Shown: positions 1 to 46,312 of the stretch, in pieces | Layout of the letters: the number at the start of each line of letters is the position of its first letter | Position numbering within the stretch: the first letter of the stretch is position 1 | Virus record (IMG/VR): IMGVR_UViG_3300025154_000157 | Coordinates: 1-46,312 of that record | Direction: 5' to 3' (one strand) | Source of the DNA: a virus | DNA: 46,312 nt | The notes under the pieces: model-generated | What the model was told of the DNA's origin: nothing | Database searches by the model: none | The model's input: only the letters and a program-made list of their open reading frames with translations | Position numbers and translations under genes: made by a program

Positions 1-13
1 GGTCGAAATGCCT
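1..13. repeat. left copy of 13-bp terminal repeat (putative cohesive end)
   Basis: GGTCGAAATGCCT is identical to the last 13 bases of the window. Fill-in of a 13-nt 5' overhang would duplicate the overhang at both ends. The lambda overhang (GGGCGGCGACCT) has the same GG-CG-CCT skeleton, and the terminase here is of lambda type. The assignment as cos is inferred. Confidence 0.6.
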
Positions 14-166
14 CCATTTTTGTGTTGACATCGGGCAACAAAACAGGGTAACACATCTTTTTTTATTTAAGAATATATAAAGTATATAAAATTTTATATG
101 AAAAGCAGTTTTACACTTTTTTACCAATACTCAAAACCGATTCCCCTTGCTGTATAAAGCTTTTAC
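14..166. other. AT-rich non-coding left end
   Basis: No open frame with a ribosome site is visible. The stretch holds A/T tracts at 60-100. In cos phages the terminase-binding cosB region lies just inside the left end, so this is the natural place to look for terminase or IHF sites; none is proven here. Confidence 0.4.
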
Positions 167-195
167 TTGACAGCTGTCGGTAATGGATGTATTAT
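167..195 (+). promoter_or_regulatory. strong sigma70-type promoter with palindrome on the -35
   Basis: TTGACA at 167-172 and TATTAT at 190-195 are separated by 17 bp. The perfect 10-bp palindrome GACAGCTGTC (169-178) overlaps the -35 and could be an operator. The predicted start lies just before the AAGGCGGG ribosome site of the first gene, so this should drive the terminase operon. Confidence 0.75.
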
Positions 196-220
196 ATTGA
201 TATAAAGGCGGGTGAATTAA

Positions 221-547
221 ATGGAAATTGAAATTAAAAAAGATGACGCATTTGTTTATAAACCTAACAGAAATTTTGGTTTTGTATTTTGGACTCGAAT
301 TAATCTTTCAAAGCCAAAAGATTCAAAAATTCAAGAAAAATACAAAAGAAGAGGGGCTATTTTTTTAGACGAACAAAATAAAAATGTTCCGATTTTGCAA
401 CCCTGTATGGGTTGCGGTATTGAGTGTTATTCTGGCTCTTATGCTAAAAAGCCTGTTTGTTCTTATTGTTTAACAAGAATTGAGAGACGAAAAAACAAAA
501 AGATAAAACCGCTTAAAAAAAGTTATAAAAGCAAAAAAGTTTTATGA
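221..547 (+). CDS. small basic zinc-finger-like protein, first gene of terminase operon
   Basis: 108 aa with an AAGGCGGG ribosome site. Residues 62-83 contain two CxxC-type pairs (CMGCGIEC, then CSYC), suggesting a zinc ribbon. The C-terminus is very rich in Lys and Arg (RRKNKKIKPLKK), suggesting nucleic-acid contact. It is the first gene after the 167-195 promoter and precedes regulators and terminase. I do not recognise the family. A DNA-binding or HNH-remnant role is possible, but no HNH catalytic motif is visible. Confidence 0.65.
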   Translation: MEIEIKKDDAFVYKPNRNFGFVFWTRINLSKPKDSKIQEKYKRRGAIFLDEQNKNVPILQPCMGCGIECYSGSYAKKPVCSYCLTRIERRKNKKIKPLKKSYKSKKVL

Positions 548-570
548 AAATTTAGTAAAAAAGGGGTGTC

Positions 571-810
571 ATGTATACATTTCAGGTTAAAGGGATTAAC
601 GATATAGAACCGAATCAGATAGTCGCTCAGGATATGTTTATACTCCTGAGCATGATTAAAACTGCAAAACCTTCAGTCAGGTCAATAATAGATTATTTTA
701 TAATTTCAAATATTATAAACGCTTATAGATGCTATCCGAATGAAACTATATCAACGCTGTATTACGATTTCAAAGAAAAGGTAAAGGGGTATTATGAAAA
801 ACAAGAATAA
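571..810 (+). CDS. hypothetical protein, 79 aa
   Basis: Starts at ATG after an AAGGGG ribosome site. It is mostly alpha-helical by composition, without Cys pairs, signal peptide or membrane segment. Its end overlaps the next gene by 17 nt, so translation is probably coupled. I do not recognise it; position suggests an accessory regulator or packaging helper. Confidence 0.6.
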   Translation: MYTFQVKGINDIEPNQIVAQDMFILLSMIKTAKPSVRSIIDYFIISNIINAYRCYPNETISTLYYDFKEKVKGYYEKQE

Positions 811-1063
811 CACTTTTGAAAAAGCAGTTGTTGTCAATCCGGTTAAAGAAAAAACAGACCCAACAGAAGAATTTAAAATAATGCTTGATGAACAATTAGA
901 CAAATACAGGCTTGATATGACCTATATTGAAGCAATGTTCGGCAGTCAGATAATTATGCGGTTATTGTGCGGTAGAACCCTTCCTACACCGGGAATGTTA
1001 AACAGAATAGCCAATGAATTTAATTTAGATTCAAAAGAGCTTCAAAGGCGGATATATGGATAA
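794..1063 (+). CDS. HTH (XRE-like) small protein
   Basis: 89 aa. The C-terminal half (about residues 40-88) has the spacing of a Cro/CI-type helix-turn-helix: a helix with YIEAMFG, a recognition-like helix, then the GRTLPTPGMLNRIANEF stretch resembling the usual G-x-x-x-P...L-x-x-I-A pattern of XRE domains. The N-terminus is polar and charged. It sits inside the terminase operon and could be a transcriptional regulator or a DNA-binding packaging helper. Overlaps both neighbours. Confidence 0.6.
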   Translation: MKNKNNTFEKAVVVNPVKEKTDPTEEFKIMLDEQLDKYRLDMTYIEAMFGSQIIMRLLCGRTLPTPGMLNRIANEFNLDSKELQRRIYG

Positions 1064-1400
1064 AAGAGATTTTTTCGAAATGAATCAAACTGAAATAGCT
1101 GTTGATTCAATCGTTTCGCTTTCTTATGTTTTTGAAGAATGCGAAAATACAATTAATTTTCCAAGATGTTTTGTTTCTGGAATTAGAGAAAAAGGTATTG
1201 ATTTTACAAAAGGCGGTATTACTTATCTCGGAGAGGGTGAAGAAGTAACTTTTTTAAGTAATAAAAAAAACAATTTTCTTTTTTATGTTACTTTAACAAA
1301 CGGTGTAAAAGAGTTTTCTAAAAGGTATGAAACTGAAAACGAAGCAATTGAAGCAAGGCAAAGACTTTTAAGCCTTATGAATTGCAAATCTAATTATTAA
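1056..1400 (+). CDS. hypothetical protein, paralogue of the next gene
   Basis: 114 aa; its ATG overlaps the end of the HTH gene. The start (DFFEM...VDSIVSLSYVF) and end (ETENEAIEARQRLLSLM) align with the start (KFFKL...VDGIIALTNIL) and end (ETKEQAEQSRQRLLQLI) of the next gene. The pair looks like a tandem duplication in which this copy carries about 40 extra residues in the middle. Function unknown. Confidence 0.6.
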   Translation: MDKRDFFEMNQTEIAVDSIVSLSYVFEECENTINFPRCFVSGIREKGIDFTKGGITYLGEGEEVTFLSNKKNNFLFYVTLTNGVKEFSKRYETENEAIEARQRLLSLMNCKSNY

Positions 1401-1410
1401 GAGGTGAAAA

Positions 1411-1635
1411 ATGGGAAACAGGAAATTTTTTAAGCTTAAAGGTGTTTCGTTTGATGTAGACGGAATAATAGCTTTAACGAATATATTAACCTATAACGAA
1501 AACGGATATAATTTTCATTATTACATTTATACAAGCCCTAATCAATCTTTTTCTGCTGATTTCGAAACAAAAGAACAAGCTGAACAGTCAAGGCAAAGGC
1601 TTTTGCAGTTAATAGACGCAATGGAAATTGAATAA
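1411..1635 (+). CDS. hypothetical protein, short paralogue of the previous gene
   Basis: 74 aa with a GAGGTG ribosome site. It shares the N-terminal and C-terminal blocks of the upstream 114-aa protein, including the closing helix with QRLL. Its stop overlaps the terminase small-subunit start (TAATG), so it is co-translated with packaging genes. No known domain is visible; alternating beta-like segments followed by one helix suggest a small alpha/beta fold. Confidence 0.6.
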   Translation: MGNRKFFKLKGVSFDVDGIIALTNILTYNENGYNFHYYIYTSPNQSFSADFETKEQAEQSRQRLLQLIDAMEIE

Positions 1636-2210
1636 TGCCTAAAAAAGCAGAAAGAAAACAATTTATACCTACGGCTCAATCTTTTAGAATTATTGAAGGC
1701 AAAGGCTGTTTAGGAAGGGGTTTTTTCGCCCATATATTCGGTGTATGTGAAAAAACCCTTTGGAGTTGGACAAAACAGGGAATTCCTCATTTAACCGAAA
1801 AGAATTACCGGTATTACCCTATTGCCGAAGCTTTAGAGTGGTGGCTTAAAAACGTTTATCAGCTTAAAGAATCAGGCGAAACGATAACAAGAAAAGACCT
1901 TGCTGAAATTAGAAAAAAAGAAGCTGAAGCGGACATAAAAGAACTTGAACTTGCAAAGGTAAAAGGTAACCTTGTTGCTTTTGAAGATATAGCGAAACAG
2001 CTGGCTTTAAGGGCAACATATTTCAAAACAGCTCTTGAAGAAATGCCGAGAAGTAATGCTGTTGAAATAATGAACTGTGAAACAGAAAAAGAAGTTGTTG
2101 AATTTTGGCAAAGATGCAATTCAGAATTATTATCAATATTCTCAGATGAGCTTGAAGTAAGACAGAAAGATGAATTCAGCAAAAATTTACAAAAAGCTGA
2201 TTTGGAATGA
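1635..2210 (+). CDS. terminase small subunit (Nu1-like)
   Basis: 191 aa. An N-terminal winged-helix-like DNA-binding segment (GVCEKTLWSWTKQGIP, about residues 37-52, then YYPIAEALEWW) is followed by a charged helix with RKKEAEADIKELELAKVKG (about 93-111), characteristic of Nu1/gpNu1-type small terminases. The protein recognises the cos region and loads the large subunit. It directly precedes and overlaps the large-subunit gene by 4 nt (ATGA), as in lambda. Confidence 0.85.
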   Translation: MPKKAERKQFIPTAQSFRIIEGKGCLGRGFFAHIFGVCEKTLWSWTKQGIPHLTEKNYRYYPIAEALEWWLKNVYQLKESGETITRKDLAEIRKKEAEADIKELELAKVKGNLVAFEDIAKQLALRATYFKTALEEMPRSNAVEIMNCETEKEVVEFWQRCNSELLSIFSDELEVRQKDEFSKNLQKADLE

Positions 2211-4171
2211 AAGTTTCTAAAACGGTTAAAAACAAGCTTTCCAAGCTGATTGACAACATTAAGTACATTTCTAACCGAGAAATAAACGCATACCGTCCTA
2301 TTGTTAGATTAAGCCCTGTTGAGTGGTGTCAAAAAAACATGGTGCTTGATAAAAAGACAACAAACTATCCCGGAAAGTATAATCCTAATTTAACCCCTTT
2401 TGTTATACCGATAATGAACATTTCCGAGAATCAGGCTGTTGAGGAAATAGTTTTGATGTTTGCCTCTCAGGTAAGCAAAACGGTTATGATGGTAGGTTTG
2501 GCTTTACAAAGCCTTGCCCAAAACGAAGGCTCTCATTTATGGGTTATGGACAGTTCTGATAAAGCAATTAAGATGATCTCAAAACAGAGATTCAAACCAA
2601 CCCTTGATTCATGTCAGATTCTTAAAGAAAGTTTAATTCTTGACGGTGGCAAAGAATCCCTGAAGCATTATAACTTTACAAGGGCGACAATTTCTTTTGT
2701 CGGTGCAAATTCGCCCGGTCAGTTAGCTTCAGATTCAATTAAAAGAATTTTTGCCGATGAAATAGACAAATACCCTGCTGAATTTACATCAGAAGCGGGG
2801 GCGGTTCAGCTTTTAAGGTCAAGAACAAAGGCTTTTAAGTTTGATAAAAAGATGTTTTGGGCTTGCACTCCAACAACAGAAGAAGGAAACATTTATCTTG
2901 AATTTACAAGCACGACACATCAGTATTATTATTTTGTTCCATGCCCTAATTGTCTTGAATTTCAGTTATTAGAAGATAATCAGCTTAAAACATTAAAAGA
3001 ACTTGAATACAGCCCCGAAACAGAAGATGAAATATTAAAGCAGACTTATTACGAATGTAAACACTGTAACAAAGTAATAAGAGAACGGCATAAACCTGAG
3101 ATGTTGAGGAATGGAGAATGGAGAACAAAAGACGGCGAAGAATTGAAGCCAAATAGGAAAATAGCCTTTCAGTTAAGCTCTCTCTATTCCCCTTTTGTTT
3201 CTTTCGGTGCATACAATCTTGAAAGGCTTAAATGTAAAGATAATCCTATACTTTTAAGAGATTTTGCAAACTCTTGGCAGGGTTTGCCTTATAAAGAAAG
3301 AAGTTTGTCTGTAGATAAAGAAGGGCTTGAGGGGCGTTTATCTTTGCACAAAAAAGGAATTGTTCCGAAACAGGCAAGAATAGTTGTCGGCTCAATAGAC
3401 TGCCAGAAAGACCATTATTACTGTCAAAGAATAGCTTTCGGCTATAAATATAAAGCTTGGGTTATAGACTGGTGTAAAGTTCAGACCTTAAAAGAGGCAG
3501 ACGATTATTTTAGGTGTGAAATGCTTTCTAATGACGGGCAGAAAATATATAAAACTAAAAAAGTTGCAATAGATGCAGGATATGAACCGGCTGATGTTTA
3601 TTTGTGGTGTCTGCTTAATCAGGAAAACACCGATTTATATATCCCTGTATTAGGCGCAAGAACAAAAATGCAGAAGAATTTTACAGCAGGGCAGATATTA
3701 TATGACATGCCCTCATTTAACCGGAAAATAAGGGTATACAGGGCAACGGTCAACACGAATGTATATAAAGAAATGATTTACGACAGACTTAATAGAAAAC
3801 CTAATTCAAACGGATCTTTTAATTTATACAGAAACCCTGAAAAAGATTTGTGCAAACAGTTAACAGCAGAAGAAAAACAGGAAAAAAGAGTAAAAGGAAA
3901 GCCTTCAGTATGGGAATGGTTTGTTAAAGGCGAAAACCATTTATTAGACTGTGCTGTTTATAGTTTTTTCCTTGCTGAATATTTGGGTATTTACCGATGG
4001 AATGTTAATCCCGATTACGATAATCATAATAACGAAAATATGTTTCAAGACGAGGATAATAAAAGCCCTTTTATTGAAAAGATAAAAGATATCATGCAGG
4101 AAAAGGAAGAAATAAAGCCCGTCAAAGAAAGAAAAAGAATACAGGCAAGCAATAGGTTTAAAAGACTTTGA
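2207..4171 (+). CDS. terminase large subunit (GpA family)
   Basis: 654 aa, close to the usual length of lambda-type GpA. N-terminal ATPase: a Walker-A-like ASQVSKT at residues 86-92 and Walker B FADEID at 182-187. A zinc-ribbon-like insertion (CPNC ... CKHC) follows at about 246-286. The C-terminal nuclease part has the acidic stretches GSIDCQKD and VAIDAGYE. It pumps DNA into proheads and cuts cos. It ends the first operon; a terminator follows. Confidence 0.93.
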   Translation: MKVSKTVKNKLSKLIDNIKYISNREINAYRPIVRLSPVEWCQKNMVLDKKTTNYPGKYNPNLTPFVIPIMNISENQAVEEIVLMFASQVSKTVMMVGLALQSLAQNEGSHLWVMDSSDKAIKMISKQRFKPTLDSCQILKESLILDGGKESLKHYNFTRATISFVGANSPGQLASDSIKRIFADEIDKYPAEFTSEAGAVQLLRSRTKAFKFDKKMFWACTPTTEEGNIYLEFTSTTHQYYYFVPCPNCLEFQLLEDNQLKTLKELEYSPETEDEILKQTYYECKHCNKVIRERHKPEMLRNGEWRTKDGEELKPNRKIAFQLSSLYSPFVSFGAYNLERLKCKDNPILLRDFANSWQGLPYKERSLSVDKEGLEGRLSLHKKGIVPKQARIVVGSIDCQKDHYYCQRIAFGYKYKAWVIDWCKVQTLKEADDYFRCEMLSNDGQKIYKTKKVAIDAGYEPADVYLWCLLNQENTDLYIPVLGARTKMQKNFTAGQILYDMPSFNRKIRVYRATVNTNVYKEMIYDRLNRKPNSNGSFNLYRNPEKDLCKQLTAEEKQEKRVKGKPSVWEWFVKGENHLLDCAVYSFFLAEYLGIYRWNVNPDYDNHNNENMFQDEDNKSPFIEKIKDIMQEKEEIKPVKERKRIQASNRFKRL

Positions 4172-4408
4172 CAAATCAATTTTAATTTGATAAATTAATC
4201 AGCATACGCATATTTGAGTAAAACATTTTGCTGTTCATCTTTATATAAAGGAGATGAATCTACAGCTTAAAAAAGACGGGTAGACTATTGGGTTAGCACC
4301 GTCTTTTTTATTTTCCCAACAATTCTAAAAAAAACGAACAGTTGCGTTTTCTGCAACAGTTAAGAAATCCTTAATAGTTCAACCGTCAAGTATTCCTTTG
4401 CAATTCAA
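4172..4408. other. intergenic region between terminase and head genes
   Basis: No gene is supported. It contains the terminator at 4269-4309 and a small dyad near 4340-4360 (GTTGC, 7-nt loop, GCAAC) flanked by direct AACAGTT repeats, then leads into the operator/promoter at 4409-4457. Confidence 0.5.
4269..4309 (+). terminator. intrinsic terminator after terminase
   Basis: An 11-bp stem (AAAAAAGACGG at 4269-4279 with CCGTCTTTTTT at 4299-4309) encloses a 19-nt loop and ends in a U-tract. It separates terminase transcription from the head operon. The long loop is atypical and could be regulated. Confidence 0.7.
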
Positions 4409-4449
4409 GTGCAATTTTTGCACCTCCATTGACAAACGCAAAAATTGCA
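4409..4449. promoter_or_regulatory. paired inverted operator-like sites
   Basis: TGCAATTTTTGC (4410-4421) and its exact reverse complement GCAAAAATTGCA (4438-4449) flank and enter the promoter. Each copy is itself a pseudo-palindrome; the first extends to GTGCAA-TTT-TTGCAC at 4409-4423. They bracket the -35 and fill part of the spacer, as expected for binding sites of a dimeric repressor or activator that controls late genes. Confidence 0.6.
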
Positions 4450-4457
4450 TGTATACT
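4429..4457 (+). promoter_or_regulatory. sigma70-type promoter of the head/tail operon
   Basis: TTGACA at 4429-4434 and TATACT at 4452-4457 with a 17-bp spacer. The CGGGGG ribosome site and the ATG at 4475 follow closely. It is overlapped by the inverted sites at 4409-4449. Confidence 0.8.
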
Positions 4458-4474
4458 TTATTTTCGGGGGAACC

Positions 4475-4714
4475 ATGTCTTATTTAGATGTTTCAACATT
4501 AACAGCAGAATTAACCGCTATCAATAGTGCAATTCTTGCATTACTTCAAGGCGGAGCAAAATCTTATATGCTGGGCGATAGGCAGGTTACCAAGTTAGAC
4601 TTGAAAGAACTGTGCGACAGAAGGGATAAACTTGTAAAACAATTAAACACTCTTGAAGGCGGAACAACATCAAGGCGTTTAATGACTTTTGGAACATGGC
4701 GGAGCAACAGATAA
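4475..4714 (+). CDS. head-to-tail joining protein (gpW-like)
   Basis: 79 aa. The ATG at 4475 is chosen because an upstream in-frame ATG (4450) lies inside the promoter. The layout matches lambda gpW: a short N-terminal helix, a beta hairpin (YMLGDRQVTKLDL), a second helix with the LKELCDRRDKLVKQL pattern and an Arg-rich tail. In lambda, gpW closes the capsid portal and prepares it for gpFII. It sits just before the portal gene, as in lambda-like heads. Confidence 0.7.
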   Translation: MSYLDVSTLTAELTAINSAILALLQGGAKSYMLGDRQVTKLDLKELCDRRDKLVKQLNTLEGGTTSRRLMTFGTWRSNR

Positions 4715-6255
4715 TGAGTTTTTTACAAAACATTATTAATTATTTTAAGGATTCTCCTGTTGCTAACACTTCAAAAAGAATAATAAACGAAGTGGCGAGT
4801 AACAATTTTTCCTACGGGTTTAAGAGAGGTTACGATGCCGGAAAAACAGGCAGGCTTTCAAAATATAATGTTCAGACAACAAAACCTTTTGCAGAAGAAA
4901 TTAAAGGTGATTTCAAAACAATACTTGCAAGGGCAAGGGATTTAGAGCTAAATAGTTCTCAGGTAAACAGCATACTTAATGCCATAAACAGAAATGTAAT
5001 TAGAAACGGAATTAAATTTCAAAGTAAAATTAAGACAAGCAGAAGAAACCTTAATGAAAAACTGAACAGAGATATCGAAGAAAACTTTAAATACTGGTGT
5101 AGAAAAGAAAACTGCGATATAACAGGCAAAATGTCTTTTTATGATATGCAGTCAATGACCGCAAGACGGCTTGAAATTGACGGCGGTTTATTTATTAAAA
5201 GTATATGGAATCCTGCATTAAGATACCCTTTACAGTTGCAGTTACTTGAGATTGATTTACTTGATATTTACAAAAACGAAGTGCTGAATAACGGCAACAG
5301 TATTATATGTGGTGTTGAGATTACACCTTTTAGAAAACCAGTCGCGTATTGGCTTAACCCCGAACCAAACAAGCCTTATGACAATTATTCGCAAATGACC
5401 GTTTCTGTCAGAATCCCTGCAAGTGAAATTATATTCATTTACGACATTATAAGAATCGAACAGTTGCACGGTATTTCAAACCTTGCAAAGATTCTTCCGA
5501 AGCTTAGGGATATAATGGATATTGAAGAAAATGAACTTGTAAAAGAAAAAATTCAGACTTCATATTCCGCTATTATTACAAAAAATGAATTTGGCAGTTT
5601 AACGGAATCTTTTGCAAATGAAGAAACCAACGCAGACGGGCAAATAGAGGATATGCACGAGGCGGGCGGTGTTGTTTACTTGGAACAAGGCGAAGATGTT
5701 AAATTTCCTGAAAAACCTAAAGGTGAATCAGGTTATGAATCTTTTATGAGAGTAAATATAAGAAATTTTGCGAAGGCTGACGGGTGGAGTTCCGAACAGA
5801 TTTCGGGCGATCTTTCACAAGCTAATTATTCATCAGCAAGAACGGGCAGTATTGAAGATGAAAAGAATGCCGAGATTTGGCAAAAGAAAATAATCGACAA
5901 ATTTTGTCAACCCATTGCCGAATGGTTTGTTGATATGCTCATCTTAACAAGAAAAGTAACAGCTATTGATTATTATAATAATCCTTATAAGTATTATGAG
6001 TTTTTATGGTTAAAGCCGGGTACAAAGTGGATAGACCCTAAAAAAGAAGCAGAAGCGAATTGGCTTTTAATTGCAAAGGGGCTTTTATCGAGGCAGGATT
6101 ATTACGCAAGTCTTGGAAAAGATTTTGAAACAGAAATGGAACAGATTAAATTTGAAAAAGAATTAATGAAAAAATACGGGCTTTCTGAAATGGCAGTAGA
6201 CGATACAGAACAAGACAAAGGAGAGAATAAAGATGCCAACAGTAATGAAGAATAA
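4714..6255 (+). CDS. portal protein (lambda gpB family)
   Basis: 513 aa from the ATG at 4714, which overlaps the gpW stop (TAATG) and has GGAG 9 nt upstream; an in-frame ATG at 4696 would add six residues. The N-terminal helical region, the central EIDGGLFIKSIWN segment and the QISGDLSQANYSSAR motif (about residues 373-387) are typical of lambda-type portals. It forms the dodecameric DNA channel at the capsid vertex and docks terminase. Its 3' end overlaps the next gene. Confidence 0.9.
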   Translation: MSFLQNIINYFKDSPVANTSKRIINEVASNNFSYGFKRGYDAGKTGRLSKYNVQTTKPFAEEIKGDFKTILARARDLELNSSQVNSILNAINRNVIRNGIKFQSKIKTSRRNLNEKLNRDIEENFKYWCRKENCDITGKMSFYDMQSMTARRLEIDGGLFIKSIWNPALRYPLQLQLLEIDLLDIYKNEVLNNGNSIICGVEITPFRKPVAYWLNPEPNKPYDNYSQMTVSVRIPASEIIFIYDIIRIEQLHGISNLAKILPKLRDIMDIEENELVKEKIQTSYSAIITKNEFGSLTESFANEETNADGQIEDMHEAGGVVYLEQGEDVKFPEKPKGESGYESFMRVNIRNFAKADGWSSEQISGDLSQANYSSARTGSIEDEKNAEIWQKKIIDKFCQPIAEWFVDMLILTRKVTAIDYYNNPYKYYEFLWLKPGTKWIDPKKEAEANWLLIAKGLLSRQDYYASLGKDFETEMEQIKFEKELMKKYGLSEMAVDDTEQDKGENKDANSNEE

Positions 6256-8278
6256 AAACATAAAAGACTTTATAAGAAATGAAACGAGCTTTGTCTTTTC
6301 TGAACTTGCTTTTGATAAAAAAGAAGAAGGCAAAGAAGAAAACTATATAAGGTCTATGACATTTTCTACAGAAAATGAAAATGTTAATGATGATTTTTTT
6401 GAAAGTTACGCAGTAAAACTTTTACACGGTAACGGGAATGCAAACTTCGAAAGAATAATGAAAAACGGCAAGTTTTTCAGAAGACACGATACAAGATCTG
6501 ACCCAATAGGAAAATTGTTAAACGTAAGAATAGAAAACCGTACAGGCAAGGCAGATGTTTTATTTAATAGTAAAGACCCTGAATCTATGCGGGTTCTTCA
6601 AATGGTTGACGATGGTTTTCTTGACGGCGTTTCTGTTGGTTACAGAGTTATCGAAATAAAAGAAACTGACAGAAAAAACAAATACGGTAAAACAATACTT
6701 GAAGCTACAAAGTGGGAAGCAAGAGAAGTTTCCGTAGTTTCAATTGAAGCAGATAGCAATACCGGTTTCGGTAGAACCTTGTCTATAAATAATGATGAAA
6801 AGGAGATTCCAAAAATGACTGAAGAAGAAAAAAAAGCGATTGAATTAGCAACCGCCGTAAGAGTGGAAGCCGAAACACGGGCAAAAGTTGAAGCCGAGTT
6901 TATGGCAAAAGAAGCCAAAAGAATCGAAGAAGAAAAAGCGGTTAACACTGTAAGAACTGAAATAAACAAATTTCAGGAACTTTACGGCAAAGACTGTTTG
7001 ACAGAAGGACAGAGAGGCGAGATCGAATCTAAAAAAGATATCAACCTTGCTTACCGTTACATTGTGGAAAACAAAAGAACCGTTCCTTTTGAAACAAAGA
7101 TTTCCGTAAGCAACGAAAGACAGGAAAATTTTTCAAGAGCAATGACTGACGGTATTTTTGCAAAAACAAACAATGTTGCCCCTGATTTTGTTTCAAAAAT
7201 GAACAGAGATTCATTGGGTTTCAGAGAAATGCCTCTTATTGAACTTTGCAAAGAACTTCTTATTGTAAGGGGTGAAAAAACAAGAGACGAACTCAGATTC
7301 ATGAGTTCCATGAAAATTGTCGGGCTTGCAATTGGAACAAGGGGTATTTCAAACGGCACAGCCGATTTTACAAATATCCTTATGGACGCAATGAACAAAA
7401 CGGCAAGAAACGCACTCATGTTAGCACCTGATTCAGCATGGCGAGAGATTGCTAACGAAGTAAAAACAAATGATTTCAGGTCAATTCATTCTGTCGCTAT
7501 GGCAAATATGCCGTCTTTTATTGATCACAAACTTGATGAAAGCGGAAGGTATAAAAGTGTAAGGGTGAACGACAGCAAAGAAACTTATTCAGTAGCAACT
7601 TATGCTTATAAGTTTTCACTTTCAAGACAGGCAATCATCAATGACAACCTTAAAGTTTTCAACGATATCATTCCTTCTATTGCGATGTCTGCTGAAAGGC
7701 TTATTATGGAGCTTATAGCTGAAATAATTGTTGCAAACGCTTCAATGGGAACTCCGGCAGGGGCATTGTTCAGCACAGCACATGCAAATCTTCAGGGCGA
7801 TCTTGCTCCAAGTATTGCAAACCTTAACACAGTTCACGTTGCACTTGGCAAACAGACTGAAATGCCTGTTGATGGTGTTGCAAGTAACAGAATTCTCGGT
7901 TTCCCTCTCAGACTGATTCTTTGCACAATTGCAAACGAAACAAAGTTGAACAGTATTGTAAATTCAGAACTTAATGTCGATACAGCCGCTTCAAACGAGA
8001 AAAACAGATATTATCAGAATTTGAAAGTTGTTTCTTCTCCTGCTCTTTATTCAGCATTAAAGGCTGTTGGTTCAGGTGCAGAATATAACTATTTTGGCTT
8101 TTGCGATAAGAGGCTTCGCCCAACCTTTGAAGTAGCAAAACTTAGAGGCGAAGATGGGCTTTACATTGAACAGATTACTGAAACTGATGTTGACGGTGTA
8201 AGCTTTAAAGCAAGAGTTGACGGCGGTGTGGGTGTTCTTGACTTCAGAGGTGTTCAGAAAGTAGCGTACAACGGTTAA
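6233..8278 (+). CDS. prohead protease-major capsid protein fusion
   Basis: 681 aa with an AAAGGAG ribosome site. Residues about 40-180 match HK97-family (S78) prohead proteases, with candidate catalytic His85 in RRHDTRSDPIGK and Ser134 in DGVSVGY. A charged, coiled scaffold-like linker rich in Glu, Lys and Ala spans about 190-270. Residues about 360-681 match a Mu gpT-like major capsid protein. Protease, scaffold and shell protein in one chain implies self-cleavage during assembly. No separate capsid gene exists nearby. Confidence 0.88.
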   Translation: MPTVMKNKNIKDFIRNETSFVFSELAFDKKEEGKEENYIRSMTFSTENENVNDDFFESYAVKLLHGNGNANFERIMKNGKFFRRHDTRSDPIGKLLNVRIENRTGKADVLFNSKDPESMRVLQMVDDGFLDGVSVGYRVIEIKETDRKNKYGKTILEATKWEAREVSVVSIEADSNTGFGRTLSINNDEKEIPKMTEEEKKAIELATAVRVEAETRAKVEAEFMAKEAKRIEEEKAVNTVRTEINKFQELYGKDCLTEGQRGEIESKKDINLAYRYIVENKRTVPFETKISVSNERQENFSRAMTDGIFAKTNNVAPDFVSKMNRDSLGFREMPLIELCKELLIVRGEKTRDELRFMSSMKIVGLAIGTRGISNGTADFTNILMDAMNKTARNALMLAPDSAWREIANEVKTNDFRSIHSVAMANMPSFIDHKLDESGRYKSVRVNDSKETYSVATYAYKFSLSRQAIINDNLKVFNDIIPSIAMSAERLIMELIAEIIVANASMGTPAGALFSTAHANLQGDLAPSIANLNTVHVALGKQTEMPVDGVASNRILGFPLRLILCTIANETKLNSIVNSELNVDTAASNEKNRYYQNLKVVSSPALYSALKAVGSGAEYNYFGFCDKRLRPTFEVAKLRGEDGLYIEQITETDVDGVSFKARVDGGVGVLDFRGVQKVAYNG

Positions 8279-8303
8279 TATCAAATAAAAGGAGAGTAAA
8301 AAA

Positions 8304-9008
8304 ATGGCTTTTAATATTAATTTAGCTTTAGACCATTACGGAGAACTTGAAGAAATTCAGGCGGTTAATCCTTCCGGAGCGATACTCACGGCACATCAGC
8401 CGACAGTTTTTGAGGATAAGATTATTATTTCAAAAAACGGTTTGGCAATCGGTGCTACAGGGTGGTTCTGGTGTAAAGGTGTTTTCAAAGTTTCAAAAAA
8501 TACAGCAGTAGCTTTATCTGCCGGGGATATTGCGTACTGGGATATCACTGACGGAAATGTAAATGCGGACAATAAAAACAATAAACCAATGGGTGTTGTT
8601 CTTGTTGATGCCGGTGCTTCAGATGCGTTCTGTTATATCAAACTTAACGAATATGCTTTTCAGGAAGCAAGAAGTATTGTTTCGATAAAGAATGATTCAG
8701 GTGCAGATCTTGCAGTCGGCGGAGTTCTTCCAACAAAACCGAATACAGCTTATTCAAGAATTTATGTCGCTTCTGAAGCTGTTACAGATTCAGCAACAGG
8801 TAAATTCTATTCCGATATAGCGTGTTCTCTTGCTAAAAATCCTGCTGTTGCCTTCACAAGGGGTATAATCGTTAACTGGTTAGCTTCAACAAGTAATTTC
8901 CTCACAACCGCAACAGTAACAACAAATATCTGTATTGCCGGAAGAGTTCTTGCAGATGCAGGAACAGGCGTTTCGACCGCTGTAATAGATATTGCCGACA
9001 GAGGATAA
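8304..9008 (+). CDS. capsid decoration protein (DUF2190-like)
   Basis: 234 aa, GGAG ribosome site. The N-terminal half (GAILTAHQPTVFEDKIIISKNGLAIGATGWFWCKGVFKV split over beta strands, then a DIAYWD turn) resembles the small beta-rich decoration/cement proteins of the DUF2190 type. The second half repeats a similar theme (SIVSIKNDSGADLAVGGVLP). It follows the capsid gene, as decoration genes do. It probably stabilises the mature shell at high copy number. Confidence 0.65.
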   Translation: MAFNINLALDHYGELEEIQAVNPSGAILTAHQPTVFEDKIIISKNGLAIGATGWFWCKGVFKVSKNTAVALSAGDIAYWDITDGNVNADNKNNKPMGVVLVDAGASDAFCYIKLNEYAFQEARSIVSIKNDSGADLAVGGVLPTKPNTAYSRIYVASEAVTDSATGKFYSDIACSLAKNPAVAFTRGIIVNWLASTSNFLTTATVTTNICIAGRVLADAGTGVSTAVIDIADRG

Positions 9009-9020
9009 TCTGAAAGGTTT

Positions 9021-9045
9021 AAGGGGTGGCTAAAAACCGCCCCTT
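9021..9045 (+). terminator. GC-rich stem-loop between head and neck genes
   Basis: AAGGGGTGG (9021-9029) pairs with CCGCCCCTT (9037-9045), one G-U, around a 7-nt A-rich loop; TTCTTG follows. The short T-run makes it a weak terminator or an RNA-processing/stability element lowering expression of the genes downstream of the highly expressed capsid pair. Confidence 0.5.
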
Positions 9046-9053
9046 TCTTGCAA

Positions 9054-9419
9054 ATGGGAATAAAAGATTTACTTATTAATGATTTGAATAATATATTTTT
9101 TAACGATGATAACTTTTTCAGCGAAACTGTTACATATTCTGTATTAAACGCAGATAGAACTTATACAAATTCAACAATCATAGTAAATCTTTCCCGTAAA
9201 CAAGAATTTCTTTTTGACGATGCAGACGGCGGTGAAGTTATTCCCGCGCATTGCTTCATAAGAACATCAGATATTGCAGTTCCCAAGTATGGAGATTTAA
9301 TAACAGATTCTTCAGGCAATATTTGGACACTTCAATACTTAATGAGCGAAGAAAGCGGATTAATCAAATTTATGCTTCACAGAAATCACAGGGTTAAAAT
9401 AAAAAGGTACGGTATTTAA
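9054..9419 (+). CDS. head-tail connector protein (FII-like, tentative)
   Basis: 121 aa from the ATG at 9054; no strong ribosome site is seen because the upstream stem-loop occupies that position. The C-terminal half (IPAHCFIRTSDI...GDLITDSSGNIWTL) resembles the beta-barrel of lambda FII-type connector proteins. Its position between decoration protein and gpZ-like protein supports a neck role. Assignment rests mainly on synteny. It ends one base into the next ATG. Confidence 0.55.
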   Translation: MGIKDLLINDLNNIFFNDDNFFSETVTYSVLNADRTYTNSTIIVNLSRKQEFLFDDADGGEVIPAHCFIRTSDIAVPKYGDLITDSSGNIWTLQYLMSEESGLIKFMLHRNHRVKIKRYGI

Positions 9420-10159
9420 TGGTAAAAATAAGTTTCAACTTATTCGATAATGTTTCGCCGATGATAAAACAAATGATTGTTTTATATCCTAATGCCGTTA
9501 AAACAGCCTTAAATTCTGTCGGTTGGTTTCTTAGAAATATGATAATGTCGGGTATTAAAACTAAAAATCCCGGCGGTTCTTATTATGCTGAACATGCAGA
9601 TGTAACAAAATCAAGGAACATCGATAATGTGAAAAGAACTCTTGGCGATGGTAAAAGAGTTAAAGTCAGTACAAGTTTTTCAACGGCAACAGGAAATAAA
9701 AAAGTTAAAGGCGATTTATATAAAACTAAAAGCGGTAAAGATAGAAGATACACAAAAAGAAGGCAGTCAAAGCCTCCTGCAATGTTAGGAAAATTAAGAA
9801 GTGCAACAAGATATAAAGTTTTTTTTAATAAATCAAATTTAAGCGGTTCTAATGTAAAAATCGGGTGGCTTGAAAACAAAATGAAGCGTGGCGATTTAAC
9901 ATTAAATCAGCTTGGTATGATTCATGAAAAAGGCAAGAAAATAAATGTAACAAGTAAAATGAGAAGGCTTTGGAGAATAGCGGGTTATGCACTTAAAAAA
10001 TCTGTAATAGATATTCCCGCAAGACCAACAATTCAGCCTGTATTTAGAAGATATAAAAATCAGATTATAAAAGTATTTGAGAATAAATTAATATCAAGAG
10101 TAATAAATCAAAAAAAGAAATCTTTTTCAAAACTTTTGTTTAAGGAGCTTGTAAAATGA
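9419..10159 (+). CDS. tail completion protein (gpZ / HK97 gp10-like)
   Basis: 246 aa and strongly basic. The N-terminal helix (YPNAVKTALNSVGWFLRNMI) and the closing IPARPTIQPVFRRYKNQI pattern are typical of minor tail proteins Z and related tail-completion proteins, which join the tail to the head and are needed for DNA ejection. A Lys/Arg-rich insertion at about residues 95-125 is likely flexible. Overlaps the next gene by 4 nt. Confidence 0.7.
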   Translation: MVKISFNLFDNVSPMIKQMIVLYPNAVKTALNSVGWFLRNMIMSGIKTKNPGGSYYAEHADVTKSRNIDNVKRTLGDGKRVKVSTSFSTATGNKKVKGDLYKTKSGKDRRYTKRRQSKPPAMLGKLRSATRYKVFFNKSNLSGSNVKIGWLENKMKRGDLTLNQLGMIHEKGKKINVTSKMRRLWRIAGYALKKSVIDIPARPTIQPVFRRYKNQIIKVFENKLISRVINQKKKSFSKLLFKELVK

Positions 10160-10398
10160 ACGCAGGACTTGATTATTTCTCAGCGGGTTATACAGCAAGG
10201 TTTGACGGCAAACAGATTGATAAAGCCGAATGGGTTTATTTGCGGGAAACACAGCCTGAATCAATTGTACCGCATTATTTCTATTGGGATAGTGAAGAAA
10301 GCTGTCAGAAGATTATTTACACAGACGGCAATATATACAGGTGGAATCCTTCAGAAACGCAGATTGCAGGGTTAGATTATTTTATAAGGGTTGAATAA
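10156..10398 (+). CDS. hypothetical neck/tail protein, 80 aa
   Basis: Starts at ATGA overlapping the gpZ-like stop, with AAGGAG upstream. It is aromatic-rich (several Trp and Tyr) with no recognised domain. It ends at the ATG of the LamG fusion gene, so it is translationally coupled on both sides. Position suggests a small component of the tail terminator or completion complex. Confidence 0.55.
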   Translation: MNAGLDYFSAGYTARFDGKQIDKAEWVYLRETQPESIVPHYFYWDSEESCQKIIYTDGNIYRWNPSETQIAGLDYFIRVE

Positions 10399-12122
10399 TG
10401 CAAATTACAGGATTAGAACCCAATTTAATATTAGGTTGTAATTTAACAAGTGATGCCGTTGATTTAAAAGGCAATGTTGCTTCAATTACCGGTTCTCCTG
10501 TTTTTTCAGAAGCTGACGGGGTAACATTTGACGGTTCAAGCAGAATTGGTTACGGCGATTTTATCGCAATTTTTACAGCTTTAACAATTGCTTTTTATTC
10601 AAAACCTTCTTCTTTTGGAACAAGTAAATATGTTTTTTCTCAAACACAAGCAACACCGTTTGCCAACAGCACTTTTATTATTTTTTGGAGTGGTGCAACT
10701 TATAGACTTTACATTATTAAAGCTTCAGGAGTGTACGCTTTTAGAGAGTGTTCTATAAGTGTTAATGACGGAGATCATGTTGCATTTGTTTTTTCCGGAA
10801 GCACAAGAATTGATGTTTATGTTAACGGCGTAAAACGAAACGGCAGTTTAACGGGTGCTATTCCCGATGTTATGGCAAATTCAAGTGTTGCCGTTTCTCT
10901 TGGTGCAAGTGCAACCAACATCGCTCCTGTTCTCGGCGGTTCTGTTAAGTATGTTGAAATGTATGATGTTGCAAAAAGCGATGCGGAAATAACAATTTTG
11001 TTCAACACAAGAGAAACCCCTGATCTTCCAAACCCGCCTGAAACCGTAAACGCTTATGCAACGGCAGGAGTAGACGGTGCAATATTTGTTTCATGGTCAG
11101 CACCTTCGGCAGGAGCAACGCCCACAAGTTATAACCTTTATTATTCAACAACTTCTCCTGTAACAACAGACGACACAAAAATAAGCGGTTTGGTTATAGG
11201 TGATTCGCCTAAAATTATAACAGGCTTAACACCTGCAGTTGAAATTTTTGTTGCAATGACAAGCGAAAACCTATCGGGTGAATCAGCTTTATCAGCAGAA
11301 GATTCAGCAACGCCGACAGGTACAGCTCCTGATGTTCCTGAAATTACAACATTATCGCAAAATGTATATTATTTTGAAAACGGTTTTATAACAATAGAAG
11401 GCATTTGCGGTGATGCCGAACAATTTATATTAGTTTTTAGAAATAATTCCGAACTTGTTGAAAGGGTTTATCATCATTTTTCAGGTACAGATTTTACTAT
11501 AAGCGATCTTCCTATAATTGAAGGAAACAACACTTTTAAGCTTTTATCATGTAGTAAAAATTTATGCTCTTTATACAGTGATACAATTGCCATAACCGGG
11601 CATGATACAAAGGTAACGATAAACAACACCTTTAAGCTTTCATCTGTTGCAGAATCGTTCTTTGATAGGCTTATAACCGATACTAATTTTCACGCATGGT
11701 GTAATACTTATATCGGATCATACCCTAAAATTCTTTTAGGTGTAAATGAAAATAATTATCCTGATGATGATTTTTTTATAGCGATAATGCCAGAACGAAA
11801 AAATTTAGGCGAAGTTCAGAATACAAATGATGTTTCAATAGTTGTTGCCTGTGTTTTATCAGATGGTGTGGTTCAAAATGAAATTTCTGATCCTTATACA
11901 GCTATTAAATATGAAAAAATGTCAGGGGTTTTATTAGTTGATGAAATCGGCGAACAAGTTAAAAAATATCTTTCCCTGGAAGCACAGAAACACGGTCAAA
12001 GCCTTGATGATGTAAATTATCAGATTAATAGAGTTGAAGCGTTTCCCGCTTATGTCTGTCAGTTTAGAGTTAACATAACAATAATGAATACAATCGGCAG
12101 TAATTCTCAGTTTACATGGTAA
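10398..12122 (+). CDS. LamG - FN3 - tail-terminator-like fusion
   Basis: 574 aa. Residues about 1-205 look like a concanavalin/LamG fold (DGSSRIGYGDF, HVAFVFSG, DVYVNGVK). About 210-310 is a fibronectin type III domain (VDGAIFVSWSAPSAG, SYNLYYSTT, ITGLTP). About 395-574 resembles a tail terminator (LITDTNFHAWCNTYIG...VDEIGEQVKKYL) such as lambda gpU-type proteins. Carbohydrate-binding-like domains fused to a terminator would be displayed at the head-tail junction. Domain names are from pattern recognition. Confidence 0.6.
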   Translation: MQITGLEPNLILGCNLTSDAVDLKGNVASITGSPVFSEADGVTFDGSSRIGYGDFIAIFTALTIAFYSKPSSFGTSKYVFSQTQATPFANSTFIIFWSGATYRLYIIKASGVYAFRECSISVNDGDHVAFVFSGSTRIDVYVNGVKRNGSLTGAIPDVMANSSVAVSLGASATNIAPVLGGSVKYVEMYDVAKSDAEITILFNTRETPDLPNPPETVNAYATAGVDGAIFVSWSAPSAGATPTSYNLYYSTTSPVTTDDTKISGLVIGDSPKIITGLTPAVEIFVAMTSENLSGESALSAEDSATPTGTAPDVPEITTLSQNVYYFENGFITIEGICGDAEQFILVFRNNSELVERVYHHFSGTDFTISDLPIIEGNNTFKLLSCSKNLCSLYSDTIAITGHDTKVTINNTFKLSSVAESFFDRLITDTNFHAWCNTYIGSYPKILLGVNENNYPDDDFFIAIMPERKNLGEVQNTNDVSIVVACVLSDGVVQNEISDPYTAIKYEKMSGVLLVDEIGEQVKKYLSLEAQKHGQSLDDVNYQINRVEAFPAYVCQFRVNITIMNTIGSNSQFTW

Positions 12123-12144
12123 AATTTTTTAGGAGGATACATTA

Positions 12145-13770
12145 ATGACACAAGCTAAAGGTTTTAAAGGTTTTCTTGTTTTTCAGAAAGAAACAACTTT
12201 TGGAGTAAAACCAACAACAGGCAGAGCGTTAAAACTGCCGATATTTTCACAGGGATTAAAAGCTAAACCGACAGAATTTCAAACAAATGTTCTTGACGGC
12301 AGAAGAGATGAAGCTGAAACCACAAGAGGGAATATTGATTGTTCGGGCGATATAGTTCTCGGAACTTACAGAAGACATTTCCCTTTTATCGCTCAAATGC
12401 TTCATAATAGTCCGACAAGTGATATAACTTTTGTGGTATCTGCAACAAACAACAAAATGGATTTGAATGAAAACGGCGGGGCTGAATTAACAGCAACTCT
12501 TGACGCAGGAAACTATTCTATTGCACAGCTTGAAGCTGAATTAAAAAAACAGCTTGAAGTTGCAGGGGCGGGAACTTATACCGCTGAATATAACAGAGCG
12601 ACAAGAAAATTTACAATATCTGCAACAGGTGTAACAACCTTTTCATTTCTTTTTAAGACCGGCACAAACAGGCTTGTATCACCTTATGATATGCTTGGCT
12701 TTTCAACAGGTGCGGATATGACAGGTGCTTTAACGATAACAAGCACAGTCGCATTAGATGAAATTCTTATTACAGCCGACAACAACAAACTTGACTTTTC
12801 AGACGATGCGGGGGCAGAAGTAACTGCAACAATTACAGCGGGAACTTATACTTTAAGAACTTTGCTGACTAAAATAAAGACCGAAATGGAAGTTGCCGGG
12901 GCTTATACATATACAATAAGTTACAGCGATTCAACAAAGAAAATTACAATCGCTTCAGACGGTACAAGTCTTGAGCTTAAATGGGCAACAGGGACAAACA
13001 CATTAATTACAATTGGTCATATTCTTGGTTTTGCAGTCGGTGCAGATGATACGGGTACAGCAACTTACACAGCCGATGCGGTTCAGAATCTTTATGCAGA
13101 TTATATTTTTTCAACAAGTGAATCTCAGCCCTCATATTCGATTGAATACCATCAGCCTGATTTAGGCTATTACTTTCTTTATACCGGCATTAAAGCGGGA
13201 AATGTAGCTTTTTCAACAGGAGCAGATGCAGAACTCAATCTCACCATTTCAACAATGGGGAAAACTGGGGTCAAATACACTTCTGCACAGTTATCAACTT
13301 ATGATGAAATAACAAATCTGGCACAGTGGCAGACAACGGGTTCAAGTTGTACTCTTGATGATGTTGCTTATGGTTCTGCAAACAATCTTGAATTTGCTCT
13401 TGATTATGGAATGGACGGCGATACATACACCTTAGGAAACGGTACAAGAGGAAGTTTAACAGAGGGTAAATACGGTTTTTCAGGAACTTTAACCGCTCTT
13501 TGGGAAGATGATACTATTATTGCAAAAGGCGAATCCGGAGAACTTACAAAACTTGAATTGACAATGGAGGCGGATAAATCTTTAAGTTATTCAGATGCTG
13601 AAAAATTTATTCTTGAATTTCCTGCAATTAAATTTGAACAGGAGTTTCCGGCACTTGAAGGGCCTGCAGGAATTAAAACAGTCAGCCCGTTCAGAGCAAG
13701 TTACGATCAGACCGCTTTAACATCAATAAAAATGACAATTAAAAACAGCAGAAGCCACAAAATATTTTAA
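12145..13770 (+). CDS. major tail tube protein with duplicated insertion
   Basis: 541 aa with a strong AGGAGG ribosome site, as expected for an abundant protein. Residues 1-92 and 313-541 form the tube fold. The middle carries two tandem copies of a module of about 105 residues (94-200 and 206-312), each with NNKMDL/NNKLDF, a helix, a beta hairpin and DMLGF/HILGF. The copies likely decorate the tube surface. The same pattern appears in the tail-tip protein. The protein is longer than simple tube proteins because of these insertions. Confidence 0.75.
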   Translation: MTQAKGFKGFLVFQKETTFGVKPTTGRALKLPIFSQGLKAKPTEFQTNVLDGRRDEAETTRGNIDCSGDIVLGTYRRHFPFIAQMLHNSPTSDITFVVSATNNKMDLNENGGAELTATLDAGNYSIAQLEAELKKQLEVAGAGTYTAEYNRATRKFTISATGVTTFSFLFKTGTNRLVSPYDMLGFSTGADMTGALTITSTVALDEILITADNNKLDFSDDAGAEVTATITAGTYTLRTLLTKIKTEMEVAGAYTYTISYSDSTKKITIASDGTSLELKWATGTNTLITIGHILGFAVGADDTGTATYTADAVQNLYADYIFSTSESQPSYSIEYHQPDLGYYFLYTGIKAGNVAFSTGADAELNLTISTMGKTGVKYTSAQLSTYDEITNLAQWQTTGSSCTLDDVAYGSANNLEFALDYGMDGDTYTLGNGTRGSLTEGKYGFSGTLTALWEDDTIIAKGESGELTKLELTMEADKSLSYSDAEKFILEFPAIKFEQEFPALEGPAGIKTVSPFRASYDQTALTSIKMTIKNSRSHKIF

Positions 13771-13780
13771 GGGGTAAAAC

Positions 13781-14020
13781 ATGATAGAAACAAAAGGACT
13801 TGATATTTTTCAGATTAAAGCGCTTAAAGACAGAGGATTTGATTTGTTTAAGTTAAACGAAACAAACGCAGATGTTTCAAGTGTAGATTTTTTTCACGCT
13901 GTTGCAGAAGTTGCTTTCCCTAACGGTGAATTAAAAGGTATTTCAGGAAATAAAGCAATTGAATTAATTTCAGAAGCAATAAAGAAAACTTTTTCAGGTG
14001 ATGAAGCCTCAAAAAACTAA
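13781..14020 (+). CDS. tail assembly chaperone, short form (gpG-like)
   Basis: 79 aa between tail tube and tape measure, exactly where lambda G lies. Ribosome site AAGGGG. Ends in ...EASKN-stop with the slippery heptamer A_AAA_AAC immediately before TAA. The short form is made by normal termination. It should coat the tape measure during tail assembly and be absent from the virion. Confidence 0.8.
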   Translation: MIETKGLDIFQIKALKDRGFDLFKLNETNADVSSVDFFHAVAEVAFPNGELKGISGNKAIELISEAIKKTFSGDEASKN

Positions 14021-14391
14021 TAGCCCTCTGGAAGTGGGAAATAGACGAAAACAGAAGTAAATACTGTATTGACTGTATAGAAGTGCAGAAAAATTCATTA
14101 AAAAGAATAGACTGCAAAGTTTGTGCTTTTACTTGCCCTGTACCTTTAGATGAAAATTACTTTTTTTATCTTGTATGGGGCAGAATAAAGCATTGCAGAA
14201 ATTCAAACGGATTAATAGAGTTTGCCTCTGTTAAAGTAATAGCGGATATATTAAAGTATCAGCTTTCAGAGGAAGATTTAAGAAAAATAACAATACTTGA
14301 AAATATTTTATCTGAATATAAAGTGAATAAAAACGAAGATAAACACTTCAGTTTTTTCTTAAAAAAAAGGGCTTTCAAAAATGTCAAATGA
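13781..14391 (+). CDS. tail assembly chaperone, -1 frameshift product (gpGT-like)
   Basis: The -1 frame is open from 14005 to 14391 with no good start of its own (only GTG at 14083). A -1 slip on A_AAA_AAC (14011-14017) joins the 79-aa protein to a 124-residue extension beginning LIALWKWEIDEN. The extension has several Cys (YCIDC, CKVCAFTC). This is the conserved G/GT arrangement: the T domain recruits tail tube protein to the tape measure. It overlaps the tape-measure start by 11 nt. Confidence 0.85.
14011..14017 (+). promoter_or_regulatory. -1 ribosomal frameshift site A_AAA_AAC
   Basis: The heptamer is in the correct phase relative to the gpG-like frame (tca aaa aac taa), and the stop codon directly follows it. 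It matches the X_XXY_YYZ rule with A_AAA_AAC. No obvious strong downstream stem was identified by eye. Confidence 0.85.
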
Positions 14392-16720
14392 TGTAATAAT
14401 TAATGTTAAACTGCAAGATATAGCCTCTGCTGAGTTAAAAAAACTTCAGGGAGAATTTAGCGGTTTTCAAAAAAATGTGGTCAGCCTTGGAGCTTCTTTT
14501 TATGCTTTGCAAGTCGCTTGGAGTAAAATAAATGAAGTCTTTGCAAAATTTTCTGATTTAATTAATACAACCGCTGAATTTGAAAGAATAGGGGTTGCCC
14601 TTAAAACCGTTGCCGGTTCTGCACAAAAAGCAAAAGAATCTTTAACGTGGATAGAGGAGTTTTCAGCTAAAACGCCTTATTCGCTTCAACAGGTTTCCGA
14701 ATCTTTTACCCGTTTAAAATCAATAGGAATAAAAGACGTTCAAGGCGAACTTGCTTTTTTAGGAGATACAGCCTCAGCTTTTGGAAAAGACCTTTCAACA
14801 GCGGTAGATGCTTTTACAGGCGTTTTGGTCGGTAGAACCGTAATGCTAAAGCAGTTTGGTATAACCGTTAATCAAATTGGCGAACAGATGACTTTCAACT
14901 GGGCTGAAAACGGTAAAGCCATGAGCAAAACAATTGGGAAAAACAGAGATGAAATAATTGAACTGCTTCACAGCATTACAGGAAAATATAAAGGGGCAAT
15001 GGTTGATTTAATGCTTACTTTTACAGGCATTTTTTCAAACCTTGAAGATCAGTTTAATTTGTTCAAAAAATCACTTGCAGAGGTTGCGGTTTTTCAAGAT
15101 GTAAAAGCTATGTTCCTCGGATTGTCTAATACAATAGATTCTTTGAGAAAAAACGAAGCTTTTTTACAAAAGCTTTCTTCTGTTATTCAGTTTACTTTAG
15201 ATGTAACAAAACTTCTTGGCGGTGCTTTTGTTGTAGTTTCCGCCGTAATAGCCGATACATTTAGTTTAATAATGGGGCTTGAAAATATACTCGAAAACAC
15301 TTTTCAAACGGTTAGAAAAATTATAATTAAAACTTTTCAAAGAATCGCTATTGAGGTTAAAATTATATTTTACGATATGCTTGAAACGATAAGAAGTATA
15401 TTAAAGCTTGTTCCAATTATAGGCAAAAATATTGACACGGTTTTAATTAGTCATGAAAAAACAATTCAAGAATTAAAAAACAAAAGCGTTCAAAATATAA
15501 AGGAAATTCAAGATTCTTGGAAATCTTACAAAAACACTTTTAAAGATGAATTTGTATTTACAGAAACAGCAATAAAACTTTACTACGAATACGCAGATGC
15601 GATTAACACAGTGGGTAACGCATTTGATAAACTAACAAGAGAACAAAATGCAAAAAGCACAGCAAAATCATTAAGCGAAGCTGATAAAGCTATATTTGAT
15701 AATCTTGAAAGGTCAATACAAGCTCATGACGGTTATGAAACTTTAACGGGTAAAATAAAAAAACTGTTTAATTCGATGCAGGGTTTTAAAGATAATTTGA
15801 AAAATGTTTTTGAAGTTCAAGGCGGTATTTTTCAAAGCATTTTTGGCCTAAAAGATATAAATGTATCTTTCGGAAATCTTAATAAAGCTTTAACCGATAA
15901 CTTTGAAAGTGTTTTGACAGGAATAAAAAAACAAAGAGATTCCGTTATCGCTATAATGAAATCTTATGTTTCGGCGATAACCAGTGTTGATGTTTTTTTG
16001 AAAAGAAGCTTTCAGGAAAAAGAAGATACATTGCAAAGATTCGGAGAAAGTATAAAAAGATTTTTTCCTTCTGCAGGAATTATTTCTAATTTACTCAACA
16101 CTAAAACAGACGAAAATACAAACAAACTTATAGCTACAACATATGCGATAGGCAAAGCAAATGAAGAAGCTGTAAAATTAATGTTTGGCTTCGCTTCGGT
16201 TGGAGAATCGGCTGGAATCATGGGCGAAAAAGTAAAAGAAGAATTTAACTACATGGCAAACATTGCGAAAGACACCGCAACAGCAATGAATACCTTTTTT
16301 AGTGATTTCTTTTTTGATGCCTTTAAGGGTAATTTAGACAGCCTTTCAGATTACTTTAATAACTTTCTTGATTCAATATTAAGAAGTCTTTCAAATTCAC
16401 TTGCTCAAAATGTTACAAGTGGCTTAATGGGTTCTTTAAGCGGTGCATTTGGTTTTAATCCTAATAATCCGCCTTCGGGTTCTACAACATATACACAGGC
16501 TTCAGCGGGTATTATTTCATCTTCTGCTGTGGGCGGGAATGTTGCTTCAAGGGCGAAAAATTCAATGACAGCTTTTCCTGTTTATGTTAATATAGAAAAT
16601 AAGTCAAATTCTCAGGTTGGTGTTCAATCGGTTGATTTTGATATGAAATCTCAGGTTATAAATATTATAGTTGAAGATGCCTTAAACGGCGGTAAAACAG
16701 CAAGGATATTCGGGAGATAA
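14381..16720 (+). CDS. tail tape measure protein
   Basis: 779 aa, the expected gene after the chaperone pair. It is helix-rich with an N-terminal tape-measure-like segment (AELKKLQGEFSGFQKNV; TPYSLQQVSESFTRLKSIGI at about 88-107), a hydrophobic stretch at about 275-300 (GGAFVVVSAVIADTFSLIMG) and a Gly/Ser-rich C-terminus. At roughly 0.15 nm per residue the tail would be near 115 nm. It sets tail length and may help DNA cross the inner membrane. No lytic domain is visible. Confidence 0.85.
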   Translation: MSNDVIINVKLQDIASAELKKLQGEFSGFQKNVVSLGASFYALQVAWSKINEVFAKFSDLINTTAEFERIGVALKTVAGSAQKAKESLTWIEEFSAKTPYSLQQVSESFTRLKSIGIKDVQGELAFLGDTASAFGKDLSTAVDAFTGVLVGRTVMLKQFGITVNQIGEQMTFNWAENGKAMSKTIGKNRDEIIELLHSITGKYKGAMVDLMLTFTGIFSNLEDQFNLFKKSLAEVAVFQDVKAMFLGLSNTIDSLRKNEAFLQKLSSVIQFTLDVTKLLGGAFVVVSAVIADTFSLIMGLENILENTFQTVRKIIIKTFQRIAIEVKIIFYDMLETIRSILKLVPIIGKNIDTVLISHEKTIQELKNKSVQNIKEIQDSWKSYKNTFKDEFVFTETAIKLYYEYADAINTVGNAFDKLTREQNAKSTAKSLSEADKAIFDNLERSIQAHDGYETLTGKIKKLFNSMQGFKDNLKNVFEVQGGIFQSIFGLKDINVSFGNLNKALTDNFESVLTGIKKQRDSVIAIMKSYVSAITSVDVFLKRSFQEKEDTLQRFGESIKRFFPSAGIISNLLNTKTDENTNKLIATTYAIGKANEEAVKLMFGFASVGESAGIMGEKVKEEFNYMANIAKDTATAMNTFFSDFFFDAFKGNLDSLSDYFNNFLDSILRSLSNSLAQNVTSGLMGSLSGAFGFNPNNPPSGSTTYTQASAGIISSSAVGGNVASRAKNSMTAFPVYVNIENKSNSQVGVQSVDFDMKSQVINIIVEDALNGGKTARIFGR

Positions 16721-16726
16721 AGCACT

Positions 16727-17074
16727 ATGGCAAATTATCCATCTATAAGTGAATTGCCTGTCGAACCAATGCCGACGCCTTATAAAGACACAACTTTAAT
16801 ATCTGATACTGAAGCCGATTATATCAGGTCAAGAAGCAGGACATCGAGGGTAATCAGACGGCGTTCTGTCAGATATAACAGAATGACAGGCACAAGCTTT
16901 GCAACAATAGAAACTTTCTTTGTAACAACTGTAAAAGGCTCTGCCGATACTTTTGTGTGGGCAGATCCTATAACCGCAACATCTTTAACCGTTAGATTTG
17001 TTAAAGATTCATTTAGGCCCGAAAAACTGTCAACAGGGCAGTATAATTTAACCTTTGAGTTAGAAGAGGCGTAA
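16727..17074 (+). CDS. minor tail protein (gpM-like)
   Basis: 115 aa between tape measure and gpL-like protein, the lambda M position. Two-part beta fold with the ending LSTGQYNLTFELEEA, typical of the small tail-tip proteins that form the ring around the tape measure's end. Spacing to neighbours is only a few bases. Confidence 0.7.
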   Translation: MANYPSISELPVEPMPTPYKDTTLISDTEADYIRSRSRTSRVIRRRSVRYNRMTGTSFATIETFFVTTVKGSADTFVWADPITATSLTVRFVKDSFRPEKLSTGQYNLTFELEEA

Positions 17075-17075
17075 A

Positions 17076-17687
17076 ATGCTTACATTCCCAACAGCAATAA
17101 AACAGGAAATGACAAAACAGGCACAGCCTTATGCCTTTGTTCTTTTATTTGAAGTTAAAATTGAAAATGAAGATCTTGTTTATCTTTGCAGGAATAACCA
17201 GGATATAGTATTTGCAGGAAATACATATTTGAAATGGGGTATCGAGGTTGATTCTATTAAAAGTGATATTTCAGGAAAAATAAATAACTTTTATATAAAA
17301 ATAGATAACACATTAAGGGTTATCCAACAATTGATTGCAAAGTACGATAACCTTTCAAATTCTTATGTCATAATAAAAGTTGTTCACACAAACAATTTAT
17401 CCGTTCCTATTCCTGATTTTGATTCAAAATATATGATTAAATCTGTATCGTTTGACAATTCAATAGCGGATTTTGAAATAGGTGTTGAGGATATAATTAG
17501 AAAGCGAGTGCCTTACAGGGCTTATAACAAAAATAGATGCCCCTATATTTATAAGGGTATCGAATGCGGTTCTGTTTCGATTAAAACAGACTGCGGAAAA
17601 ACGTTATCTGATTGCAGATTAAGAAGCAATGCTTCAAGGTTTGGCGGTGAAATTAATATTCCTGACTTGTCGGGGGTTTACACATGA
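17076..17687 (+). CDS. minor tail protein (gpL-like), probable Fe-S cluster
   Basis: 203 aa. The N-terminal beta domain (LLFEVKIENEDLVYL, YLKWGIEVDSI) and the C-terminal four-Cys block (NRCPYIYKGIECG, DCGKTLSDCRLR; about residues 149-176) match lambda gpL, whose C-terminal cysteines bind an iron-sulfur cluster. It joins the tail-tip complex between M and J. Overlaps the next gene by 4 nt. Confidence 0.8.
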   Translation: MLTFPTAIKQEMTKQAQPYAFVLLFEVKIENEDLVYLCRNNQDIVFAGNTYLKWGIEVDSIKSDISGKINNFYIKIDNTLRVIQQLIAKYDNLSNSYVIIKVVHTNNLSVPIPDFDSKYMIKSVSFDNSIADFEIGVEDIIRKRVPYRAYNKNRCPYIYKGIECGSVSIKTDCGKTLSDCRLRSNASRFGGEINIPDLSGVYT

Positions 17688-18094
17688 TAAAAGATAATTT
17701 ACAATTGTTTTATAAATATCTTGATATACCTTTTAAAGACGGCGGAAGAGATTATAGTGGTATTGACTGTTTCGGGCTTATTAAACTTATTTATAAAGAA
17801 AAGTTAAATAAGGAAATAAAAGACACGGAAATTTTACCCGGCGATTTAGATGGTTTTGAAAACGAATTAAAAACTTTTTCAAATTCATTTCAAAGAGTTT
17901 TTGACCCGAAAATTTATGATATAATATTATGTTATAAAAGCCCTTCAGAAAAGAATATAAATCATATTGCTTTATATATTGGAAAAGGAAGGGCAATTCA
18001 TGCTGTAAACGGTCAAGGTGTTATAATAGAGAAGTTTATCAGGAATCAGGTTTATTCAAATATGATTGAAGGGTTTTACAGGTACAAAGATTGA
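17684..18094 (+). CDS. tail tip peptidoglycan hydrolase (NlpC/P60, gpK-like)
   Basis: 136 aa with the NlpC/P60 triad pattern: Cys29 in GIDCFGL, His95 in NHIALYIG and a polar His107 in AIHA. As in lambda gpK, but without the extra JAB domain, it probably cuts peptide cross-links locally during DNA entry or tail assembly. Overlaps both gpL-like and gpJ-like genes. Confidence 0.85.
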   Translation: MIKDNLQLFYKYLDIPFKDGGRDYSGIDCFGLIKLIYKEKLNKEIKDTEILPGDLDGFENELKTFSNSFQRVFDPKIYDIILCYKSPSEKNINHIALYIGKGRAIHAVNGQGVIIEKFIRNQVYSNMIEGFYRYKD

Positions 18095-21000
18095 TTTATT
18101 TGATTGAATATGAAAACATCTTTGAGAATAAGAAAAAGGAAACAATTATTCCTTATAAAAAAGGAATAAGGCTTTCTGACTGCTGTGAATTTGACACAGA
18201 GGATTTTATTTATTTAATAAACGGCAGACTTGAAAAAATGGATATTGAAGTTAAAGACAAAACAAGAATCCTTAAAAAGCACTCCATAAAAGGTAAAAGC
18301 TTAAATAAAGTTCTTTCTGTTTTACTTGCGGTTACATTAAACACAATTTTTCCAACCGGTATGATAGGTTTTGGTTTTTCGAGGGCGTTAAATGTTTTTG
18401 CTATAACAATGGTCGGCGGTAAAATAATTAACGCGATTGCTCCACCGCCGAAACCTGATTTTGCAACAGGCGGTTCAAGCGGTTTTGAAGGTTCTCAGGC
18501 TTACGGTTGGTCAGCCCCTGATAATTTAATTGGTCAAGGCTATCCGAAGGCCTTAACATACGGTACAGTTCGCACTGGCGGTGTTGTATTAGGGCAGAAA
18601 GTTACATCAGGCGGTAACGGGCAAGTCCTTAATATGCTTTTGTCTGGCGGTGAAGGTGAAGCAAGTATAATTGATAATATATTGATTAACGGCGAATCAA
18701 TTACGGGCTTTCAGGGATTAACCGTTGAAAAAAGATACGGCACTAATAATCAAGCTGTTATAAGCGATGTAGAAACAACAAGCAAAGAAACCTATTTTAC
18801 AAAACTCATTTTCGCTTATCTTGGTGGCCACCCTTCTTCTCTTGTTCCTGCGAATCACACGACAATAACATTTACAGCAATAGATGCCAAAAACATTGAC
18901 CTTAACATAACTTTCCCGAGTGGTTTATATCAGCATAACATTTATGGTACTGCTCCTATTAATCAGTTTTTTTATTTTGATTTTACAGGAAGTGTTAAAA
19001 ATAATTCAACAGGAGTTGTTACAGTTTTTAGCCAAAGCCCTTTGAAGGTGGCAAATCTAAAAATTATAGATAATAAAATTTTTAGAAATTTGGCTTATTT
19101 TCCCGCGGATTATTCTCTTTGCTTTATACCGGGCAGTTCAACTCCGGGAATGTGCAGTATAAAAATTTGGGCGAATGAAATTATTGAAAATTATACCGAT
19201 TACGGCATTTATTCATTTCAAGGCGATATAACGGTTAGAATTGGCTGTTTTGCAAAGAACGGCACATATTTTGAAACTAATTACGGCGGGAATAGTTTTA
19301 TCGAATCGGTTTCACAGTCAATAGGAGCTTCAAACGGCGGTAATGAGTTTATTTATCAGAATCAGATAGTTTTGGGTTTAAAGGCTATTGCAACGGATAA
19401 ATTAAACGGCAGACGCCCTTCTATAACATGGGAGCAGACGCGAAAAGAAATATGGGCTTATAATCCCGATACAACATCATATGAAAGTAAAAGTTCAGAT
19501 AATCCTGCATGGATAATTTATGATCTTCTTCACAGGTGCAGAAAACTTTACAACATAAATACATCGGCTTATGAATATATTGTCAAAGGTGTTGAAGTTG
19601 CAAGAATAGACTATGATGTTTTTGACGAACTTGCGGATTATTGTGATGAACTTGTTAAGAATCCTGACGGTACATTTAGAAAAAGATTTGTCTGCAATAT
19701 AATTTTTGATGCCTGGCTTAAATTAACCGATGCCGTAGAAAAGGTTTCAAGTGTATGCAGGGCTAACTTGATAATGAAGGGTACTGTTTTTTCTATAATT
19801 TGGAACGCTCCTAAAACAGCCGTTCAGGTTTTCGGCATGAAAGATATAATAAAAGACAGTTATAAAGAGCAGTTGCTTGATAAGATTGACAGGGCCAATG
19901 CCGTTGAACTTACTTTTTTTAACAGAGAAAAAAAATTTGAAAGAGATACAATAATTGAATACGGGAGTGATTGGACGGACGAAGGTTATACAGAAAATAA
20001 AACGCAAAGCACTTATTTTGGAATAACAAATTTTTATCAGGCTTATGAAGAAGCAAAATATTTAATGAGGCTAAACAAGTACCAGAACAGGGTTTGTTCT
20101 TTCAGAAGCGATATAGACGGGGCTGTTTGTCAAGTCGGAGATGTAATAGAGGTTTCACACGAATTAACTGAAATCGGATATTCCGGCGGTGTAGTTTCAG
20201 GAACAGCCAACACGATAAAACTTGACAAAGAAATTACAATTGAAACTGGGAAAAGCTATTCTGTTTATGTTAGGCATGATGATTTATCAGGAGAAGAGCA
20301 TTTAATTATTAATGCAGGTACCGGCTCTTATGATGAGTTCGAAATAACAGATACCTTTACAACAACACCCGCATATTTTGATTCGTATGTTTTCGGTGAA
20401 ACGGGATTAAGCAAAAAGAAATTTATTGTTATAGAAAAAAACCGTGAAGCTGATTTGTATTTTGATATAAACTGTATTGAATACGATGAAAGAATTTACA
20501 CCCCTGATTCAAAAGTGATTAAAAAAGTTATTTCAACAGCGGACAACAGGGTAAAGGCTTTAAGAGCAGAAGAAATTATTGAGTTTAGAGGGTTTAATAA
20601 CTTTGAAATATTTGTCAATGTAACATGGATTCCCAATAAAGAAACCTATTTCGGGGCAAGAGTAATGACCTTTACCGCCAATGACGATTCAAACAATGCT
20701 GTAAACGCTTATCTTTTAAGCGAAGATAAAACAAGCATAAAATTTAAGGCTGAAAAAGGACAATCTTTTGCAATACTTGTTTATTCAAAAGACATATTCG
20801 GAAGAGAATCACAACCGCAAAGAGTCGATTATTCGGTAAACGGAAATTTACCCGTTCCATCTCAGGTAACAGGATTTTCATCAAAAGAAAAAAACGATCA
20901 GTTATATTTATACTGGGATAAAGGTCAGTATTTAGGGCTTTCGCATTGGGAAATAAGATATTCGCCTTTGACAGATACAAACGATTTAACATGGGATAAC

Positions 21001-22671
21001 GCAGAGGTTTTTATTAAAGAATGTAAAACAAATGATTACATCGGCTCAGGTAAAACAGGGCTTTACATGATAAAAAGTGTAAACCTTACAGGGCAGTATT
21101 CGGACGATTATTCAACAGTTGCATTCGCTTCAAGTTTGAAATTGTTTTCTTTAGATACAGATATAACAAAAACAGATAGCGATACATGGGGTGAATTGTT
21201 TGTAACAACCTCAACCGCTCCGGCAATGTATTTTAAGGAAGATACAGGCTCAGGGCTTGGAAGTGAATTAACATTTTTATTAACAGCTTCAACAACTTAT
21301 ACCGTAGAAGAATTATGCACTGCAGTTGTTGACGGTTTTGAATCGGTTGGAACAGCCGGTTATTACTGTAATTACGATTATCAAAAAAGAGAGTTTACAA
21401 TAGGCAATGATGATTTAACAGAATTGCAGTTGTTGTTTTATAAATTTGGATCGCCAGAAAACGATAGCGCTATGGCTATGGCTGATTTGTTGAGATTAGA
21501 TTATAACGGTGTTTGGGCTTTAGATTTAACGGGAGCAACCAACTATAGTTCTTATGCTATAGTTGGTTTTTACGGTTCTGGTTGGGCTTTCTATTCAAAA
21601 CTTTATTCGGGAGGTTCTTTAGGAACACAAAAAACGGTAAATATTGGAAATTCAAATAGAACTTTAACAGAATTTATTAACGCATTAATTGCCGAGCTTG
21701 AAAGTGAAATAGGTTCTGGTTTTGAAATTGCTTTTAATAGAGAAAGGCTTTTAATAAATAACGATAATTTAATTTATTATCAAATTTATAAATATACAGG
21801 CGTTATTTATGCAGATTTGATGCCGTCTTTAGGTTTTGATAATACCTTTGTATATTCGGGTTCAAACGAATATAGATCAGAAAACAAAATAACAAGAAGA
21901 GCAAATTTTCAAACCGCAATGATTGTTGGCAAACATGACGGCACGGCAAATCATATTGATACAAATAATTATCTCATCATTAGCGATATAATTGACGGCT
22001 CAAACCCGACAACATCGGCACACTCCAAGTATAATTCAACAACAGGCTTTATAGAAGCTTATTTTGAACTTGGCGAACAGTTTGTATTGTTTCACGAACA
22101 GAATGTAATAATAAATGCAAAATTAACGATAGATAAGAATTTGCCTGTTGTTGGTGTTGGTTCTAATCTTAATATTGATGATTACACTATAAACTGGGAT
22201 AACATGGCTCAGATTTGGGATTCCGATTACACGCAGTACAGCCGTTTCGGTTCAATTGTGCAGATTTCAGAATATAAAAATTCAGCTTGGGGCGATTGGA
22301 AAAATTGCACTTCAGGCGGTTTTTCAGGAAGTAAATTTAAGTTTAGAATTAAATTATGGACAGATTCGAGTTTATATACTCCTGCTGTTTTGAATCCTGA
22401 TATAGAAATTTACGCACCTTACAGGACAGAATCTAAAACATTAATTGAAGAAGATACAGGTTCAGGGATTCATACAATTACTTTTGAAGATGCTTTTGAA
22501 ACAATTCCTGTTGTTAGAATAGACTTTCCTGAAGGCGAAGAGTTAACGAACGGCTATCAAATAAATTTTATAAATAGAGAAACCTTTGAAATTGTTTTTT
22601 GGGACGATTACGCACGAACTATTTTATATGAAGGTGTTGTAAAATTCACCTATACTGCGATAGGATATTAA
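18091..22671 (+). CDS. tail tip / central fibre protein (gpJ-like with fused gpI-like N-terminus)
   Basis: 1526 aa. It starts at TTG overlapping the gpK-like stop (TTGA). Residues about 1-170 hold a ubiquitin-like start, hydrophobic helices (VLSVLLAVTLNTIFPTGM) and a Gly-rich linker, as in gpI-type assembly proteins. Residues about 135-900 match the gpJ hub (GYPKALTYGTVRTGG; the AWIIYDLLH segment). Fibronectin-like beta domains follow. At about 1030-1255 lie two copies of the module also found in the tail tube. The C-terminal 250 residues are likely receptor-contacting. Confidence 0.88.
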   Translation: MIYLIEYENIFENKKKETIIPYKKGIRLSDCCEFDTEDFIYLINGRLEKMDIEVKDKTRILKKHSIKGKSLNKVLSVLLAVTLNTIFPTGMIGFGFSRALNVFAITMVGGKIINAIAPPPKPDFATGGSSGFEGSQAYGWSAPDNLIGQGYPKALTYGTVRTGGVVLGQKVTSGGNGQVLNMLLSGGEGEASIIDNILINGESITGFQGLTVEKRYGTNNQAVISDVETTSKETYFTKLIFAYLGGHPSSLVPANHTTITFTAIDAKNIDLNITFPSGLYQHNIYGTAPINQFFYFDFTGSVKNNSTGVVTVFSQSPLKVANLKIIDNKIFRNLAYFPADYSLCFIPGSSTPGMCSIKIWANEIIENYTDYGIYSFQGDITVRIGCFAKNGTYFETNYGGNSFIESVSQSIGASNGGNEFIYQNQIVLGLKAIATDKLNGRRPSITWEQTRKEIWAYNPDTTSYESKSSDNPAWIIYDLLHRCRKLYNINTSAYEYIVKGVEVARIDYDVFDELADYCDELVKNPDGTFRKRFVCNIIFDAWLKLTDAVEKVSSVCRANLIMKGTVFSIIWNAPKTAVQVFGMKDIIKDSYKEQLLDKIDRANAVELTFFNREKKFERDTIIEYGSDWTDEGYTENKTQSTYFGITNFYQAYEEAKYLMRLNKYQNRVCSFRSDIDGAVCQVGDVIEVSHELTEIGYSGGVVSGTANTIKLDKEITIETGKSYSVYVRHDDLSGEEHLIINAGTGSYDEFEITDTFTTTPAYFDSYVFGETGLSKKKFIVIEKNREADLYFDINCIEYDERIYTPDSKVIKKVISTADNRVKALRAEEIIEFRGFNNFEIFVNVTWIPNKETYFGARVMTFTANDDSNNAVNAYLLSEDKTSIKFKAEKGQSFAILVYSKDIFGRESQPQRVDYSVNGNLPVPSQVTGFSSKEKNDQLYLYWDKGQYLGLSHWEIRYSPLTDTNDLTWDNAEVFIKECKTNDYIGSGKTGLYMIKSVNLTGQYSDDYSTVAFASSLKLFSLDTDITKTDSDTWGELFVTTSTAPAMYFKEDTGSGLGSELTFLLTASTTYTVEELCTAVVDGFESVGTAGYYCNYDYQKREFTIGNDDLTELQLLFYKFGSPENDSAMAMADLLRLDYNGVWALDLTGATNYSSYAIVGFYGSGWAFYSKLYSGGSLGTQKTVNIGNSNRTLTEFINALIAELESEIGSGFEIAFNRERLLINNDNLIYYQIYKYTGVIYADLMPSLGFDNTFVYSGSNEYRSENKITRRANFQTAMIVGKHDGTANHIDTNNYLIISDIIDGSNPTTSAHSKYNSTTGFIEAYFELGEQFVLFHEQNVIINAKLTIDKNLPVVGVGSNLNIDDYTINWDNMAQIWDSDYTQYSRFGSIVQISEYKNSAWGDWKNCTSGGFSGSKFKFRIKLWTDSSLYTPAVLNPDIEIYAPYRTESKTLIEEDTGSGIHTITFEDAFETIPVVRIDFPEGEELTNGYQINFINRETFEIVFWDDYARTILYEGVVKFTYTAIGY

Positions 22672-22683
22672 CAAGGGGGATAA

Positions 22684-23214
22684 ATGGCTCAGTCTACAAT
22701 AATTGAAATACCTAATCAGCCTAAAAATACGATAAGGGCACATTTAAACGAATTAATAAAAGCTTCTTATACAATGTGGGCGGGAAGTGTAGAACCCGTA
22801 CCTTCACCAACGGGCAGTAACCCGAAATCAACAGCTTATATGTGGTGGAATGATACAAATAATCTGCTAATTAAATTAAGGAATGCAGATAATACAGACT
22901 GGTATGTAATACTTGATTATTCAAATCTTGCTGTTATAGGTTCTGGCGGAGTTGGTTTTAAGCCTTATAAAAAAGTCAGCAAAGATATTTTAATCATTTC
23001 TTCAGGGCAAGTTGATTTTACAACAGGTGAAGAATATGTAACGGGCAGTTTATCTGTTTACCGAAACGGCGTTAGAATAAGAAACGGCTATGTAACTGAA
23101 TCAGATCAATCAACAGACCCGGGAGAATTTACCCTTGATTCAACTTACATTTCGGATAATCCTTTTGATACAACATATGAAGAGTTAAGCGTTGAATACA
23201 ATGCTTATATATAG
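22684..23214 (+). CDS. tail tip / fibre-associated protein
   Basis: 176 aa right after gpJ, ribosome site AAGGGGG. The N-terminal IEIPNQPKNTIRAHLNELIKA is followed by an AYMWWNDTNNLLIKLRNADNTDW pattern (split here) often seen in short collar/fibre-attachment proteins of phages, and a beta-rich C-terminus. It probably connects the distal fibre to the hub. I do not recognise a named family. Confidence 0.6.
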   Translation: MAQSTIIEIPNQPKNTIRAHLNELIKASYTMWAGSVEPVPSPTGSNPKSTAYMWWNDTNNLLIKLRNADNTDWYVILDYSNLAVIGSGGVGFKPYKKVSKDILIISSGQVDFTTGEEYVTGSLSVYRNGVRIRNGYVTESDQSTDPGEFTLDSTYISDNPFDTTYEELSVEYNAYI

Positions 23215-23222
23215 GGGTTAAT

Positions 23223-23906
23223 GTGGAATCATTCAGAGCAAGAAAAGGCGGAACATTATTTTTAGGCAGGGAGAAATCAACAGACCAATCAGCCGTTAAA
23301 TTTGGAATAGATGATGATGGAAACGGTTATTTAATTATTTATGACGGTTCTGAAAATGAAATAATAAAATTAAACCTTGCACAGGGAATAAGGTTATTAG
23401 AAGATGCGACAGTATGGGAAGATTTGAATTTTGCGGTATTAAAATCGGGGCTTGGTGTTGCAAATAATCCTGCAATAGTTGCTGTTGGAAATGTTTATCA
23501 CAAATCTTTTTCAACTAATAATTATGTTAATGATGGTCAAGAAATACCTCACAACGCTAAAACAAGCACAACGGCTCAATGGCATTATCACGCCTTTATA
23601 GAACCCGGGAAAAGTGTAGGAACAACGGGGGCGGAATTTACCCTTTATTGGGAACATAGAAACAGCGGAACAACTACAACCGGAACGGTAACAGGAACAA
23701 TAACATCGGCACAGCTTACAACTTCTGCAAGTGGCGGTAAAATAGATGTTAATATGGGAACTCCGATATCAATTGAATGGAGCGGTCAAATGGTTTGCGT
23801 TTTTAAAAGAACCGGCGGAGATGCAGGGGAAGTAATTGTTACAACTTACGGGCTTCATCATGAGGTTGACGGCAACGGCTCAGATTTAATTGCAAGTAAA
23901 ACATAA
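23223..23906 (+). CDS. distal tail/fibre protein
   Basis: 227 aa from GTG at 23223, just after the previous stop, with TAGGGG upstream. Beta-rich; a His-rich stretch (TTAQWHYHAFIEPG) and a Thr/Gly-rich segment around residues 150-170 resemble fibre shaft or tip domains. Located among receptor-binding genes. Function beyond fibre component not recognised. Confidence 0.55.
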   Translation: MESFRARKGGTLFLGREKSTDQSAVKFGIDDDGNGYLIIYDGSENEIIKLNLAQGIRLLEDATVWEDLNFAVLKSGLGVANNPAIVAVGNVYHKSFSTNNYVNDGQEIPHNAKTSTTAQWHYHAFIEPGKSVGTTGAEFTLYWEHRNSGTTTTGTVTGTITSAQLTTSASGGKIDVNMGTPISIEWSGQMVCVFKRTGGDAGEVIVTTYGLHHEVDGNGSDLIASKT

Positions 23907-23915
23907 GGAGAAGCA

Positions 23916-26270
23916 ATGAATAAAAGATTATTTACATTTACACTTTTAATTCTTTTAAGCGTTTCGATATTTGCACAGGGTAAAATAAACCCAAATCAAA
24001 TTGAATGGCGAATTCCAGTTGCTGGAGATATTACAGCAACATCTTTTTCAGGTACACCTGCTCCTGTTGGTGTAACAGGTGTTTCTATTGAAGGTATAAG
24101 CGAATCAATCAAATCGCTTATAACCGGCACAATTACAGCCATGGCGATTTACGAACGCAACAAAGATGATGTATTTTCAATAAATGACCCTCGAAAATAC
24201 TGGTATAAAAAACAAGACACATCGTGGTATCAGGAGTTAGGCGAGTTTCCTGAAAGGGTTTTGCTAGTAGGTGCTGATAGTTTATATGTTGTTGACTTGG
24301 ATACGCAAGAAGTGTATATGGAGTTTGAAAGAAATAGTACAGGGGAAAATTTATTAGGAAATACAACTAAAATTCTTACTTCAATTTACATGAAAAACGG
24401 AGTGCTATTTAGTGGTCAAACCAAAGCAGATTTGTTGGGAAATTTAACTGTTGTTGATTTTTTTTCAGATAATGCACTTTTTATTACTACAACCAGTACA
24501 TTAGTTATACAAAATAACATTTCTCAACGAAATGAAGAGTGGTTTTCAACCAACAAATATACAATAATTACCAACAAATATTTAATTATTAACAGACAAA
24601 TAAACTCAGTCCACGCAAACATAGTAAACGGCACACTTTACGCAGTCGTAGGCACAGACGGCGGACTATCTCAGATTAACATGGATACTGGAGTTGTTTG
24701 GGATAATACCGACACAGCAACAAATAAAAAAATTAATTGTGTAAAACTTTTTGACGATGGTAAAATTTATTTTTCCTGTCAAGATTCAGCAACAGAAACC
24801 GATTATCAAAAGCTGTATAAAAGGGATATTTTAACCGCAGATGTTAGTGGCTATGATACGGGTTCGGTTGAATACTCAATAACAGCAGGAACACCCGCAG
24901 GAATCCCTATTGACACAGCAACAGCAGAAATGAATGATATCGTTATAACCGGTTCATCACTTTCCGAATCAGGACAAAATAAAGTAATCCTTGGAAAAGA
25001 AACAAAGTTAACAATACTCCACGAAAACAGCACACCTGCTCAAGGGTGGTATCAGTACAAAACCAACACTTATGACACAGGCTTACTTTACAATGATACC
25101 GCAGTTGTAGGCTCTTATCTTAATGGTTTAGATAGTGTTGTTGCTGATAGGAGTTACAGGGGTAATACATTAACAAATGAAGGCACAGTTGCGGTTAGTG
25201 CTGATGTTACTGCTCCTTTTGGGGTTTCGGCTTTATTTGACGGAACAACCGAATACCTTTGGAGTGCTGATACTGATTTTGATTTTGCGACCAAAACCGC
25301 ACTTGCTGTTTCTTTTTGGCTTAAACCTTCAGACGGTCAACCTGCAACGGCAGAAACTATTATCGCCGAATATATTGACAATACAGACGGCACTTTTTTT
25401 ATAAGCCTTGGCACAGATGGAAAAATTTCTTTTACAATTTCAAACGGCACAACATCACAAACTACAACAACTTCATCGGCAGTTTTTGCAAACGGTGCAG
25501 TTTCTTCTTTTGCTCATGTTTATTGTGTTTATTCAGGCGGAAGTTATTTAAGAGTTTATATTAACGGTGTTTTAGCTGGTTCTAACACAACATCAATACA
25601 CGCAAGCCTTGATGTTTCGGTAACTGCTAATTTTACAATCGGTTCAAAAAATGCGGGTGTTGAAAAATTAACAGGATATTTATCACAAGTTAAAATTTTT
25701 AATTCATTGGCTAATAATGTTGCTAATTACGGTAAAGCCGAATACGAACTTGGCAAAAATACAATCGGAAAAACTTGTTTAATACAGGGCAATTCAGCTC
25801 AGGTTAATTCTGTTAGTGCTAATGGTGATGATGTTTTGATCAGTACAGGCGATGGAACTTATACAGGTTTTGTTCAAACTATTTCAGGTGGTGCAACAAT
25901 ATTAACGATTGAAGCGACAACGAACGCAAATAACCTTGTTTTAGCAAGTAAAGATTACACGGTTTATTCAGCTGTAACAGCTTCAGCGTTGCATTTAATA
26001 AGACCTGACATAGATTTTCTCAAGTATGTTCAAAATCTTGTTTACAAACCTAAAGAAACTATATTTATAAAAGGTTCATGGGCTTCGGGCGGTTCATCAA
26101 TTACTGTTACGAATCCTTATATAACCGACAACAGTAACATAATAGCAATGCCACAATCTGCACCTGAAGGAAGTTGGTATTTAACAGGTCAGGCAGTCGG
26201 TACAGTTACAATAAACAGCTTATCAACAGAAGCTTATTCAGTCGATTACTTACTAATGATAAATAATTAA
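23916..26270 (+). CDS. large secreted-type LamG protein with signal peptide
   Basis: 784 aa with a strong AAGGAG site. Residues 1-20 form a Sec signal peptide (MNKRLF, hydrophobic LLILLSVSIF, cleavage at FA-Q). About 100-300 has propeller-like strands (VLLVGADSLYVVDLDTQEVY). About 405-605 is a LamG/concanavalin-type domain (FDGTTEYLW, VYINGVLAG, TIGSKNAG). It is placed like a tail fibre, yet a signal peptide is unusual for a virion protein assembled in the cytoplasm. It might be exported to the cell surface instead. Confidence 0.65.
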   Translation: MNKRLFTFTLLILLSVSIFAQGKINPNQIEWRIPVAGDITATSFSGTPAPVGVTGVSIEGISESIKSLITGTITAMAIYERNKDDVFSINDPRKYWYKKQDTSWYQELGEFPERVLLVGADSLYVVDLDTQEVYMEFERNSTGENLLGNTTKILTSIYMKNGVLFSGQTKADLLGNLTVVDFFSDNALFITTTSTLVIQNNISQRNEEWFSTNKYTIITNKYLIINRQINSVHANIVNGTLYAVVGTDGGLSQINMDTGVVWDNTDTATNKKINCVKLFDDGKIYFSCQDSATETDYQKLYKRDILTADVSGYDTGSVEYSITAGTPAGIPIDTATAEMNDIVITGSSLSESGQNKVILGKETKLTILHENSTPAQGWYQYKTNTYDTGLLYNDTAVVGSYLNGLDSVVADRSYRGNTLTNEGTVAVSADVTAPFGVSALFDGTTEYLWSADTDFDFATKTALAVSFWLKPSDGQPATAETIIAEYIDNTDGTFFISLGTDGKISFTISNGTTSQTTTTSSAVFANGAVSSFAHVYCVYSGGSYLRVYINGVLAGSNTTSIHASLDVSVTANFTIGSKNAGVEKLTGYLSQVKIFNSLANNVANYGKAEYELGKNTIGKTCLIQGNSAQVNSVSANGDDVLISTGDGTYTGFVQTISGGATILTIEATTNANNLVLASKDYTVYSAVTASALHLIRPDIDFLKYVQNLVYKPKETIFIKGSWASGGSSITVTNPYITDNSNIIAMPQSAPEGSWYLTGQAVGTVTINSLSTEAYSVDYLLMINN

Positions 26271-26281
26271 AGGGGGATAAT

Positions 26282-26668
26282 ATGAGATGTTTTACAGTTT
26301 TAATTTTAATGTTACTTTGTGGAATTTGTTTTGCTCAGGATTCTTTAACTGTTGAGGTGTTTAACGGCTTTTCAGCGGTATCGAATCAAACGGGGCAGGA
26401 GTTCTATATACAAATATCAAAGGTTGTTATAGATAAGCCCACAAATGCCGTTTATTGTCATTTTGACGCTTACAATAGCAAAGCTGATTTTGTATCGGGT
26501 AAAGATAAAATCTCAACAAAGGCTTTTCAGATCCCTTTAACTGAGGATTTACAAGGTTTTGTCGATATGATTTTTCAAACGGCTTACAGGCAGACAATTT
26601 TAAATAGCGGTAACATTCCTGTTTTTAATATTACAACTGTCGATTCTTTTACAATTATATTAAAATAA
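26282..26668 (+). CDS. small exported protein with signal peptide
   Basis: 128 aa. A signal peptide (hydrophobic VLILMLLCGICF, cleavage at FA-Q around residue 18) is followed by a mature beta-rich domain of about 110 residues without lipobox. Same signature as the 784-aa neighbour 11 bases upstream, so both may be exported together. I do not recognise it. A surface or periplasmic role such as superinfection exclusion is only a guess. Confidence 0.6.
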   Translation: MRCFTVLILMLLCGICFAQDSLTVEVFNGFSAVSNQTGQEFYIQISKVVIDKPTNAVYCHFDAYNSKADFVSGKDKISTKAFQIPLTEDLQGFVDMIFQTAYRQTILNSGNIPVFNITTVDSFTIILK

Positions 26669-26671
26669 TTC

Positions 26672-26700
26672 TTGTTAATTTTAATATGATTAATTATAAT
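26672..26700 (+). promoter_or_regulatory. promoter of the lysis cassette
   Basis: TTGTTA at 26672-26677 and TATAAT at 26695-26700 with a 17-bp spacer in the gap before the holin-like gene. AAAGGA and the ATG at 26718 follow. Good -10, weaker -35. Confidence 0.6.
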
Positions 26701-26717
26701 AAAAAGGAAATAAACTT

Positions 26718-26957
26718 ATGAAAGGCTTTGAAATTTGCGACATGAACGAACACGAATTTTACGGAATAATAATGCAAATGAACAGCAAAATAGATACATT
26801 ACTTGAAAGAAGTGTATCAAAAGATGATTGTTACAAAAGTAAAGCTGAATGTTACAAAAGTAATATTGAACCGATAAAAGCCTTTCAATACAAATTTGCG
26901 GGTGCAATGCTTGCAATAAATATTATAGCGGTTTATGCTATAAAAAAATGGGGGTGA
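26718..26957 (+). CDS. XhlA-like membrane protein (holin-associated candidate)
   Basis: 79 aa: an N-terminal helical region (MNSKIDTLLERSV) with two CYKSKAE/CYKSNIE repeats, then one C-terminal transmembrane helix (FAGAMLAINIIAVYAI) and a short KKWG tail. This topology is like XhlA/hemolysin-type lysis accessories. It precedes the endolysin and overlaps its upstream ATG. Confidence 0.6.
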   Translation: MKGFEICDMNEHEFYGIIMQMNSKIDTLLERSVSKDDCYKSKAECYKSNIEPIKAFQYKFAGAMLAINIIAVYAIKKWG

Positions 26958-26959
26958 AA

Positions 26960-27352
26960 ATGCAAAAAGATTTATGGGAATCAATAGAATTTTTTAAGTA
27001 TCAGGAGTTTAATTCTCCTGACCATGACCGCTCGGGAATGCTGATGAACTATGAATTTATGTGTATTCTTGATAACATTCGCAGACAGCACGGCAAACCA
27101 ATTAGAATTAATTCGGGCTATCGAACAAAAGAACATAATGACCATCTGATTAAATCGGGTGCAAAGGCATCTCCTGGATCAAGCCATATGAAAGGTTTAG
27201 CGGTTGATATAAAGTGTAACGACGATAAAGAGCGGTTTGAACTTGTTAACCTTGCCCTTGCCCATGGAATTAACAGAATAGGTGTTGCAAAAACTTTTAT
27301 TCATCTCGATGTCGATAAGGAAAAAAATCAAAATAGAATATGGATTTATTAA
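26960..27352 (+). CDS. endolysin, peptidase M15 (D-Ala-D-Ala carboxypeptidase-like)
   Basis: 130 aa from the ATG at 26960, which has GGGGGTG upstream; an in-frame ATG at 26948 overlaps the previous gene. Zinc ligands fit M15: His76 in GSSHMKGLAVDI, Asp83, and His115 in FIHLDV. NSGYRTKEHN is the family's substrate-side motif. It cuts peptidoglycan cross-links at the end of infection. No signal peptide, so release depends on a holin. Confidence 0.88.
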   Translation: MQKDLWESIEFFKYQEFNSPDHDRSGMLMNYEFMCILDNIRRQHGKPIRINSGYRTKEHNDHLIKSGAKASPGSSHMKGLAVDIKCNDDKERFELVNLALAHGINRIGVAKTFIHLDVDKEKNQNRIWIY

Positions 27353-27492
27353 ACGAAGGTTACAAAATAGAGTGCAAATCATGCGGAGCGGTTTACACAC
27401 TTTCTGTTCCAGCAACAACTTGTCAGAAATGCTTTGTTTCGGGTAAATGCGATATTTCGGGTGTAGTTAATGTTTTAAATGGCGAATGGTAA
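27340..27492 (+). CDS. 50-aa zinc-ribbon-like protein in the lysis cassette
   Basis: Starts at ATG 27340, overlapping the endolysin end by 13 nt in another frame. Four Cys in two pairs (CKSCG at residues 12-16; CQKC at 28-31) suggest a small zinc ribbon, plus one further Cys. Codon use is like its neighbours. Function unknown. Confidence 0.6.
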   Translation: MDLLNEGYKIECKSCGAVYTLSVPATTCQKCFVSGKCDISGVVNVLNGEW

Positions 27493-27510
27493 AATAACCA
27501 GGAGGAAATA

Positions 27511-27936
27511 ATGGAATATTTTTACAAAATTTTAGCAAGTGATGAAGTTCAAAAAATTATGCTTAACATTGTGATTGCGATTCTTTCGTGGATTGGGCTA
27601 AAAATTTCTGTTCTTGTTTCAGATAAAATTAAAAACGAAAAAGTTAAAAACGCACTTCAGGCAGTTTACGGCAAAGTTTCAGCCGTTGTCATTGATGTTT
27701 ATAAGTCTGGTTCGGAAGATCTCAAGAAAAAAGCAAAAGACGGGAAATTTACTCCGGAAGAAAAAGCTGAGTGGATCTCAAATATTCTTGCTCAAGTCAA
27801 ATTAACAAAACAGGCAGAACTTAATCAGCTTAAATTAGCGGGTGAAGATATTGAAGGAACAATAAAATTTTATTCTGAACTTGCGTGGGCTGAAATTAAA
27901 AAAAAATTATCAATCGGACGGTCGAATTTTATATAA
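27511..27936 (+). CDS. holin (LL-H family-like)
   Basis: 141 aa with an AGGAGG site. One N-terminal membrane helix (about residues 17-38, LNIVIAILSWIGLKISVLV) followed by a long charged helical region (KVKNALQAVYGKVSAVVIDVY, EEKAEWISNIL) is the architecture of LL-H-type holins. It lies beside the M15 endolysin. Its last codons run over a nine-A tract, and the -1 frame continues for 91 codons (see next entry). Confidence 0.65.
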   Translation: MEYFYKILASDEVQKIMLNIVIAILSWIGLKISVLVSDKIKNEKVKNALQAVYGKVSAVVIDVYKSGSEDLKKKAKDGKFTPEEKAEWISNILAQVKLTKQAELNQLKLAGEDIEGTIKFYSELAWAEIKKKLSIGRSNFI

Positions 27937-28181
27937 AAAAATTCGAAACAGATAAAACATATCTGAAACTAACAGAAAACCTTGAATTTGGCGAATATAA
28001 ATTGCCATTGAGCAAAACATCGTTTATAGGTCTTAAATGGCAAATAAACGGCAAATTTGAAGGTGATGAGTTTAAGCAAATCATTGTTGAAAAACAATTT
28101 CGGGATAAACTTAAAATTGATTCAGATAACTGGATAAAAACGAATGTACCGCAGTTGGAATTTCCACCGCTAAAGAAATAG
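27906..28181 (+). CDS. -1 frame extension of the holin-like gene
   Basis: The frame open from before 27906 to the TAG at 28179 reads as a normal protein (YLKLTENLEFGEYKLPLSK; FIGLKWQINGKFEGDEF; ending VPQLEFPPLKK) but has no start codon or ribosome site. It joins the holin frame by a -1 slip at the A9 tract 27898-27906 (A_AAA_AAA in phase), giving a chain of about 223 aa. Either programmed frameshifting, a phase-variable tract, or one missing A in the sequence. Confidence 0.5.
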   Translation: MINRTVEFYIKKFETDKTYLKLTENLEFGEYKLPLSKTSFIGLKWQINGKFEGDEFKQIIVEKQFRDKLKIDSDNWIKTNVPQLEFPPLKK

Positions 28182-28194
28182 AGTTGCAAAAAAG

Positions 28195-28226
28195 AAAGCC
28201 CCTGATTAATTTCAAGGGCTTTTCTC
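28195..28226. terminator. bidirectional intrinsic terminator between convergent operons
   Basis: AAAGCCC (28195-28201) pairs with GGGCTTT (28216-28222) around a 14-nt loop, with T-rich sequence on the + side and on the reverse strand. It lies between the rightward late operon and the end of the leftward operon. Confidence 0.75.
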
Positions 28227-28273
28227 TTGCTGAACAACACAGGCGAGAAAGAAGGAAAAGAAACATGCTGTAT

Positions 28274-28456
28274 TTAAACTTGGGGTTTGCTTTTTTTATT
28301 ATAGATTGTTTGTTCCCTGCTGTCAAGGAAAATATCAAGCGAATTTTTATCGCCGATACTAATGCAAATCATGTCGCCCTCTTCTAATCCTTCAGGTTTG
28401 ATAAAACCGTGATATAAAGAATCGCGCAGACATTTAATTATTTTACTCGCTTTCAT
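28274..28456 (-). CDS. hypothetical 60-aa protein, last gene of the leftward operon
   Basis: Begins ATGAAAGCG overlapping the stop of the NxGS-repeat gene (ATGA), with GAGG upstream. Contains EGDMICISIGDKNSLDIFLDSREQ, plausibly a small beta fold. No known family recognised. Translational coupling to the repeat gene suggests a joint role. Confidence 0.55.
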   Translation of the reverse strand: MKASKIIKCLRDSLYHGFIKPEGLEEGDMICISIGDKNSLDIFLDSREQTIYNKKSKPQV

Positions 28457-29415
28457 TTTTCACCTCCGCCGTTAAATTTATCCCATCTTTTTTCAGTATA
28501 GTTCGGAAAATTTGAAATATTGCTGAGGTTGCCTTGCTCTATTTCTTTAATTATCTCTTTATATTTATCCTTAAAAACATCAAAAGAAACGCCAGTTGAC
28601 TCGTCAAAACAGGAGCAGTTTTCTTTTGTGCCTTTGTAAGAAATCAAATTAAAAAAACCAACACAGTTTGAGCCTTTGTTCTCCGAGCCTGTGTTCAATG
28701 AGCCTGTGTTCAATGAGCCTTTGTTCCATGAGCCTGTGTTACTTGAGCCTTTGTTCCATGAGCCTTTGTTACTTGAGCCTGTGTTACTTGAGCCTTCGTT
28801 ACTTGAGCCTGTGTTACTTGAGCCTGTGTTCAATGAGCCTGTGTTCTCCGAGCCTTTGTTCCATGAGCCTGTGTTCTCCGAGCCTTTGTTCCATGAGCCT
28901 TTGTTACTTGAGCCTGTGTTCTCCGAGCCTGTGTTCAATGAGCCTGTGTTCTCCGAGCCTTTGTTCCATGAGCCTTTGTTACTTGAGCCTGTGTTCTCCG
29001 AGCCTGTGTTCTCCGAGCCTTTGTTCCATGAGCCTTTGTTACTTGAGCCTTCGTTACTTGAGCCTGTGTTACTTGAGCCTTCGTTACTTGAGCCTGTGTT
29101 CCCTGAGCCTTCGTTACTTGAGCAAAATAAATTTAATTCGGTTAAAATTTCTTCCAAGCTCAACATTTTAAATATCTTTATTTCACTTGTGCAGGTTTTA
29201 TCATTTTCTGTTAAAGTTTCGCCGATAGCTTCTACTTCACAAACTGGATTTTTATAACTAAAATCATAATAGTTATAACAGTTTTTAAGTTTTTCGCAAA
29301 AATGAAAACCATTTTTGCACATAATTAAATTACCCTCGACTTTGTATGTTTTGCCAACTTCAAATTTAAAACCTTTGCAAGTCATATCTGGATTGAAAAC
29401 TTTATACCCTTTCAT
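28453..29415 (-). CDS. DUF7666-like protein with 30 NxGSx pentapeptide repeats
   Basis: 320 aa. Residues 1-95 (KGYKVFNPDMTCKGF, GFHFCEKLKNCYNYYDF, CEVEAIGE) match a domain common in phage proteins that I know as DUF7666 (name from memory). About 100-250 is 30 uninterrupted five-residue units N-[T/K/E]-G-S-[S/W/E/L]. The C-terminal 65 residues (SCFDESTGVSFDVF...RWDKF) form a cap. The repeat resembles Pentapeptide_2-type NxGxx repeats, likely a beta solenoid. Partner unknown. It lies in the early recombination operon. Confidence 0.75.
   Translation of the reverse strand: MKGYKVFNPDMTCKGFKFEVGKTYKVEGNLIMCKNGFHFCEKLKNCYNYYDFSYKNPVCEVEAIGETLTENDKTCTSEIKIFKMLSLEEILTELNLFCSSNEGSGNTGSSNEGSSNTGSSNEGSSNKGSWNKGSENTGSENTGSSNKGSWNKGSENTGSLNTGSENTGSSNKGSWNKGSENTGSWNKGSENTGSLNTGSSNTGSSNEGSSNTGSSNKGSWNKGSSNTGSWNKGSLNTGSLNTGSENKGSNCVGFFNLISYKGTKENCSCFDESTGVSFDVFKDKYKEIIKEIEQGNLSNISNFPNYTEKRWDKFNGGGEK
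28669..29122 (-). repeat. 30 x 15-bp in-frame tandem array
   Basis: On the coding strand each unit is AAC-NNA-GGC-TCA-NNN. Codons 1, 3 and 4 are essentially invariant even at third positions. Codon 2 is ACA, AAA or GAA; codon 5 is AGT, TGG, GAG or TTG in almost every unit. A higher-order block (NxGSS-NKGSW-NKGSE-NTGSx) recurs several times. The array should be prone to slippage and recombination. Confidence 0.9.
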
Positions 29416-29881
29416 TTTTCACCTCGTGTTTATCTTTTAGCCATGTTGCAATAGCAAGGGCTGACCAACAATCTTTGCTTATTCCGTATGTCTTGCCTTT
29501 GCTTTTTTTTGTTCCTCGTTCGCCGTAGCGGTATATCATTGCTTCGCGAACATCTTTATCACCACCGTTTGAACTTCCGCAATGATGAGAAACAACAGTT
29601 TTTCGAGCAACCAATATAACATCGTTTTCAATTTTGTATTTTAACACCTGATAAAATCTGCCAATCCATACACAGGTATCAAATACGGTTTGACCAACTT
29701 TACGGCCGAACCCGTTTACAGATTCGATTGCAACAAAATGATCTTGATAATTTATATCGTTTTCAAGTTTAGATAAAAGCATATCGTTTTCAATTTTGCC
29801 AAATGCGATAATTTCTTCTTTGCCATTTATCAAGCAATAAGCCGATTCAATGTTGCCGGGATCTATTCCTAAAAAATACAT
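29402..29881 (-). CDS. RuvC-like Holliday junction resolvase
   Basis: 159 aa with a RuvC/RNase H fold: Asp7 in GIDPG, Glu53 in VAIESVNG and a C-terminal acidic site at Asp137 in KDCWSALAIATW. Such phage resolvases cleave branched DNA before packaging. It belongs with RecT and the exonuclease in the same operon and overlaps the NxGS gene by 14 nt. Confidence 0.82.
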   Translation of the reverse strand: MYFLGIDPGNIESAYCLINGKEEIIAFGKIENDMLLSKLENDINYQDHFVAIESVNGFGRKVGQTVFDTCVWIGRFYQVLKYKIENDVILVARKTVVSHHCGSSNGGDKDVREAMIYRYGERGTKKSKGKTYGISKDCWSALAIATWLKDKHEVKNERV

Positions 29882-30090
29882 TATTCCCCTTCTTTCAATT
29901 CAAAATTAGGATAGTTTTCAGGATTATTCAGCATATCTTCAAGTGTTTCAATTCTTCCTTCCATTATTTTCGTTTCAACAACAGCTTTTTCAATCTTAAT
30001 GTTCGCTTTGTCAATAATCCCACCAAGTTTACCTAATCTGTTTTTGCATTCCTCAATAATGTCTTTGATTTCTTTAATTGTTTTTGTCAT
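29881..30090 (-). CDS. small coiled-coil protein, 69 aa
   Basis: Nearly all helix-forming residues with heptad-like spacing (IKEIKDIIEECKNRL, IEKAVVETKIMEGRIETLEDML). Ribosome site AAGGAG. Its stop overlaps the RuvC-like start. No domain recognised; oligomeric adaptor is a possibility. Confidence 0.6.
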   Translation of the reverse strand: MTKTIKEIKDIIEECKNRLGKLGGIIDKANIKIEKAVVETKIMEGRIETLEDMLNNPENYPNFELKEGE

Positions 30091-30345
30091 TTTATTTTCT
30101 CCTTATATTTGCTTAACTTTTCTTCAAGTTCTTTTAATGTGTTTTTTATGTTTCCTATAAAAATAATCAACGCTTTTTCTGTTGTTTTGTAATGACAATA
30201 GCCGGAAACCCATTTCTGTTTTTTATCACAACTTAAAACAAATTCATCATTATTTTTTTTCAATCGTTAAATAAATACAATCTTTACAAAACCGATAATG
30301 TTTTTTCTGATAATCCGGAAGATCTTTTATTTTTGGTTTAATCAT
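30087..30345 (-). pseudogene. Cys/His-containing small protein interrupted at an A8 tract
   Basis: Reading leftward from the ATG at 30345, the frame runs MIKPKIKDLPDYQ...FCKDC...IEKK then stops at TAA. The next frame continues with DEFVLSCDKKQKWVSGYCHY and a helical tail to a stop at 30087 that overlaps the next ATG. Dropping one A from the A8 tract (30253-30260) gives one 85-aa protein with a plausible CxxC...C...CH metal site. Real frameshift, phase variation or a base error are all possible. Confidence 0.6.
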
Positions 30346-30497
30346 TTTCCTTCCTTATAACTTGTTTTTGACCAACCGCAACTAAAACAAGCCCACAAGT
30401 TTTCAGTTTTTGTTAACTCGAAATTACATTCAGGGCAGTTTTTAATGCAGTTTTTACATTTTTTATCACATTTCCAGCATTCTTTACTGCAGATCAT
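30342..30497 (-). CDS. 51-aa cysteine-rich protein
   Basis: ATG at 30497 overlaps the stop of the 44-aa gene (ATGA), so this start is preferred to a longer frame reaching 30608. About ten Cys in CxxC spacing (CWKCDKKCKNC, CPECNF, CFSCGW) suggest two or more zinc sites. Its stop overlaps the next ATG. Function unknown. Confidence 0.6.
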   Translation of the reverse strand: MICSKECWKCDKKCKNCIKNCPECNFELTKTENLWACFSCGWSKTSYKEGK

Positions 30498-30628
30498 CTT
30501 TTTACAATTAAATCCTTTACACTTAAAAGATAAGCTCGATAACAAGCTTCGGAACTTGTATCCGGATATTTCCATTGACAGCCTTCCTGATGACTGCAAC
30601 ATTTGCAAATGTTAGATTCTTTATTCAT
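30494..30628 (-). CDS. 44-aa cysteine-rich protein
   Basis: Starts MNKESNICKCCSHQEGC with AAAGGA upstream; five Cys (CKCC, C, C) plus His. Ends at TGA overlapping the next ATG. One of a chain of tiny, overlapping Cys-rich genes. Not recognised; too short to be found by usual length cut-offs. Confidence 0.55.
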   Translation of the reverse strand: MNKESNICKCCSHQEGCQWKYPDTSSEACYRAYLLSVKDLIVKR

Positions 30629-30647
30629 ATCATTATTCCTTTTAATT

Positions 30648-31187
30648 TTACCAATTTTCTGCCTCAATTTTCGTCATAAAGAAATGTATTCCGTTTGAAC
30701 ATTCGTTCCATCTGTTTTCGTCAAAAAAATCCGGATAAACAGTTTCGCCGTCTTTGTAAGTTATTGATTTTTTATTGTTACATTCGATATATCCTGCTTC
30801 ATTAAAAACTTTAAGCACTTTAACAAACTCAGCCCTGCATTTTCTTGTTGTTGCAGAACTTCTTTTTGCTTCTTCTGGAACAAGCATTTTCACAAGAATG
30901 TTATTTTTTTTACCCCAACATTCAAAAGAACCGGTTTCCGGGCATATAGATTGTATGCCTATTGTATTTTCGTTTATTTTCATTTTGCGCAAATCAGCCC
31001 TGCTTAAATCAGCACTGCGTAAATCAGCCCTGCGTAAATCAGCACCGCGTAAATCAGCCCTGCGTAAATCAGCACCGCGTAAATCAGCACCGCTTAAATT
31101 AATTGAATTAAAATTATTTTTAACACAATATTTATTAAATTCCTCAATATTTTCTTTAAGTAATTGCAACAACTCTTCTTTATTCAT
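30648..31187 (-). CDS. pentapeptide-repeat protein with DUF5758-like C-terminus
   Basis: 179 aa. After a 25-residue helix come about eight A-D-L-x-x units (ADLRG, ADLRR, ADLRS), which form a right-handed quadrilateral beta helix in this superfamily. The C-terminal part (ICPETGSFECWGK, AKRSSATTRKCRAEFVKV, DENRWNECSNGIHFFMT) matches a domain I recall as DUF5758. Pentapeptide helices can mimic DNA, as in Qnr/MfpA gyrase inhibitors, but only eight units are present here. Role unknown. Confidence 0.8.
   Translation of the reverse strand: MNKEELLQLLKENIEEFNKYCVKNNFNSINLSGADLRGADLRRADLRGADLRRADLRSADLSRADLRKMKINENTIGIQSICPETGSFECWGKKNNILVKMLVPEEAKRSSATTRKCRAEFVKVLKVFNEAGYIECNNKKSITYKDGETVYPDFFDENRWNECSNGIHFFMTKIEAENW
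30987..31100 (-). repeat. 15-bp tandem repeats coding the ADLxx units
   Basis: Near-identical AAATCAGCNCNGCGT-type units (as read on the + strand) repeat about seven times in frame. They are more homogeneous than needed for the protein pattern alone, suggesting recent expansion. Confidence 0.75.
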
Positions 31188-31359
31188 TTTTAGCCCCGCT
31201 TTCGTTTACTATTTCAGCAAACTTTTCACCAGTTGAAGCGCTAATTTTTACAAAACAATCGGTACATACTTCAACCTGTTTGTGGTTTGTTAACCATGTT
31301 GTTTTTAGTTTATCAAACTGAACTTCACTTTGACACGCATCGCAGAAATATTTTCTCAT
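31180..31359 (-). CDS. 59-aa zinc-ribbon-like protein
   Basis: MRKYFCDACQSEV at the start and CTDC at residues 32-35 give two Cys pairs separated by 22 residues, a typical small zinc ribbon. GGGG-containing ribosome site. It overlaps the pentapeptide gene start by 8 nt and the 40-aa gene upstream by 4 nt. Confidence 0.65.
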   Translation of the reverse strand: MRKYFCDACQSEVQFDKLKTTWLTNHKQVEVCTDCFVKISASTGEKFAEIVNESGAKNE

Positions 31360-31478
31360 ATTTTCCCCTTCCTTCCTGTCAACTTAAATATCCATTCCCA
31401 GCACCAGCAACATTTACCGCATTCAAGATGCTGGTTTCTGTCGCAGGGGCGTTCATCGGCAGTGTTTTTGAATGTCAT
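31356..31478 (-). CDS. 40-aa cysteine-rich protein
   Basis: MTFKNTADERPCDRN, then CGKCCWCW, then a basic tail LTGRKGK. Both ends overlap neighbours by ATGA, which is strong support for translation despite the size. Unknown function. Confidence 0.55.
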   Translation of the reverse strand: MTFKNTADERPCDRNQHLECGKCCWCWEWIFKLTGRKGKI

Positions 31479-31687
31479 GAAAACTCTCTTTGCTTAAATT
31501 TTGTCAATTCTCTTTGTGTGCTCATCGTATGGCTCAAAATGTTCCGCAAATTCATTACAGAACTTTTATCAGCTTTATCGCTCCAGCTCATTTCGTAACT
31601 GCAAAAAGTGCATATCAAACGGTTTTCTGTTACATCTGTAACATTGTTGCCACACAAAGGACAGCTTTCAACATAATTTTCGCTCAT
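31475..31687 (-). CDS. zinc-ribbon protein (Lar-like, tentative)
   Basis: 70 aa with CPLCG at residues 9-13 and CTFC at 26-29, followed by a helix. The CPxCG...CxxC layout is shared with phage restriction-alleviation (Lar) family proteins and many generic ribbons; the typical Lar ending (AWN-R) is only loosely present (MNLRN). AAGGAAT ribosome site. Confidence 0.6.
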   Translation of the reverse strand: MSENYVESCPLCGNNVTDVTENRLICTFCSYEMSWSDKADKSSVMNLRNILSHTMSTQRELTKFKQREFS

Positions 31688-31729
31688 CTTAATTCCTTTC
31701 GGGCAAGGTTTCCCCTGCCCTTTTGATTG

Positions 31730-32572
31730 TTAGATTAAGTTCTTTGTTTTGCTTTTAAGCTGTTCCGTTTGGTTTTCAACAGCTTCAGTTTCGCAATCAA
31801 TTACAATTTCTTCAAGGTCTGAAAAATCATCGGTTTCAGGATTGTATTCGTTTGGAATTTTATTTCCCGTTTCAACTATTTCGGAAATGCCGATGTATTT
31901 ATTTATCTCAGGGGATAAATCGCAATACTTCAAAATTTTTCTAATAACAGTTTTTTTTGCCATTTCGTCGAACGCTGTAACCCATGGAGAAAACTTGCTG
32001 TTTCCAGCTTTGCTGTATTTTTTTGCATGATTTTCGATATCTATAATGTTCAGCCATTCGATAACCGGATCACAATTTTCCTTTTTCAAAATTGCGTAAT
32101 AAATTATTGGTTTTCCTCTATCACCAATTAGCAAAGGCTTATGAATAAATTTTTCTTCAATTCCTTCTTCGATTTCGTAAAAGTCATTTTCGTAAATAAC
32201 TTTTGCCTGAATTGATTTAACTTTACCAGAATTATACGCGAGTTTTATTAAGCCTTTATAGCCGGGAAGAAACTGAGGTTTAGCTTTAAACTTAACAATA
32301 TATCCTTCGCCTGTAAAACCGTCAACTCTCAACCCTAAAGACATTCCGTTTGATATACATTCAAGAAGGTCAACAGGATTGCATTGTAAAAGGTTTGGGT
32401 CATTTCTGACAAGCGAATGAGCTGTTGAAATAATTGAATCAATTGATTCTTTCATATGTTTTGGCATCGTTGATACGAGAAACTGTTTTTTAGTTTTAAG
32501 AAGTTCAAAAAGTTGAACCGCATTATTTTTAAGTGTCGGAAGATTGTTTTTAATTTGTTCGTTTGACTGCAT
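31730..32572 (-). CDS. recT: RecT-family single-strand annealing protein
   Basis: 280 aa. Conserved RecT blocks are visible: MSLGLRVDGFTGEGYIVKF, FLPGYKGLIKLA, and SPWVTAFDEMAKKTVIRKI near residues 205-223. It anneals complementary single strands made by the YqaJ-type exonuclease encoded two genes upstream. The acidic C-terminal tail may contact SSB or DNA. Confidence 0.93.
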   Translation of the reverse strand: MQSNEQIKNNLPTLKNNAVQLFELLKTKKQFLVSTMPKHMKESIDSIISTAHSLVRNDPNLLQCNPVDLLECISNGMSLGLRVDGFTGEGYIVKFKAKPQFLPGYKGLIKLAYNSGKVKSIQAKVIYENDFYEIEEGIEEKFIHKPLLIGDRGKPIIYYAILKKENCDPVIEWLNIIDIENHAKKYSKAGNSKFSPWVTAFDEMAKKTVIRKILKYCDLSPEINKYIGISEIVETGNKIPNEYNPETDDFSDLEEIVIDCETEAVENQTEQLKSKTKNLI

Positions 32573-32574
32573 GA

Positions 32575-33168
32575 TTAATTTCTCCTTTTTATTTCTAAAT
32601 TGCTTATTCCTTTTTCGTTAGCCTCAATAACAACACAATATTCGTTAGACCCGACAAACCTTTTTATCATATTTTGAATTTGTAAAATTGAAACTTCATC
32701 TTTTTTAATTTGATTGCTTGAATTTTCGTATTCGCTAATTGCATTTTTTAAGGTTTTGTTTTCTTTTTCAAGCCATTTATGAGAATCCATTAACAATTGA
32801 TAATTATTTTTAAGATATTCTATTTCCCCATCTTTCTTTTCGCACATAGTTTTGTATGAAGGGCGGTTTTTTGTTCCTGTTTCATCTTCATGCAGTTCAA
32901 CCTTTTCAACTGTTGTTACAATGTAATTGTTTGATTCTGGTTTTGATTCGGTTTCGTTTATTTCAAATTCATCTTCTGCTGAATATGCGGGAGAATTTTC
33001 TATTTCAAAATCAAAACATCCTTCTTCTGCGTTAAAATAAACATTCCTGTTTAATGTTTCAGAAAGGAATATTTTCCATTGTCCTTCGATTCTGCAAGAT
33101 TGACAATCCTGATTTAAAAGTAATTCCTGCATTAATTTTTCTGTAAGTTCTTTTCTTGATAATTTCAT
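32575..33168 (-). CDS. hypothetical protein between exonuclease and RecT
   Basis: 197 aa. N-terminal helix (LSRKELTEKLMQELL), Cys pair CQSC, an acidic middle and a coiled-coil stretch (CEKKDGEIEYLKNNYQLL...WLEKENKTLKNA), then a short beta C-terminus. Good AAGGAG site. Placement inside the recombination pair suggests an accessory factor, but no family is recognised. Confidence 0.6.
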   Translation of the reverse strand: MKLSRKELTEKLMQELLLNQDCQSCRIEGQWKIFLSETLNRNVYFNAEEGCFDFEIENSPAYSAEDEFEINETESKPESNNYIVTTVEKVELHEDETGTKNRPSYKTMCEKKDGEIEYLKNNYQLLMDSHKWLEKENKTLKNAISEYENSSNQIKKDEVSILQIQNMIKRFVGSNEYCVVIEANEKGISNLEIKRRN

Positions 33169-33178
33169 TTTTTTCTCC

Positions 33179-34258
33179 TTATTTTACCCCGAAGTTTTCT
33201 TTTATAGAAACAACTCTAAATTTATCAAGTTGTTCCTTTGTGTAGTTCGCTAATAATGACGGAACATCTGGTTCAACTTCTTTTCTAACTTTAAAGTAAA
33301 TTATTGATTCAGGATTTTCCTTGATAAAATCTTTCCATCTGTAAGAAAGATTAGTTTTAAGCTGATAATAAGCCGAATTGATTTTAACCTTTTCGCCTTC
33401 CTGAATTTCCCCGGCTTTAATTTTCAGCTGATGTTTTTCAATCATCTTCTGTTTCAATTCGGCTTTGCAGTTTTCAAACTCTTCTTTTTTCAATTTATTT
33501 TCTGATCTTAACTGCTTATATTTAATCAATATGTCAAAAAACTCAAGGTTTTCTTCCTGCTCGATTGCTTCATATTTTGATTCAATTTCATTGGCAAGTT
33601 TTTCCCAACAACGATTGATATATCTGCAACCAACACGCCGTTTATCGCCTTTTTCATTAAACGAGGTCAGTCTTAAAGGTTCTTGTTTATTTTGGCACAT
33701 TTGCCAAAACTCATTGATTTTAATTAAAATCTTTTCCCATGTTTCAGAATCGAACTTATAAGGTATTAAGTGCAGTTCGTCAGGTTCATCAGGGAATAAT
33801 ATCCCAAATATCATCTCTTGATAACCAGAAAGATACATCTGCATTAAACCCTGAAACAGATACATGTTATCAAGGCTATCTACACCATTTTTCAGAAAAT
33901 CATCCTTTTTATAAATGTTCGGGCATTTTATCTCTAACGGCATTTTTCTGCCATTATACTCAACAATGGAATCAAGGTGACACTTCATAAAGCCTTTTTC
34001 AAGTTCGGGCTGATATGAAATGATTTTGCCCACACCTTTTATTTCAAAAAGCGTTAAGGCTAATTTCTCAAAAATATGTCCTCTTCTCATGTTGAAGTTT
34101 TGCTCAAGTTCAATAGGCTCAACCTTGTCGTAATACAGCCGTCTTGCACAACCGTACGGTTTGCAGTTAAAAATATTGTGCAAATCACTTGCGCCTAAAT
34201 ATTTCGTCCTGTCGCCCAACGGCTGTTGTTCAAACATTTCCTTAATTGTCCAGTTCAT
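33179..34258 (-). CDS. YqaJ/lambda-exonuclease-type recombinase
   Basis: 359 aa. The nuclease core is at residues about 18-135: LGASDLHNIF, Glu64 in GHIFEKLA, Asp96 in CHLDSI and Glu109-x-Lys111 in LEIKCPN, the D...ExK site of YqaJ exonucleases. It resects 5' strands at DNA ends to feed RecT. The C-terminal half is helical. Overlaps the 45-aa membrane gene by 4 nt. Confidence 0.9.
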   Translation of the reverse strand: MNWTIKEMFEQQPLGDRTKYLGASDLHNIFNCKPYGCARRLYYDKVEPIELEQNFNMRRGHIFEKLALTLFEIKGVGKIISYQPELEKGFMKCHLDSIVEYNGRKMPLEIKCPNIYKKDDFLKNGVDSLDNMYLFQGLMQMYLSGYQEMIFGILFPDEPDELHLIPYKFDSETWEKILIKINEFWQMCQNKQEPLRLTSFNEKGDKRRVGCRYINRCWEKLANEIESKYEAIEQEENLEFFDILIKYKQLRSENKLKKEEFENCKAELKQKMIEKHQLKIKAGEIQEGEKVKINSAYYQLKTNLSYRWKDFIKENPESIIYFKVRKEVEPDVPSLLANYTKEQLDKFRVVSIKENFGVK

Positions 34259-34392
34259 TTTGTTTCCCCTTCCTTTCTTAATTCCTCTTTCTGCAACTCA
34301 ACATAATCATCTTCCCTGTCAAGATTGATATAAATTATTCCCGCCAGTACGAACAGGCAGGAAAGCAGTATCATAAGTAACATTTCAAACAT
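34255..34392 (-). CDS. 45-aa single-pass membrane protein
   Basis: MFEMLLMILLSCLFVLAGI forms one N-terminal membrane helix; an acidic, helical cytoplasmic tail of about 25 residues follows (REDDYVELQKEELRK). ATGA overlap with the exonuclease gene supports translation. Could be an exclusion or membrane-tethering peptide; unknown. Confidence 0.55.
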   Translation of the reverse strand: MFEMLLMILLSCLFVLAGIIYINLDREDDYVELQKEELRKEGETK

Positions 34393-34435
34393 AAAACCCT
34401 TTTAAGCGGTTTTAAGCCACGCTCAAGGCTTATCC

Positions 34436-34771
34436 TTAATTGTCCAACCTGTCCGATATAACCACCTTAATTTCCTGAATCTGAAACCAACCCGCATGGA
34501 CAAAATCGAATCCACCTTCTATTTTTGCCACACGGTCATTTTTGCAAATCAATACCGGTCTTCCTTCGGCAAGTTTTAAAAACTCCTGCTGAAGTGCAAT
34601 TGGAGCAACTATGCAGATAACTTCTGCATTGCTTATTTCCTCAGCAATTTCTTTAGCCAAAGAAATGGTCTTGTTAATCTGATTTATTTCTATTTCCCCA
34701 TATACTTTTTCAAGCCCATCGATCTGGGCTTTGTTCATCTCGTGTCTGCTGAACCAAATAACTTTTTTCAT
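34436..34771 (-). CDS. hypothetical alpha/beta protein, 111 aa
   Basis: Alternating beta-alpha pattern: KKVIWFSRHEM, a helix, IEINQINKTI, helix, VICIVAPIALQQEFLKLAEG, PVLICKND. It suggests a small Rossmann-like or nucleotide-binding-like fold; no catalytic motif is clear. It overlaps the 252-aa gene upstream (ATGA) and is thus expressed early. Not recognised with confidence. Confidence 0.65.
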   Translation of the reverse strand: MKKVIWFSRHEMNKAQIDGLEKVYGEIEINQINKTISLAKEIAEEISNAEVICIVAPIALQQEFLKLAEGRPVLICKNDRVAKIEGGFDFVHAGWFQIQEIKVVISDRLDN

Positions 34772-35526
34772 ATGTTTCCCCCTTTTACTCCATATTTGAA
34801 GTAAATACCCACATCAGAAATGTACCTGTCGATACCCCAACTTGAGTCACTCCAATAAATATAACTCCCATTATCAAGTTTTGCCCACTGATAACGGCGA
34901 GTAGAAATACCAATTTTATCAAGAACAGCAAGGTCGGCAATTACTGCTGAATCACACTTGCCGAACTTTATGGTATAAGTAACCTTATCACCTATTTTAT
35001 TAGGTGAATACCCTGCAAAATCATTCGAAACTGCAACAACAGCAGGAACAACAGCAGGAACAATAGCCGGCTTATTTACAATTTGGTAAATATCTGAAGG
35101 AATTGCTGAAAGATAATCTGAAATAATATCTTTCAGGGTCTGGCACTGGGCAATAAGCCCGTCAAAACGGCTGTAATCAACAACCGTTCCGTCATTAATG
35201 TCATCATCATCATCTGGGCAACTTGAATAAAGATACCCAGAGAAAGCGGAATCTATTACTGCTTTTATTTTATCAGCCATTTTCTGGTTATAATGAACCA
35301 GTACATCAACATCGCCAACGATGTCATTATCATCAACACGCCCGGCATAATAGCCGGAAATGTTAGCTTTCACGGTAACGACTTTACCTTGGTCAAGAAA
35401 TGACACAAAGCAAGTCTTGAGCAGATCTGCTGAATATTTCACAATATCAGCAAACTTGTTGTTATTGAAAATAGAAATAACTTTGTCGTAGTTCCCCCTG
35501 GTGTTAAGTGCTGTAAGAGTTGTCAT
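34768..35526 (-). CDS. first gene of leftward early operon, unknown 252-aa protein
   Basis: Ribosome site AGGGGA. N-terminal half mixed alpha/beta and acidic, with a run of five Asp (about residues 105-109); a hydrophobic PAIVPAVVPAVVAV linker at about 153-166; C-terminal beta-rich half with aromatic turns (YQWAKLDNGSYIYWSDSSW). Being first after a consensus promoter suggests early takeover or anti-host function. Slightly higher GC than nearby genes. No family recognised. Confidence 0.65.
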   Translation of the reverse strand: MTTLTALNTRGNYDKVISIFNNNKFADIVKYSADLLKTCFVSFLDQGKVVTVKANISGYYAGRVDDNDIVGDVDVLVHYNQKMADKIKAVIDSAFSGYLYSSCPDDDDDINDGTVVDYSRFDGLIAQCQTLKDIISDYLSAIPSDIYQIVNKPAIVPAVVPAVVAVSNDFAGYSPNKIGDKVTYTIKFGKCDSAVIADLAVLDKIGISTRRYQWAKLDNGSYIYWSDSSWGIDRYISDVGIYFKYGVKGGNI

Positions 35527-35562
35527 AAATTTCCCCTTTCAAATTTACTTTGTGATGATTAA

Positions 35563-35591
35563 ATTATACAGCAATGATTTTAGATTGTCAA
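35563..35591 (-). promoter_or_regulatory. leftward early promoter
   Basis: On the minus strand, TTGACA (35586-35591) and TATAAT (35563-35568) are both perfect with a 17-bp spacer. It should transcribe the whole leftward operon to about 28.3 kb. It is divergent from and only about 30 bp from the rightward early promoter. Confidence 0.88.
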
Positions 35592-35622
35592 GATAAAAAT
35601 AAGAAAAATTATTATTTATTTC

Positions 35623-35650
35623 TTGACAAAAGAAAGAATTATGGTATAAT
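35623..35650 (+). promoter_or_regulatory. rightward early promoter
   Basis: TTGACA (35623-35628) and TATAAT (35645-35650), both perfect, 16-bp spacer. The ribbon-helix-helix gene follows with AAAGGAG. The two divergent -35 boxes sit in the near-symmetric context TTGTCAAG...CTTGACAA, a natural site for joint repression. Confidence 0.88.
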
Positions 35651-35686
35651 GAATTTGTTAGAGCATAAAACGAAAGGAGTTTAAGT

Positions 35687-35830
35687 ATGATTATTAAGAA
35701 AGTTGGGTATACCTTACCAATTGAAACCATTAACAAACTAAAGAAAATAGCCAAAAAACAGGCTAAAAGTCAATCTTTGGTTTTAAGGGAAATTATTGAT
35801 TCCGAAGCCGAAAGAAGGGGGGTTAAATGA
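35687..35830 (+). CDS. 47-aa ribbon-helix-helix regulator (Arc/CopG-like)
   Basis: MIIKKVGYTLPIETINKLKK is a beta strand plus first helix, followed by a turn and second helix (SLVLREIIDSEAERR), the full ribbon-helix-helix fold. Strong AAAGGAG site; immediately downstream of divergent early promoters, so autoregulation of both is likely. Below usual gene-finder length limits. Confidence 0.8.
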   Translation: MIIKKVGYTLPIETINKLKKIAKKQAKSQSLVLREIIDSEAERRGVK

Positions 35831-36148
35831 ATGACAGAAAAAATAAAATATGACGAAAGATTCATTCCTTGTTTGAACGAATTTATTCAAAAAGGAAAAA
35901 TAAAAGACGCTTTTGTTTTTGGAATGTTTATAAACTCTCAGGCGAAAAAATATAATTGTTTTTCAAACAAAACGGTTTCAGTTGAAGATGTTGCCGCAAT
36001 GGGTAAAAATTATTCCGAAAGAAGAGTAAAAAGAACTTTAAGAAAGTTAATCAGAGAAACTCGTTTTTTAAAATCTGATTTCGGCAAACCAGAGCTTTAT
36101 AGTTTTACCAAAAAAGGGCTTGATATAGTTTCTGATATAGAGGTTTAA
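35831..36148 (+). CDS. winged-helix-like early protein, 105 aa
   Basis: Adjacent to the previous stop. Helical with VSVEDVAAMGKNYSERRVKRTLRKL (split) and a YSFTKKGLDIV wing-like end, resembling winged-helix DNA-binding domains. Lies directly before the replisome organizer, so may regulate or assist replication. Confidence 0.6.
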   Translation: MTEKIKYDERFIPCLNEFIQKGKIKDAFVFGMFINSQAKKYNCFSNKTVSVEDVAAMGKNYSERRVKRTLRKLIRETRFLKSDFGKPELYSFTKKGLDIVSDIEV

Positions 36149-36149
36149 T

Positions 36150-37103
36150 GTGGCAAATTGGATAAAATTATCAACCGGCATTTCTGACGATGAAAAAATG
36201 AAAATTATTGATTCTATGCCGGAAAGAGATACATTTTTTTACATATGGATTAGGCTCCTTGTTTTAGCGGGGAAAATAAATGATAACGGCTTAATTTATA
36301 TTAGCGAATCAATGCCGTATGATGAGAAAACCTTATCTGCCGTTTTTAACCGTCCTGAAGAAATTATAAAAAAATCTTTAGACCTTTTTGAACAAATGGG
36401 CATGATAGAAATTTCAAATTCAAAAAAGGTTTGTTTGGTGAACTGGGAGAAACATCAAAATATTGACGGGCTTGATAAGTTAAAAGAACTTAACAAAGAA
36501 AGGGTAAAAAAACATAGAGAAAAACAAAGAAATTTGATGAATAAAGATTACAGTAACATTACTGTAACATTACCGAAACATTACAGTAATGGCGATGTAA
36601 TGGACAAGAATAAGAATAAGATTAAGAATAAGAAAGACTTCGTCTTAGAAAAACTTGGAATAAGAAAAGAAGTCGATGAGGTCGCCTTAAACTTTATTCA
36701 AAGATATAACGATATCGTTTCAGGTACGGAAGCGATACCTTTTAAAGATTCGCCGAGTGAACAGTTACAAATCAGCATAGCAAAAATTTTATCAAAGGGG
36801 GAAGACTTTACAGATAGGTTATTTAATAATCTTAAACAAGCTGATTTTTACTTGAAAGAAAACAAAGAAAGGAATTTTTTCTTAAACATATTCTGCTTTT
36901 GCAAAGAAGATTTTGCCGAGAAAATGGCAAACGGTCATTACCTTAACACAAAAAAAGAAAGCGGGGGTGTTACAAGCGAAGTTAAAAAGAAAGTAAACAA
37001 ATTTGGTTTTACAGATGAAGAAATGTTTAATATGTCTGAAGATCACCCTTTATATGCCGAAATACAGGCTGAAATAAAAAAAGAATTTAAAAGGTGGTTA
37101 TGA
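36150..37103 (+). CDS. phage replisome organizer (Phage_rep_org_N-like)
   Basis: 317 aa from GTG at 36150. The N-terminal 120 residues (WIKLSTGISDDEKMKIID, FYIWIRLLVLAGKINDNG, VCLVNWEKHQNIDGLDK) match the N-terminal domain of phage replisome organizers, which bind the origin and load helicase. A Lys-rich linker follows, then a helical C-terminal domain. The helicase gene is next. Confidence 0.83.
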   Translation: MANWIKLSTGISDDEKMKIIDSMPERDTFFYIWIRLLVLAGKINDNGLIYISESMPYDEKTLSAVFNRPEEIIKKSLDLFEQMGMIEISNSKKVCLVNWEKHQNIDGLDKLKELNKERVKKHREKQRNLMNKDYSNITVTLPKHYSNGDVMDKNKNKIKNKKDFVLEKLGIRKEVDEVALNFIQRYNDIVSGTEAIPFKDSPSEQLQISIAKILSKGEDFTDRLFNNLKQADFYLKENKERNFFLNIFCFCKEDFAEKMANGHYLNTKKESGGVTSEVKKKVNKFGFTDEEMFNMSEDHPLYAEIQAEIKKEFKRWL

Positions 37104-37106
37104 GTT

Positions 37107-38459
37107 ATGAGTTTATACGAAACAGAAAGAACTTTAATATCAATGCTGATTAATTACCCTGAACATCAATCAGCAATGATAGATAACCTTAAACTTGATT
37201 ATTTCTTTGAAAAAGATTTTAAAGAAATGTATTCGATACTGCTTAAACAAAGGGAAGGGTCAAACTGTACCATAAGTTCAAGTTTGTTTAAAGCTTATTG
37301 CTCAAAGCTTATTCAGGAAAAGAAAACAAGCTTATCGTTAATGTCTATCTGCGAAATAGAGACATTTTATGACGATTATTCAAGGTTTCATCAGTATTCT
37401 AAAATAATCAGAGAATCTTATTCAAAACACAAGATAAGATCTATTATTTTGTCATTAAAAGATTCTGTTTCCGTTGAAAATGTAGATGAAATAATTGCTT
37501 TGTGCGATGAAATAAATAATTACAAAGCCGAAAAAGATACGGCGGTATGTTTTAAAGATGCAATGCAGTTAAACAAAGAAAAGGCTCTTTTAATCTCTCA
37601 GGGAGAATTGAAAGTAAAATTGCTTTATTCTGGTTTTGCATATCTTGATTTTTTAATCCAAGGCTGGGCTGAAGGTGAATTAATTATAATTTCAGCAAGA
37701 ACAGGAATGGGAAAAACAAGGTTTGCAACAAATTTAATCGAATCAATCTGCAAGTGCAAAAAGAACAAAGGGGAATCTGTTTATTTCTTCTCTCTTGAAG
37801 AATCTGTTGAAAAGATAACGAACTTAATAATGGCTAAAAACACAGGCATAAACAGCAGACGGCTTAAAAGTTATAATCTTGGCGATAGGTTAAACGATTA
37901 TCTGAATGTTCAGATTTCATGCGATCTTTATATAAATGCCTGTCGCTCCGAAGCGGACATAAGAAAGATAAAAAATACAATAGAAAGTTATTCAAAAAAG
38001 GGGGTTAAAAATTATTTTATTGACACCTTAAACAGTGTGAAAAGAAATCATAAAGAATCTGAAAAAGATGCTCTTGATACACTTTCGAGGACATTAAAAG
38101 ATTTAGCGGTTCAGTACGGTGTAAGGCTTTTTGTGTTGGCTCAAAACAACAGAGAAGCTGATAAAAGACCCGAAAAAGAAAAGACACCTACAAAGGCAGA
38201 TGTCAAAGGTTCTGACGAAATAGTTCATCATGCCGACTCTATGATAAGCCTTTACAAACCAGCTTATTACAAAAAAGAAATTACAGATACCGCAGAAGAT
38301 ATTTACTGTGTTTCAGTTACGAAAACAAGAGACGGAATAGAAAGAAGCCTTGATTTTGAATATGATTTAGGTCTTTGCAGATTTGAAGAAAAGAAAGATT
38401 ACAACATGGAAGCGATAATACGAACAGATGCAGAAGCAATAATAAGCAAAAGGAGATAA
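37107..38459 (+). CDS. replicative DNA helicase (DnaB-like)
   Basis: 450 aa, the usual DnaB length. N-terminal primase-interacting helical domain (ERTLISMLINYPEH), linker, then RecA-like ATPase with Walker A SARTGMGKT (about residues 195-203), SLEES, the Walker B-like YFIDTLN and the VLAQNNREA and KGSDEIVHHAD motifs. It unwinds DNA at phage forks; loaded by the upstream organizer. Confidence 0.92.
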   Translation: MSLYETERTLISMLINYPEHQSAMIDNLKLDYFFEKDFKEMYSILLKQREGSNCTISSSLFKAYCSKLIQEKKTSLSLMSICEIETFYDDYSRFHQYSKIIRESYSKHKIRSIILSLKDSVSVENVDEIIALCDEINNYKAEKDTAVCFKDAMQLNKEKALLISQGELKVKLLYSGFAYLDFLIQGWAEGELIIISARTGMGKTRFATNLIESICKCKKNKGESVYFFSLEESVEKITNLIMAKNTGINSRRLKSYNLGDRLNDYLNVQISCDLYINACRSEADIRKIKNTIESYSKKGVKNYFIDTLNSVKRNHKESEKDALDTLSRTLKDLAVQYGVRLFVLAQNNREADKRPEKEKTPTKADVKGSDEIVHHADSMISLYKPAYYKKEITDTAEDIYCVSVTKTRDGIERSLDFEYDLGLCRFEEKKDYNMEAIIRTDAEAIISKRR

Positions 38460-38467
38460 AGGGAACA

Positions 38468-39022
38468 ATGAATTATCAAGAATACATAAAAATTGCAAAC
38501 AAAAACAGACACCTTGTAGGGTATTATCCTGAAAATATGGCATGCAACATCTGGCAAAACGGCAAATGTCTTTGCTCTGTTGTTGAGTGTAAAATATCAA
38601 AAAAATATGTAAAAAACTATAAAGAATCTTTTTACGAACTTAAAAACGAAAAATGCGGTTCTGGTTTTTACACAGGATATATCAGATTTGAAATTGATAA
38701 AGATTTATGGGAATCTTTACAGATTGATAACAGCAAGTGGATTGAAAAGGAAGATGGAACAAGAGAACGGTTAACAATTGTTGAAAAAGCTGAAATAGAC
38801 GATTGGTTTTGCAGAAACGAACATTTGGATTATTGTTTTGAAGATTCTATATCATATAAAGCAAAAGGGGTAAACAACACAATTGTTTTAGGTATTGATT
38901 TTAACCACATTTGGAACGAAGGACAGGACGAGTTAACCATGGACGAGGAATATATTAAAAGCAGAGTAAACTTAATGGCTGATGTTGTAAATGGCAATTA
39001 CAAGGTGGAACAATGCGAATAG
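38468..39022 (+). CDS. hypothetical protein, 184 aa
   Basis: Contains several Cys and Trp (CNIWQNGKCLCSVVEC; DDWFCRNEHLDYC) and a mixed alpha/beta pattern, but no motif I recognise. It lies between helicase and a zinc-ribbon gene, overlapping the latter by 10 nt, so it belongs to the early operon. Confidence 0.6.
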   Translation: MNYQEYIKIANKNRHLVGYYPENMACNIWQNGKCLCSVVECKISKKYVKNYKESFYELKNEKCGSGFYTGYIRFEIDKDLWESLQIDNSKWIEKEDGTRERLTIVEKAEIDDWFCRNEHLDYCFEDSISYKAKGVNNTIVLGIDFNHIWNEGQDELTMDEEYIKSRVNLMADVVNGNYKVEQCE

Positions 39023-39315
39023 TAAGAGTTTCCGTTATAACAAGTGAAAAGGGCTATCATTTTTTTGAAGTTACAACACGGGAAACATTAGACCAGTTTC
39101 AAAGGTTTCAGGTAATAGACAAAAGTTTTGATGATTGTGAACGCAAACGGCAGGAGTATATAGCTTTTATGAATAATACTTGCTCTTGTGGCAGAGAACT
39201 TGCGGACAAAGAAAACAAGTGTTATTTATGTCAGGAACTTGCGCATGAACTCAGGGAAGAAACGGCTGAACAGCAGGAAAGTTTGAAGATTAAAAATATT
39301 TTTGATGAGGAGTAA
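39013..39315 (+). CDS. small protein with zinc finger, 100 aa
   Basis: N-terminal beta region (VRVSVITSEKGYHFFEV) followed by CSCGRELADKENKCYLC at about residues 57-73, a CxC...CxxC zinc site, and an acidic helix. AAGGTGG ribosome site. Unknown role in replication operon. Confidence 0.6.
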   Translation: MRIVRVSVITSEKGYHFFEVTTRETLDQFQRFQVIDKSFDDCERKRQEYIAFMNNTCSCGRELADKENKCYLCQELAHELREETAEQQESLKIKNIFDEE

Positions 39316-39318
39316 AAA

Positions 39319-39480
39319 ATGGAAACTAACTGGAAAGAAGAATATTTTAAGGTTAAAGCTTTGTATGAATCGGAATTACAAAGAAACGAAACGCTTGAAA
39401 AAGAAAACGATAAGTTAAAAGCCGATTATGATTCTTTAGTTTTGGCAACAATGGCGGTTTATCCAAGAGGTGAAAAATGA
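39319..39480 (+). CDS. 53-aa coiled-coil protein
   Basis: Starts ATG after GAGGAG; METNWKEEYFKVKALYESEL then ETLEKENDKLKADYDSL is a clear coiled coil. Its stop overlaps the next ATG (ATGA). Similar in style to the next coiled-coil protein; perhaps they form heteromers. Confidence 0.55.
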   Translation: METNWKEEYFKVKALYESELQRNETLEKENDKLKADYDSLVLATMAVYPRGEK

Positions 39481-39800
39481 AGAAATTTAATTTTTACGAG
39501 GAAGAATGCAGGAAGCTTAAAAAGATGTGGCATGAAAGGTTTGAGGAAACATTAGCGTTAAAAAATGAACTTGCAGAAAAGGATAAACAGATAGGCTTTT
39601 TACTGCAAAGAAACGAATTGCTTGAAGAAAAGGAAATGAATGCGGTTTACGATCAGGCACAGCTTTTTATTAAGAACCAGGATCTGCAAAAAGAGATTGA
39701 CAGGCTTGAATTTATGATTGAGCGTTTACTTCAATTCAGGGTTAAAGAGGGAAGAAATGCAGGACAAAATCAATCAGGCGGTGGAAGAAATAAAAATTGA
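39477..39800 (+). CDS. coiled-coil protein, 107 aa
   Basis: Nearly continuous helix (YEEECRKLKKMWHERFEE, LKNELAEKDKQIGFLLQ, LQKEIDRLEFMIERLL) with a Gly/Asn-rich tail. Translationally coupled upstream; its 3' end overlaps the 49-aa gene. Function unknown. Confidence 0.55.
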   Translation: MKKFNFYEEECRKLKKMWHERFEETLALKNELAEKDKQIGFLLQRNELLEEKEMNAVYDQAQLFIKNQDLQKEIDRLEFMIERLLQFRVKEGRNAGQNQSGGGRNKN

Positions 39801-39906
39801 AATGATAAAACATGAGTTAAACCCTGAAATGTTTTTCTTCCTGACGTATGTCTGCAACGAATATGTAAAGGTTTATCCTGTGGTTAACAGGGGTTATAAT
39901 GGATAA
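39757..39906 (+). CDS. 49-aa hypothetical protein
   Basis: ATG at 39757 with AGAGGGA upstream is preferred to an in-frame TTG at 39718. MQDKINQAVEEIKIEMIKHE then MFFFLTYVCNEYVKVYP. It overlaps the end of the coiled-coil gene and the start of the methyltransferase-like gene. No family known. Confidence 0.5.
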   Translation: MQDKINQAVEEIKIEMIKHELNPEMFFFLTYVCNEYVKVYPVVNRGYNG

Positions 39907-40570
39907 ATTTGTTTTATCTTTATTTGATTTTACAGGAAATATGGTTGATAAATGGGCTGAAAATGGGTATAAGTGTTATATTGTCGACATAAAGCACCAG
40001 AAAGGAATAAAGGAAATTAGAAAAAATGTTTTTGCTGTAAAGTGGGATTTGTCAACCGAAAATGGGCTTTTGGAATACATTGGGGTTAAAAATTATTTTA
40101 TTGCCTTTGCTTTCCCGCCTTGTACACATCTTGCCGTTTGTGGGGCTGTATGGTTTAAAAATAAAGGTTTAAGATGTTTGGCAGAATCTATAAGTTTTTT
40201 TGCGACAGCGGTTGAAATATTTGAATATCTTAAATGCCCTTATTTTTTAGAAAATCCCGTGTCAACAATATCGACATATTGGCGAAATCCTGATTATACA
40301 TTTAACCCTTATGAGTTTACAGCTTTTTGCAAAGACGACAATTACACTAAAAAAACTTGCTTATGGATAGGCAACGGATTTAACTTACCTTCAAAAAAAA
40401 TAAATTACAGTCAGGAAAAACCAGACCAAAGAATTATAAATGCTTTTGCAACACATAACAAAAAAGAATGGGCGGATTTTAGAAGTAAGACCCCAAAAGG
40501 TTTTGCTGAAGCTGTGTATCTTGCAAATTGCGAAAACAGCATTAAAGCCATTCAGCAAAACTTGTTTTAA
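39899..40570 (+). CDS. C5-cytosine DNA methyltransferase-like protein
   Basis: 223 aa. Motif I-like LSLFDFTGNMVDKW (residues 6-19) with Asp30 as motif II acid, catalytic motif IV AFPPCTHL (Cys75) and motif VI FLENPVS (ENP at 118-120). The target-recognition part is very short, like other compact phage enzymes. It may protect phage DNA from host restriction. Whether the product is 5-methylcytosine or another base change cannot be read from sequence. Confidence 0.78.
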   Translation: MDKFVLSLFDFTGNMVDKWAENGYKCYIVDIKHQKGIKEIRKNVFAVKWDLSTENGLLEYIGVKNYFIAFAFPPCTHLAVCGAVWFKNKGLRCLAESISFFATAVEIFEYLKCPYFLENPVSTISTYWRNPDYTFNPYEFTAFCKDDNYTKKTCLWIGNGFNLPSKKINYSQEKPDQRIINAFATHNKKEWADFRSKTPKGFAEAVYLANCENSIKAIQQNLF

Positions 40571-40672
40571 CGAACAGAAACGGCAAAATTTAAGCGATAT
40601 TTATTTCAGGTGAATAAATTATCAAGGAAGAATTTGAAATGCAACAGAATTGAAATTAAGGGGGAAAGAAAA

Positions 40673-40876
40673 ATGAGCGGATTTGCAAAAATATCAAACA
40701 AAAACGACACAATTCTTGAAGATAAAATAATATGCCCGTATTGTGGGTATATTTTTTCCGATTCTTGGGAATACAATCCTGGTGAATATGAAAATGTAGA
40801 GTGTATGAATTGTGATGAAATTTTTGTTTTAAATGTTGTTGTAACGGTTGAGTATTCGACACAAAAGGGGGAATGA
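40673..40876 (+). CDS. zinc-ribbon protein, 67 aa
   Basis: The ATG at 40673 follows AAGGGGGAAAG and is preferred to a GTG at 40610. CPYCGYIF and CMNCDEIF (about residues 21-28 and 44-51) form a classic two-pair zinc ribbon. Overlaps the next gene by 4 nt. Confidence 0.65.
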   Translation: MSGFAKISNKNDTILEDKIICPYCGYIFSDSWEYNPGEYENVECMNCDEIFVLNVVVTVEYSTQKGE

Positions 40877-41100
40877 TGAAAAAATATTTTTATTTCCTTT
40901 TTAGCAAATTTGGATTAACTAAAAAGTACAATTACTGTATTAATTGTAAAAATTACTTTGATGATGATGGTTTTAGTATGTGTTTATTTGCAAGAACAGA
41001 ACACATAAATTATGTTTTTGGTAAAAAATTTTTTAAAAATAATTTATGCAGTTTTGTTAGGTGTGATTCAAAATTTTGTTTGTATTACGAGGAGAATTGA
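40873..41100 (+). CDS. cysteine-rich protein, 75 aa
   Basis: MKKYFYFLFSKFGL, then CINCKNY, CLFA, CSFVRCDSKFC: seven Cys spaced as in small metal-binding proteins, with many aromatics. ATGA coupled to the previous gene. Unknown. Confidence 0.55.
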   Translation: MMKKYFYFLFSKFGLTKKYNYCINCKNYFDDDGFSMCLFARTEHINYVFGKKFFKNNLCSFVRCDSKFCLYYEEN

Positions 41101-41104
41101 ATAA

Positions 41105-41221
41105 ATGATATATTTTCAAACATGGATTATAATATTTTTGCTGTTTTTAATATTGGGGCAACTTGGAGTAATAGGTAAAGTTTTGGCAGTAATAGCCGTG
41201 CATACAGGGGGGGAAAAATGA
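41105..41221 (+). CDS. 38-aa membrane peptide
   Basis: MIYFQTWIIIFLLFLILGQLG is one membrane helix; a second weaker hydrophobic stretch (VLAVIAV) follows. Ends at TGA overlapping the MazG-like start. GAGGAG just upstream of the region. Small phage membrane peptides of this kind are often host-interaction factors; no evidence for a specific role. Confidence 0.45.
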   Translation: MIYFQTWIIIFLLFLILGQLGVIGKVLAVIAVHTGGEK

Positions 41222-41613
41222 AATCAATCAACAAATACTGTAAAGAATGTGCTGAAATAGCCGAATCAAAAGGTTTTGACCTTAAACAAGCACCTGAACA
41301 GCTTTTGTTAATAGCGAGTGAGGTTGTTGAATGTTTTGACAACATTTACGTTCGGGGTGATAACGATGTTTTTGACGCTTTATGCGGTCTTGAATATGTA
41401 GGAAAAAAGCTTGAAGCTTTAAGGAATTCAGAAAATTATAAAAAAAGTAAATTTGAAATATGCCCAACAAACAACCTTCCGGAAGAACTTGCAGACATTG
41501 TAATAAGGTGTTTTTCCTTTGCGGGTGGAAATGGTATTGATCTGCAGAAAGCTATTGATGAGAAAATTGAAATTAACAGGTCCAGGGAACATTTACACGG
41601 GAAGAAATTTTGA
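41218..41613 (+). CDS. MazG-like nucleotide pyrophosphohydrolase
   Basis: 131 aa all-alpha. SEVVECFD (about residues 39-46) and ELADIVIRCFSFA (about 92-104) give the paired acidic ExxE/ExxD magnesium site, and the end (IDLQKAIDEKIEINRSREHLHGKKF) is the usual MazG-type closing block. It probably cleaves NTPs or alarmone-like nucleotides to keep pools favourable during infection. Ribosome site GGGGGG. Confidence 0.78.
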   Translation: MKSINKYCKECAEIAESKGFDLKQAPEQLLLIASEVVECFDNIYVRGDNDVFDALCGLEYVGKKLEALRNSENYKKSKFEICPTNNLPEELADIVIRCFSFAGGNGIDLQKAIDEKIEINRSREHLHGKKF

Positions 41614-41627
41614 AAAAAGGGGAAACA

Positions 41628-41810
41628 ATGGGGAATAAAACAGCAGGATATAATGTTGATGAAATACTTTTGATGATACTTTTTGAACTGCAAAAACTAA
41701 ATAAGCAAGTCGAAGAAGGCCATCAAAGAGAGGTTGTTAACTATCAGGAGTTTAAGAAAAAGTATAACGATATGTTTCAGCAGATTAAAAGAGCGAAGGG
41801 GGAAAAATGA
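41628..41810 (+). CDS. 60-aa helical protein
   Basis: ATG at 41628 with AAAAGGGG upstream is preferred to TTG at 41610. VDEILLMILFELQKLNKQVEEGH and EFKKKYNDMFQQIKRAKG form two helices. ATGA overlap with the next gene. Unknown. Confidence 0.55.
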   Translation: MGNKTAGYNVDEILLMILFELQKLNKQVEEGHQREVVNYQEFKKKYNDMFQQIKRAKGEK

Positions 41811-42064
41811 ATTGTGTTATATGTGGAAAAGAGCTTGAACACGAACCAACAAGAGAAGCTAAAGACCATTATGAAGATGAAGGCTATGAAAGCCCTCAGG
41901 TTTGCAGTAATGAATGTTATGATAAGCTAACAGAGGTTTGCGGCGATTGTGATTATTCAAACGATTGTCAAGGCGATTTAGATGATTGTATTTTTGAATT
42001 TGAAAGGAATAAAAATGAACAAATTAATATTAACAGGCAGATTAACAAGAGATGCAGAAATTAA
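41807..42064 (+). CDS. zinc-finger protein, 85 aa
   Basis: CVICGKELEHEP at the start and CSNECY at 32-37, then CGDCDYSNDC, giving two possible metal sites in an acidic protein. Its last 50 nt overlap the SSB start in another frame, an unusually long overlap. Confidence 0.6.
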   Translation: MNCVICGKELEHEPTREAKDHYEDEGYESPQVCSNECYDKLTEVCGDCDYSNDCQGDLDDCIFEFERNKNEQININRQINKRCRN

Positions 42065-42362
42065 ATTTGCAAAAACAGGCACATCAATAATTGAGTTTGA
42101 CATTGCAAATAATACAGGGTACGGAGAATACAAAAAGACTTGCTTTATTGGTTGCACAATATTCAAGCGGGATAAATTAGTTGACCACCTTAAAAAAGGT
42201 AAAGGGGTTATTGTAGAAGGTGAACTACAGCAGGACAATTGGGAGAAAGACGGCAAGAAATTTAGTAAACACAAAATGATTGTTGCCCAGTTGGAGTTTT
42301 TGGGGGAAAAAAAGGGAAGTGAAACCGAAGAAACACATACAGACGATGATATTCCGTTTTAA
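42015..42362 (+). CDS. ssb: single-stranded DNA-binding protein
   Basis: 115 aa from ATG 42015 (AAAGGAAT upstream; 41982 is inside the previous gene). OB fold with MNKLILTGRLTRDAEIKF, IIEFDIANN, KKTCFIGCTIF, GVIVEGELQQDNWEKDG, and the acidic DDDIPF tail that recruits partners. Protects single strands at phage forks and cooperates with RecT. Confidence 0.93.
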   Translation: MNKLILTGRLTRDAEIKFAKTGTSIIEFDIANNTGYGEYKKTCFIGCTIFKRDKLVDHLKKGKGVIVEGELQQDNWEKDGKKFSKHKMIVAQLEFLGEKKGSETEETHTDDDIPF

Positions 42363-42373
42363 CAAGGGGCAAC

Positions 42374-42574
42374 ATGAACAAAGAAAATCTAACACTTGCA
42401 ACACGGATAAGTTTTAAAGAACTGCAAATAATTAATAAATACTGCAAAAAGCTGAAAATGAAGAAAGGCATATTTGTTAAGTATTGCGTAAATCAAATTA
42501 TAAAAGCGATTAACAGAAGGGAGATTAAAAAGAATGCAGGGATTAACATTACCGCAGATAAAAGAATTTTATAA
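42374..42574 (+). CDS. ribbon-helix-helix-like protein, 66 aa
   Basis: LTLATRISFKELQIINKYCKKL is a ribbon plus helix, KKGIFVKYCVNQIIKAINRR the second helix: consistent with a ribbon-helix-helix DNA-binding fold. AAGGGG site. Overlaps the glycosyltransferase-like start by 41 nt, so the two are closely coupled. Confidence 0.6.
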   Translation: MNKENLTLATRISFKELQIINKYCKKLKMKKGIFVKYCVNQIIKAINRREIKKNAGINITADKRIL

Positions 42575-43781
42575 CAGGAATGAAACAGATGATCTTGAAA
42601 AATTAAGCTATGAAATGTTTACATTGGGAAATTGTGTAAACGATTCGCTTGTTGGTGTAAAAAACATTTTAATGAATAATGAATATATATCCGGAGCAAT
42701 GGACATTACCGATTTGAGAAAACTTTACAAGGCAAAAGAAGCCATTATAATTGCAGGTGGCTGGTCTATTGATGAAAACATTGAAGAGATTAAAAGATTA
42801 AGTAAAAACAGGCTTGTAATAAGTTGTGATACAGGGTTAAGAATATTGAATCAGCACGGCATAAGCCCTGATTTTGTAACAACACTTGAAAGGGTTGAAG
42901 AGTGTGCAAGGCTTCTTAAATTTGAAAATGAAAAAGGTAATGAAACAGTTTTTGTTTCTTCGATGGTTGTCGATTCTCTTGTTATGGAAGAAATGATAAA
43001 GAAAAAGCATTATGCCTTTTGCAGATTTAAGAATAACAGCGTATTTGACCTGAGCTATAAGTTCGGTGAACTCGAACAATGCAATAGTTCGGCGACAATG
43101 GCTCTTTCTCTTGCTGATTTTCTTGGTGTAGAAACTGTTTATTTGTTCGGGCAGGATTTATGCTTGTCGGACAATGATAAGACACATTCTCAAGGGGCCG
43201 AATACGGTAATGAACAGCCTAATTGTTATAAGAACCTTTCTTTATGTTTGTGCAATGACGGCAATTATAGGAAAACTAATTCAATCTGGAAAGCTTTCGC
43301 CTTTGACATTGAAAGGATAAGAACAAATGCAGACAGCTTAAAGAAAATCTATAACACGAATGAAAAAGCAATGCACCTTCCGGGGGTTTCTGTTATAGAT
43401 GCAAAAACTATAAAGCTTATTGCAAACGGAAAGCCTATTGTAAAACCCGAACATCTTAATTCAGTTAAATTATTAAGAAGAAAGCCTAACTACACTGCAA
43501 CAATAAACGGTCTTGAATACTGGATTAAAAAGATTGATTATACCGTTGTTTTTACACCGGGAGATGTTGATGAATGGAATAAGTATATCAAGGGTAGTGA
43601 GTGGCTTAAAAACCTATTGCAGGGGCTTTCTTTAGCAACTTATTTAATCTATGACGACAGGGAAGAATATTTTTATAAGATGTTTAATGCAGTTGTTTCA
43701 ATACTTAGGGTGGTAAAGGGTGTTTTTGAATTAAACAGGGTGGGTATCCAGAATTTTGACATGGGGGAAAATCATGATTGA
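42534..43781 (+). CDS. Maf/DUF115 (MptE-like) glycosyltransferase-like protein
   Basis: 415 aa with GGGAG upstream. Residues about 68-125 (EAIIIAGGWSIDENIEEIK, RLVISCDTGLRILNQHGI, SPDFVTTLER) and 196-215 (FLGVETVYLFGQDLC) match the DUF115 core of motility-associated factors that add pseudaminic or legionaminic acid-type sugars to flagellin, and of MptE-like enzymes. GGWS replaces the commoner GPS in the nucleotide-binding turn. Last intact gene of the early operon; a phage copy is unusual and might alter host flagella or surface glycans. Confidence 0.75.
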   Translation: MQGLTLPQIKEFYNRNETDDLEKLSYEMFTLGNCVNDSLVGVKNILMNNEYISGAMDITDLRKLYKAKEAIIIAGGWSIDENIEEIKRLSKNRLVISCDTGLRILNQHGISPDFVTTLERVEECARLLKFENEKGNETVFVSSMVVDSLVMEEMIKKKHYAFCRFKNNSVFDLSYKFGELEQCNSSATMALSLADFLGVETVYLFGQDLCLSDNDKTHSQGAEYGNEQPNCYKNLSLCLCNDGNYRKTNSIWKAFAFDIERIRTNADSLKKIYNTNEKAMHLPGVSVIDAKTIKLIANGKPIVKPEHLNSVKLLRRKPNYTATINGLEYWIKKIDYTVVFTPGDVDEWNKYIKGSEWLKNLLQGLSLATYLIYDDREEYFYKMFNAVVSILRVVKGVFELNRVGIQNFDMGENHD

Positions 43782-44065
43782 AAATGAAAATGATGTTGTA
43801 AAAGTTGAGTTTGCAGATTATGAAACAATTGATTTTGAAAAGCAAATAAATTATTTAGAAGAGGATATAAACTGTTTAACCGCATTTATAGAAGGTTGTA
43901 AAAAATAGTGGTTTTGATAAAAAAGATATAAAACTTTTTAATACCGGAAAATTTGAAATGGTAAAACAAAACATTGAACAAACGACACTTTATATGATTG
44001 AATCTTTAGAAATTTGTTTAAGAAAATACAAAGAAAAGTTGACGGAAGCCGGGGGAAAACTGTAA
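43774..44065 (+). pseudogene. small helical protein interrupted at an A6 tract
   Basis: From the ATG at 43774 (GGGGGAAAA upstream; overlaps the previous stop) the frame reads to ...FIEGCKK-TAG at 43906. The +1 frame continues SGFDKKDIKLFNTGKFEM...KYKEKLTEAGGKL to TAA at 44063. Removing one A from the A6 tract 43900-43905 gives one 96-aa helical protein. Could be genuine +1/-2 shifting, decay, or a base error. Confidence 0.55.
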
Positions 44066-44111
44066 AATAAATCATGCAAATTCATTTTTGCACTCCGTTT
44101 AAACCTTTTTC

Positions 44112-44140
44112 AGAGCGGTTGAATTTATCCCGCTCTTTTT
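44112..44140 (+). terminator. intrinsic terminator of rightward early operon
   Basis: AGAGCGG (44112-44118) pairs with CCGCTCT (44130-44136), 11-nt loop, followed by a T-run. Closes the early operon after the interrupted 96-aa gene. Confidence 0.8.
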
Positions 44141-44337
44141 TATTTTAAATTCAATTGAAATTCAATTGAAATTTTGAAATGTAAAAATTAAAAAAACAAT
44201 TTTGACTATATGGGTTTTTAGCTCAGGCGGGAGAATTCAGATTCTATTTCAGAATTTGAGTTTTTTTGCGTTTGCAGATGATTTTGCTGGTTGCGGTTTT
44301 GCATTTGCATATGAGTTTTTACTTTTTGAAAACCCTT

Positions 44338-44462
44338 GATTCTATTGGGTTTTACTTTTCAATTTTGCCTGTTTTTAGAATTTGAACAGGCTAATTCTAT
44401 TGAGTTTTCAAAAGGCTGATTCTTGCTGATATATTTCAAAACAGCTTATTTTATTGAGTTTT
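44338..44462. repeat. three phased 16-bp repeats (iteron-like)
   Basis: GATTCTATTGGGTTTT (44338), AATTCTATTGAGTTTT (44393) and TATTTTATTGAGTTTT (44447) recur at 55 and 54 bp, about five helical turns. The first lies in a 19-bp word repeated exactly at 46241-46259. Equal phasing suggests protein sites on one DNA face: origin, partition or packaging. Confidence 0.6.
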
Positions 44463-44561
44463 GACGATATAAAAAACCGCCGTCAATAAAAGCATACCAC
44501 AGAAAAGCCAATAAAAACGGTGTGTTGCGAATAATAGCTAATAAGATTTTGAGGTGAAATC

Positions 44562-44587
44562 TGATATAATACTATATATATGGTATT
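44562..44587 (+). promoter_or_regulatory. extended -10 promoter candidate with palindrome
   Basis: TGATATAAT (44562-44570) is a TGn extended -10 without a clear -35. The near-palindrome ATACTATATATATGGTAT follows directly and could be an operator. Direct copies of GCTAATAAG lie at 44537 and 44613. Confidence 0.4.
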
Positions 44588-44624
44588 GGCGATAAAAATA
44601 AATAAAAAATATGCTAATAAGTTA

Positions 44625-44653
44625 TTGACAAGCTGGCGATAGTATGATATGAT
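44625..44653 (+). promoter_or_regulatory. strong promoter of right-end cassette
   Basis: Perfect TTGACA (44625-44630) and TATGAT (44648-44653), 17-bp spacer. Lies 20 bp before the first AGCGGAGG ribosome site. Confidence 0.82.
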
Positions 44654-44682
44654 TTAAACATCAAGTTAAAGCGGAGGCGAAA

Positions 44683-44828
44683 ATGAATTTTTGAAATGTG
44701 TAGACAGTTACGATTGTATTTGCACGTGTGGCGTGGAGATGACTGTTATGGACCATTCTGAATCGTTAGATTCAGAGGAGTTTTCGGCCAGAGAAATGGC
44801 CGGAAAAATAAGCGGAGGAAAAAAATGA
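44683..44828 (+). CDS. 47-aa Cys-rich leader protein, apparent -1 frameshift
   Basis: A good GCGGAGG site precedes ATG AAT TTT TGA (a four-codon frame). A -1 slip on the T5 tract (or one extra T) opens a frame reading MNFLKCVDSYDCICTCG...then SLDSEEFSAREMAGKISGG, ending at a TGA that overlaps the next ATG (ATGA). An internal ATG at 44748 with GGAG 9 nt upstream could also give a 26-aa product without any shift. CxCxC suggests metal binding. Confidence 0.5.
44757..44806 (+). ncRNA. two hairpins in the cassette's leader
   Basis: TCTGAATC-gtta-GATTCAGA (44757-44776) is a perfect 8-bp stem. TTTTCGGCCA-gagaaa-TGGCCGGAAA (44781-44806) is a 10-bp stem with one G-U. The second ends five bases before the AGCGGAGG site of the 208-aa gene, so it can modulate its translation. 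They also lie within the coding frame of the leader protein. Confidence 0.55.
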
Positions 44829-45451
44829 AGAAAATTATTATCAATGAAAATGAAGAATTACAGGGGGCTAATTTTTTAGTGGCCGAAAATGAAATAACAA
44901 GAGGTATCGTAACATCAGACGATAGCCTCTGGCTGTTGCCGGCTGAAAAAATAAAAAAGGCCAAAAGGTTGATAAAACTTGGCAAACTTGCCAACATCGA
45001 GAGTTTTTGCGAAACTCTCGAGCGCGCCGATAACGGTCAAGATTATGTCGATATGTCAGACTGCGATCAGTATTTTTTGTGGCTCGATACATTTGGTGGT
45101 TATTCGATTTGCGATCGATCGGACATCGATTGCGACGATTACTATCGGTATTGGGACGGACATAATTTTAAAATTGTGCTGGTCGAATGCCGGACGGAAA
45201 TCGAGGCCTCAGAGGATTATGAGGATATAGACAATACCCTCATCAATAATAACTATTATTATTGCGGGCAGTATGACCATGCCCGGCTATATCGGGTTTT
45301 GGCAATCGATGGAGAAAAAATAACGGCCGAAAAATATCTACTCGAAATCTGGAGCCAGTGGGAGGGTACACACGCAACTGGATACATAGTTGATTTTGCG
45401 ACGGCTGAAAAATGCCGTAAAAATGAGGTTATAGGCGGGGAAAATGAATAA
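44825..45451 (+). CDS. acidic 208-aa protein of right-end cassette
   Basis: AGCGGAGG site, coupled to the leader frame by ATGA. Residues about 70-110 are dense in Asp, Tyr and Cys (QDYVDMSDCDQYF; DRSDIDCDDYYRYWDG), followed by EIEASEDYEDIDN. Overall strongly acidic, without signal peptide or membrane helix. Base and codon use (GCC, CGG, ATCG-rich) differ from the rest of the genome, suggesting recent acquisition. Not recognised; a DNA-mimic or antidefence role is only a hypothesis. Confidence 0.75.
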   Translation: MKKIIINENEELQGANFLVAENEITRGIVTSDDSLWLLPAEKIKKAKRLIKLGKLANIESFCETLERADNGQDYVDMSDCDQYFLWLDTFGGYSICDRSDIDCDDYYRYWDGHNFKIVLVECRTEIEASEDYEDIDNTLINNNYYYCGQYDHARLYRVLAIDGEKITAEKYLLEIWSQWEGTHATGYIVDFATAEKCRKNEVIGGENE

Positions 45452-45698
45452 AACAGAAATGATAAAATTCTACATCAGCCAGACGGCCGATGTAATCAAA
45501 AGCTGGAAGCAATACAACAAAAAAAATATTGAGGCAATCGGGATCGATTGCCAAAAAATTGCGGATTTAAACCCGCAAAAACAATATCAATTAATTGTTG
45601 CCGGCAAGTGCCGGCATGCAATACTCCGGCTTAATTTTGTGTTGGTTGCTAATTTTCATCAGATGTATTTTTTTGTGACGCGGGAAAAGGAGGATTAG
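45444..45698 (+). CDS. 84-aa protein, last gene of right-end cassette
   Basis: Overlaps the 208-aa gene by 8 nt with GGCGGGG upstream. MNKTEMIKFYISQTADVIKSW, then GIDCQKIADLNPQKQYQLIVAGKCRHAIL and an aromatic beta end. Basic, in contrast to the acidic neighbour, so the two could interact. Same GC shift. Unknown family. Confidence 0.65.
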   Translation: MNKTEMIKFYISQTADVIKSWKQYNKKNIEAIGIDCQKIADLNPQKQYQLIVAGKCRHAILRLNFVLVANFHQMYFFVTREKED

Positions 45699-45727
45699 TA
45701 CAGCCGATAACCATTAGCATAACATTC

Positions 45728-45751
45728 AAGCGGTTTATAACCGCTTTTTTT
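45728..45751 (+). terminator. strong intrinsic terminator T1
   Basis: AAGCGGTT-tat-AACCGCTT perfect 8-bp stem followed by a T-run; closes the cassette. Confidence 0.85.
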
Positions 45752-45761
45752 ATTTCTCATT

Positions 45762-45787
45762 AACCTGATATTGCATCAGGTTTTTTT
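45762..45787 (+). terminator. intrinsic terminator T2
   Basis: AACCTGAT-attgc-ATCAGGTT 8-bp stem followed by Ts; second terminator only 10 bp after T1. Confidence 0.8.
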
Positions 45788-45809
45788 GTTTTTAAATTGA
45801 TTGTCTCGT

Positions 45810-45876
45810 TCCTGGTATCGTTCCTGGTCTAATGGATCTGGTTTAACTGATCAGTTTTATTTTATCGATACCAGGA
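45810..45876. repeat. 11-bp inverted repeat around a central palindrome
   Basis: TCCTGGTATCG (45810-45820) and its exact complement CGATACCAGGA (45866-45876) flank the palindrome AACTGATCAGTT (45845-45856). CGTTCCTGGT also occurs twice in direct order (45807 and 45819). Layout suggests a recombination, resolution or replication site. Confidence 0.55.
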
Positions 45877-45893
45877 TGCCGCAACATTTTAAC

Positions 45894-45919
45894 CCGTGTG
45901 TTTCCACACGGCTTTTTTT
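45894..45919 (+). terminator. intrinsic terminator T3
   Basis: CCGTGTG-tttc-CACACGG 7-bp stem plus CT7. Third terminator in 200 bp, isolating the genome end from read-through. Confidence 0.8.
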
Positions 45920-45953
45920 ATGTTTTTTAATTGATTTGTTTTAGCCGGCCGGC

Positions 45954-46181
45954 ATGCTTCAAGGTTTCAAGTGGTTTGTTTTAATTTTTTTATGTCCTTA
46001 TATACTCCGGCTTGTTATAAGCGATTGCAGACACTTGCGGATTGATGATGATATTTTATCGGGCAAGTTTCAAGATTGCTTTATATTCATTGTTTTAAGT
46101 TGTTTGGGGCATATGCAAGATATACCACTTAACGGTTCAATGCCTTTGTTTGCTTATGTTGCTGATTGCTTTGTTGATTGA
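45954..46181 (+). CDS. doubtful 75-aa frame near the right end
   Basis: Open from an ATG that follows the palindrome GCCGGCCGGC, with no ribosome site and after three terminators. It has hydrophobic segments (FVLIFLCPYILRLV; FIFIVLSCLG) that could be two membrane helices. More likely non-coding; listed because nothing else explains this stretch. Confidence 0.2.
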   Translation: MLQGFKWFVLIFLCPYILRLVISDCRHLRIDDDILSGKFQDCFIFIVLSCLGHMQDIPLNGSMPLFAYVADCFVD

Positions 46182-46229
46182 GAAGTCAATGGACATGGCA
46201 TGTTTGAAAACGCGCGTGGCAGTAAGGAA

Positions 46230-46259
46230 CTTTCAAAACACTTGATTCTATTGGGTTTT
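46230..46259. repeat. right copy of the 19-bp cassette-flanking repeat
   Basis: CTTGATTCTATTGGGTTTT (46241-46259) matches 44335-44353 exactly; about ten further bases upstream are also mostly alike. The two copies bracket the right-end cassette as direct repeats about 1.9 kb apart. Confidence 0.65.
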
Positions 46260-46299
46260 CATCTGTTCAAAGGTACTGTCCTATCCCGATATTCGCAGG

Positions 46300-46312
46300 G
46301 GTCGAAATGCCT
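46300..46312. repeat. right copy of 13-bp terminal repeat (putative cohesive end)
   Basis: Exact copy of the first 13 bases. Joining the ends would give a unique circle of about 46,299 bp with the overhang sequence present once. A 13-bp overlap is much shorter than usual assembler k-mer overlaps, which favours real phage ends over an assembly artefact. Confidence 0.6.

Follow-up and report, generated by a model that had tools for sequence, protein, structure and literature searches.

We found that a gene near the right-hand end of a virus contig from IMG/VR (46,312 b, analysed over its whole length and hereafter called the window) encodes a Maf-like protein of 415 amino acids, which lacks the N-terminal domain of the family and carries altered residues in two near-invariant loops. 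Bacterial Maf/PseD proteins have a cytoplasmic GT42-like fold and transfer pseudaminic or legionaminic acid from the CMP-sugar to Ser/Thr of flagellin; Maf enzymes are thus known as flagellin-specific bacterial transferases. The gene at positions 42534–43781 (plus strand) would be a shortened derivative of such a nonulosonic-acid transferase. Our preferred reading, to which we assign a probability of about 0.45, is that its product is a transferase descended from Maf that handles its donor differently and has as its target a protein made by the host or by the phage.

The window contains genes for a GpA-type terminase (2207–4171, plus strand), a lambda-type portal, capsid, tail tube and tape measure, as well as RecT, a YqaJ nuclease, a replisome organiser and a DnaB helicase. 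The Maf-like frame runs from an ATG at 42534 to a stop ending at 43781, exactly where the sequence-only reading had placed it, and is preceded by AGAAGGGAG (42515–42523, plus strand), a probable ribosome-binding site. Its codon usage agrees with that of the other genes of the phage, the frame scoring 0.27 bits per codon and both remaining forward frames scoring below zero, and 20 shuffled windows contained no open run longer than 230 codons, against 415 here. It is a genuine coding gene. It comes after the replication genes and away from the head genes, with the SSB gene (41982–42362, plus strand) upstream and an ORF of 66 amino acids (42374–42574) between the two; the early-operon placement proposed earlier is consistent with this position soon after the SSB gene. 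The gene would lie about 4.7 kb upstream of the terminase only if the contig ends join, circularity being an assumption. A 13-b sequence, GGTCGAAATGCCT, is identical at 1–13 and 46300–46312 and could be either the core of an att site or a short overlap left by assembly. Elsewhere in the window, two pentapeptide-repeat proteins with DUF7666 and DUF5758 are encoded at 28453–29415 and 30648–31187 (minus strand), adjoining a Holliday junction resolvase and recombination genes, and the gene at 39899–40570 matched PHROG 757 ('DNA methyltransferase') and had no Pfam match. The terminase was closest to those of clostridial prophages (32%, 1e-81), not to spirochaetal ones, which suggests a Bacillota host. 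No DUF115 gene was found upstream of the nearest clostridial prophage terminases, as far as those contigs extend.

By its sequence the protein is a member of the DUF115/MptE-like family, and the membership that had been proposed from the letters alone was borne out by profile search. PF01973 matched residues 43–213 (42660–43172, plus strand) over model positions 1–170 of 171 with E = 1.4e-29 and 103.5 bits, above the curated gathering cut-off of 34.6, and an independent core profile, built with the window protein left out, recovered it at 207 bits. Three lines of evidence place it with Maf rather than with MptE. The sole PDB sequence match at E <= 1 in phmmer was the Magnetospirillum Maf 5mu5 (3.5e-9), MptE not being among the matches; the NCBIfam PseD model (flagellin modification protein) matched at 2e-32 over model positions 181–445 of 640; and 5mu5 was also the best Foldseek match (2.6e-13) of the AlphaFold2 model (pTM 0.82, alignment of 43 sequences), with the HPPK/MptE of M. 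jannaschii second (4e-6). The score against NCBIfam NF050051 (112.6 bits) is below the cut-off of 670 bits, as is that of the full-length phage Maf of contig L137 (168.1 bits). Maf-type homology continues past PF01973, with the helical linker GN..D.L.G, LER and an N-x-x-E region, so that the Maf-specific region after residue 213 is kept. Archaeal MptE, the 6-hydroxymethylpterin pyrophosphokinase (PDB 8sd5), shares the Pfam family and the core fold; it is, however, about 215–240 amino acids long and lacks this region, and the likeness of the window protein to it is at the level of a shared fold only. The GT42 sialyltransferase CstII, which acts on oligosaccharides, is weakly similar in fold (E 4.9e-3, TM 0.33/0.51) and gave no sequence match. 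DUF115 was also considered as a BREX part and rejected, the one BREX paper being a word match to DUF1156.

The designation as a Maf glycosyltransferase-like protein thus held for the closest characterised relatives, which are Maf/PseD in PDB, fold and NCBIfam comparisons, and failed for the N-terminal domain, the GPS and TEGG motifs and the gene linkage. The Rossmann-like N-terminal domain of Maf, of about 170 amino acids, is missing: the protein starts at the domain boundary, the PseD match begins only at model position 181, and there is no room for the domain, since the SSB gene and the 66-aa ORF sit upstream. Among 44 bacterial relatives measured for length, drawn from 84,980 genomes, nearly all had 554–1185 amino acids (the exceptions were one fragment and one protein of 397), and almost all carried the extra N-terminal domain. 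In the core, GGWS at residues 75–78 (42756–42767, plus strand) replaces the xGPS loop of the family, W77 standing where P is found in 147 of 147 relatives, and NTNEKA (43353–43370, plus strand) replaces the Maf motif N-x-T-E-G-G, A279 standing where the second G is found in 144 of 145. The GGWS that had been taken as the core is therefore present, but as a departure from GPSL and not as the normal family core; GPS is present in MptE itself. The caution expressed earlier over GGWS and nucleotide-sugar binding was justified: with P invariant at this position, donor binding should not be assumed. Other core residues (G76, S78, P112, D113, E119, G206, D208, H218, T248, N274 and E277) are kept in comparison with about 147 relatives. 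The C-terminal helical region (residues 320–403; 43491–43742, plus strand) was modelled with moderate to low confidence (pLDDT about 54–76). The Maf of Magnetospirillum magneticum (5mu5) and CbMaf of Clostridium botulinum (PMC11339370) have the DUF115/Maf_flag10 core in common with the window protein, which differs from them in lacking the N-terminal domain, in its short and poorly modelled C-terminal helices, in having GGWS for GPSL and NEKA for TEGG, and in the absence of flagellar and sugar genes nearby.

In INPHARED (50,697 named phage records), tblastn found no homologue of the window protein, five matches at E 4–7 being chance, and none of the full-length phage Maf or the NeuB of contig L083. 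IMG/VR yielded nothing when searched with the window protein alone and then with a thin alignment; relatives came out only with a richer alignment, which recovered about 27 contigs encoding Maf proteins. The DNA pattern GGWSI[DE]xN occurred in 13 IMG/VR contigs, all unrelated chance matches, and thus gave no GGWS kin; the window's portal protein had no IMG/VR kin either. In the tree, 14 phage Mafs grouped in a single clade with strong support (SH-aLRT 99). Near this clade the window protein stood alone at the end of a long branch (1.86 changes per column), and no well-supported branch joined the two. BFVD/UniProt contained proteins of uncultured Caudovirales that bear the label MptE-like and share the fold at 10–16% identity, so phage DUF115 proteins are already in the databases; their function is undescribed.

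The 14 phage-clade Mafs are full-length. Most of their genes immediately precede the terminase gene and follow a pathway of the pseudaminic/legionaminic type. In contigs L083, L087 and L135–L141 the order was CTP transferase, Gfo/Idh, DegT, GNAT, formyltransferase, NeuB and PseB, followed by maf, terL, portal, protease and capsid, read as far as the contigs reach; some genes are missing or unrecognised in some of them, and contig ends cut some of the clusters. With about 213 amino acids, the NeuB homologues in these contigs are short. This conserved set of pathway and Maf (L083, L087 with L130–L132, and L135–L141) is probably of more interest than the window gene. Contig L143 has a distinct set (NeuB, the UDP-GlcNAc 2-epimerase NeuC, cytidylyltransferase, maf and terL), which is a second, sialic/legionaminic-like route; the same stretch (L143:2081–13723) also carries a ribonucleotide reductase gene. 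In L090, L091 and L093 a third arrangement was found, with terL3, GNAT, NeuB, PseB, cytidylyltransferase and a Maf of 461–477 amino acids. The cluster enzymes were recognised by Pfam/NCBIfam as PseB (353 bits), PseC (3e-52), PseI (1.5e-7) and CTP_transf_3, all under the NCBIfam equivalog cut-offs with the sole exception of the NeuC of L143. The same gene order recurs across metagenomic contigs of different IMG/VR sample numbers and of 32–47% GC, which argues against chimeras. A high-GC phage (L144:484–1995) has a Maf with the degenerate motif NVNASGA, near a lambda-type portal similar to that of the window. A B12-binding radical SAM protein accompanies the sugar cluster in L083, with relatives in L087/L132 and L141, and an amidase does so in L096; these enzymes may make unusual sugar derivatives. 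It appears that phages do make use of Maf-based protein glycosylation, with the window gene as an apparent reduced outlier of this strategy. In a body of literature with few subscription papers and preprints, we found no description of a phage with a nonulosonate pathway plus a Maf, and this absence is weak evidence. Phage genes altering nonulosonate decoration have been reported, namely EpaA/EpaB of Acinetobacter baumannii prophages (PMC12053666) and O-acetyltransferases (PMC6586298); these alter a capsule sugar, the pseudaminic acid of Acinetobacter, and neither its synthesis nor its transfer to protein is ascribed to them. They and the virion glycosylation of mycobacteriophages are the nearest cases that we found.

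No homologue of the sugar-synthesis genes of the relatives' contigs was found among the proteins of the window, the larger ORFs of which were checked by Pfam, and no flagellin or nonulosonate genes were recognised in it. Such genes do accompany bacterial and phage relatives, and a clostridial Maf of the comparison set has three genes for flagellin around it, together with FlaG, FliD and FlgK. Any nonulosonate used by the window protein would have to come from the host. The other role offered in the sequence-only reading, remodelling of host flagella or surface glycans to keep out competing phages, is a conjecture for a window in which no sugar-donor genes were recognised. We infer each step from homology to activity as follows. 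The protein would be made early in infection, would still recognise a Maf-type donor or acceptor, and would act on a host- or phage-made protein with a host-derived sugar nucleotide, its donor handling being altered. Counted against a transferase are W77 and A279 at near-invariant sites, the lack of donor-synthesis homologues in the window, and the position as an orphan long branch not tied to the phage clade, with relatives too distant for a selection test.

The protein could be such an altered transferase, or else a Maf mimic that is catalytically dead. As the latter, it would have the fold without the chemistry and bind host flagellin, Maf or donor, blocking flagellin glycosylation and so stopping motility or the flagellum-dependent attachment of other phages. 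Judged from the sequence, this is less likely than the altered transferase but credible: the two altered loops within an otherwise retained core favour it, but changes in loops need not inactivate a glycosyltransferase, and a number of conserved residues, D208 and H218 among them, persist. A phage protein in a similar vein is Gp047/FlaGrab of Campylobacter phage NCTC 12673, which is reported to bind flagellar pseudaminic acid and to slow host growth (PMC4690887, PMC7099621); as described there, it aims at flagellar nonulosonates as a glycan binder, not a transferase.

The remaining explanations are less likely than either the altered transferase or the mimic. An active transferase could decorate the phage's own virion proteins with a host-made sugar, as would be favoured by related phages, where maf immediately precedes the run of terL, portal, protease and capsid genes; mycobacteriophages are an established case of virions glycosylated by phage enzymes (Freeman 2023, cited in PMC12619734). 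The location of the window gene after replication rather than head genes, the motif changes and the missing donor genes make this unlikely. That the gene is a decaying relic of a host-acquired Maf, now drifting, is more unlikely still; truncation, the loss of two key residues, the long branch and the lack of close kin agree with decay, but a frame of 415 codons remains intact, with phage-like codon usage, a good ribosome-binding site and conserved core residues. Very improbable, finally, is an MptE-like 6-hydroxymethylpterin pyrophosphokinase or other nucleotide/pterin enzyme, a role that the sequence-only reading had offered and that we set aside. The Pfam family name and the second-best fold match would fit it, but phmmer recovered Maf and not MptE, the MptE fold match was the weaker, the region beyond residue 213 is of the Maf type, the window showed no recognisable pterin genes, and the GPS of MptE itself is what the window protein has lost.

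The question raised by the window protein is the narrower one: can a Maf core that has lost the N-terminal domain and the GPS/TEGG loops still work, or interfere? On a broader scale, we tentatively hypothesize, as a possibility only, that tailed phages run complete nonulosonic-acid protein-glycosylation systems, with their own sugar synthesis and a Maf encoded next to the packaging genes, decorating virions or host flagellin during infection; the window gene would then be an offshoot that lost the N-terminal domain and had its donor site rebuilt, working on host sugar or as a Maf antagonist. The basis for this is the monophyletic phage Maf branch and its fixed order with a pseudaminic/legionaminic-type pathway, terminase, portal and capsid. 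If true, phages would both make sugars resembling sialic acid and link them to proteins, with consequences for the surface chemistry of virions, for the recognition of phages by the immune system and for phage–flagellum interactions. The intact phage Mafs and their sugar genes point to a means of coating proteins with sugar that has seldom been described in phages.
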